Origin: Syntrophomonadaceae bacterium
GTDB taxonomy: Bacteria > Bacillota > Dethiobacteria > SKNC01
DNA: 46,621 bases
NCBI GenBank assembly: GCA_003560915.1
Contig: PWJM01000091.1
Span: 1-46,621, forward strand
Direction: 5' to 3'
Below, piece after piece: positions 1 to 46,621 of the stretch; the stretch's first letter is position 1; each line of letters starts with the position of its first letter. The translations under genes were made by a program, and so were the position numbers. A model generated the notes under the pieces. It did not search any database. It saw only the letters and a list, made by a program, of their open reading frames with translations, and was not told the origin of the DNA.

Positions 1-760
1 ACCATGGATCTACCTGCTTTATGGTTTCTTCATGTTTTTCTGTAAGCCCCAGCAGTTCAGAAACCGGAACTATTTTGTATTTCCTTAACTTTAGTGAGTG
101 AATAACCATAGGCAGGGCCTTAACCCCCTGGGGGGAACAATTGTGGAGCAGGATGATTCCTCCTTTGTGGGTCCTCTTTACCACCCGGTCTATGATTTTA
201 TCCACTCCGGGATTCAACCAATCCCCGGTTTCAATGCTCCAGAGCACCGTATAATAGCCAGCTTGTTCAGCAATGTTCAATACTCTATCATCATATTCTC
301 CAAAGGGCGGCCTGAAAAACAAAGCACGATAATCGAAATTTTCCTTTAGTAAATTATCCGCCTTCATAATTTCTTTTTCAATTTCCTCCTCATCCAGTTC
401 CTTCATATGGGCATGGGAATAGGAGTGGTTTCCAATTTCATGCCCACTTTTTAGAATTTCCTCCGTCATTTCCGGGTATTTTTACATCCATTTTCCTGTA
501 ACAAAGAAAGTGGCCTTAAGATCATACCTGTCCAGGGTCTTTAAGATATCCCTGGTATATTCATCACTCCAGACCACATCAAAGGTTAAAGCGATAATAT
601 TCTTTTCGGTATCCACCCGATAGATGCCGCTGTCCTTGCCCGGAGAGAATACTCCATGTAGAATCTGGTAGCTTAAAACAAACCACAGAGCTGCCAATAA
701 AATAATCACGATAATACCTCTTTTTATATTTTTAGAGGTAAAGGTAAAGTTATAAAACAT
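1..760 (-). pseudogene. Polysaccharide deacetylase (NodB domain, membrane-anchored, PdaA/PdaB-like), interrupted by an in-frame TAA; 3' end runs off the window
   Basis: The ORF 482..760 ends ...IALTFDVVWSDEYTRDILKTLDRYDLKATFFVTGKWM*. The same frame continues without a shift: KYPEMTEEILKSGHEIGNHSYSHAHMKELDEEEIEKEIMKADNLLKENFDYRALFFRPPFGEYDDRVLNIAEQAGYYTVLWSIETGDWLNPGVDKIIDRVVKRTHKGGIILLHN... (NodB motifs TFD, HxxxH, RPPFG, LLHN). Confidence 0.85.
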
Positions 761-832
761 TCTTCTCCCCCTTTCATCATTTTTTATATATTAAATTAGT
801 ATTATATAAAAAATTTTTTTAGACCAAATAAA

Positions 833-862
833 AAAACATAAACCAAATTTGGTTTATGTTTT
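833..862 (-). terminator. Rho-independent terminator downstream of pnp
   Basis: Perfect 30-bp palindrome AAAACATAAACCAAATTTGGTTTATGTTTT directly abutting the pnp stop codon, followed on the minus strand by a T-rich run. Confidence 0.8.
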
Positions 863-3055
863 CTAACTTCTTTGTCTTGGCCTGGACCTGGGTCTGCCGC
901 CGGAGCCTCCACCGGACCCTCTATCAGGCCTGCCACCGGAACCTCTATCTCCCTCAGGCTTTTCCTGAGTTTCCTCACAGGCTCCCCCCATGGCTGCCTT
1001 CCTGGAAAGATCAATGCGTCCTCGGTCGTCAATATCCAGAACCTTTACTAATACTTCGTCACCTATATTTACTACATCTTCAGTTTTTCCTACCCGGTTG
1101 TGGTCCAGTTGGGAAATATGACACAGACCCTCTTTACCGGGAAGTACTTCCATAAAGGCTCCATATTTTTCTACCCGAGTCACCTTACCTAAATAGGTAA
1201 CTCCTGCCTCCACGTCTACTGTTAGATTTTCGATCATTTCCCGGGCTTTTCTTCCGCCTTCTTCGTCAAATGCAGCCACATATATTTTACCATCATTCTC
1301 AATATCTATTTTTACACCGGTCTCGGCTACAATCTTATTAATAATTTTGCCTCCTGGACCAATAACATCCCTGATTTTATCAGGATGAATTTGTATGGTA
1401 AATATTCTGGGAGCATAAGGAGAAAGCTCCGGCCTGGGTTCCGAGATGACTTCTGCCATTTTATCCATGATATAAATGTACCCGGCTTTGGCCTGTTTTA
1501 AAGCAACCTCCAGGATTTCTTTGGAAACTCCTTTAATTTTAATGTCCATCTGCAGGGCGGTAATCCCTTCGCGGGTCCCTGCTACTTTGAAGTCCATATC
1601 TCCATAGAAGTCCTCCATACCCTGGATATCAGAAAGAACGGCTACTTTGTCCTCTTCTTTAATGAGACCCATGGCAATTCCCGAGATCATCCGTTTGATA
1701 GGCACCCCGGCATCCATGAGTGAAAGACAGCTGGCACAGACGCTGGCCATTGAGGTAGAACCATTGGACTCCAGCACCTCTGATACAAGCCGTATGGTGT
1801 AAGGAAAGGATTCTTCATCGGGCAGCAGAGTAAGAATTGCTTTTTCAGCCAGGGCTCCATGCCCAATTTCCCGTCTACCGGGCCCCCTCATAAATCCACT
1901 TTCTCCGACACTAAAAGGTGGGAAATTATAATGATGCATGAATTTTTTAGATTCTTCCAGCCCCAGGCCATCCAGCATTTGGACATCCCCCATAGCTCCC
2001 AGGGTACAAACTGTCAAAACCTGGGTTTGTCCTCTAGTAAATAACCCCGAACCATGGGCCCTGGGCAGTATCCCTAATTCAGAAGTAATCTGCCTGATTT
2101 CATCAGGCCTTCTCCCGTCAGGCCTCACGCTCTCATGAACGATTTTCTTTCTTGTTTCTTCTTTCAGAATGGTCTCTACCAGATTTTTAATTTCTCTTTC
2201 CATTCCGGGATATGTTTCTTCAAAATACAAAAGGGCATCTTTTCTGATCTCATCAACTTTCTCTTCTCTTTCATGCTTCTCTTTAATTCCTAAGACCCCC
2301 GCCAGTTTAGATGTAACCTGTTCCCTGACGGCGCTTTCCAGTTCGCCACCGGATTCCGGAACAACGTACTGGATCTTTTCTACACCCACTTTTGCGGCCA
2401 TCTCTTCCTGAAGCTGAATAATCTTTTTAATCTCTTCATGCCCAAAGAGAATGGCTTCCAGCATCTTGTCCTCTGAGACTTCGTGGCCTCCGGCTTCTAC
2501 CATCATAATCCCATCTTTGGTGCCGGCTACGATTAGTTTTAGAGCGCTCTTTTCTGACTCTTCCCAGGTGGGATTAATTACCATCTGGTCATCCACCATA
2601 CCTACCATAACTGCAGCAATGGGCCCTAAGAATGGAATCTTAGAGATGGTAAGAGCCGCAGAAGCACCAATGAGTGCAGGAATTTCCGGGGGACAATCCT
2701 GGTCTACGGAAAGCACTGTAGCCACCACGTGTACCGCGTTACGAAAAACCTTTGGGAAAAGCGGACGGATTGGACGGTCTATTAACCTGGCTGACAGAGT
2801 CGCTTTTTCTGTTGGTCTCCCCTCCCGCTTGATAAAGCCGCCGGGGATCTTCCCTACGGAATAAAGCCTTTCTTCGTAGTCCACAGTCAGGGGAAAGAAA
2901 TCTATCCCTTCCCTGGGGTCCTTAGAAACGGTAGCCGTAACCAGTACAGCAGTGTCCCCGCAGCGGACTAAAACCGCTCCATGGGCCTGTTTAGCCAGTT
3001 TACCGGTTTCTAAAGTAAGAGTGTTTCCGGCTACCTCCATTTGAAATTGCTCCAT
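863..3055 (-). CDS. pnp: Polyribonucleotide nucleotidyltransferase (PNPase)
   Basis: 730 aa with two RNase PH domains, KH ([19 protein letters not shown]) and S1 ([33 protein letters not shown]); follows rpsO. Confidence 0.98.
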
Positions 3056-3080
3056 GTAAACCCTCCTTTTCTATTATATT

Positions 3081-3108
3081 AATAAAAGCGGGATAGCCCG
3101 CTTTTATT
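3081..3108 (-). terminator. Hairpin terminator between rpsO and pnp
   Basis: Inverted repeat AATAAAAGCGGG-ATAG-CCCGCTTTTATT (12-bp arms). Confidence 0.75.
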
Positions 3109-3114
3109 TCCTGC

Positions 3115-3384
3115 TTACTTTCTTAAGCCTAAACTTTTGATCAGATTTAAATATCTATCGGGGTTGCGATCTCTCATGTAGTTTAACAGCCCCCGCCGCT
3201 GGCCTACCATTTTCAGCAGTCCTCTGCGGGAATGGTGGTCCTTTTTATGGGTCTTCAGGTGTTCATTTAAGTGATTAATTCTTTCCGTCAAAATTGCCAC
3301 CTGCACCTCGGGTGACCCGGTATCGCTCTCATGCAGTTGATGTTTATTAATTATTTCTTGTTTGCGATCAAGACTCATGGTCAT
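3115..3384 (-). CDS. rpsO: 30S ribosomal protein S15
   Basis: 89 aa [55 protein letters not shown]..., canonical S15. Confidence 0.98.
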
Positions 3385-3514
3385 TCCCTTTTCACCTCCT
3401 TATCTTAATTATCCCCTAAAGCCAAGAGAATCGTCGGAGACTCGATTTTCCTAGCTGAAGGTTCATGAAAAGCATTTTTATTGTATCATAACCAAATTTC
3501 CTTGTAAAGGAAAT

Positions 3515-4471
3515 TCAAGGCTGTTTAAATCCCGCTAAATCATTATTGAAACTTTTTATAATTTTTAAGGCCCGATGCAGGTCCAGCTTTATCTGTTCCT
3601 TTAATTTTTCTGAGCTGGAGAAAGGCCTTTCATCCCTTATTTTTTGCAAAAATGCCAGTCTCAATTCACTTTCATAGATACTATGTTCAAAATTTACGAT
3701 ATGTGTTTCTATAGTTTTTATTGTACCCCTAAAGGTAGGATTATATCCGATATTGGTAAGGCCGTAATAGTTCTGCTTTTCATAGGTCACGTTGGTCAGG
3801 TAAACCCCATCGGCAGGGATAATCCTTTCCAGGGGGACCTCTATATTAGCAGTGGGGTACCCCAGAAATTTTCCCCTTCCTTCACCGGGGATAACCTTTC
3901 CTCTAATAAAATAGTGATACCCCAGATAAACCGAAGCCTCTTTCATCCGTCCCTGCAAAATTAAATCTCTTACCAGAGAACTGCTCACAATCTTTTCATT
4001 GAAGATCACCGGCTGTACTACCTGGACCTTAAAACCATAAAGCCGGGCCATTTGTTTTAAATCCTCCGCCCTGCCGGAACCTTCCCGGCCAAAAGAGTAA
4101 TCAAACCCTACCACTACTTCTTTTACCTGCAGGCAATCTACCAGGAATTTTTTAACAAACTCCTCCGGTTTAAGGGAAGCAAACTGTCGGTCAAAGGGAA
4201 TTACCAGCAGAAGGTCAATCCCTAATTCCTCCATAAGACTAGCTTTTTCCAGGAGAGGAGTTAAAATCTGGGGCCTGCTTTCAGGTTTTAAAAGGTTGAG
4301 GGGATGAGGGTCAAAAACCAGTACTGCACTTTTAACCTTAATTTCCCTGGCTTTTTGGACGGTAATATTCAGTATTTCCCTATGCCCCCGGTGAACACCG
4401 TCAAAATTTCCCAGAGCCAGGGCCATTCCTTGAATTTCGCCGCATTGATCAAGCCCATAAATTATTTCCAT
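3515..4471 (-). CDS. ribF: Bifunctional riboflavin kinase / FAD synthetase
   Basis: 318 aa; ALGNFDGVHRGHREIL nucleotidyltransferase motif and a riboflavin kinase region (PGEGRGKFLGYPTANIE). Confidence 0.96.
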   Translation of the reverse strand: MEIIYGLDQCGEIQGMALALGNFDGVHRGHREILNITVQKAREIKVKSAVLVFDPHPLNLLKPESRPQILTPLLEKASLMEELGIDLLLVIPFDRQFASLKPEEFVKKFLVDCLQVKEVVVGFDYSFGREGSGRAEDLKQMARLYGFKVQVVQPVIFNEKIVSSSLVRDLILQGRMKEASVYLGYHYFIRGKVIPGEGRGKFLGYPTANIEVPLERIIPADGVYLTNVTYEKQNYYGLTNIGYNPTFRGTIKTIETHIVNFEHSIYESELRLAFLQKIRDERPFSSSEKLKEQIKLDLHRALKIIKSFNNDLAGFKQP

Positions 4472-4503
4472 TAAACCTCACCATACCTTTACATATCTGT
4501 CCA

Positions 4504-5421
4504 TCAGGCCTGCCAAAAGATTTTTTTGGGTGTAAGCACAGTTTCACCCGAGTGCTTCTTCCATTCACCCAGGGCCAAAAAAATTCCTGTGGAGGAGTAA
4601 ACCCTTACCATTTTATCGGAAACAGAATAATTTTTCAAGCGTGCAGTAGTCTGGCCCACTCCATTAACAAAAGGATTAAAAGCTTCCTCCCGGAGTACCA
4701 CTGCAGGAAAATGTCCGAAGACATAGTCCAGCGGAAGGATGCAGTCCCCAATACTCCCTTCCTGAATTTTTTTACTCACTTCTTCTCCGGTATAAGATTC
4801 TTCAATTCCAAAGGGGCCCGATTGAACTCTCAATAAAAAAGAAAGGTACGCTCCCGTCCCCAAACTTTCCCCGATATCCGCTGCCAAAGTCCTGATATAT
4901 GTACCTTTGGAACACTCTACCTGAAATAGAATCCGGGGTAATTCTACATCCAGTATTTCCAGGGAAAATATTACGGCCTCCCGGGGCTTCCGGGGGACCA
5001 CTTCTCCCCGGCGGGCCAGCTTATAAAGAGGTTTACCCTTATGCTTCACCGCGGAAAACATAGGAGGTATCTGGATAATTCCCCCTCTGAACTGGTCCAT
5101 CACCTTCTCTAACCGTTCCCGGCTTATTGCTTCTACCGGAAATACCCCGGACGTTTTTCCGTATGCGTCCTGTGTATCTGTGGTGATTCCCAGATGCATT
5201 TCCCCCCGGTATATTTTTGTGGATTCTAAAAGATAGGCTGCAGCCTTTGTCCCTTTTCCAAGACAAATTGGTAAAACCCCGGCAGCACCAGGGTCCAGGG
5301 TTCCGGCATGACCAATTTTTTTTATTCCCAGCAGTCTTCTAAAATAGGCAACACACTGATGAGAAGTCATACCGGGAGGTTTAAAGAAGTTTATAAATCC
5401 ATCCATATTCATATCATTCAT
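4504..5421 (-). CDS. truB: tRNA pseudouridine(55) synthase
   Basis: 305 aa; GFINFFKPPGMTSHQ..., GHAGTLDPGAAGVLPICLGKGTK. Confidence 0.96.
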   Translation of the reverse strand: MNDMNMDGFINFFKPPGMTSHQCVAYFRRLLGIKKIGHAGTLDPGAAGVLPICLGKGTKAAAYLLESTKIYRGEMHLGITTDTQDAYGKTSGVFPVEAISRERLEKVMDQFRGGIIQIPPMFSAVKHKGKPLYKLARRGEVVPRKPREAVIFSLEILDVELPRILFQVECSKGTYIRTLAADIGESLGTGAYLSFLLRVQSGPFGIEESYTGEEVSKKIQEGSIGDCILPLDYVFGHFPAVVLREEAFNPFVNGVGQTTARLKNYSVSDKMVRVYSSTGIFLALGEWKKHSGETVLTPKKIFWQA

Positions 5422-6413
5422 CCATTCACTGGATTTTTACATTCCTCCAGGAACTTCCGGGCGCTGTTTAAAACCTCCTGCCTGGCTTCAGGCAAGGTTT
5501 TTTCTACCTGGCATCCGGCTGCCCGGGGATGTCCTCCCCCTCCATAAATCTCCGCCAGCTGACTGACATCTACCCTGTGGGAACGAAATCCTACTCTGAT
5601 CTTTCCTTCACATATCTCTTTAAATAAAATCCCTATTTCCACCCCTTGAATGTTTCGGGTGTAGTTTACCAGGCCCTCTGTATCCTCTTCTCTTGCACCG
5701 GTGCACTTCATCATTTCCAGGGTTACCGTGATATGGGCAATTTGGTTCCCGCAGTCAAATTCCAAAGTGCTTAAGGCTTCTTTAATCAGCAGGGTACCTT
5801 CCCGGGTAGCATTTTCATAAATATGGCGGGTCATTTCCGCCGGGTTAACCCCTGATTCAACCAGATCCGCCGCGATTCGGTGGGTACGGGAGCTGGTGTT
5901 GGCATATCTGAAGGAACCGGTATCCGTGTTTATCGCAGTATACAGACACATGGCTATTTCTTTAGTTATAGCCAGTTTCATCTGCTTTAACAGTTCATAA
6001 ATAATCTCCCCTACAGAACCGGCCCCGGCATCAATATAGTTGTACTGGCCAAATTTTTCATTGGTCACATGGTGGTCGATATTTATAACTCTTTGGATTT
6101 TGGCCAAATCCATCAAAGGCTCAATGCGCCTTAAATCACTGCTATCCAGAACAATGATCAGCCCATAATCCCCGGTTTCTACCTCCTGCCATTCCTTTAC
6201 CTCTTCCCAATGAGGGAGAAAACGGTACTTGAATGGCACAGGGTCTATAGTAGTGAGCACAGCCTTTTTCCCCAGAGAGTTCAGTGCAATCCATAAAGCC
6301 AGGGCAGACCCTACACTGTCACCATCTGGATTCATATGGGAGGTAATTAAATAATTGTTTTCTTTTAATAAGAGTTTAGCAATAGTATCAAGCCCGGAGC
6401 TGGAGTTAATCAC
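5418..6413 (-). CDS. nrnA: DHH/DHHA1 phosphoesterase, NrnA-type oligoribonuclease / pAp phosphatase
   Basis: 331 aa; SHMNPDGDSVGSALAL, NIDHHVTNEKFG, GGGGHPRAAG; overlaps truB and rbfA ends. Confidence 0.92.
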   Translation of the reverse strand: MINSSSGLDTIAKLLLKENNYLITSHMNPDGDSVGSALALWIALNSLGKKAVLTTIDPVPFKYRFLPHWEEVKEWQEVETGDYGLIIVLDSSDLRRIEPLMDLAKIQRVINIDHHVTNEKFGQYNYIDAGAGSVGEIIYELLKQMKLAITKEIAMCLYTAINTDTGSFRYANTSSRTHRIAADLVESGVNPAEMTRHIYENATREGTLLIKEALSTLEFDCGNQIAHITVTLEMMKCTGAREEDTEGLVNYTRNIQGVEIGILFKEICEGKIRVGFRSHRVDVSQLAEIYGGGGHPRAAGCQVEKTLPEARQEVLNSARKFLEECKNPVNG

Positions 6414-6783
6414 TATCTTCTCCTCGTTTTTCTTTTTCTTTTAAGTCGTTTAAAATCTCTGTAATATGGGCTCCGTATTCAATGGATTGGTCCAGATGAA
6501 AACTGATTTCCGGCACATGCCTCAAGCGAATTCTCTTCCCAATTTCCGAACGAACAAACCCAAGGGCACTTTCCAGCGCCTTAAGGGTTAACTGCTTTTC
6601 ACTTTCACTGCCATATATACTTACATAAATCCGGGCAAAACCCAGGTCTCTTGTGACCTCTACATCCGTAACGCTTAAAAAGCCGGTAAACCTGGGGTCT
6701 TTTAATTCTGACTGAATTATTTGGCTGACTTCTTTTTTTATCTGTTCTCCTACTCTACTTGCCCGGGCCTTCTGTCTGGTCAT
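6406..6783 (-). CDS. rbfA: 30S ribosome-binding factor
   Basis: 125 aa; RVGEQIKKEVSQIIQSELKDPR.., synteny. Confidence 0.95.
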   Translation of the reverse strand: MTRQKARASRVGEQIKKEVSQIIQSELKDPRFTGFLSVTDVEVTRDLGFARIYVSIYGSESEKQLTLKALESALGFVRSEIGKRIRLRHVPEISFHLDQSIEYGAHITEILNDLKEKEKRGEDSD

Positions 6784-6802
6784 TTTAGAATACCCCCATA
6801 GT

Positions 6803-7084
6803 TCAAATTATTTCTACCTTATAACCTATTAAATATCCTTCCTTTTCATTCTCCAGTTCCTTAACAATTCGATCCAGAATTCGATTGGCAAAACCAGAAT
6901 TATTGCTCACACAGACAGCCGCCAGGGTAGTTTTCTGCCATTTGTCATGATCATCAATTTCAGCAATGGACACATTATATTTTTGCCTTAATTTCGAAAG
7001 TATACTCTTTAAAACCCGTCTTTTATCCTTTAATGACTGAAGGTTTGGGAAAAACATCTCTACCCTGCAAATTCCGATAATCAT
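6803..7084 (-). CDS. DUF503 family protein (YlxP-like)
   Basis: 93 aa; MIIGICRVEMFFPNLQSLKDKRRVLKSILSKLRQKYNVSIAEID; between infB and rbfA as in other Firmicutes. Confidence 0.9.
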   Translation of the reverse strand: MIIGICRVEMFFPNLQSLKDKRRVLKSILSKLRQKYNVSIAEIDDHDKWQKTTLAAVCVSNNSGFANRILDRIVKELENEKEGYLIGYKVEII

Positions 7085-7097
7085 ATTTTCCTCCGGT

Positions 7098-9221
7098 CTA
7101 TGCTTTCACTTCCTGCATTACAAAGGCTTCAAGAATATCCCCTTCTTTTATATCATTGAACCTTTCTAACATGATGCCGCATTCGTAACCATCCACGACT
7201 TCCTTTACATCGTCCTTAAACCTTTTTAATGAATCGATTCGGCCTTCGTGGATTACGATTCCATTCCTGATTACCCTGATTCCTGAGTCCCTGGTAATTT
7301 TACCATCGATGACATAACAGCCGGCAATATTCCCCAGTCTGGACACTTTAAAGGTTTGACGGATTTCAGCCCTTCCCAGGACCACCTCTTCAAATTTGGG
7401 ATCCAGCATACCGGTCATGGCTGCCTTAATATCCTCAATAATTTCATAAATAACCCTATAAAGCTTTACCTCTACATTTTCCTGTTCGGCCATTTTACGG
7501 GCATTGGGTTCTGGCCTTACATTAAAACCAATAATGATTGCCTCAGAGGCTGCTGCCAGCATAATATCCGATTCGTTAATAGCCCCTACTCCGGTATGAA
7601 TGACCTGAAGGCGGACCTCCTCATTGCTCACATTCAGCAGAGAATCCTTCAGCGCTTCTACTGAGCCCTGAACATCCCCTTTAATAATAATATTGAGGTC
7701 CTTAATCTGCCCCTCCTGAATCTGTTTATAAAGATCATCCAGGGATACCTTCCGGGTTTTTTGCAGCTCCTGCTCCCGTCTCCTGGTGGATCGTTTTTCG
7801 CCAATTTGACGAGCCATTTTATCATCCTTAACCACCTGAAATAAATCTCCTGCATCAGGGACATCCGAAAAACCCAGTACCTCTACAGGCGTAGAGGGAC
7901 CCGCCTTTTTCACTTTCTGCCCTGTGTCACTAATCATGGCCCTTACTTTACCGTAGATGGACCCGCAAACCACTGCATCCCCTACTTTCAAAGAGCCATT
8001 TTGAATCAATATGGTGGCTACTGGTCCCCTTCCTTTGTCCAGCTTGGCTTCAATTACGATTCCTCTGGCGGTGGTGGCGGGGTTTGCTTTAAGCTCAGCC
8101 ATTTCTGCCAGCAGAAGTATCATCTCCAATAGAGTATCCAACCCTTCACCCTTCAGGGCGGATACCGGTACAAATATGGTTTCTCCTCCCCATTCTTCGG
8201 GGACGAGTCCGTATTCTGTAAGCTGCTGTTTTACGCGGTCCGGATTGGCATTAGGTTTGTCTATCTTATTCACTGCCACGATAATTGGAACCCCGGCTGC
8301 CCTGACATGGTTTAATGCCTCCACAGTCTGAGGCATGACTCCGTCATCCGCTGCTACTACCAGAATAGCTACATCTGTCACCTGCGCACCCCTTGCCCTC
8401 ATTGAAGTAAAGGCCTCGTGACCGGGTGTGTCCAGAAATACAATCTTTTGGTTATTAATAACCGCCTGATAAGCTCCGATATGCTGAGTAATCCCTCCGG
8501 CCTCCTGGGATGTAACATTGGTTTCCCGGATAGCATCCAAGAGAGAAGTTTTCCCATGGTCTACATGCCCCAAAACGGTAACTACCGGAGACCTGGGCTT
8601 GAGATTTCGGGGGTCCTCCTCTATGGGCATAATTTCCTTTTCTATTTCATCCTTCTCAATGACTTTCAGCTCTACGGAGTATCCCAGCTCCTCCGCCACA
8701 ATTTTTATGGCATCAGGTGCTACCTCCTGGTTAATATTGGCTAAGACCCCCAGGGCCATGAGTTTGGTAATTAGTTCTCCAGGAGCAACGTTCAGTTTAT
8801 CCGCCAGTTCTTTAACGATAATAGGGGTTTCCAACACGATTGCCTGGCTTTTCTCCTGTTTCTCCTCCGGCTTTTCTCGTCCTCTTTTTTTATCCGGACG
8901 TTTATCGGTTTTTACCGCTCTCTTTCCCTTGGTTATTTTTGCTTCTTTTGCTTCTTTTGCCACTTTCGCCTCTTTTACATCTTTTGCTTCTTTCGCTTCT
9001 TTCGCTTTCTTCTCTGCGGCCTCTTTCTTACCCTCAGGCTCCTGGGCCTTCTTCTCATCCTTTTTTGTTAACAAGTCAGTAACCATCTCTGCAGTTTCAT
9101 CATCTACGCTGCTCATATGATTTTTTATATTCTGTATATCTAAATCCTTTAAAATAGCAACCAGTTCTTTACTGGATAATCCTAATTTTTTTGCCAGTTC
9201 ATATACCCTTATTTTTTCCAT
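7098..9221 (-). CDS. infB: Translation initiation factor IF-2
   Basis: 707 aa; G-domain [38 protein letters not shown]-terminal Lys/Ala/Glu low-complexity linker. Confidence 0.98.
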
Positions 9222-9288
9222 GAACTACACCTCCATTTTATTGACCCCCTTATAGTAATTGGTCATTTGAATATGATCCAACCCTGAA

Positions 9289-9567
9289 TCAATGGTGTTC
9301 AATTTCCTTCAGAGCTTTTTCCAACCGTTCTTTTACTTCCGGTGACACGGGTCGTTGTAAATTTTTTTCTATGCGTTTGCCTTTTACTGCCTGTTTAAAG
9401 CAGGATAGAGTGGGGCAAATATAAGTGCCGCGGCCAGAACGTTTTCCAGTAAAGTCTATTTCTATGGTGTCTTCAGGAGTCCTAACAATACGTATTAGCT
9501 CTTTCTTGCTTTTTTTCTCCTGACATCCTATGCAGACCCTCAGGGGAATCGTTTTTTTTCTGGCCAT
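9289..9567 (-). CDS. YlxR family (DUF448) RNA-binding protein
   Basis: 92 aa; RKKTIPLRVCIGCQEKKSKKELIRIVR...GKRSGRGTYIC, between nusA and infB. Confidence 0.93.
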   Translation of the reverse strand: MARKKTIPLRVCIGCQEKKSKKELIRIVRTPEDTIEIDFTGKRSGRGTYICPTLSCFKQAVKGKRIEKNLQRPVSPEVKERLEKALKEIEHH

Positions 9568-9623
9568 TTCACCTTCCTCCTCTTTAAAGTATCCTGGTCT
9601 ATCCTGGAGCCTTTATCCGCATG

Positions 9624-10943
9624 CTATTTTTCTATATTGTGGTCGTTGATACCCTCTATAATTTCTTCTTCAGCTGAAGCTTTGTTTTCTTCCTTTTCTG
9701 AGTCAGGTTCTATAAAAATATCTTCTTCCCTTTCCATTGAAGCATCTTCCTCTGCAATATTTCCAGTATCTTCCTCTTGCTCGGGGGATACACCAGAATT
9801 TTCATTTTCTACTTCCTCTAAGATCATTTCTTCATCCATCTGTTCCCGAAATCCCGTGGCCTCATCCAATTCTTCTTGAGAAATTTCATCCGTTTCCTCT
9901 GGAAGCTGTTTTTTTACCTGAGACTCACTGTTGATATCTATTTTCCAGCCGGTCAGCTTTGCTGCCAGCCTGGCATTTTGTCCCTCTTTACCAATAGCCA
10001 AAGAAAGCTGGTAATCAGGAACCACTACGCCGGCTATTTTCTTGTCTTCGTTAATTTCCACCGAGGAAACTTTTGCAGGACTTAGTGAATTTGAAACAAA
10101 CTCCCTGGGATCTTCGCTCCACTTAATAATATCTATTTTTTCCCCTTTTAATTCGCTAACAATGGTTTGGACCCTTACCCCTTTTGGCCCTACACAGGAA
10201 CCTACGGGGTCTACTTCAGTATTCCTGGAGTAAACGGCAGCTTTAGAGCGGTGGCCGGCCTCCCGGGCTACTGATTTAATTTCTACGGTACCATCGTATA
10301 TTTCAGGGACTTCCAGTTCAAAAAGCCTTTTCAAAAGGCCCGGATGTGTTCGAGAGACCAGAATTTGGGGCCCTTTGGTGGTTTTTTTAACTTCCACCAC
10401 GTACGTTTTAATGCGGTCTCCCTGTTTGTATGTTTCATTAGGCATCTGTTCCGAAGGAGCCAAAACAGCCTCTGCCTTACCCAGATCAATAATAATGTTT
10501 TTCTGGTCCGTTCTTTGGACAATACCGGTAACAATATCATCTTCTCTGTCAACGTATTCCTTATATATAATCTCTCTTTCCGCTTCCCTAATCCTTTGAA
10601 TTACTACCTGCTTTGCCGTCTGTGCTGCAATTCTCCCAAAATTTTTCGGGGTAACCTCCATCTCAACAATGTCCCCGAATTGATATTTAGAACTAAGTGC
10701 CCTGGCTTCCGGCAGAGATAATTCCTGCTGTGAATCCTTTACTTCCTCCACAATAGTCAGGCAGGAGTAAACTCCAATTTGTCCCGTGTCCCGGTCTATG
10801 CTGACCTTAACATTGGGCGCAGTATTAAAATTTTTCTTATATGCTGAAATCAACGCCGCCTCAATGGCTTCAAAGAGTATATCCTTACTGATACCCTTTT
10901 CCTTTTCAATTTGTTCTAATGCATCAATAAATTCATAATTCAT
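9624..10943 (-). CDS. nusA: Transcription termination/antitermination protein NusA with a long acidic C-terminal tail
   Basis: 439 aa; S1 and KH domains ([49 protein letters not shown]); the last ~90 aa are Glu/Asp-rich. Confidence 0.97.
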
Positions 10944-10971
10944 AACTTAACCTCCCAAAAGCTCTTTAAAA

Positions 10972-11427
10972 CTAAAACACCAGATTTGCTTTTGCTATTT
11001 TATCCAGAGGTATCTCCTTAACCCCCGCCTCTGTCTCAACTGATACAATCCCCTGGTTAAAGCCCTTTAAAATACCCTTAAATACTTTTTGTTCCCCCAG
11101 GGGCACAAAAGTTTTTATTTTAACTTCTCTTCCGGTAAATCTCTGGAAATCTTTTTCTTTTTTTAAGGGACGGTTCAGTCCGGGAGAGGATACTTCCAGT
11201 ATATAACTTTGGGGGATGGGATCTTCACGATCCAGCCCCTGGCTTAATTCTTCATTGACCATCTTACAATCCTCCAGGGAAATCCCTCCGGGTTTGTCAA
11301 TAAAGACCCGAAGGTAATGGCTTTCACCTTCCTTTACAAACTCTATGTCAACCAGTTCCAAACCGTTGATTCCCTCCAGGGGTTTAAAAAGAAGTTCCGC
11401 AATATCTAAGACCTTATTTTTACTCAC
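10972..11427 (-). CDS. rimP: Ribosome maturation factor RimP
   Basis: 151 aa; LELVDIEFVKEGESHYLRVFIDKPGGISLEDC...YILEVSSPGLNRPL. Confidence 0.95.
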   Translation of the reverse strand: MSKNKVLDIAELLFKPLEGINGLELVDIEFVKEGESHYLRVFIDKPGGISLEDCKMVNEELSQGLDREDPIPQSYILEVSSPGLNRPLKKEKDFQRFTGREVKIKTFVPLGEQKVFKGILKGFNQGIVSVETEAGVKEIPLDKIAKANLVF

Positions 11428-11463
11428 CTTGAACCTCCAAAGCTATTTTTTTCTTAGTAATAT

Positions 11464-11490
11464 GAAAGAGTGGGAAAAACCCACTCTTAA
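11464..11490 (-). terminator. Inverted repeat between the ispG fusion gene and rimP (terminator/attenuator-like)
   Basis: AAGAGTGGG-TTTTT-CCCACTCTT on the minus strand; only a weak U-tract follows. Confidence 0.45.
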
Positions 11491-11555
11491 CAAAAATCTC
11501 CCTAAATTTCCGTAATTATTTTAACATAATTAGAAGGTTTATGCAAGGGCTGCGG

Positions 11556-13328
11556 TCAATTATACTCCTTTTTGACCAAAAACATAACGATTTCCCAGTA
11601 CATCTTAGCCCGGGCGGCCAGGCCTTTTATTACCCCTAATTTTTCTTCCTTGATTACATGGGACATATCCTCTAATATCACTTCTTTTACCTTAATCCCA
11701 CTGTCCTCTATGTGCCGGGTAAGGGCAACCTCAACCCCAAATCGGGCCATGTCCATCCCGGATATATTCTCCAGAAGGGATCGCCTCACAGCTCTCTGGC
11801 CGGAAAGATACGGGGCCACTTTTTGGGCCAGGTCGGTAGCCACCCGCCCCTTTCCAAAGATGCCCACAGTCATTTCAGCTTCTCCTTTTAAAACCGGCTG
11901 GACCAGGTCATATACATGTGAGGTAGTCAGACCCAGCAGGTCGGCATCTAAAAACAAAATGACATCTGCTACGGTGCAATCCAGACCCGCCCTCATGGCT
12001 CCTCCCTTGCCCCGGTTCTCTACAAATTCTATCACCTTTACCCCCAACTCCTTGGCCACCTCAGCGGTAGAATCCGTGGAGCCGTCACTTACTACAATAA
12101 TATCATCAATCAAGGGAACACCCTTTAAGACGGACACCACATTCCCTATGGTTTTCCCCTCATTAAATGCCGGGATAATGGCAATAGTCCTGCTCCGTAT
12201 TTCTCCCGGACTGCCCGGTCTTTCTTTATTAGATACTGTATTGGGATGATCAATGCCTTCATCTACCAGAGAGTTTATCTCTTTCATTAATTCTTCTAAA
12301 AGTTTGTCCTCTTCAACCTTTTTCAATACTTTCCCCTTTTTAAAAATAACTCCTGCTCCCCTGCCCCCGGCAACTCCGATATCCGCCTCCCGGGCCTCCC
12401 CCGGCCCATTTACCACACAACCCATAATTGCCACTTTCAAGGGGTAAGGGAACGTCTCTAGTTCCTTTTCTACCTTCTCCGCCAGGGAAATTAAGTCGAT
12501 TTCGCATCTGCCGCAGGTGGGACAGGAAATGATTTCGGGGCCAATCTCCCTTACTCCTGCGGAACGTAAGATCTCCCTGCCGGCCAATATTTCCTTCAAG
12601 GGGCTCCCGGTAATGGAAACCCGGAGAGTATCCCCGATTCCCCTTAACAGTAGATATCCGATACCTACGCCGGATTTCGCTGCAGCTCGAATGGCAGTGC
12701 CTGCTTCTGTAACCCCCAGGTGAAGGGGATAGCTGGTTTCTTCCGAAATCAATTCATAAGCTCTTATCATTTTGGTAACTTCAGCTGCTTTTAATGAAAT
12801 AATAATCTGGTTAAAATTGAATTCCTCCAGCATGCGGGCCTGATTTACGGCTGATTCCACCATTGCCTCCGCTGTGGGGCCACCATATTTATCCATGAGC
12901 TGTTTTTCCAGGGAACCGGCGTTTACTCCGATCCGGATAGGAACCTTGAATTCCTCTGCAGCCCTGGCCACCTCTCTGACCCTTTCCCTGCTGCCTATAT
13001 TCCCGGGATTGATCCTGACCTTGTCCACTCCATTTTCCATGGCCTTCAGGGCATATTTATAATTAAAATGAATATCAGCAATGAGGGGAAGGGAAATACG
13101 CTCCTTAATTTGCTTTAACGCTTCTGCAGCCTCCATGTCCGGAACGGCCACCCTGACCAGTTCACATCCGATTTCTTTTAACTCTTGAATTTGTTGAACT
13201 GTTTTCTCTACATCCCGGGTATCCGTGTTGGTCATGGACTGAATGCTGACAGGGGCATCTCCCCCAATATATATACTGCCAACCTTGATCTTCATGGTTT
13301 CTTGTCTGTTCAAAAATATTGGTGTCAC
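11556..13328 (-). CDS. ispG: Fusion protein: 4-hydroxy-3-methylbut-2-enyl diphosphate synthase (IspG/GcpE) + GT2-family glycosyltransferase
   Basis: 590 aa. The N-terminal ~357 aa is complete IspG (SIQSMTNTDTRDVEKT, CPTCGRCEIDL, VVNGPGEAREADIGVAGG). A linker (IDHPNTVSNKERPGSPGEIRS) then leads into a GT-A domain RTIAIIPAFNEGKTIGNVV...DDIIVVSDGSTDSTAEVA...NRGKGGAMRAGLD...VILFLDADLLGL. No ATG/GTG/TTG is in frame between the IspG end and the GT2 core. Confidence 0.92.
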   Translation of the reverse strand: MTPIFLNRQETMKIKVGSIYIGGDAPVSIQSMTNTDTRDVEKTVQQIQELKEIGCELVRVAVPDMEAAEALKQIKERISLPLIADIHFNYKYALKAMENGVDKVRINPGNIGSRERVREVARAAEEFKVPIRIGVNAGSLEKQLMDKYGGPTAEAMVESAVNQARMLEEFNFNQIIISLKAAEVTKMIRAYELISEETSYPLHLGVTEAGTAIRAAAKSGVGIGYLLLRGIGDTLRVSITGSPLKEILAGREILRSAGVREIGPEIISCPTCGRCEIDLISLAEKVEKELETFPYPLKVAIMGCVVNGPGEAREADIGVAGGRGAGVIFKKGKVLKKVEEDKLLEELMKEINSLVDEGIDHPNTVSNKERPGSPGEIRSRTIAIIPAFNEGKTIGNVVSVLKGVPLIDDIIVVSDGSTDSTAEVAKELGVKVIEFVENRGKGGAMRAGLDCTVADVILFLDADLLGLTTSHVYDLVQPVLKGEAEMTVGIFGKGRVATDLAQKVAPYLSGQRAVRRSLLENISGMDMARFGVEVALTRHIEDSGIKVKEVILEDMSHVIKEEKLGVIKGLAARAKMYWEIVMFLVKKEYN

Positions 13329-13346
13329 CTTCTCGTTAATAATGAA

Positions 13347-14381
13347 TTAAAATATTTCCAACCGGGCAATATCCTGAAAAGCAATGAAAATCATCAGAAG
13401 GATTAGTAAGGTAAAACCGATAAAATGGATAAAACTTTCTTTATGGGGATCCACCGGTTTTCCCCTGATTCCCTCCACCAGGAAAAAAACTAATCGGCTG
13501 CCATCCAGAGCCGGGATGGGCAGAAGATTTAAAAGCCCCAGGTGGATGCTCAACACGGCGGCCAGAGTTAAAAGGTTGGAAAGCCCTGTTTGGGCTACTT
13601 CTCCCACCATCTGAACAATCCCGATAGGGCCAGCTACCTCCGGTGCAGCCTGTCGGGTAATAATTTGAGAAATACTCACCACAATAAACCGGGTAAACCA
13701 CCAGGTATTTTGTATCCCCAGGTTTAGAGAACCCAATAAAGAAAACTTCCTGGTTTCAGGGGCAATTCCGATTAAACCCCTTTGTGTTTGAGGGTCTTCC
13801 TTGGGAACCACCCTGATATCCTTTAATTTCTCATCCCTCTCTACGGTCAAAATCAATTCCTCTTCAGGGCGAGCATTAATGGTGGTAATAATATCATCCC
13901 AGTTTTTCATTTCAACTCCATTTATTGCCCGTATGGTATCCTGGGACTGCAGTTCGGTTTCAGCAGCCCGACCGCCGGGCAGGACCTCTCCCACCTGTGT
14001 AGAATTCATAACCGGTACGCCAAAGATAAAGAAATACATCACAAAAAACAAAATCACAGCCAGGACAAAATTCATTACAGGCCCTGCAGCAATAACCGCA
14101 AAACGATGGGTCAGGGGTTTACTCTGAAAACTTGCCTGATCTTCCACTTCTTCAGGGTCTTCCCCCACAAGACGGCAAAATCCACCCAGAGGCAGGGCTC
14201 TCAGGGAATAGCGGGTTCCCCCCCTTTCCACGGAGATCAGCTTGGGGCCAAAACCTATTGCAAATTCCAGCACACCAATTCCCACTCTCTTGGCCACAAT
14301 AAAATGTCCGAACTCATGAAAAAAGATTAACAGACCAAAAATGACGATTGAAGCTACTAACGTAGTCAAGTAATTTTTCAC
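13347..14381 (-). CDS. rseP: Site-2 intramembrane zinc metalloprotease RseP/RasP family with PDZ
   Basis: 344 aa; FHEFGHFIVAKRVGI (HExxH), GGFCRLVGEDPEE, PDZ region, LNLLPIPALDGSR. Confidence 0.95.
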   Translation of the reverse strand: MKNYLTTLVASIVIFGLLIFFHEFGHFIVAKRVGIGVLEFAIGFGPKLISVERGGTRYSLRALPLGGFCRLVGEDPEEVEDQASFQSKPLTHRFAVIAAGPVMNFVLAVILFFVMYFFIFGVPVMNSTQVGEVLPGGRAAETELQSQDTIRAINGVEMKNWDDIITTINARPEEELILTVERDEKLKDIRVVPKEDPQTQRGLIGIAPETRKFSLLGSLNLGIQNTWWFTRFIVVSISQIITRQAAPEVAGPIGIVQMVGEVAQTGLSNLLTLAAVLSIHLGLLNLLPIPALDGSRLVFFLVEGIRGKPVDPHKESFIHFIGFTLLILLMIFIAFQDIARLEIF

Positions 14382-14411
14382 TCCCTGCGTATAAGAAATA
14401 CATTTTATTTA

Positions 14412-15575
14412 TTACAAAATCTTTTGCTCTCTGACCTCCCGATCCACATCAATAATATCTGACAGAGAGGGACAGGAAATCACTTTATGTTTATGCATAG
14501 TTTCTTCAATTATTCTGGGTATATCCAGGAAAGAAATTCGATCTGCCAGAAATAATTCTACTGCTCTTTCATTCGCTGCATTCATTGCCGCCGGCATAGT
14601 ACCACCGATTTTTCCCGCTTCATAAGCCAGTTTTAAGCAGCGAAAAGAATCCATATCGGGCATCTCAAAACTGAGCCTTTCCGTTTCCCGCCAGTTAACC
14701 CTTTCAAAACTGCTGGGCCACCGGTCCGGATAGGTGAGGGCAAACTGAATTGGAACTCCCATATCCGGAACCCCCAGCTGAGCCTTCACAGATCCGTCAA
14801 TAAATTCTACCATGGAGTGAATGATGCTCTGGGGGTGTACCACCACCTCAATTTGATCCAGGTCCAGGCCGAAGAGGATCTGAGCCTCCAGCACCTCCAA
14901 CCCTTTATTCATTAATGTAGCGGAATCAATGGTAATTTTTTTCCCCATTACCCAGTTGGGATGTTCTAAGGCCTGTGCCAGCGTAACTTTAGAAAGTTCC
15001 TTCAGGGTGCATCCCCGGAAAGGCCCGCCGGAAGCAGTTAAAACAATTTTTGAAACCCTTTCCCAGTTCTCCCCTTGAAGGCACTGAAATATGGCGGAAT
15101 GTTCGCTGTCAATTGGGACAATAGTTACTCCTTTTTCCTCGGCCAGGTTCATAATTAATTCCCCCCCGGCTACCAGGGTCTCCTTGTTGGCCAGGGCAAT
15201 ATTTTTTCCTTCCTGCAGTGCCGCCACCGTAGGCTTTAAACCGTCAAACCCCACCAGTGCATTTACCACCCAGTCTGCTTCCGGGGTGGAGGCAATTTCC
15301 CAAAGGCCTTCTTCGCCACAAAGCACCTTAACAGAGGTGTCCCTAAGCCTTTTTCTTAATTCCTCGGCTCCTTCTTTCTGAGCCAGGGAAATAAAGCCAG
15401 GTTTAAATTTTCTGGCCTGTTCTTCCAAAAGTTTTACATTAGAGCCTGCTGCCAGGGCGGCTACCTTAAAATACTGCGGCCACTTTTCCACCACGGAAAG
15501 GGTTTGAGTCCCTATAGAACCAGTTGAACCTAAAAGTATTAAATTCTTCCTATTATATTTTCCCCCGAAATCCAT
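14412..15575 (-). CDS. dxr: 1-deoxy-D-xylulose 5-phosphate reductoisomerase
   Basis: KNLILLGSTGSIGTQTLSVVEKWP..., NKETLVAGGELI, IDSEHSAIFQCL. The ORF track start (15665) lies inside cdsA; the start is more likely ATG at 15575 (MDFGGKYNRKN). Confidence 0.95.
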   Translation of the reverse strand: MDFGGKYNRKNLILLGSTGSIGTQTLSVVEKWPQYFKVAALAAGSNVKLLEEQARKFKPGFISLAQKEGAEELRKRLRDTSVKVLCGEEGLWEIASTPEADWVVNALVGFDGLKPTVAALQEGKNIALANKETLVAGGELIMNLAEEKGVTIVPIDSEHSAIFQCLQGENWERVSKIVLTASGGPFRGCTLKELSKVTLAQALEHPNWVMGKKITIDSATLMNKGLEVLEAQILFGLDLDQIEVVVHPQSIIHSMVEFIDGSVKAQLGVPDMGVPIQFALTYPDRWPSSFERVNWRETERLSFEMPDMDSFRCLKLAYEAGKIGGTMPAAMNAANERAVELFLADRISFLDIPRIIEETMHKHKVISCPSLSDIIDVDREVREQKIL

Positions 15576-15579
15576 AAAA

Positions 15580-16368
15580 TTACAACACCTCTGAAATAAA
15601 TTTAACATAAAAATAAAGAAATGGCGCTGCCATGAGAACACTATCAAACCTGTCCAGCACTCCACCGTGTCCCGGGATCAGTTCTCCAGAATCCTTTGTA
15701 TCTAAAAACCTCTTTAAAGCAGATTCCAATAAGTCTCCTGTCTGTCCCAACAAGGAAATAAAAACTCCGGCCAGCACAGCGATGAACGGTTCCATATTAA
15801 CCAGAACTCTGAAGAAAAATAAAAATACCACGGTCCCCAAGAGTCCCCCCAGAGCACCTTCCACCGTCTTATTAGGACTGATTTGGGGAATCAGCTTACG
15901 CTTCCCCAGGTTACTTCCAATAAAGAATGCTGCGGTATCATTGATCCATATGGAAAGAAACAACAGCAGGGTATAATTCAACCCGTTGGGCATATTTCTT
16001 AAGGCAATCAAAAAACCAAAAAGCCATACAATATATATAACACCCCAGGTGGTGAAAATCAGATCCCGGAAGTTAAAGTCCTTATTTAGAAGTAAATACA
16101 AACTGAATGGGAAAAAAAGAAACAGCGGTGCCATTTCTATTATATTTGGCATCTGGAAATAAAGCAGAACTAGATAAATTCCTGCTGCAGCAATAGAAAT
16201 ACTCCGGGGGAAATAGTAATTTCCCCTGACTGAGAGCCTTCTGTACTCCTCCAATCCCAGTAAGGTGAAAAGGAATATAGCCAAAAAGTATGCAATTCCG
16301 CCCTCATATATTAAAAATAACGCCAGGGCAGCTCCAATCAGGCCGCTCAAAATACGCTTTTTTAACAC
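15580..16368 (-). CDS. cdsA: Phosphatidate cytidylyltransferase
   Basis: 262 aa membrane protein; signature GDLLESALKRFLDTKDSGELIPGHGGVLDRFDSVLMAAPF. Confidence 0.95.
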   Translation of the reverse strand: MLKKRILSGLIGAALALFLIYEGGIAYFLAIFLFTLLGLEEYRRLSVRGNYYFPRSISIAAAGIYLVLLYFQMPNIIEMAPLFLFFPFSLYLLLNKDFNFRDLIFTTWGVIYIVWLFGFLIALRNMPNGLNYTLLLFLSIWINDTAAFFIGSNLGKRKLIPQISPNKTVEGALGGLLGTVVFLFFFRVLVNMEPFIAVLAGVFISLLGQTGDLLESALKRFLDTKDSGELIPGHGGVLDRFDSVLMAAPFLYFYVKFISEVL

Positions 16369-17121
16369 TTATTTTGTTAACCCTCCATACCTGCGATTTC
16401 GTTTTTGATAATCCAGGACTGCCTCTAAAAAATGTTCTTTATTGAAGTCCGGCCAGTACGTTTCCGTAAACCAAAATTCTGTATAAGCCATCTGCCATAA
16501 AAGAAAATTGCTCAACCTTAATTCCCCACTGGGTCTGATGAGCAGGTCGGGATCAGGCTGTCTCCCACTGTATAGAAATGCAGAAATGGTATCTTCATTA
16601 ATGTCATCCTCTTTTATACTACCATCAGAAACCAATCGTGATATTTTTTTAACTGCCCGGAGAATCTCTCCCCGGCTGCCGTAGTTTAAAGCAAAATTTA
16701 CGATTAAGCCGGTATTTTCTTCAGTCTTTATAATTGCTTCTTCCACAGCCTTCCGGGTGTGGTCCGGGAGACCGGCAATCTCTCCCATTGACTTAATACA
16801 GATATTCTTTTCACAGAGTTCGTCAATTTCCTTGGAAAGGTATTCCTCTGGAAGCTTCATCAAAAACTTTACTTCCCTGCTGGGCCTCTTCCAATTTTCT
16901 GTAGAAAAAGTGTACAGGGTTAATATTTTCACTCCCAATTGGTCGGCAATTCTAATGGTCTCTTTTAAAGAATTCACCCCGGCCCGATGGCCCGCAATTC
17001 TAGGAAGCCCTCTTTTCCTGGCCCATCTCCCATTACCGTCCATAATAATCGCTACATGATAGGGAACTCGCTTAGAATCTATTTTCTGGAGAAGCTCTTT
17101 TTCCCTTGTGGTTAAATTCAT
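16369..17121 (-). CDS. uppS: Isoprenyl transferase (UPP synthase family)
   Basis: HVAIIMDGNGRWARKRGLPRIAGHRAGV...; C-terminal RPSGELRLSNFLLWQMAYTEFWF. Start likely 17121 (MNLTTREKELLQ) rather than 17154. Confidence 0.95.
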   Translation of the reverse strand: MNLTTREKELLQKIDSKRVPYHVAIIMDGNGRWARKRGLPRIAGHRAGVNSLKETIRIADQLGVKILTLYTFSTENWKRPSREVKFLMKLPEEYLSKEIDELCEKNICIKSMGEIAGLPDHTRKAVEEAIIKTEENTGLIVNFALNYGSRGEILRAVKKISRLVSDGSIKEDDINEDTISAFLYSGRQPDPDLLIRPSGELRLSNFLLWQMAYTEFWFTETYWPDFNKEHFLEAVLDYQKRNRRYGGLTK

Positions 17122-17169
17122 GGTTATCCTCCTGTACAGACAAACCCCCTCCACTGAGGGGGCAGATAT

Positions 17170-17397
17170 CTAAACCTCATCTATCACTTCGTCAAGAGCA
17201 TAAACTGCCACGATTTCAACTATATCTTTTTGGTTTAATTTCTGCCTGGCTGCCCTTAAAACATTTGTTCCTGGAATTTTTGGCTCACCATATACTACTA
17301 CTTCTACTTTAAACCCTTGCTGCTCAAGGGTTTCCCTTGCTTGATCCAGGGGAAAAGCCAGGACATCAGGCACTTTTCCTCTAAGGTTATCCCTCAT
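17170..17397 (-). CDS. Small stand-alone PASTA-like domain protein
   Basis: 75 aa: MRDNLRGKVPDVLAFPLDQARETLEQQGFKVEVVVYGEPKIPGTNVLRAARQKLNQKDIVEIVAVYALDEVIDEV; VPDVLxxxxxxARxxLEQxGFKVEV fits a PASTA unit. Confidence 0.75.
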   Translation of the reverse strand: MRDNLRGKVPDVLAFPLDQARETLEQQGFKVEVVVYGEPKIPGTNVLRAARQKLNQKDIVEIVAVYALDEVIDEV

Positions 17398-17414
17398 GAT
17401 ATAAAATTCTCACT

Positions 17415-17972
17415 TTATACTTCCATAATTTCTTTTTCTTTAGCGGTTAAAACCTGGTCAATTTTTTCAATATAATCGTCGGTTAACTTTTGTACCTCGT
17501 CCTGGGAACGTTTTAAATCATCTTTAGTAATTTCTCCATCTTTTTCCTGTAATTTCAGCTGTTCATTGGCATCCCGACGAATATTTCGAACAGCTACTTT
17601 ACTTTCTTCGGCTTTTTTTCGAATCATTTTCACCAGTTCCTTACGTCTCTCCTCCGTAAGCTGAGGTACGGGCAGCCGTATTACATTGCCATCGTTGTTA
17701 GGAGTCAACCCCAGATCAGACTTTAAAATGGTTTTTTCCACTTCTCCCATCACATTCTTGTCCCAGGGCTGCACTACAATTAGCCTGGGCTCTGGAGCGC
17801 TGATGTTTGCCAGCTGGTTTAATGGTGTGGGAGTCCCATAATAATCCACTGTAATCTTGTCCAGCAGAGAAGGAGTAGCCCGGCCTGCCCTGATGGTAAC
17901 TAAATCACTTTTAAATACCTCTACTGCTTTACCCATTTTATGTTCTGTGGTATCAAAAACTTCACTACTCAT
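17415..17972 (-). CDS. frr: Ribosome recycling factor
   Basis: 185 aa; [45 protein letters not shown]. Confidence 0.98.
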
Positions 17973-17987
17973 AAAATAAACCCCCTT

Positions 17988-18701
17988 TTAACTGATAAAG
18001 GTTCCTATTTTTTCACCCATAACCGCCTTTAAGACATTTCCTGACTTCAATTGAAATACGATAAGCGGGATGCTGTTATCCATACAAAGAGAAGCTGCCG
18101 TGGAATCCATGACTCCTAAACCCATATTTAATACCTCTAGATAGGTAAGGTTTGTAAATTTTTGTGCAGATGGATTAGTAATGGGATCAGCATCATAGAC
18201 GGCGTCCACCTTGCCCTTGGCCAGTAAAATAGCTTCCGCCTCAATCTCCGCAGCCCTCAAGGCTGCAGCGGTATCGGTTGAAAAATAAGGATTTCCAGTG
18301 CCGGCGGCAAATATTACCACCCGGCCTTTCTCCAAATGCCTGATGGCCCTTCTCCTGATGTACGGTTCTGCAACCTGTCTCATATCTACCGCTGTTTGAA
18401 CCCTGGTGTCCACATTATGCTGTTCCAATGCATCCTGCAGCGCAAGAGCATTGATTACAGTAGCCAGCATTCCCATATAGTACGCTGTTGCTCTGTCCAT
18501 TCCCCGGGCACTGGCTTCAGCACCTCTCCATATATTGCCCCCTCCCACCACAATGGAAGTTTGTATCTGTTCCTTTTGCAGTTCCTTCACCTGCTGGGCA
18601 ATGCAAACGAGAACATCGGGGTCAATACCGTATCCTGCTTTTCCAGCCAATGCCTCCCCGCTAAGCTTTAAAATAATTCTTTTAAATCTCGGTGTCCCCA
18701 T
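17988..18701 (-). CDS. pyrH: UMP kinase
   Basis: 237 aa; [13 protein letters not shown]...[13 protein letters not shown]...[10 protein letters not shown]. Confidence 0.98.
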
Positions 18702-18762
18702 CTGTTAACCCCCCAATCTGTGTAAATATTCTACATTTTTAAATAAATTCCTTCTTTAAGAA

Positions 18763-18785
18763 AAAAAGCACTACTTGTGCTTTTT
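18763..18785 (-). terminator. Terminator-like hairpin after tsf
   Basis: AAAAAGCAC-AAGTA-GTGCTTTTT on the minus strand with T-rich tail, overlapping the tsf stop. Confidence 0.75.
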
Positions 18786-19434
18786 ATTCTTTCTTGGTCA
18801 TCGCCTCTACTTCAGCAGCAAGATTATCTTCTCTTTTCTCCAGCCCTTCACCCATAACATAGCGGGAAAAGCGTCGAATAGAGATATTCTCGCCTAATTT
18901 AGCTACCTGGTCATTTAACAGGTCTATGATTTTGCGGTCGGTATCCCTGATGTACTGCTGTTCCAACAGGCAGGTCTCCTGGTAGTATTTTTCCAGTTTC
19001 CCCTCAACAATTTTATCTACGATTTTTTCCGGTTTTCCCTCTCGAAGGGCCTGATTTCGATAAATCTCACTCTCTTTTTGCATATCCTCCTGAGATACTT
19101 CTTCCCGGGAAATATATAAAGGATTTGCCGCTGCAATCTGCATGCAGAGGTTCCGGACAAAATCTTTGAAATCTTTATTTTTTGCCACAAAGTCAGATTC
19201 ACAGTTAACCTCTATAAGAACACCGATTTTCCCCCCCATATGTATGTAGGAGTCCACCAGCCCTTCAGCCGTCACACGGCCTGTCTTTTTAGCAGCAGCA
19301 GATAACCCCTTTTCTCTAAGGAGAGTTACCGCTTTATCAAAATCTCCATCCGACTCTACCAGAGCCTTTTTGCAATCCATCATGCCTGCTCCAGTCTTTT
19401 CTCTTAATTCCTTAACTACAGCAGCCTTAATCAT
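18784..19434 (-). CDS. tsf: Elongation factor Ts
   Basis: 216 aa; [37 protein letters not shown]. Confidence 0.98.
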
Positions 19435-19479
19435 CTAATACAACCTCCTAAGTTCTTAAATTACTACTTTAATTATGGA

Positions 19480-19510
19480 AAAAAGCAAGGGTAAGCGCTA
19501 ACCTACCCTT
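19480..19510 (-). terminator. Terminator-like hairpin between rpsB and tsf
   Basis: Minus strand AAGGGTA-GGTTAGCGCT-TACCCTT followed by GCTTTTTT. Confidence 0.65.
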
Positions 19511-19517
19511 ACTCAAG

Positions 19518-20367
19518 TTACTCTTTAACTTCATTCACTTCTTTAACATCAGCAGCTTCCTGCACTACAACTTCTTCCTGAGCTCCCACTGCCTGCTCTG
19601 CAGCTTTCGCTTCTTCTACAGCTTCCGCTTGTTGTGCGGCCTCTGCTTCTGCCATTTCTCTTTCCTGTTCTTCTCTCATCTGCAACCCCTGTTTTCCTTC
19701 AATGACGGCATCCGCCATTTTTCCGGTAATCAGCTTAACTGCCCGAATTGCATCATCATTCCCGGGAATAATCAGGTCTATTTCGTCAGGATCACAGTTG
19801 GTATCCACAATAGCTACGATGGGAATCCCCAGTTTTCTGGCTTCAGCAACGGCAATTCTTTCTTTGCGGGGGTCAATGATAAAAACAGCAGCAGGAAGGC
19901 TCTTCATGTGTTTGATTCCGCCTAAAAATTTATCCAGCTTGTCTTTTTCATGCTTCAACCGTAGTACTTCTTTTTTAGGCAGCACTTCGAAGGTCCCATC
20001 TTCTTCCATTTTCTCCAGCTCAAAAAGACGATCAATCCTTTTCTTAATGGTGCTGAAATTGGTCAGCATTCCGCCCAGCCATCTTTGGTTAACGTAAAAC
20101 ATTTCACAGCGGTCTGCTTCCTTTTGAACAGACTCCTGAGCCTGTTTCTTGGTCCCCACAAACAGAACTTTTTCTCCCCTTGCAGCAATATCTTTAAAGT
20201 AATTGTAAGCTTCGTCAATCCGTTTAACGGTTCTTTGTAAATCAATAATATAAATACCGTTACGCTCAGTAAAAATATAGCTTTTCATTTTAGGGTTCCA
20301 TCGGCGGGTTTGATGACCGAAATGAACACCAGCTTCTAGCAGCTGCTTCATGGAAATAACTGACAAT
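19518..20367 (-). CDS. rpsB: 30S ribosomal protein S2
   Basis: [39 protein letters not shown]... The ORF-track N-terminus (start 20492) is probably leader; GGAGGAGGTGTTACA-TTG supports a TTG start at 20367. Ala/Glu-rich C-terminal tail. Confidence 0.95.
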
Positions 20368-20369
20368 GT

Positions 20370-20475
20370 AACACCTCCTCCCTTGGTTTTTTCCTCCGCA
20401 TAATTCATCCTTTCGGGAAACCACGTAAACCCTGCGGCACCCTCCCGATTGTCCATTATGCGTGTTTTTTCGCAC
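20370..20475 (-). promoter_or_regulatory. Structured 5' leader of rpsB (candidate r-protein autoregulatory leader)
   Basis: P1 CGCATAAT/ATTATGCG (20455-20462 with 20397-20404), inner TCGGGA/TCCCGA (20443-20448 with 20413-20418), and an apical CCGC/GTGG hairpin, ending just before the GGAGG ribosome-binding region. Confidence 0.6.
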
Positions 20476-20482
20476 TTTTTGT

Positions 20483-20511
20483 AGTATACCACAATTTATA
20501 AATATTAGCAA
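20483..20511 (-). promoter_or_regulatory. Sigma-A-type promoter of rpsB
   Basis: Minus strand TTGCTA-N17-TATACT (-35 at 20506-20511, -10 at 20483-20488). Confidence 0.7.
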
Positions 20512-20549
20512 TAACTTATAGTCATTGGTACTAAAAGCCGTTAGATATG

Positions 20550-21128
20550 TTATTGGGTCGCAGTTTCGTTTTCCAAAACTAGAGCTTCCTCCACCTCCAG
20601 AGTTACCAGGATACTCAACCAGTCCAAAGGTTTAACAGTAAAACTTTTCCCTCGATATTCCTCCTCCAGAGCTTTCTTTGCAATAATGTAGGCATTGTTT
20701 CCCAACTCCCTGGAAAGCCCGTCATTGTCCATCCCATCGATAATACTATATATACCTGCCTGAATATTATCCTTCAGCATACCCTCTAAATTTAAAATAA
20801 ATTCTTCCGGAAGGCTAAAACTAAATCCGGCGATTTCCAATTTGCCGGAGGTAAATTGCCCCTCTACCTGTTCCTCCACGATTTGCGGAATATCCTTCTT
20901 AGCCTGATCCATATAAACCGGAATATTATCTATGGTAAACTGTGTAACCTGGTACTGAACAGCCCTGGCCACCTCTTCACTGTTTATGTAAACTACCACC
21001 CCTTTTTGTGAAATAACCCCCAGGACTGCCCCGCAAATCAGCAGTACAAAGAACATACCGGCAGCAAAACCGGCCATCAGCGATTTCAGATGATAATCTC
21101 TTTTTAATTTTTTTCGCAATAAAAACAC
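20550..21128 (-). CDS. Hypothetical protein with one N-terminal transmembrane segment
   Basis: 192 aa; hydrophobic segment SLMAGFAAGMFFVLLICGAVLGVI, then a soluble domain; family not recognised. Confidence 0.7.
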   Translation of the reverse strand: MFLLRKKLKRDYHLKSLMAGFAAGMFFVLLICGAVLGVISQKGVVVYINSEEVARAVQYQVTQFTIDNIPVYMDQAKKDIPQIVEEQVEGQFTSGKLEIAGFSFSLPEEFILNLEGMLKDNIQAGIYSIIDGMDNDGLSRELGNNAYIIAKKALEEEYRGKSFTVKPLDWLSILVTLEVEEALVLENETATQ

Positions 21129-21239
21129 TCCCCTAACTTATTATTCCTTAAAATGAAAATATTATTACCGTTCGATTTTAGCTTATTAAAGTTTAGGGGT
21201 GAAAATGACAGCTAGAAGCATATTTACTTAATGAGAAAT

Positions 21240-21267
21240 AAAAAAGCAGCATATTAATTTACGCTGC
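21240..21267 (-). terminator. Terminator downstream of codY
   Basis: Minus strand GCAGC-GTAAATTAATAT-GCTGC-TTTTTT. Confidence 0.6.
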
Positions 21268-21307
21268 CTTGATAACAAAGTTTGTACGCCATATCTTTTT
21301 ATAAAAA

Positions 21308-22090
21308 TTAATTTTTTAATTTTTTCAATTCTTCATATAAATGATGGTTCAGTATTTTAATATAGGTGCCCTTCATTCCCAGGGACCTGGACTCGATTAC
21401 ACCGGCACTTTCAAATTTACGCAGTGCATTCACTATAACTGACCGGGTTATTCCTACCTGATCGGCAATCTTACTGGCTACCAGAAGCCCCTCATCTCCT
21501 TCCAGCTTATCAAAAATATGTTCAATGGCCTCCAGTTCCGAGTAAGACAGTGTAGCTACAGCCAACTGTACTATGGCTTTGCTTCTAGCTTCTTCCTCGA
21601 CCTTTTCCGCTTTTTCCCTTAGAATTTCCATGCCTACCACCGTTGCACCGGTTTCCGCTAAAATAATATCCTCCGTATCAAAAGGTTCGGCAAACCTGGC
21701 CAGGAGCAGTGTCCCCAGACGCCTGCCCCCTCCTAAAATGGGCACAATGGTAGTTAATTTATTGGTAAACAAACATTCTGCATCTTCCATAAAAACACAA
21801 AGATTAGATTTCTGTATTAAATTAACCCTTGTTTCATTAATTTTCATCAGAGATTCGTTATATTCCACGGGAAAACAATTATCCTTCAACACCTCATTGA
21901 CCATAATTTCACATTCAAACTGTTTTACCAGGGAATACCCCATTATACATCCATTCCCATCGGCAATATATACATTAGCATTGATTACATTTCTTAGAAC
22001 TTCTGCAATCTCACCAAAATCCACATGGTGCCCGGCTGATTTTTGTAAAATGCTGTTGATTTGCCTTGTCCTCTCCAGTAGGTTTTCCAT
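21308..22090 (-). CDS. codY: GTP/BCAA-sensing pleiotropic repressor CodY
   Basis: [44 protein letters not shown]...; C-terminal w[46 protein letters not shown]. Start likely 22090. Confidence 0.97.
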
Positions 22091-22110
22091 GCCCACTCTC
22101 CCTCTCTCCA

Positions 22111-23523
22111 TTATAGTATATACTTGCTTAAGTCCCTGTCCTTAACAATATCTTTCAGTGATTCATTAACGTATAGTGCATCAATAACCACTTCCTTCTC
22201 TGATAAATCTGGAGCTTCAAAGGAAACTTCTTCTAATATTTTTTCCAGAATAGTCTGAAGCCTGCGGGCACCTATATTTTCCATCTGTTCATTCAATTTG
22301 TAAGCCAGCTCTGCAATTTCATCAATGGCTTCTTCTTTAAAATCTATATCAATTCCTTCTGTGGAAAGAAGGGCAACATACTGCTTAATAAGGGCGTTTT
22401 TCGGTTGTGTGAGAATTTGCTTAAAATCTTCTTGGGTGAGGCTGTTTAGTTCTACCCGGATTGGAAACCTTCCCTGCAGTTCCGGTATTAAATCTGAAGG
22501 CTTGGCAATGTGAAAAGCCCCGGCTGCGATAAACAGCACAAAATCAGTTTTTACCGGGCCGTACTTGGTCATCACTGTAGAGCCCTCCACAATGGGCAGT
22601 ATATCTCTCTGAACTCCCTCCCGGGACACATCAGGCCCCACGGAAGAATCTTTACCGGTAATCTTGTCAATTTCATCCAAAAATATTATGCCTGATTGCT
22701 CCGCCCTCTGGACGGCTTCATTAGTAACTTCGTCCATGTCAATGAGTTTCTGAGCTTCTTCCTGAAGAAGCAGTTTTCGGGCCTGGCTGACCGTTACCTT
22801 TCTTTGTTTCTTTTTTTTAGGCATCATGTTTCCTAAGAAATCCTGGAAATTAATGCCCATCTCTTCCACTCCGTAACCGGAAAATATTTCTACCATGGGC
22901 GAAGAAACGTCATCTACTTCCACGTCAACATATTTTTCTTCCAGTTTTCCGCCTTTTAAATCTTGACGGACACGGCTTCTCCGGGTAAATATTTCCTCCT
23001 GTTTCTCCGGGTCATCGTGTTCTAACTCCTGCTCTTCCCCTTCTCCACCGGAAAAAGTAGCCTGGAATAAAGCCCCCAAAGGGTTACTGTAACTTTTTTC
23101 TTTTTTGGGAAGAGGCATTAATATGTCCACCAGGCGTTCCTCAACCATCTGTCTGGCCTTTTCCTCTACGGCTGCCATTTTTTCAGTTTTAACAATCCTG
23201 ATAGCGGTCTCTACCAGGTCTCTTACCATAGTTTCCACATCCCTGCCAACATATCCTACTTCGGTAAACTTCGTAGCTTCTACCTTTACAAAGGGAGCAT
23301 TTACCAACCTGGCCAGCCGCCTGGCAATTTCTGTTTTTCCCACACCTGTGGGGCCGATTAAAATTATATTTTTAGGAATAATTTCATCCCTGATCTCAAG
23401 GGGAAGCTTTTTTCGTCGATATCTGTTGCGGAGAGCTACTGCCACACATTTTTTGGCATTGCCCTGGCCCACAATGAATTTATCCAGCTCCTGCACAATT
23501 TGTTTAGGGGTTAAATCTTCCAA
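22111..23523 (-). CDS. hslU: HslU/ClpY ATPase subunit
   Basis: [34 protein letters not shown]...[16 protein letters not shown]...[15 protein letters not shown] start at 23523 preceded by GGAGGG is more plausible than 23565. Confidence 0.96.
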
Positions 23524-23711
23524 ATTTTTTGTCCCTCCTATCAGCCTTAACAGGCTGCAGAACATTATTCTTACATTTTTATTAATCTATTTAACAATAT
23601 TCACTAGACCACGAAATATTGAGCACCATTAGTATTTGAACAATTCTTGAGAAATCATTATGGATCGTAATATAATTTCGAATATTTAGAATTAAATTAA
23701 AAAAAAATATA

Positions 23712-24245
23712 TCAGTTCAAATTTAATACCGTAATCTCACGATTTGTATATACACAGATATCAGAAGCTATGACTAAAGAATTATAAGCAACTTCCGCAG
23801 GGCTAAGATCAGTATAATTGGCCATGGCTTTTGCCGCTGCCAGGGCATAAGGCCCCCCTGAACCAATAGCTGCTACCTGATCATCAGGCTCAATGACCTC
23901 ACCGGTTCCTGACAAAATCAGCAGGCTTTCGGCATCCACCACAATCAGCAGAGCTTCTAACCGCCGGAGCAGCTTATCTGTTCTCCATTCCTTGGCCATC
24001 TCTACCGCTGCACGTTTTAAATTTCCCTGATACTTTTCCAGCTGCTCTTCAAACTTTTCAAAAAGAGTTAAAGCATCAGCTACTGAACCGGCAAACCCTG
24101 CCAGCACTTCCTGGTTATAAATTTTTCTTACCTTACAGGCTTTTTGCTTCATGATCACATTTTGACCGAAGGTTACCTGTCCGTCACCAGCTACGGCCGC
24201 AACATTTCCCTTTTTTACGGCAACAATGGTGGTGCCTTTTATCAT
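23712..24245 (-). CDS. hslV: HslV/ClpQ threonine protease subunit
   Basis: 177 aa; [38 protein letters not shown]. Confidence 0.96.
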
Positions 24246-24338
24246 GATTCTTTCCCTTTCCTTTTAGAAAAATCTTATTTATATTATATTTAATAGATAT
24301 GTTTTAAAATAATGTTTATCCTATGGAATCGTTCCAAT

Positions 24339-25232
24339 TTAAGCCCTGGGATGAGCTTTATCATAAACTTTTTTTATTCCCTCCCGGGTAAGATGGGTAT
24401 AAATTTGGGTAGTGGATATATTTACATGTCCCAATAGTTCCTGTACTGACCTTAAGTCAGCCCCTGCATCTAAAAGATGTGTGGCAAAAGTGTGTCTTAA
24501 CGTATGGGGGCTGGCCTTTGTTTTTTGGCAGGTGAGGGTTATATATTTATCCATTATTCTCCTTACGCTGCGGTCTGAAATGCGGCCTCCAAACCGATTT
24601 AAAAAAAGTGCCGGTTCCGGCCGGTGGTCCTTCTTTTTAACTAAAAGCGCTTCCCGGCTTTCATCCAGGTAAGTCTGCAAAGCATATTCAGCATATTTCC
24701 CAAACAGGACAATTCTTTCTTTTGCCCCTTTTCCGGTAACCTTCATGGTTCTGGCTTCCAGGGTCAGGCTGTTTATATCCAGGGATACCAGTTCGCTGAT
24801 TCTAATTCCTGAAGCATATAGGGTTTCCAGGATAGCGCTGTCCCGTCGGCCCAGCACTGTACCGGGGTCTGGAGAATCCAGCAATTCTACCATTTCCTGT
24901 TGATATAAAAATTTAGGTAAATTTTTTGCCAGTTTAGGAGTTGAAACGGACAGTCGATGATTCAGTTTCAAATCTGTTTCCCGGTTAATAAAGCGGATAA
25001 AGGTGCGCAGTGCAGAGAGTTTCCGGGCAATAGAAGCCCGGGCATATCCCTTTTTCTGAAGAAAAGCAAGGTATTTTCGGATCATCCTGTGGTCCAGATC
25101 CTCAATACTCCTTTCCTGACCTACTAAAAAACCGGTAAACTGCTGAAGGTCCTCCATATACTTTCTCTCGGTCCATGGAGATGCATTTCTTTCCACTTTT
25201 AAGTAATTAATAAATTTATCCAGCAAATCCAC
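24339..25232 (-). CDS. xerC: Tyrosine recombinase XerC/CodV
   Basis: 297 aa; catalytic [39 protein letters not shown]; upstream of hslV-hslU-codY. Confidence 0.93.
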
Positions 25233-25277
25233 CGTTTTAACACCTCTTCCCTTAAAATCTTACCATACTGCCTTTCT

Positions 25278-26600
25278 TTATGCAATATCAAGGGAAGATT
25301 TATTGATAAAAACCGACATATCCTGCAGGGCTCTTTGGGAATAATACAGTTTTCTTTCCTTTTTCTTAACTTTTTCCTTTGGAGGAGGCAGCAGTCCATA
25401 GTTCACATTCATCGGTTGAAAGTTTTCGGGATCTGCGGTAGTAATGTAAAAACAAAGGGCTCCGTGGGCAGTAGTTTCCGGGAATACCAAAAGTTCCTCC
25501 CCTTGAGCCAGTAAAGAGGCATTAATCCCCGCCACCAGTCCGGAAGAGGCCGATTCTACGTACCCCTCTACACCGGTAACCTGACCGGCGAAGAAAATAC
25601 CGGGGTTTGACTTTAACTGCAGTGAAGCATTTAAAACCCGGGGAGAGTTTATAAAGGTGTTTCGGTGCATTACGCCATACCGCACAAATTCTGCCTTCTC
25701 CAGTCCTGGAATCATACTGAACACCCTTTTCTGTTCCGGCCAGGTCAGGCTGGTTTGAAAGCCAACCATATTATATAAGGTGCCGGACATGTTGTCCTGC
25801 CTTAACTGAACCACCCCATAGGGCTGTTTCCCGGTTCGAGGGTCTGATAGCCCTACAGGCTTTAAAGGGCCGTAAAGAAGGGTCTGATAACCCCGGGAAG
25901 CCATCTCTTCCACAGGCATACACCCTTCAAAAAATACTTCTTTTTCAAATTCCTTTTGCTGGTAACGTTCCGCTTCGGTCAGTGCCTTCCAAAAACGGTT
26001 ATATTCTTCTTCGTCCATTGGACAATTTAAATAATCAGCAGAGCCTCTTCCGTAACGGGAGGCTCGAAAAATCTTTTCCATATCAATGGATTCCAGGGTG
26101 ACAATAGGGGCCGCTGCATCAAAAAAATATAAATGTTCGCTGCCGGTAATCCTTTTTATATCTTCGGCCAGTGCCGGGGAAGTCAGCGGACCGGTAGCTA
26201 CAACTACCGGAATATCTACCTGGGGAATAGTTTCAATTTCCTGCCTTCTAATTTCCACCAGTTCATTTTTCTCAAGGATCTCTTGAATTCCTCCGGAGAA
26301 TAGCTCCCGGTCCACAGCCAGGGCTTTCCCCGCAGGCACGGAGCTTTTTTCCGCTGAGCTCATAATTAAAGATCCCAGCATTTTCATTTCTTCCTTTAAT
26401 AGTCCCACTGCATTTTCCAGCCCCGAAGCCCGCAGCGAATTACTGCATACCAGTTCCGACAGCAGTCCGGTGTGATGGGCAGGAGTCATTTTCCCCGGAC
26501 GCATCTCGTATAAAGTAACCTTTGTTCCCCGGCGGGATGCCTGCCAGGCGGCCTCACATCCCGCCAGCCCTCCGCCAACAATTATAATTTCATTTTTCAT
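25278..26600 (-). CDS. trmFO: Methylenetetrahydrofolate-tRNA-(uracil-5-)-methyltransferase TrmFO
   Basis: 440 aa; [40 protein letters not shown]. Confidence 0.97.
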
Positions 26601-26624
26601 AGAATGACCTCCGAAAATATACCA

Positions 26625-28718
26625 TCATTTGGTTTTTTGTTTCTTTTCAGATATGCTCACCTTATAGCCGCAGTTCTTGTCCATGCATTCCAGCGTAACC
26701 TTATTCTTGTTTCTTCGTTCGACCATTACCGACTGGCACTGGGGACAATTTTCCTTAACCGGCTTGTTCCAGGAAATAAACTCACACTCAGGATAACTGC
26801 TGCAGCCAAAAAATGTTCTGCCTTTTCTTGTTCTCCGTTCCACAATTTCTCCGGGACAAACCGGACAGCTTACACCGGTGGGCTTCAGTATAGGTTTTGT
26901 ATTGCGGCATTCGGGAAATCCCGGGCAGGCCAGGAATTTTCCAAAGCGCCCCATTTTATACACCATGAGCCGGCCGCATTTTTCACATTCTTCCTCGCTG
27001 ACCTCATCCTGTATCTGAATCTTCTCCATGTCTTTTTCAGCCCTCTGCAGGTCCTTCTGAAAAGGCAGATAAAAATTATCGACTACATCAATCCATGGGG
27101 ATTCTCCCACTTCTACCTGGTCCAGCTTCTCCTCCAGGGCTGCGGTAAAATCCACATCAATAATATCTGGAAAATAGTCTTTCATTATATCCACCACGAT
27201 TTTTCCAAGCTCAGTTGGAAGAAGTGTTTTTTGTTCCTTAATTACATAACCCCTGGCCAGTATGGTTCCAATAATTGGAGCATACGTGCTGGGCCGGCCA
27301 ATGCCCAGTTCCTCCAGGGTCTTCACCAGGGATGCCTCACTATAACGAGGTGGAGGCTGAGTGAAGTGCTGTTGGGGGTCCAGCTTTAATAGTTTTAATT
27401 CCTGTCCCTCCTCCAGCTCCGGGAGAACTCCTTGTTCTTCCTTTTCCTCTTTGTCTTGATTATCATACAAAACTAAAAACCCCGGAAACTTTACGGTGGA
27501 CCCGGTCGCTTTAAAAACGTACCCCGATGCAGTTATGTCTATAGATACCACATTAAAAACAGCAGAGGCCATCTGGCTGGCGGTAAATCTTTCCCAAATC
27601 AGCTTATAAAGACGATATTGGTCTTTCGTTAACTCCGATTTTATTGCTTCAGGGCTGCGCAAAATCGAGGTGGGCCGTACTGCCTCATGGGCTTCCTGGG
27701 CACCTTTCTTTGATTTATAAACCCTGGGCTTTGGGGGAATATAGTTATTTCCATACTGCTCAGAGACATAATTTTGGGCCTCTTCCCTGGCGCTCTCGGA
27801 AATTTTGGTGGAGTCCGTCCTCATATAAGTGATAAGTCCTACATTACCTTCTTTTTTTAATTTAATGCCTTCATACAGTTGTTGAGCCACGGTCATAGTT
27901 TTCCGCACGGTAAACCCCAATCTCCTGGATGCATCCTGCTGCAGACTGCTGGTAGTAAAGGGAGGGGAAGGATTCCTTTTCCTCTCTCTTCTCTTAATGC
28001 TTTTTATGGTATATATGGCATTTTCTAATTCCTCTACGATATTACTTACAGATTTTTCGTCGGTAAGCTTAATCTTCTCTTTCTCTTTCCCCCAAAAACG
28101 GGCGGAGAAAGCATCCTTTTTATAATGAGGTGTTACCTGGGCTCCGATGCTCCAATATTCTTCCGGGATAAAGGCATCGATTTCCTCCTCCCGGTCACAG
28201 ATTAATCGAATGGTTACCGACTGAACCCGTCCAGCACTTAGTCCTTTTTTTACTTTTTTCCAGAGAAGAGGGCTTATTTTATACCCTACCAACCGGTCCA
28301 GAACTCTTCTGGCCTGTTGAGCGTCAACGCGGTTTTTATCAATTTTCCTGGGGCTTTTAAAAGCTTCTTTTACAGCATTTTTAGTTATTTCATGAAATTC
28401 AACCCGGCAGGGTTCCTCTTCGTCAACCTCCAATGCCCTCATCAGGTGCCAGCTTATGGCCTCTCCCTCCCGATCCGGGTCAGCGGCAAAGTACACCTTA
28501 TCCACACTTTTACCGGCGGATTTTAATTTTTTTAATATATCCCCCTTGCCCCGGATGGTTATGTACTTAGGTCTGTACTTTTTCTCCACGTCAATACCAA
28601 ATTGACTTTTAGGTAAATCTATTAAGTGTCCCATAGAAGCTTCCACCTTATATTTCCTTCCCAAAAACTTCTTAATGGTACGGGCTTTAGCCGGTGATTC
28701 GACAATTACCAGATACAT
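26625..28718 (-). CDS. topA: DNA topoisomerase I
   Basis: 697 aa; TOPRIM MYLVIVESPAKARTIKKFLG, GLITYMRTDSTKIS, C-terminal four-Cys zinc modules. Confidence 0.98.
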   Translation of the reverse strand: MYLVIVESPAKARTIKKFLGRKYKVEASMGHLIDLPKSQFGIDVEKKYRPKYITIRGKGDILKKLKSAGKSVDKVYFAADPDREGEAISWHLMRALEVDEEEPCRVEFHEITKNAVKEAFKSPRKIDKNRVDAQQARRVLDRLVGYKISPLLWKKVKKGLSAGRVQSVTIRLICDREEEIDAFIPEEYWSIGAQVTPHYKKDAFSARFWGKEKEKIKLTDEKSVSNIVEELENAIYTIKSIKRRERKRNPSPPFTTSSLQQDASRRLGFTVRKTMTVAQQLYEGIKLKKEGNVGLITYMRTDSTKISESAREEAQNYVSEQYGNNYIPPKPRVYKSKKGAQEAHEAVRPTSILRSPEAIKSELTKDQYRLYKLIWERFTASQMASAVFNVVSIDITASGYVFKATGSTVKFPGFLVLYDNQDKEEKEEQGVLPELEEGQELKLLKLDPQQHFTQPPPRYSEASLVKTLEELGIGRPSTYAPIIGTILARGYVIKEQKTLLPTELGKIVVDIMKDYFPDIIDVDFTAALEEKLDQVEVGESPWIDVVDNFYLPFQKDLQRAEKDMEKIQIQDEVSEEECEKCGRLMVYKMGRFGKFLACPGFPECRNTKPILKPTGVSCPVCPGEIVERRTRKGRTFFGCSSYPECEFISWNKPVKENCPQCQSVMVERRNKNKVTLECMDKNCGYKVSISEKKQKTK

Positions 28719-28792
28719 GAATGCACCCCCAAAAAAATTAAACTGATAAATAATATATCATATCTTTTGCTTTTTATTCAGATTATACCTGA

Positions 28793-29809
28793 TTATCTTT
28801 TGATAAAGTATTTACCCGGAAGCTGATTAATTATACCTTTCAATTCCAAAAGCGTCAGCAGGGCATTTAGCTCTCGGGTGGAAAGACCGCTCTGCGCTTT
28901 CAGTGAATCCACATGTACAGGCTGCGGTGTAATAAAGCTGCAGAGTTTTTTCTCCTGAAGGGTTAAGTGTAAAGATCCCTGCGGCGCTGACTCATAAATT
29001 ACATCATAACCCAATTCCTGCAAAATGTCTACGGGATTTTGCAGCAGCACCGCCCCTTCTTTAATCAAGCGGTTACAGCCCCTGCTGTAGGGGCTGTCTA
29101 TATTTCCAGGAACCGCAAAGACCTCTCTTCCCTGTTCCAGGGCACAGTCCGCGGTAATCAGGGCACCACTCTTCTCAGCCGCTTCAACCACCACAACCCC
29201 CAAAGAAAGTCCGCTGATAATCCGATTTCTCATAGGAAAATTCCGGGGGAGAGGAGAAGTCCCCGGAGGAAACTCTGAAACCAGGGCACCCTTTTCCATA
29301 ATCTTTTTCGCAAGGCCCTGATTTTCCCGGGGGTACATAACATCCAGCCCACAGCCCAATACGGCTATAGTGCTGCCGCCGGCTTTCAAGCAGCTCCAAT
29401 GAGCCAGCGTATCTATCCCTAAAGCCAACCCGCTTACCACCGTAAAGCCCTGTTCCGCCAGGGTTCGGCTTATTTCCTGGGCAATTTTTTTACCATATGG
29501 AGTGCATTTACGGGTCCCAACGATTCCTATCCGCTTTTCCTCCTTAAAAGAATCCTTTCCCTTAACATATAAAAGAGCAGGAGGAGAATGAATATGTCTG
29601 AGATTATCAGGATATTCTTTATCTTGAAAGGTAATCACCTGAATCCCTTTATCCAATATTTCCTGCCAGCTGCTGTCTACATTAATTTTATTCTTTTCTT
29701 CCAATATAAGACGGGAAAGATTGGGCGTAATCCCTTTAACCTTTTCCAGTTCCTCCGGTGAACTATACCAGACCCTCTGAGCAGAATTCATCCGATTTAT
29801 TAAGTTCAT
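28793..29809 (-). CDS. dprA: DNA-processing protein DprA
   Basis: 338 aa; RIGIVGTRKCTPYGKKIAQEISRTLAEQGFTVVSGLALGIDTLAH, GREVFAVPGNIDSPYSRGCNRLIKEGA. Confidence 0.96.
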   Translation of the reverse strand: MNLINRMNSAQRVWYSSPEELEKVKGITPNLSRLILEEKNKINVDSSWQEILDKGIQVITFQDKEYPDNLRHIHSPPALLYVKGKDSFKEEKRIGIVGTRKCTPYGKKIAQEISRTLAEQGFTVVSGLALGIDTLAHWSCLKAGGSTIAVLGCGLDVMYPRENQGLAKKIMEKGALVSEFPPGTSPLPRNFPMRNRIISGLSLGVVVVEAAEKSGALITADCALEQGREVFAVPGNIDSPYSRGCNRLIKEGAVLLQNPVDILQELGYDVIYESAPQGSLHLTLQEKKLCSFITPQPVHVDSLKAQSGLSTRELNALLTLLELKGIINQLPGKYFIKR

Positions 29810-29921
29810 TATTCTTTTGGACCCCAGGCAGGAAATCCTGGTAAGAGCAGCCCAATACTTTTTATCAGACAGGACAATCCCTTCCTTCTGGTTTTTTTTT
29901 GGCTATATTCCAAAATATAAC

Positions 29922-29956
29922 TCCTACATTCGACAGTTAGTAAAATATTCCTGCAA
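29922..29956 (-). promoter_or_regulatory. Candidate Spo0A box / recurrent Clostridia intergenic motif upstream of dprA
   Basis: Minus strand GCAGGAATATTTTACTAACTGTCGAATGTAGGAG, containing the 0A-box heptamer TGTCGAA (29929-29935). Confidence 0.35.
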
Positions 29957-29964
29957 AATGGCAA

Positions 29965-29990
29965 AAGAAAAAGGCCTCATATGGGCCTTT
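29965..29990 (-). terminator. Terminator downstream of the aminomutase gene
   Basis: Minus strand AAAGGCC-CATATGA-GGCCTTT-TTCTTTT. Confidence 0.75.
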
Positions 29991-29993
29991 GAT

Positions 29994-31253
29994 TTAAGAG
30001 CGGGGATTGATGTACTGGAATATTTTCTTTTCCCAGTTTCGGATAAATATTGTGCCTGAGGTCATAGACACCAGGTACTCCGGCAGCATGGGAGTCTTTC
30101 CACACCCCTTGGGAGCATTGATGATAAAGGTGGGAATAGCCAGCCCGGAGGTTTGCCCCCGTAAATGTTCCATGATTTCTAATCCGTCTTCTACGGGAGT
30201 CCGAAAATGTGATGTTCCCTTAACCCTTTTAGAGTGAAAGATATAATACGGTTTAACTGAAATTTTTAAAAGCTCCTGATTTAATTTTTTCATAACATGA
30301 GGATTGTTGTTTATATCCCTCAAAAGGACTGCCTGGTTCCCCAGGGGGATACCGGCTTTAGCCAGCTTTTTACAGGCCAAACGGGATTGTTCCGTAATTT
30401 CTTTAGGGTGATTAAACTGCGTATTAACATAAACTGCGTCATGTTTTTCCAAAATGGAACAAAGTTCATCATCTACCCTCATGGGCATGGTAACCAAAAC
30501 CCGGGTTCCTAATCTTTTCATTTCTACATGGGGGATTTCCCCTAACTCTGTTAAAAGCCAATCAATCTGTTCATTAGAAAGCATAAATGCGTCTCCACCG
30601 GTTAAAAGGACATCTCTGATTTCTTCATTTTCCCTGACATATTTCAGGGCTTCCAAAATTTCTTCCCGGGGAGCACCCACGTCTTCTTCGCCAATATTTC
30701 TTCTCCTCTGACAGTGACGGCAGTACATTGCACACTGGTTGGTCACATTAATGATTAACCGGTCCGGATACCTCCGGGTAACTGCCGGTGCAGGGGAGGT
30801 TTCTTCCTCGGCCATGGGGTCCAGCTGTCCCAGTTCATCAGTAAGTTCCTCAATTGTAGGGATTGCCTGTTTTCTTACAGGGCAATCTGGATTATCCGGG
30901 TCTATCAGGCTCAAGTAATAGGGAGATACAGCCCAACGATATCTGGTCCCAATCTCCTTTATTTCATTTTTTTCCTGTTGAGACAGGTTTAAAAAAAGGC
31001 AAAGCTCTTCCTGGTCGTAAATTCTGTTCTTAATCTGCCAGTGCCAGTCCTGCCATTCCTCTTCTGTCGCCCCAAAATGATTTTTAATTCGTTCTTTATT
31101 TTTTTGATGCTGCTCCTGTAGATTAAAGCCTGTTTCTATATTTTCCCGGGCTTCCAGGTATCCCCGGATACTATCCTTTAGTTCCCCGGCTCTCTTCAGA
31201 GCTTTTACTCTATTTTGAGCCGGCCCGTCTTTATGATCCAAAATTAACGACAC
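29994..31253 (-). CDS. Radical SAM KamA-family 2,3-aminomutase (lysine or glutamate 2,3-aminomutase)
   Basis: 419 aa; CAMYCRHCQRRRNIGEEDV (CxxxCxxC), DVLLTGGDAFM, PLP/substrate region. The N-terminal architecture is reminiscent of glutamate 2,3-aminomutase, but substrate cannot be assigned safely. Confidence 0.88.
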   Translation of the reverse strand: MSLILDHKDGPAQNRVKALKRAGELKDSIRGYLEARENIETGFNLQEQHQKNKERIKNHFGATEEEWQDWHWQIKNRIYDQEELCLFLNLSQQEKNEIKEIGTRYRWAVSPYYLSLIDPDNPDCPVRKQAIPTIEELTDELGQLDPMAEEETSPAPAVTRRYPDRLIINVTNQCAMYCRHCQRRRNIGEEDVGAPREEILEALKYVRENEEIRDVLLTGGDAFMLSNEQIDWLLTELGEIPHVEMKRLGTRVLVTMPMRVDDELCSILEKHDAVYVNTQFNHPKEITEQSRLACKKLAKAGIPLGNQAVLLRDINNNPHVMKKLNQELLKISVKPYYIFHSKRVKGTSHFRTPVEDGLEIMEHLRGQTSGLAIPTFIINAPKGCGKTPMLPEYLVSMTSGTIFIRNWEKKIFQYINPRS

Positions 31254-31382
31254 CTCCTTGTGCAGTTTCTCTCGCTCCCCAATTTAACCTCTTTTAGTAT
31301 AACATAAGAACAAATTATTTCAACAATTTAGCAGTTGTGCATACCCTTTCTAACACCGTGAAATCCCCATAGTTAAAATAAT

Positions 31383-31405
31383 GAAAAACTGGCCTTACGG
31401 CCAGT
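31383..31405 (-). terminator. Terminator of the pantothenate operon (after panD)
   Basis: Minus strand ACTGGCC-GTAA-GGCCAGT-TTTTC. Confidence 0.85.
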
Positions 31406-31474
31406 ATATTCAATCTTATACAATATAGTTATGTGAACTTATTTTATTATTTTAATTTTTCATAATGGCTTTAA

Positions 31475-31852
31475 TTATATTTTGTTCACCTGGTCTTGAT
31501 TAATTTTTACAATTTTGTTCTGAGAGTCCACCAGGACTGTTTTCACTTCAAACTGGTCCAGTTCATTTTCTGGGACCAGGGAATAAGTAATAATAATAAT
31601 CAAGTCTCCTGAATGGGCCAGGCGTGCTGCCGCACCGTTCAAACATATTTCTCCGGAACCGGCTTCCCCTTCAATAACATAGGTTTCAAACCTGGCACCA
31701 TTATTTATATTTACCACGTGAACCTGCTCGTAAGGAAGAATCCCTGAGGCTTTAAGAAGCTCACTGTCAATGCTTATGCTTCCATTATAGTTCAGATCGG
31801 CATCGGTTACTGTGGCCCGATGGATCTTTGACTTAAACATATGACGAAACAT
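31475..31852 (-). CDS. panD: Aspartate 1-decarboxylase
   Basis: MFKSKIHRATVTDADLNYNGSISID (Gly-Ser processing site) ...NGARFETYVIEGEAGSGEICLNGAAARLA. Start likely 31852 with GGAGGTGC RBS. Confidence 0.97.
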   Translation of the reverse strand: MFRHMFKSKIHRATVTDADLNYNGSISIDSELLKASGILPYEQVHVVNINNGARFETYVIEGEAGSGEICLNGAAARLAHSGDLIIIITYSLVPENELDQFEVKTVLVDSQNKIVKINQDQVNKI

Positions 31853-31853
31853 T

Positions 31854-32702
31854 TTATAGCACCTCCACAATAATATTGTCAATTAAACGTGTTTTGCCTA
31901 CTTTAACAGCCAACGCGATAAGAACCTCATCCTTCAATTCTTCCAAAGTTTCCAGGTTGGTAGTGTCCGCAATCTCGATGTATTCCAGCTTAGCCATAGG
32001 TTCACGGAAAATAATCGCCTCCATAGCACCGATAATCTTTGAACCCTTCCTGCATCCACCCAGGATTAGTTCCTCCGCCCGGTTCAAGCTTTTATAAAGA
32101 ACCAGGGCAGTTTCCCTCTCCTCTGAAGACAAATACGTATTTCGGGAACTCATGGCCAGTCCATCCGCTTCCCTTACGGTAGGCATAATTTTTAGGGTCA
32201 GATTCATGTTCAGGTCTGCTGCCATTTTTTTCAAGACCAGGGCCTGCTGTGCATCCTTTTGTCCAAAATAGGCTGTGTCCGGTTCCAACAAGTTGAAAAG
32301 TTTTGTGACCACGGTGGTAACTCCCCGGAAATGACCAGGCCGCCCCCGCCCGCACAGTCCCCGGGTTAATTTCTCCACCAGCACATAAGTATCATATCCC
32401 TGGGGATACATATCCCGGTCTGAAGGAGAAAATATCAAGTCCACTCCCTCTTCCCGGCACAGACCGGCATCGGTGGTAAGGTCCCGGGGATAATGTTCAA
32501 AATCTTCCCCTGCCCCAAACTGTATAGGGTTTACATAAATGCTAACTGCCACAAAATCGCACTCACTCCGGCCAGCCTTTACCAGGGAAAGATGTCCCTG
32601 ATGCAGGTGCCCCATGGTTGGGACCAAACCTATGGTGCCACCTGATTTGCGAACTTCACGGACAATTTTTTTCAGCTCCGGTATGGTCCTGACTATTTTC
32701 AT
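31854..32702 (-). CDS. panC: Pantothenate synthetase
   Basis: MKIVRTIPELKKIVREV...GLVPTMGHLHQGHLSLVKAGR...VSIYVNPIQFG. Start likely 32702, not 32765. Confidence 0.97.
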   Translation of the reverse strand: MKIVRTIPELKKIVREVRKSGGTIGLVPTMGHLHQGHLSLVKAGRSECDFVAVSIYVNPIQFGAGEDFEHYPRDLTTDAGLCREEGVDLIFSPSDRDMYPQGYDTYVLVEKLTRGLCGRGRPGHFRGVTTVVTKLFNLLEPDTAYFGQKDAQQALVLKKMAADLNMNLTLKIMPTVREADGLAMSSRNTYLSSEERETALVLYKSLNRAEELILGGCRKGSKIIGAMEAIIFREPMAKLEYIEIADTTNLETLEELKDEVLIALAVKVGKTRLIDNIIVEVL

Positions 32703-32712
32703 TTGACCACCC

Positions 32713-33552
32713 CTAGTCCAGGAGTTCCTCCAGGGTTTCTCCCAGGTTAAATATGTGTTCCTCACCGGGAAAATCGCCTTTCTTTACTTCACCCACGTAA
32801 TCCTTGATCCCTTTAACCATTTCTTCCCGTAAATTTAAATACTGCTTAACAAACTTTGGCCTGAACTCGTCAAACATCCCCAAAACATCGTGAAATACCA
32901 GCACCTGCCCATCACAATTCTTCCCGGCACCAATGCCAATGATAGGTATGGACAGCTGAGCAGTAATGAATTCGGCTAACTGCCAGGGGACACATTCCAG
33001 TACAATGGCGAAAGCTCCTGCTTCCTCCAGGGCTTTAGCATCTTCAAACATCTTCTTAGCTGCCTCTTTATCTTTTCCCTGTACCTTGTATCCTCCCAGC
33101 TGGCCTACGGACTGAGGTGTTAATCCCAGATGGCCCATTACCGGGATCCCGGCCTCCACCATGCCTCTCACCGCTTCAACTACTTCTATCCCACCCTCCA
33201 GCTTTACCGCCTGGGCTCCTGTTTCCTGAATTACCCGGCCTGCATTTCTCAGGGCGTCATCGCGGTTTACCTGGTAGGTCATAAAGGGCAGGTCCATTAC
33301 TACCATGGCCCTCTGGCTTCCTCTTACCACCGCTTTTCCGTGATGAATCATTTCCTCCAAAGTAACCGCCAGAGTATTTTCATACCCCAGCACTACCATT
33401 CCCAATGAATCCCCCACCAGAATCATGTCCACTCCGGCTTCATCTACAATTTTCGCCTGTGAATAATCATAAGCGGTGAGCATGGTTGATTTTTCACCTT
33501 TTCCCTTTTTCTCCCTCAGGTCAAACGTGGTTACTCTGTTCTTTTTTGTCAT
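32713..33552 (-). CDS. panB: 3-methyl-2-oxobutanoate hydroxymethyltransferase
   Basis: 279 aa; [45 protein letters not shown]. Confidence 0.97.
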
Positions 33553-33556
33553 TACA

Positions 33557-34423
33557 TTACACCTCCAGAACTTTCAGCAGCTGTTCCGCCTGCTGTTTAT
33601 CAATACTTCCCTTTTCCAAAGCCACCTGAACTGTATATTTACCCAACTCTCCATAAAGAGATACGCTTTCCGGCATCTTGTTTTTCATTATAGTAAAATG
33701 ATCTCGGATGGTAGAATAGTCACCCCGGGAAATAGGGCCGGTAAGCCCCTGAGGCACTCCCACTGTTTCAATATTCTGCAGTGCTCCCCTAATCAATGGC
33801 AGCAGTGCTTTAAGTGCATTTTCTTTAGGGATGCCCAGTTCCTCCATCATGCTGAGGCCTAGCCGTATAATGGCCACAAAGTAATTGGAAACCACGCAGG
33901 CCGAGGCATGATACAGGGGTTTCATTTCCGTAGGGATTTCCAGCATAAAACCCTCCAAATCCGATATCATTCTGCGAACAAAAGGCAGCCCTTCTTCATC
34001 ACCTTCTACGGCAAAGTAGGAACCCGGAAGATTTCTTACTCCTGCCTCCGGACCGGGAATGGTCTGCAGAGGATGTACAGACATCACATGTGCCCCGCTG
34101 GCCCGGGCAGAAGATAAAATTTCCGAACTGTGGGAACCGCTGGTATGTATTGCCAGGTCTCCCTCTTTAAAGCCTTTCTTCCTGGAGATCAGGTTACAGG
34201 TCTCTTGAATTACCCGATCAGGGGTAGTAATAAAAATGACATTGGCCGTCTTTAAAACTGGGAAAATATCGATATACCCTTCTGTTCCGATAACTTGCCC
34301 TCCTCTTTGGGCAGATTCCGCAGTTCTGCTGATTATTCCGGCAATTTGATAACCTTTCTTTTTCAGAAGTAACCCCAGGGTAATCCCCACATTTCCCGCA
34401 CCCACAATGGCTATAGATTCCAT
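33557..34423 (-). CDS. Rossmann-fold + DUF2520 protein; candidate PanG-type ketopantoate reductase
   Basis: [32 protein letters not shown]...; [11 protein letters not shown]...[26 protein letters not shown]. Function inferred from position upstream of panBCD and resemblance to the PanG family. Start likely 34423. Confidence 0.8.
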
Positions 34424-34459
34424 AGCATTTCCTTTCATGAATGGTATTTAGGAAAAAAA

Positions 34460-34487
34460 AAATATCCCTCTTGACTGGTCAAGAAGG
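34460..34487 (-). terminator. Terminator/attenuator hairpin in the pantothenate operon leader
   Basis: Minus strand CCTTCTTGAC-CA-GTCAAGAGGG-ATATTTTTTTTTT: 10-bp stem then a T10 run, only ~40 nt before the start codon. Confidence 0.7.
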
Positions 34488-34499
34488 CATAGTACTCCG

Positions 34500-34563
34500 T
34501 AAAAAAAAATAACGCTCCTTCTGTCCCGGTCCAACCGTTGGCTCCAGGCAGATCCATCGTTAC
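34500..34563 (-). ncRNA. Structured leader RNA, candidate 'pan' motif element
   Basis: RNA UAACG-AUGGA-UCUG-CCUGG-AG-CCAA-CGG-UUGG-A-CCGGG-A-CAGA-AGGAG-CGUUA then U9: nested stems with unpaired A residues on the 3' side, upstream of the pantothenate biosynthesis operon. Confidence 0.55.
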
Positions 34564-34588
34564 TATTCACTTATACATTCCATGTATG

Positions 34589-34617
34589 ATTATATAGGGA
34601 CAAGTGAAAAATTTCAA
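34589..34617 (-). promoter_or_regulatory. Near-consensus sigma-A promoter of the pantothenate operon
   Basis: Minus strand TTGAAA-N17-TATAAT (-35 at 34612-34617, -10 at 34589-34594). Confidence 0.8.
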
Positions 34618-34627
34618 GAAAAAATTC

Positions 34628-34657
34628 AAAAAAAGTGATAATTTTGCACTTTTTTTA
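34628..34657 (-). terminator. Terminator of the M42 peptidase operon
   Basis: Minus strand AAAAAAGTG-CAAAATTAT-CACTTTTTTT. Confidence 0.65.
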
Positions 34658-34659
34658 AC

Positions 34660-34721
34660 ATCTTTACGGTCAATTGCAGCAGATGTATTCCAGGAAACGC
34701 GAAACCTGGAAGAGTAAAGAT
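34660..34721 (-). other. Unassigned structured element in the 3' UTR of the M42 operon
   Basis: Closing stem ATCTTTAC/GTAAAGAT (34660-34667 with 34714-34721) enclosing perfect hairpin TTCCAGG-N10-CCTGGAA (34688-34694 with 34705-34711). Confidence 0.5.
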
Positions 34722-34731
34722 AGGGCAAGAG

Positions 34732-35718
34732 TTAATCTAGAGGTGTTTCCAGAATACTTTTTAGTAATTTAACACCATTTATTACATCATCATAATCTAC
34801 CATTTCCGAGGGTGTATGAATATATCGGCAGGGAATCGACATTACTCCAGAGGGAACTCCCTCCCTGCTCAAATGAATGGCTCCAGAATCTGTGCCGCCC
34901 CTTTCCAAAACTTCCAACTGGTAGGGGATTCCTGTCCTTTCTGCCGCATCCACCATGATTTTTTTTACTTTTGGATGAGTAATGATTAACGTATCCTTAA
35001 CCTTAACCGTAGGCCCTTTTCCCAGGGCTACAGCCATGGTTTCTGATTCCGGCGTGTCACCGGTCCGGGTTACATCCACCGCCAGGCCATAATCCGGTTT
35101 AATCCGGTACGCAGAAGTCCTGGCCCCTCTTACCCCAACTTCCTCTTGAACAGTAAAAACAAAGAAAAGGTCGTTAACCGGAGACTCTATCTCCTTCAAA
35201 GCCTGAATCAGTACCGCACATCCCACCCGGTCATCCAGCGATTTGGAAATAATACGCCTTCCCAAATCCTGAAAACCTCTCTGGTAAACAGCGATATCCC
35301 CAATTTTTACCTGGTCTTCTGCTTCCTTCTGTTCTGAGGCACCTATGTCGATGTACAACTTCTGAAAATTTAGGTCCTTCATACTCTCGATCTTTTCACA
35401 CCCGATGGTGCCTACCGCTCCATTGGCAAAAACTACTCTTTCTCCCAGAAGTATGTGGGGTGAAATCCCCCCCACGTTGGAAAAACGTAAGAAACCGTTT
35501 TTGTCAATATAGGTTACCATAAGCCCCAGTTCATCCATGTGGGCTGCCAACATAACCCTCTTCCCCGGGCCTTTTTTACGGGCGATTAAATTGCCAAGGC
35601 TATCTACTTCCATTTTGTCAACCATGGGCTTTATTTTATCTTCGATTACTTTTCTAACAGTTTCCTCCCTCCCGGAAGGACCATAGGCTTCGGTTAACTC
35701 TTTAATCAATTCCTTCAT
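34732..35718 (-). CDS. M42 family metallopeptidase (copy 3 of 3)
   Basis: 328 aa; AHMDELGLMVTYIDKNGFLRF, SLDDRVGCAVLIQ, FTVQEEVGVRGA, RGGTDSGAIHLSREGVPSGVMSIPCRYIHTPSEMV. Confidence 0.95.
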   Translation of the reverse strand: MKELIKELTEAYGPSGREETVRKVIEDKIKPMVDKMEVDSLGNLIARKKGPGKRVMLAAHMDELGLMVTYIDKNGFLRFSNVGGISPHILLGERVVFANGAVGTIGCEKIESMKDLNFQKLYIDIGASEQKEAEDQVKIGDIAVYQRGFQDLGRRIISKSLDDRVGCAVLIQALKEIESPVNDLFFVFTVQEEVGVRGARTSAYRIKPDYGLAVDVTRTGDTPESETMAVALGKGPTVKVKDTLIITHPKVKKIMVDAAERTGIPYQLEVLERGGTDSGAIHLSREGVPSGVMSIPCRYIHTPSEMVDYDDVINGVKLLKSILETPLD

Positions 35719-36742
35719 TATTAAAACCCCCTTCCGGTAAATTTTTCAAGAAAACATCTACCAATTTCACTGTATTCTCCATATCTTTTAAGTTTAAAAT
35801 GCCTGCTGGATTATGTATATAACGACAGGGCACAGATACTACTGCTGAAGGGACGCCTTCTCGGGTAAGGGCTATTCTGCCGGCATCTGTTCCGGCACCG
35901 GTAAAACGTCTAATCTGGTAGGGAATTCCATTCTGTTCCGCCAGTTTCTTTAAAAATTGGACCATTCCCCTATGGGTAATCACCGAAGCATCCATAATAG
36001 TAAGGGCCGGGCCTTTGCCTAAGGTAGTAACATGCCCTTCCTTTTTGACTTCCACTACATCCGCCGCCGTTGTACCCTCTACCACTAAAGCCAGGTCGGG
36101 TTTAATTCTGTATGCAGCTGCGCCGGCCCCTCTCATACCTACCTCTTCCTGGACAGTGAAGACTCCGTAAAAGGAATAAGGGTAATTTTGCTTTTTTAAT
36201 ATTTCTATGAGAACCGCACAACCCACCCGGTTGTCCAGAGCTTTCCCTTTGGCACAGTGATCACCAATTTCTTCAAAACGGGTAATAAAAGATATATAGT
36301 CTCCCAGCTTTACCTTCTTTTCTGCTTCCTCCCTGCTGCCGGCACCAATATCAATGTACATATCATCTATTTTTATAGATTTTTTTCTTTCCTCGGGTTT
36401 CTGCAGATGAATCGCTTTAGCGCCTATGACCCCTGGAATCTTTTGAGGCCCTATCTGTACCACCTTGGACACTAAAACCCGGTCATCAATCCCGCCTACC
36501 TTGGAGAATTTGATTAAGCCGCTTTTTTCAAACCCTACCACAATCATCCCCACTTCATCCATGTGGGTAACAATCATCAGTGTAGGGCCTTCCTTTTCTC
36601 CTTTTTTTCGTACAATCAAGTTTCCCAAAACATCCGTTTCAGCTTCCTCTACATGGGGGCTCACCTGCTGCCGGATGATATTCCTTATTTCCTGCTCTCC
36701 TCCGGAAACACCGGAGGATTCAGATAACGTTTTCAAAAGCAT
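35702..36742 (-). CDS. M42 family metallopeptidase (copy 2 of 3)
   Basis: 346 aa; THMDEVGMIVVGFEKSG, ALDNRVGCAVLIE, FTVQEEVGMRGAG, GAGTDAGRIALTREGVPSAVVSVPCRYIHNPAGIL. Confidence 0.95.
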   Translation of the reverse strand: MLLKTLSESSGVSGGEQEIRNIIRQQVSPHVEEAETDVLGNLIVRKKGEKEGPTLMIVTHMDEVGMIVVGFEKSGLIKFSKVGGIDDRVLVSKVVQIGPQKIPGVIGAKAIHLQKPEERKKSIKIDDMYIDIGAGSREEAEKKVKLGDYISFITRFEEIGDHCAKGKALDNRVGCAVLIEILKKQNYPYSFYGVFTVQEEVGMRGAGAAAYRIKPDLALVVEGTTAADVVEVKKEGHVTTLGKGPALTIMDASVITHRGMVQFLKKLAEQNGIPYQIRRFTGAGTDAGRIALTREGVPSAVVSVPCRYIHNPAGILNLKDMENTVKLVDVFLKNLPEGGFNNEGID

Positions 36743-37794
36743 TCCGTCAGCTCCTTCAATCCGTCTTGTTTTTGAGCGGCGATGAATCTTGCCAACAGCC
36801 TGGCAGAATGTTTTATATCTTCCATTGAAAGAAGTTCAACCGATGTGTGCATATACCTGAGGGGGATAGAAACCAACCCGGTGGCAATTCCTTCCCTGGA
36901 AATCTGAAGTGCCCAGGCATCGGTGCCGGTGGGTCCCGGAGCGGCATCCTTCTGATAAGGAATTCGGTATTCCTCTGCAAGCTCTACCAATTTTTTGTAA
37001 ATTACCGGATGTATGTTAGGACCCGTGGTAATCACCGTGCCTTTACCCAGAAAAGAAGTTCTGTATTCCGGTACACCGGGCATATCTCCATGACAGACAT
37101 CAATGGCAATGCCCATGTCCGGCGCGACACCATAGGCAGACACGATGGCTCCCCTTACTCCTACCTCTTCCTGGACCGTGGCTACAGCATAAACATCCGC
37201 ATCATGTTTTAACCCCTGCAGTTCCTGCAGGCATTGGAGCACTACCGCTACTCCGGCCCGGTCATCCAGGGCTTTCCCTGCAGCCATCTGTCCCCCCAGG
37301 CGTACAAATTCTCTACGTATGGTAATGATATCTCCAACGGATACCACTTCTTTTACTTGAGCTTCAGAAAGGCCCAGGTCTATGTAAAGCTTATCCATCT
37401 TTACGCCTTTTTCCATTTCATCAGGCTCTAAAATATGAGGCGATTTGGCCCCAATCACTCCGGGCAGATCTTTTTTTCCGTGGACCAAAACCTCCTGGTT
37501 CAATAATGACCGGGGATCTATCCCCCCCACGGGAGATATTCGTAAAAAGCCGCCCTCCTCAACCTTGGAAACCATAAGGCCAATTTCATCCATATGGGCA
37601 GCCAGCATAATCTTCAGGCTGTCAGGTCCACTATTGAGGCCTTTTTTTAGGGCTATCACATTACCCAGAGCATCCCGGCGTACCTGATGGGAGTTCTTTT
37701 TGAACTCCTCCACCACGATTTCAGCTACTCTGTCTTCATATCCGGAAACCCCTGGAGTTGTAGATATTTTTTGCAGAAATTCTGTAATATCCAC
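36733..37794 (-). CDS. M42 family metallopeptidase (copy 1 of 3)
   Basis: AHMDEIGLMVSKVEEGGFLRI, ALDDRAGVAVVLQ, ATVQEEVGVRGAI, GPTGTDAWALQISREGIATGLVSIPLRYMHTSVELL. GTG start at 37794 preceded by GGAAGGAG. Confidence 0.95.
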   Translation of the reverse strand: MDITEFLQKISTTPGVSGYEDRVAEIVVEEFKKNSHQVRRDALGNVIALKKGLNSGPDSLKIMLAAHMDEIGLMVSKVEEGGFLRISPVGGIDPRSLLNQEVLVHGKKDLPGVIGAKSPHILEPDEMEKGVKMDKLYIDLGLSEAQVKEVVSVGDIITIRREFVRLGGQMAAGKALDDRAGVAVVLQCLQELQGLKHDADVYAVATVQEEVGVRGAIVSAYGVAPDMGIAIDVCHGDMPGVPEYRTSFLGKGTVITTGPNIHPVIYKKLVELAEEYRIPYQKDAAPGPTGTDAWALQISREGIATGLVSIPLRYMHTSVELLSMEDIKHSARLLARFIAAQKQDGLKELTECF

Positions 37795-37979
37795 CTGATA
37801 ACTCCTTCCTACCCCTATGAGGAATATTTTTCTATTCAATCCAGATTAAATATTCTATAAAAAAAACAAATTTCCTTTAATTATCAATTATCTACCGTTA
37901 AAATTATTTCTCTCCAAAAAACGCTGCGGTTATACACCCTGACTTCACGTAAAAAACTCGCCTGACAGCAGATATCCAA

Positions 37980-38011
37980 AAACCCCTTATCTCCTAAACC
38001 CCTTATCTCCT
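37980..38011. repeat. Perfect tandem duplication of a 16-mer
   Basis: AAACCCCTTATCTCCT x 2, just downstream of the ABC exporter stop codon (38017). Confidence 0.9.
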
Positions 38012-38016
38012 CCGCA

Positions 38017-39840
38017 CTAGAAGGCTTCCTCTTGGGGCTGCAGCAAATCTGTAAAAAGCTCATCTTCGTCAATTATCTGCACATTTAAAAGTTCTCGGTA
38101 AAGGCCTGGCATTTCTGCCAGCTGCCGGTGAGTGCCTTCCTGAACGATTCTGCCCCTATCCATCACCAGGATTATGTCTGCACTTCTGATAGTAGAAAGC
38201 CGATGGGCTATGATGAATGAAGTCCTACCCGCAGTGATGGCTTTTAAAGCTTTGCGAATGCTGACCTCCGTATGGGTATCCACACTGGAAGTAGCTTCGT
38301 CCAGAATAATTATCCTGGGATTTCTTAAAATGGTCCTGGCAAAACTGATGAGCTGGCGCTGCCCCATGGAAAAGTTGCTTCCCCTTTCCCGCACCGGGGT
38401 ATCATACCCTTGGGGCAGTGAAGAAATAAAATCATGAATATAAACTCTTCGGGCGGCCTCCTCAACTTCCCGGATATCCGCCCCCGGCCTGCCGTAACGG
38501 ATGTTATCTTTGATGGTTCCGGAAAAAAGCAGAGCATCCTGTAAGGCCAAACCAATCTGTTCCCTTAAAGAATTGACCTTTACCTCTTTCAGGTCATGAC
38601 CGTCAATTACCACAGAACCTTTCTGAGAGTCGTAAAACCTGCATAAAAGACTGATCAATGTTGTCTTCCCGGCTCCCGTAGGGCCCACCAAAGCTACAGT
38701 CTGTCCCGGTTCTACCGTAAATTGAATATCTTCCAGGACATTCTTGGCCTCTTCATAAGCAAAGGTTACTCCTTGAAATTGTACTTTCCCTTGTATTTCC
38801 GGCAATCTTAAGGCCCCCGGGGCATCTTCGACATTAGGTTTTGCGTCCATAATTTGGAAGTACTTTTCCCCCGCCGCCATGGCAGACTGAAAGTTATTGT
38901 AAATCTGGCTCAGGTCTCTGAGGGGAGCGTAAAAACGGGTGAGATAATCCAGAAACAAGTAGAGAGTTCCGATTTGGATTACACCCCGAATCACCTCACG
39001 TCCCCCATACCAAAGAAGCAAAGCCATGCCCAGGGCCCCTACCACCTCTACCACGGGGAGGTAAACAGCAAACAGCCCTGCGGCCCTGACGTTAGCTTTC
39101 ATATTGTGATGATTGATTAAAGAAAATGCTTCGGAATTTTTCTCCTCCCGGGCCAAACTCTGCACTACTTTTAAACCACTTATATTTTCCTGGAGATAAG
39201 AGTTTACTGCTGCCATTTTGCCGCGCACTTCCCGGTATGCCTGAATTACACGGTTTCTGAAAAACGTGCTGACCAACAGGAAGAAAGGAAAGGTGACCAG
39301 GCTCAGTGCAGTAAGCATTACGTTTTCAGACAGCATGATTACGAAAATACCCACCAGCACAATTAAGTCCCCGGCAATGTGCACAATCCCCCAGGTAATA
39401 AACTCGTTTAACGCATCAATGTCATTAATGACCCGGGACATGATTTCACCGGTGGACCGATTGTCATAAAATTTAAAGCCCAACCCCTGAAGTTTCTCAA
39501 AAATGGACTGCCTGAGGTTAAAAATAACCCTCTGGCCTACCCAGGACATAAGGTAATTCTGCCAGTACGAACTAAACCAGTTTAGAAAGAAAGTAACAGC
39601 AAGAAGAAAGGTTAACCAGTTGAGCTGCCTGTAGTCAGAGGTTAAAATGGCAGAATCAATGGCTACCTTTATTATATAAGGACCGGCCAGTGTGGTTATT
39701 GTAGCTATGAGCATCATTGCCGAAGCAGCCATGATCCGACCCCGATAAGGCCACACGTGCTTAAGCAGCCGGTAAATAATCCGGTAATTTACTTTTTCAG
39801 GTTTTTCCTGGTCAGCCAGTTCAGGAATATGCAGGTCCAT
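38017..39840 (-). CDS. ABC exporter, fused TMD-NBD (heterodimer half 2)
   Basis: 607 aa; Walker A VGPTGAGKTTLISLL, FSMGQRQLISFARTILRNPRIIILDEATSSVDT. Confidence 0.95.
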   Translation of the reverse strand: MDLHIPELADQEKPEKVNYRIIYRLLKHVWPYRGRIMAASAMMLIATITTLAGPYIIKVAIDSAILTSDYRQLNWLTFLLAVTFFLNWFSSYWQNYLMSWVGQRVIFNLRQSIFEKLQGLGFKFYDNRSTGEIMSRVINDIDALNEFITWGIVHIAGDLIVLVGIFVIMLSENVMLTALSLVTFPFFLLVSTFFRNRVIQAYREVRGKMAAVNSYLQENISGLKVVQSLAREEKNSEAFSLINHHNMKANVRAAGLFAVYLPVVEVVGALGMALLLWYGGREVIRGVIQIGTLYLFLDYLTRFYAPLRDLSQIYNNFQSAMAAGEKYFQIMDAKPNVEDAPGALRLPEIQGKVQFQGVTFAYEEAKNVLEDIQFTVEPGQTVALVGPTGAGKTTLISLLCRFYDSQKGSVVIDGHDLKEVKVNSLREQIGLALQDALLFSGTIKDNIRYGRPGADIREVEEAARRVYIHDFISSLPQGYDTPVRERGSNFSMGQRQLISFARTILRNPRIIILDEATSSVDTHTEVSIRKALKAITAGRTSFIIAHRLSTIRSADIILVMDRGRIVQEGTHRQLAEMPGLYRELLNVQIIDEDELFTDLLQPQEEAF

Positions 39841-39858
39841 GGGTCCAAATCCTTCCCC

Positions 39859-41610
39859 TTATGATGCAGTGGGTTCTACACCGTAAAGCTGCATCTTGTA
39901 TAATTCAGCATAACGTCCACCGGACCGGATCAATTCATGGTGAGAGCCCTGTTCTACGATTTCCCCCTGGTCAAGAACCAAGATTTGATTCGCATTCTTA
40001 AGGGTGGACAACCTCTGGGCTACGATAAAGACGGTTTTCCCTTTCATTAAGTTCTTTAAAGCCTTTCGGATGAAAAACTCAGTCCGAGTATCTATGTTTG
40101 AGGTAATATCATCTAATATTATAATTCTCGGGTCTATCAGCAGGGTCCTGGCGATAGAGATACGCTGTTTTTGCCCACCCGAAAGCCCCAGCCCCCGTTC
40201 TCCGATTATAGTTTGGTACCCCTGAGGCAGCGAAATAATAAATTCATGAATTTGGGCCCCTTTAGCGGCTTCTATTATCTCTTCTTCCGTGGCATCAGGC
40301 TTTCCATAAGCAATATTTTCAGCCAGTGAAGCGGAAAAAAGAAAGCTTTCCTGAAATACTATCCCTACATTTCTTCTAAGGGATTCAAGGGTAATGGTTT
40401 TTATATTCCGTCCGTCCAGAAGGATTTTCCCCTTTTGGGGATCATAAAAACGAGGTATTAACTCAACCAGGGCACTTTTCCCCGAACCTGTGGCACCTAC
40501 CAGGGCAGTTACCTGGCCGGGCTCCGCCTGAAAGTTTATATTTTCTAAGACCATATTCCCCTGGTCATAGCCAAAGCTAACCTGTTCAAACTGGATAAAA
40601 CCCTCTGCTTTACCAATGTCTTTAGCGCCAGGCACATCTTTTATCTCCGGCTCGGAATCCAGAATTTCAAATATTCTTTCCCCGGAACTAACCGCACGCT
40701 GAATAAGGCTGATAATCCAACCCAACATTCTCAAAGGCATCACTAAGAGTAACAGATAGCTGTTAAAGGCAATCAATTCCCCTAACAGCAGCTGTCCAGA
40801 TATGACCAACCTTCCCCCATACCAGAAAATTAAGGCTGTGCCCAATCCTGAGATAAAGTGCATCAAGGGCAGGTAGAAAGACCAGATTTTTGCTGTAAAT
40901 ATGTTGGAATCAAATAATTTCTTATTCTGGCCGTGAAACTTCTTGGCCTCACCCTTTTCCTGGGTATTGGCCTGTACCAATCTGATTCCGGTAATATTCT
41001 CCTGTAAAACCGAACTCAGTTGGGCAACCTGGTGCTGTATGTCTGAAAAAGCCGGTTTTACTTCCCTTGCAAATTTCCAAATGGTTACCGTCAAAAAAGG
41101 GATACTGGCCAGAGAGACCAATGCCAACAGCGGATGCATGATAAACATTACGATTAAAATTCCGATAATTGTAAGAAAGCTTTGAAGAAAATGGATTACC
41201 CCAAAGTCCAGGAAACGGCGCAGGGTCTCCACATCACTGGTAACCCTGGACATCAACTGACCAGTAGTTATTTTCCCCAGATAACCCAAAGAGAGCTGCT
41301 GCAGGTGCCTATATAGTTTATTCCTAACATCAAAAATCACCTTCTGTGCCACATATTCCATGGAATAACGCTGCACAAATGTAAATATAGCCTTACCTAT
41401 AGATACGGTAATAACCCCAGCAGCAATAATATTGAGTATATCCAACTGGTTTTCAAGTATCACCCGGTCAATAACCAACCGAATTAACTGGGGAATAGTC
41501 AAATTAAGAACCATCACAAAAAGAGCGGCAACAAAAGAGGCTGCCACCCAAAATCGGTATGGGAAAAGCAATATTAATAACCGTTTAGTAACATTCATTG
41601 AAATCACCAC
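39859..41610 (-). CDS. ABC exporter, fused TMD-NBD (heterodimer half 1)
   Basis: 583 aa; Walker A VGATGSGKSALVELI, LSGGQKQRISIARTLLIDPRIIILDDITSNIDT (Walker B DD instead of DE), adjacent paralogue. Confidence 0.95.
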   Translation of the reverse strand: MVISMNVTKRLLILLFPYRFWVAASFVAALFVMVLNLTIPQLIRLVIDRVILENQLDILNIIAAGVITVSIGKAIFTFVQRYSMEYVAQKVIFDVRNKLYRHLQQLSLGYLGKITTGQLMSRVTSDVETLRRFLDFGVIHFLQSFLTIIGILIVMFIMHPLLALVSLASIPFLTVTIWKFAREVKPAFSDIQHQVAQLSSVLQENITGIRLVQANTQEKGEAKKFHGQNKKLFDSNIFTAKIWSFYLPLMHFISGLGTALIFWYGGRLVISGQLLLGELIAFNSYLLLLVMPLRMLGWIISLIQRAVSSGERIFEILDSEPEIKDVPGAKDIGKAEGFIQFEQVSFGYDQGNMVLENINFQAEPGQVTALVGATGSGKSALVELIPRFYDPQKGKILLDGRNIKTITLESLRRNVGIVFQESFLFSASLAENIAYGKPDATEEEIIEAAKGAQIHEFIISLPQGYQTIIGERGLGLSGGQKQRISIARTLLIDPRIIILDDITSNIDTRTEFFIRKALKNLMKGKTVFIVAQRLSTLKNANQILVLDQGEIVEQGSHHELIRSGGRYAELYKMQLYGVEPTAS

Positions 41611-41626
41611 ATTAAAACTATCATAA

Positions 41627-41700
41627 ACAAGGAGACAAAGCTTTTATTCTTTATCTTCATAGGCAAAATAACCGTCCCCTTGTCTTCTTGTCTTATGCTG
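41627..41700. repeat. Imperfect inverted repeat, REP/RAYT-like element candidate
   Basis: Left arm ACAAGGAGACAAAG (41627-41640), right arm CTTGTCTTCTTGT (41679-41691), with ATAACCGTCCCCTTGTCTT between; abuts the cimA stop codon. Confidence 0.4.
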
Positions 41701-41702
41701 TC

Positions 41703-43307
41703 TTATTTGTTTAATTCATTCAGCACTTCCTGGGCTTTAATCTCCTCCCTGAGAAGGCCGTATTCTATACTGTCCACCAGGGCCAGCCAGCTGGCTTCAA
41801 TAATATTGGGGGATACCCCTACGGTTCCCCATCTCCCTTTATCGTCGCTGGACTCTATGAGCACCCTAACCTTTGAACCTGTTCCATCCTGACCGTCCAG
41901 GACCCTAACTTTATAATCTTCCAGTTTAATCTTTTGAATTTCCGGATAGATCTCCTCCAGGGCCTTCCGGAGGGCATTATCCAGGGCATTCACGGGGCCA
42001 TTCCCTTCAGAAGCAGTATGAACCCTGTGGTCATCTACTTTAACTTTAATGGTAGCCTCTGAAATCAAGGGACTGTCTTTCCGTTTTTCCACAATCACTC
42101 TGAATCCTTCCAATTCAAACAAAGTCCGGTAAGAATTAAATGCTTTCCAGATTAACAGTTCAAAGGATCCCTCCGCCCCTTCAAACTGGTATCCCTGATA
42201 TTCCAACCTTTTAATCAATTCTAATATCTCTTTAATCTCCGGTTGGTCTTTTTGAATGGTTATATTGTTTTCCCTGGCCTTATGCAGCACATTGCTCTTT
42301 CCGGAAAGCTCGGATACCAGGATTCTACGGGTATTACCCACCCGGGTGGGATCAACATGTTCGTAGGCTTTTCCATGCTTACTGACGGCACTGACATGTA
42401 CTCCTGCTTTATGAGCAAAGGCATTATTCCCCACGAAGGGCTGTGAACCCTGGTGGCTCAAGTTGGCGATTTCAGACACATAGCGGGAAACTTTGGTCAG
42501 CCCCTTTAGCTGTTCCTCGTCAATACAGTCAATATTAAGTTTTATCTTCAAATTAGGAATAATGGTACATAAATTGGCATTTCCACATCTTTCTCCGTAC
42601 CCGTTAATGGTTCCCTGTATATGACGCAGCCCCAACTGAGCAGCAATTACGGAATTGGCTGCCGCCATTCCAGAATCGTTATGGGCATGCATTCCCAGGG
42701 GCGTTTGAATATTTTTCTTAACTTCAGAAATAATCTCTATTAACTCCAGGGGAAGAACCCCGCCATTGGTATCACATAAAACAATGATATCCGCGCCTGC
42801 ATCCTGAGCCGCCTGCAGGGTTGATAAGGCATAACGGGCATTGTTCTTGTACCCGTCAAAAAAATGTTCCGCATCATAAATGACTTCTTTCCCTTTATTT
42901 TTCAAATAACAGATGGTATCGGATATCATATTCAGGTTCTCTTTTAGGGTGGTCCCTAAAATATTAGTCACCTGGAAGTCCCAGCTTTTTCCGAAAATGG
43001 TAACCACTTCAGTCCCGGCAGACAAAAGCTGCTGGACATTGGGATCAAAGGTCACATCAATTTCCGGCCGTCGGGTGCTGCCGAAGGCCGCTACTTTCAC
43101 TTTTCTTAAAGAAATCTCCTGAATCCTCTGAAAATATTCCAAGTCCTTTGGGTTGGAGCCGGGCCAGCCTCCTTCGACATAGGTAATACCCAGTTCATCT
43201 AATTTTTGAGTAATTTTAATTTTATCAGAAACCGAAAAGGAGATTCCCTCCCTCTGGGCTCCGTCTCTCAGCGTGGTATCATAGATATTAAGAGAAGCCA
43301 ACCTCAT
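41703..43307 (-). CDS. cimA: (R)-citramalate synthase
   Basis: 534 aa; IYDTTLRDGAQREGISFSVSDKIKITQKLDELGITYVEGGWPGSNPKD, C-terminal LeuA-type regulatory domain. Confidence 0.93.
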   Translation of the reverse strand: MRLASLNIYDTTLRDGAQREGISFSVSDKIKITQKLDELGITYVEGGWPGSNPKDLEYFQRIQEISLRKVKVAAFGSTRRPEIDVTFDPNVQQLLSAGTEVVTIFGKSWDFQVTNILGTTLKENLNMISDTICYLKNKGKEVIYDAEHFFDGYKNNARYALSTLQAAQDAGADIIVLCDTNGGVLPLELIEIISEVKKNIQTPLGMHAHNDSGMAAANSVIAAQLGLRHIQGTINGYGERCGNANLCTIIPNLKIKLNIDCIDEEQLKGLTKVSRYVSEIANLSHQGSQPFVGNNAFAHKAGVHVSAVSKHGKAYEHVDPTRVGNTRRILVSELSGKSNVLHKARENNITIQKDQPEIKEILELIKRLEYQGYQFEGAEGSFELLIWKAFNSYRTLFELEGFRVIVEKRKDSPLISEATIKVKVDDHRVHTASEGNGPVNALDNALRKALEEIYPEIQKIKLEDYKVRVLDGQDGTGSKVRVLIESSDDKGRWGTVGVSPNIIEASWLALVDSIEYGLLREEIKAQEVLNELNK

Positions 43308-43384
43308 TCCTCCTTTTTAAAAAGCCCATTTGTATTGATTCATTATACTATACCGGGAAATCGTTGTCTATTGGCCCCAAAATA

Positions 43385-43413
43385 AAAACTCCTCATTGGT
43401 TTTGAGGAGTTTT
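43385..43413 (-). terminator. Terminator downstream of the universal stress protein gene
   Basis: Minus strand AAAACTCCTCA-AAACCAA-TGAGGAGTTTT-TATTTT. Confidence 0.8.
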
Positions 43414-43430
43414 AGAGCATCTCTTTAATG

Positions 43431-43865
43431 CTAATGTTTAACTACCAGAACAGGTACTGTGGAATGATTAACCACCTTGGTAGAAACGCTTCCCAACAGG
43501 AACCTTTTGATTCCGGTTGCTCCCAGGGAACCCATAACAATCAAATCTACTCTGGCCCTGTCGGCTGTATTTAATATTTCATCAGCGGGGTCCCCTAACT
43601 TTACACAGGATTCCACCTTTACCGGGGTTCCCTCAATGCACCCTTTCACTTTATTTAGAATAATATTCCCCGTTTCATTTAATACTTCAGGGTCGTCCGT
43701 AATAAACTCCGAAATCTCAAATTCATTCACGTTAGGCCTGGTAACCATTCTTCTTTGTACGTTCAGCAGGAATAATTCCCCGTTAAATGCTTCTGCAATT
43801 TCCCTGGCCTTGGCCAGGGCATTGGAACAATATTCCGAGCCGTCCACAGGAACCAATATTTTCAT
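43431..43865 (-). CDS. Universal stress protein (UspA family)
   Basis: 144 aa; MKILVPVDGSEYCSNALAKA...IVMGSLGATGIKRFLLGSVSTKVVNHSTVPVLVVK. Confidence 0.96.
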   Translation of the reverse strand: MKILVPVDGSEYCSNALAKAREIAEAFNGELFLLNVQRRMVTRPNVNEFEISEFITDDPEVLNETGNIILNKVKGCIEGTPVKVESCVKLGDPADEILNTADRARVDLIVMGSLGATGIKRFLLGSVSTKVVNHSTVPVLVVKH

Positions 43866-43945
43866 AAAAAAACCTCCTTTATATTTTTGTATAACTTTAT
43901 AAAATTATGTAATATAAAAATATTATATCATAGGAAAAGCAATTT

Positions 43946-44608
43946 TTAAACTTTATCTTTATGGTTTTCTTTGAAACTCAGGGCCCCAACCGGGCAAACT
44001 TTAACGCACTCTCCACATTGTATACAGGAAGAATCGCTCAATAGTTTATCGCCAAAGGTGGAAACCTTCCTCTTAATTCCCCTCTGGGAAAACCCGATGG
44101 CCCCCACTTTGGCTATATGATGATCTGCCCAAACACAGCGTCCGCAGAGTACACACCTGTTCCGGTCCAGTACAAAAACATCTACACTGTCATCAATAGG
44201 ATAGTCTTTTACAAATTTATTTAGGCGCTTGGGCTTTAACTTTAGCTTTCTCTCTTTGGCAATCCTTTGCAGTGCACATGCTTTATTCTTAGGGCATTTG
44301 CTGCAGCCCAGTCGGTGGTCAGAAAGCAAAAGTTCGAAAGCAGTTGTAACCAGGCGGTCTACTTCGGGGGTTCGGGTCTTTACCACCATTCCATCTGCAA
44401 CCGTCTGGGTACATGAGGTTACCGGCCTTGGATGGCCTTCAATTTCCACAAAACACAGGCGGCAGCTGGCAGAGGGCCGGGCTTTTTCCTTTATGGCACA
44501 GAGATTGGGTATGAAGATATCATTTTCCAGGGCAACCCATAAAAGTGCCCGGCCTTCCTCTGCATTTATTTCTTTTCCGTCAATAATAATGGAAATCATT
44601 TTATTCAT
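43946..44608 (-). CDS. HoxU/NuoG-N-like iron-sulfur subunit ([2Fe-2S], His-Cys3 [4Fe-4S], ferredoxin-like domain)
   Basis: 220 aa; CRLCFVEIEGHPRPVTSC, DHRLGCSKCPKNKAC (HxxxCxxCxxxxxC), RCVLCGRCVWAD, SCIQCGECVKVCPVGA; ends without an H-cluster domain. Confidence 0.9.
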   Translation of the reverse strand: MNKMISIIIDGKEINAEEGRALLWVALENDIFIPNLCAIKEKARPSASCRLCFVEIEGHPRPVTSCTQTVADGMVVKTRTPEVDRLVTTAFELLLSDHRLGCSKCPKNKACALQRIAKERKLKLKPKRLNKFVKDYPIDDSVDVFVLDRNRCVLCGRCVWADHHIAKVGAIGFSQRGIKRKVSTFGDKLLSDSSCIQCGECVKVCPVGALSFKENHKDKV

Positions 44609-46521
44609 GCGTTCTCCTTCTCCAGCTCCTCCACCCGTTCCGGTGGGGATACTTTGATAATGGCATCATATTCCGGGGGACAGGCCGCGGGACAGCTGTT
44701 ACATTTCACACACTTTTCCAGGTCTATGGCCTTTAAACCATCTTCCCGGGTGTAAATTGCTTCTACAGGACAGCTTCCTACACAGGCACTGCACAATTTA
44801 CTGCACTTCTTGGGCACAATATAAAAGTTAATTAACTCAGGGCACATCAGGGCGGGACAGCGCCTCCCCTGAATGTGCTCCTCATATTCATCCATGAAAT
44901 AGCGCAGGGTAGTAAGCACCGGGTTTGGAGCGGTTTTCCCCAGGCCGCATAAAGAACCGTTTTGAATATCCAGAGCCAGTTCACCCAGTATTTCTAGATG
45001 CTTTCTCTTCCCCTGCCCTATGGTTATTTCCTTCAAAATGTCCAGCATGTGTTTGGTCCCCAGGCGGCAGAAGGTGCATTTTCCGCAGGATTCTTTCTGG
45101 GTAAAGTCCAGGAAAAAACGGGCTATTTCTACCATGCAGTCGTTTTCGTCCAAAACAACCAGGCCCCCTGAACCCATGATTGCCCCTGCCTCCTGCAGCG
45201 AATCAAAATCTATGGGAAGATCCAAAGCGGATTCAGGCAGGCAACCACCGGAAGGGCCTCCAATTTGTACTGCTTTAAATTCCTTTTCATTCCGTATGCC
45301 CCCCCCCACGTCATAGACCAGAGATCTTAACGTGGTACCCATGGGGACTTCAACCAACCCTGTATTTTCTACCTTGCCCACCAGGGCAAATACAGCCGTC
45401 CCAGGACTATCAGGGGTACCGATACCTTTAAACCAGTCCACACCCTTAAGGAGGATATGCGGCACATAAGAAAGAGTCTTAACATTGTTAATAATGGTTG
45501 GGTTTCCCCTGAAACCCACTTCTGCCGGATACGGAGGCCGGTGTCGGGGCATTCCCGTCTTCCCTTCCATAGAGTTTATCAACGCTGTTTCCTCACCACA
45601 GACGAAAGCTCCTGACCCGAGAAATACTTCTATATCAAAGTTAAATCCGGTATCCAGGATGTTCTCACCCAAAAGCCCTATTTCCCGAGCCTGTTCCAGA
45701 GCTGCATTAATGCGTCGTACGGCCTGCGGGTATTCTGAGCGCACATAGATAAAACCATCGGAGGCTCCCACAGCATAACCACAAATAATCAACCCTTCAA
45801 TCACCTGGTGAGGGTTGGATTCCAATATACTTCTGTCCATAAATGCCCCGGGGTCTCCTTCATCGGCGTTACAGATGACATACTTTACCGGGTCTTTTGC
45901 ATTAGCACAGAATTCCCATTTTTTCCCTGTGGGAAACCCTGCTCCACCCCGCCCCCTGAGCTTTGATTCTTTAATCGTTTCTATCACTTCTCCGGGCTCC
46001 ATGCCCAATGCATTAACCAGGGCATGATAACCGTCAACCGAAATATATTGGTTTATATCTTCAGGATCAATTAAACCGCACTGCTCCAGGATTATCTTTC
46101 CCTCGTACGCTCCCCTGGGGAAATCAGTAAAGGTAGGAAACTCTTCATTGGGTTCCAGGGCTACCAGGGCAAACTCGTAACAAGGGTCATCCCCCTCTAA
46201 ATAATTTTCAACCAGCATTTTTGATAACCCTTCATCTACATTGCCATAACAGAGGGAAGGAAACCCCGGTTTAGAGATAACAATTAAAGGTTCTGCATAG
46301 CAGTGGCCAATACAGCCTACTTCAACCACCTCAGCATTTAATTCTCTTTTTTTTATCTCTTCTTTAAAGGCCTCTCTTACATCGATAGCCCCTGCCGCCT
46401 TTCCGCAGGTGGCTGTCCCTACCATTACCACAGTTTTATCTTCTTTTAAGGGTATTATTTCTTCAGCCTTTGTTTTTATATCTAAATATTTTTTTTCTAC
46501 TTGAAGTTTTTTATCACTCAT
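44605..46521 (-). CDS. NuoF/HydB-like NADH-binding flavoprotein with N-terminal thioredoxin-like and C-terminal 2[4Fe-4S] domains
   Basis: 638 aa; LRGRGGAGFPTGKKWEF, NADEGDPGAFMDRSILE, ESCGKCTFCRLGT, C-terminal CSACVGSCPVEAIY and CVKCNSCPAACP. Confidence 0.95.
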   Translation of the reverse strand: MSDKKLQVEKKYLDIKTKAEEIIPLKEDKTVVMVGTATCGKAAGAIDVREAFKEEIKKRELNAEVVEVGCIGHCYAEPLIVISKPGFPSLCYGNVDEGLSKMLVENYLEGDDPCYEFALVALEPNEEFPTFTDFPRGAYEGKIILEQCGLIDPEDINQYISVDGYHALVNALGMEPGEVIETIKESKLRGRGGAGFPTGKKWEFCANAKDPVKYVICNADEGDPGAFMDRSILESNPHQVIEGLIICGYAVGASDGFIYVRSEYPQAVRRINAALEQAREIGLLGENILDTGFNFDIEVFLGSGAFVCGEETALINSMEGKTGMPRHRPPYPAEVGFRGNPTIINNVKTLSYVPHILLKGVDWFKGIGTPDSPGTAVFALVGKVENTGLVEVPMGTTLRSLVYDVGGGIRNEKEFKAVQIGGPSGGCLPESALDLPIDFDSLQEAGAIMGSGGLVVLDENDCMVEIARFFLDFTQKESCGKCTFCRLGTKHMLDILKEITIGQGKRKHLEILGELALDIQNGSLCGLGKTAPNPVLTTLRYFMDEYEEHIQGRRCPALMCPELINFYIVPKKCSKLCSACVGSCPVEAIYTREDGLKAIDLEKCVKCNSCPAACPPEYDAIIKVSPPERVEELEKENA

Positions 46522-46621
46522 TATTCTTCCCCTCTCCCTGCTTCTGTTCCTGCTCTTTTTTTACTCCATTACTGTTGTTTTCAAAAGAAAGCAGAATCCC
46601 ATCAACCCGGGTAGGGGTTAC
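46514..46621 (-). CDS. C-terminal fragment of the upstream gene, possibly NuoE-like (partial, runs off window)
   Basis: Open frame ...VTPTRVDGILLSFENNSNGVKKEQEQKQGEGKNNE*, overlapping the NuoF start (ATGAGTGA); NuoE assignment by position and the VTPxxVDxIL ending only. Confidence 0.45.
   Translation of the reverse strand, partial: VTPTRVDGILLSFENNSNGVKKEQEQKQGEGKNNE

Follow-up and report, generated by a model that had tools for sequence, protein, structure and literature searches.

The pan motif (RF01749) is a stem with two conserved bulged A residues located 5' of pantothenate genes (Weinberg et al. 2010, PMC2864571), and most of its members, although not all, show a tandem arrangement (PMC2864571). 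Weinberg et al. (PMC2864571) read this small and usually tandem element as the site of a dimeric protein and left its riboswitch column as '?'; the same work presents the crcB and pfl motifs as riboswitch candidates whose terminators overlap them. No CoA riboswitch appears in a 2022 review (PMC9971707), and other publications either just list pan or discuss pantothenate genes, offering no mechanism for it (PMC4634765, PMC4342826, PMC5670726, PMC11487621). An attenuator pairing is described for pan neither in the main text of PMC2864571 nor in the other publications reviewed, and the pan terminator may have been noticed earlier, for instance in supplementary alignments. The motif has been on record since 2010 without a mechanism or an effector, and reading it as an attenuator offers a concrete test.

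The window is the whole analysed stretch of 46,621 nucleotides from a Syntrophomonadaceae bacterium (GCA_003560915.1, contig PWJM01000091.1). All the leader features and the pan operon lie on its minus strand, as follows:

34612..34617, minus strand: promoter -35 element TTGAAA; TTGAA(A/T) in all five family members
34589..34594, minus strand: promoter -10 element TATAAT; predicted start of transcription near 34582
34558..34564, minus strand: 5' strand of the outer closing stem, AGUAACG, from fold prediction
34521..34551, minus strand: pan hairpin; A34543 and A34524 are the conserved bulges
34517..34522, minus strand: AGAAGG, end of the pan 3' arm and conserved 3' flank; proposed 5' strand of the antiterminator
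34508..34514, minus strand: 3' strand of the outer closing stem, CGUUAUU, overlapping the start of the U9 region
34453..34487, minus strand: intrinsic terminator, hairpin 34487-34466 followed by U10 at 34462-34453; kept at the equivalent place in relatives
34477..34487, minus strand: terminator 5' arm and loop edge, CCUUCUUGACC, containing CCUUCU at 34487-34482
34482..34487, minus strand: CCUUCU in the terminator 5' arm; proposed 3' strand of the antiterminator
33557..34423, minus strand: gene for a DUF2520/Rossmann protein, first in the operon; start codon from comparison with relatives
32713..33552, minus strand: panB (TIGR00222)
31854..32702, minus strand: panC (TIGR00018); start inferred at MKIVRT
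31475..31852, minus strand: panD (TIGR00223); start inferred at MFRHMF

The promoter (34617-34589) carries 11 of the 12 consensus bases and a 17-nt spacer, in agreement with the near-consensus TTGAAA-N17-TATAAT noted in a preliminary description of this DNA, and the four relatives in the window's family keep TTGAA(A/T)-17-TATAAT at the equivalent position. The DUF2520–panB–panC–panD genes downstream give the leader the 5' UTR placement of RF01749, and from this gene context the product of the first gene is possibly a ketopantoate reductase. Downstream of panD lies a glutamate 2,3-aminomutase-like radical SAM gene (TIGR04368; 29994-31253, minus strand), which is not counted as part of the operon, since a hairpin with a T-run stands between it and panD. 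Directly upstream of the pantothenate operon, three tandem genes for M42 glutamyl aminopeptidases occupy 34732-37839 on the minus strand. An inverted repeat, ATACATGGAATGTAT (34573-34587, minus strand), sits directly over the predicted transcription start; it is less perfect in the relatives G001 and G002 and is possibly an operator or due to chance.

The Rfam pan model matched the leader at 34595-34517 with 31.5 bits (E 8e-4 in a 311-base stretch), below the gathering cut-off of 36.2, which is the threshold of a two-hairpin model and not a structural feature of every pan RNA; genome-wide, the leader was the best match (E 0.0012). The score stays under the threshold because the model needs two hairpins: its 3' hairpin matches fully, and its first hairpin falls on the promoter and start region. 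The tandem arrangement is absent here, with no second hairpin in the upstream half of the leader (-0.1 kcal/mol in the window versus a median of -10.1 in others), and the usual place of the first hairpin is taken by the conserved promoter in all five family genomes. A one-hairpin covariance model (R2), trained on 45 hairpins from which the window's family members were excluded, gave 40.3 bits at 34551-34517 (E 6e-9 genome-wide, the next best match having E 0.13) and 40-42 bits for the other family members. Moreover, in an alignment of 50 3' hairpins 93.4% of the cells are paired, both partners vary in 8 of the 11 pairs, and the observed covariation was reached by none of 500 shuffles. Together, the sub-threshold Rfam match, the independent one-hairpin model, the covariation and the gene context identify the leader as a pan RNA with a single hairpin, not a tandem. 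The preliminary description had proposed precisely such a single-stem element ahead of the pantothenate operon, and the proposal is borne out by covariation among homologues and, in part, by Rfam, where a match exists but falls short of the gathering score. Single-hairpin members are missed by the two-hairpin model of Rfam. At the thresholds used, 35 of 60 near genomes and 165 of 399 in a phylum-wide sample carry a pan match.

Several other candidates were discarded. The remaining sub-threshold Rfam matches to the leader (psbA 3'UTR, BTnc201, and snoR11) are at chance level (E 0.66 or worse), and two candidates for a second pan element, a weak match to the one-hairpin model elsewhere in the window's genome at G000:C43 (17.6 bits) and another in the relative G002 at 1018870 (23.7 bits), have no leader-like context. 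A leader peptide starting after AAGGAG was also rejected; the window's frame is not kept in G002.

The leader is predicted to fold into a bulged hairpin within an outer stem (-20.8 kcal/mol, z -2.63, with 1 of 200 shuffles as good), as had been drawn from the sequence previously. Its invariant unpaired A residues, alignment columns 9 (A34543, 5' strand) and 28 (A34524, 3' strand), are the two conserved bulged A residues of the pan motif. Thus, of the two unpaired A residues named in the preliminary description, 34524 is a conserved bulge, whereas 34530 is column 22 and the other invariant A lies on the 5' side. The base opposite column 22 is U in 27 of the 50 hairpins and otherwise mostly G, as in the window, and therefore a U-A to G-A exchange is tolerated. 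The predicted outer closing stem is suggestive in the window's family and not proven, since it is significant against shuffles in G001 (11 bp, 3 of 500 as good) and G004 (13 bp of different sequence, 1 of 500) and not in the window (132 of 500), G002 (220 of 500) or G003 (378 of 500), where the outer duplex alone is no better than shuffles. In both G003 and G004 this position pairs by a different sequence. In the window's family, the outer stem seems to replace the usual second pan hairpin.

An intrinsic terminator absent from the preliminary description lies between the regulatory RNA and the first gene, as judged from sequence. In the window it consists of the terminator-like hairpin CCUUCUUGA-CCAG-UCAAGAGGG with a U10 tail. 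A hairpin of -10 kcal/mol or lower, followed by a T-run, lies no more than 90 nt beyond the pan end in 116 of the 155 relatives' loci for which enough sequence was available, compared with 14 of 155 after dinucleotide shuffling. Termination of the operon is most likely regulated at this separate downstream hairpin, whose 5' arm would be able to pair with the 3' side of pan.

In relatives, the terminator 5' arm resembles the complement of the pan end, either as CAGAAGG with CCUUCUG or, in a second form, as CGGAAGG with CCUUUCG or CCUUCCG; the last 7 nt of pan in the window are CAG+AAGG. When pan matches were scanned by 7-mers for complementarity to the terminator 5' arm, the maximum fell on the final 7 nt of the Rfam model (11.6 for a locus's own arm versus 10.3 for swapped arms, z 6.1), which also showed the largest locus-specific excess. 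When each of 55 families was represented by a single locus, z averaged 4.8 and 0 of 400 permutations were as high in each of 30 draws; since the 7-mers in this test and in the fold-energy comparison were picked by best fit, the results are to be judged by the swapped and shuffled controls. Perfect 7-bp complementarity occurs in 44 of 138 loci; swapping partners lowers this to a mean of 25, shuffling pan to 7 and shuffling the arms to 5. At the point where transcription has passed the terminator 5' arm but not yet reached its 3' arm, the minimum-energy fold includes the pairing in 49 of 138 loci; shuffled arms give 11-18, and arms taken from other families give 29-36. The terminator base facing pan CAG is U in 27 cases and C in 3, and that facing pan CGG is C in 33 and U in 22, a preference that weakens once collapsed by family (11:3 versus 15:17); independent contrasts for the A/G to U/C switch comprise 4 usable contrasts per tree. 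Swaps within families give weak support (p ~0.07 for the 7-mer, 0.014 for the flank, and 0.025 with RNAduplex).

At the decisive stage, the antiterminator fold of the window is 7.8 kcal/mol worse than pan with the outer stem (median over loci 1.4) and has a predicted probability of ~0, while its cost in family relatives is 0.0 kcal/mol in G003 and 2.4 in G004. The window antiterminator is energetically weak and would therefore need active help or kinetics. Across families, the complementarity suggests a mutually exclusive antiterminator, with weak energetics in the window and weak support within families.

Thus, the leader is probably a transcription attenuator in which the single pan hairpin acts as the sensor and as an anti-antiterminator, the folded or bound pan corresponding to the OFF state. 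An effector would hold the pan stem closed, so that the pan 3' strand would be unavailable, the terminator would form and the operon would be switched off. If nothing holds pan, the basal pairs would open, AGAAGG would pair with CCUUCU as the antiterminator and the genes would be read. A protein that reports CoA or pantothenate status is a likelier effector than a directly bound small molecule. The complementarity predicts exact point mutations and their rescues, as well as the sign of regulation.

Three other explanations have to be weighed against this attenuator. It had been supposed that the closing stem together with the U9 run (34509-34501) might itself be the terminator, and such a stem followed by U9 is indeed present in the window. 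However, the adjoining stem is the outer one, which has 7 bp, is rich in AU and encloses a large internal loop; the predicted fold pairs part of the U9 with the 5' leader; the run is not conserved in the genus, where G001 and G002 have AUUAUUUUU and AUUGUUUUU; and a standard terminator is conserved farther downstream at 34487-34466 with its U10, all of which makes this explanation highly improbable. Alternatively, pan could be a protein-binding hairpin that affects translation or mRNA stability, with the terminator as an unregulated gate that keeps basal expression low. The small size and usual tandem arrangement of pan, interpreted as a dimeric protein site by Weinberg et al. (PMC2864571), the weak antiterminator of the window and the coupling of pan to a Shine-Dalgarno sequence in one family (f69) all speak for it, but the complementarity to the terminator arm centres on a single segment of pan and, between families, is specific to the locus, and this possibility is considered unlikely.

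The remaining explanation, that pan is a small-molecule riboswitch for CoA, pantothenate or pantoate working through the same attenuator, differs from the preferred one only in its effector. It would account for the invariant unpaired A residues and the near-invariant paired bases, and it suits the range of synthesis, uptake and kinase genes in pan operons. Nevertheless, an aptamer of about 31 nt, with a single stem and two bulges, would be very small. Moreover, the riboswitch column reads '?' in Weinberg et al. (PMC2864571) and a CoA riboswitch does not appear in the 2022 review (PMC9971707), so that a riboswitch seems rather unlikely, if slightly less so than the translational or stability hairpin.

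The genes that follow pan in 156 loci bear on the signal that the attenuator might report. They are mostly panB, panC and panD, with or without DUF2520, and include transporters (PanF in 2 loci, PanS-like proteins in 6, with a score of 300.7, below the model's curated cut-off of 400, and ECF S components in 11) and pantothenate kinases (type III CoaX in 7 loci of 6 families, type II CoaW in 3 loci of 1 family). The kinase-containing operons suggest a signal downstream of pantothenate kinase: because the kinases are co-controlled with synthesis and uptake, a signal beyond this step, such as CoA, perhaps fits better than pantothenate itself. In the four f69 loci, the Shine-Dalgarno sequence GGGAGG coincides precisely with the pan 3' flank; the reading frame of an ECF S component follows 8 nt later, and there is no terminator. 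Here, closed or bound pan would again give an OFF state, with the same polarity as the attenuator. A tentative wider picture, for which the case is less than even, is that pan controls the whole CoA supply (synthesis, uptake by PanF, PanS and ECF systems, and type II and III kinases) through a CoA-responsive RNA-binding factor that would switch genes off by means of the pan 3' flank, used either as antiterminator strand or as Shine-Dalgarno sequence, the window's genus representing a minimal one-hairpin form.

Some further peculiarities were observed in these operons. The f69 loci (L125, L128, L130, L153) have an apparent start codon ATA (three loci) or ATT (one) 8 nt after GGAGG, with no ATG, GTG or TTG in frame at the apparent start of the ECF S component, and a link between this non-canonical start codon and pan control is possible. 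In family f100 (L094, L114, L115), pan is followed by an OPT-family transporter and then by a type II pantothenate kinase, a context suggesting that the OPT protein may carry a CoA precursor. In family f48 (L102, L157), pan precedes an amidohydrolase, perhaps a salvage enzyme of this pathway, and later an ECF S component; L102 also has a BirA-like protein. Genes for BirA-like biotin ligases/repressors are strikingly frequent in pan operons (18 loci in 9 families, e.g., L049, L068, L108).

In comparison with known systems, the leader shares with the pan motif RF01749 the two bulged A residues on a stem, the place 5' of pantothenate genes and the sequence consensus, and differs from it in having one hairpin and a probable outer stem instead of the usual tandem pair. 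In its proposed working, it would resemble the PyrR-controlled pyr attenuators, in which a leader hairpin located upstream of an antiterminator/terminator pair acts as the anti-antiterminator. Like the crcB and pfl motifs (PMC2864571), it is a conserved leader RNA coupled to an intrinsic terminator; there, however, motif and terminator overlap, and expression is expected to rise when the motif folds, whereas it should fall when pan folds.
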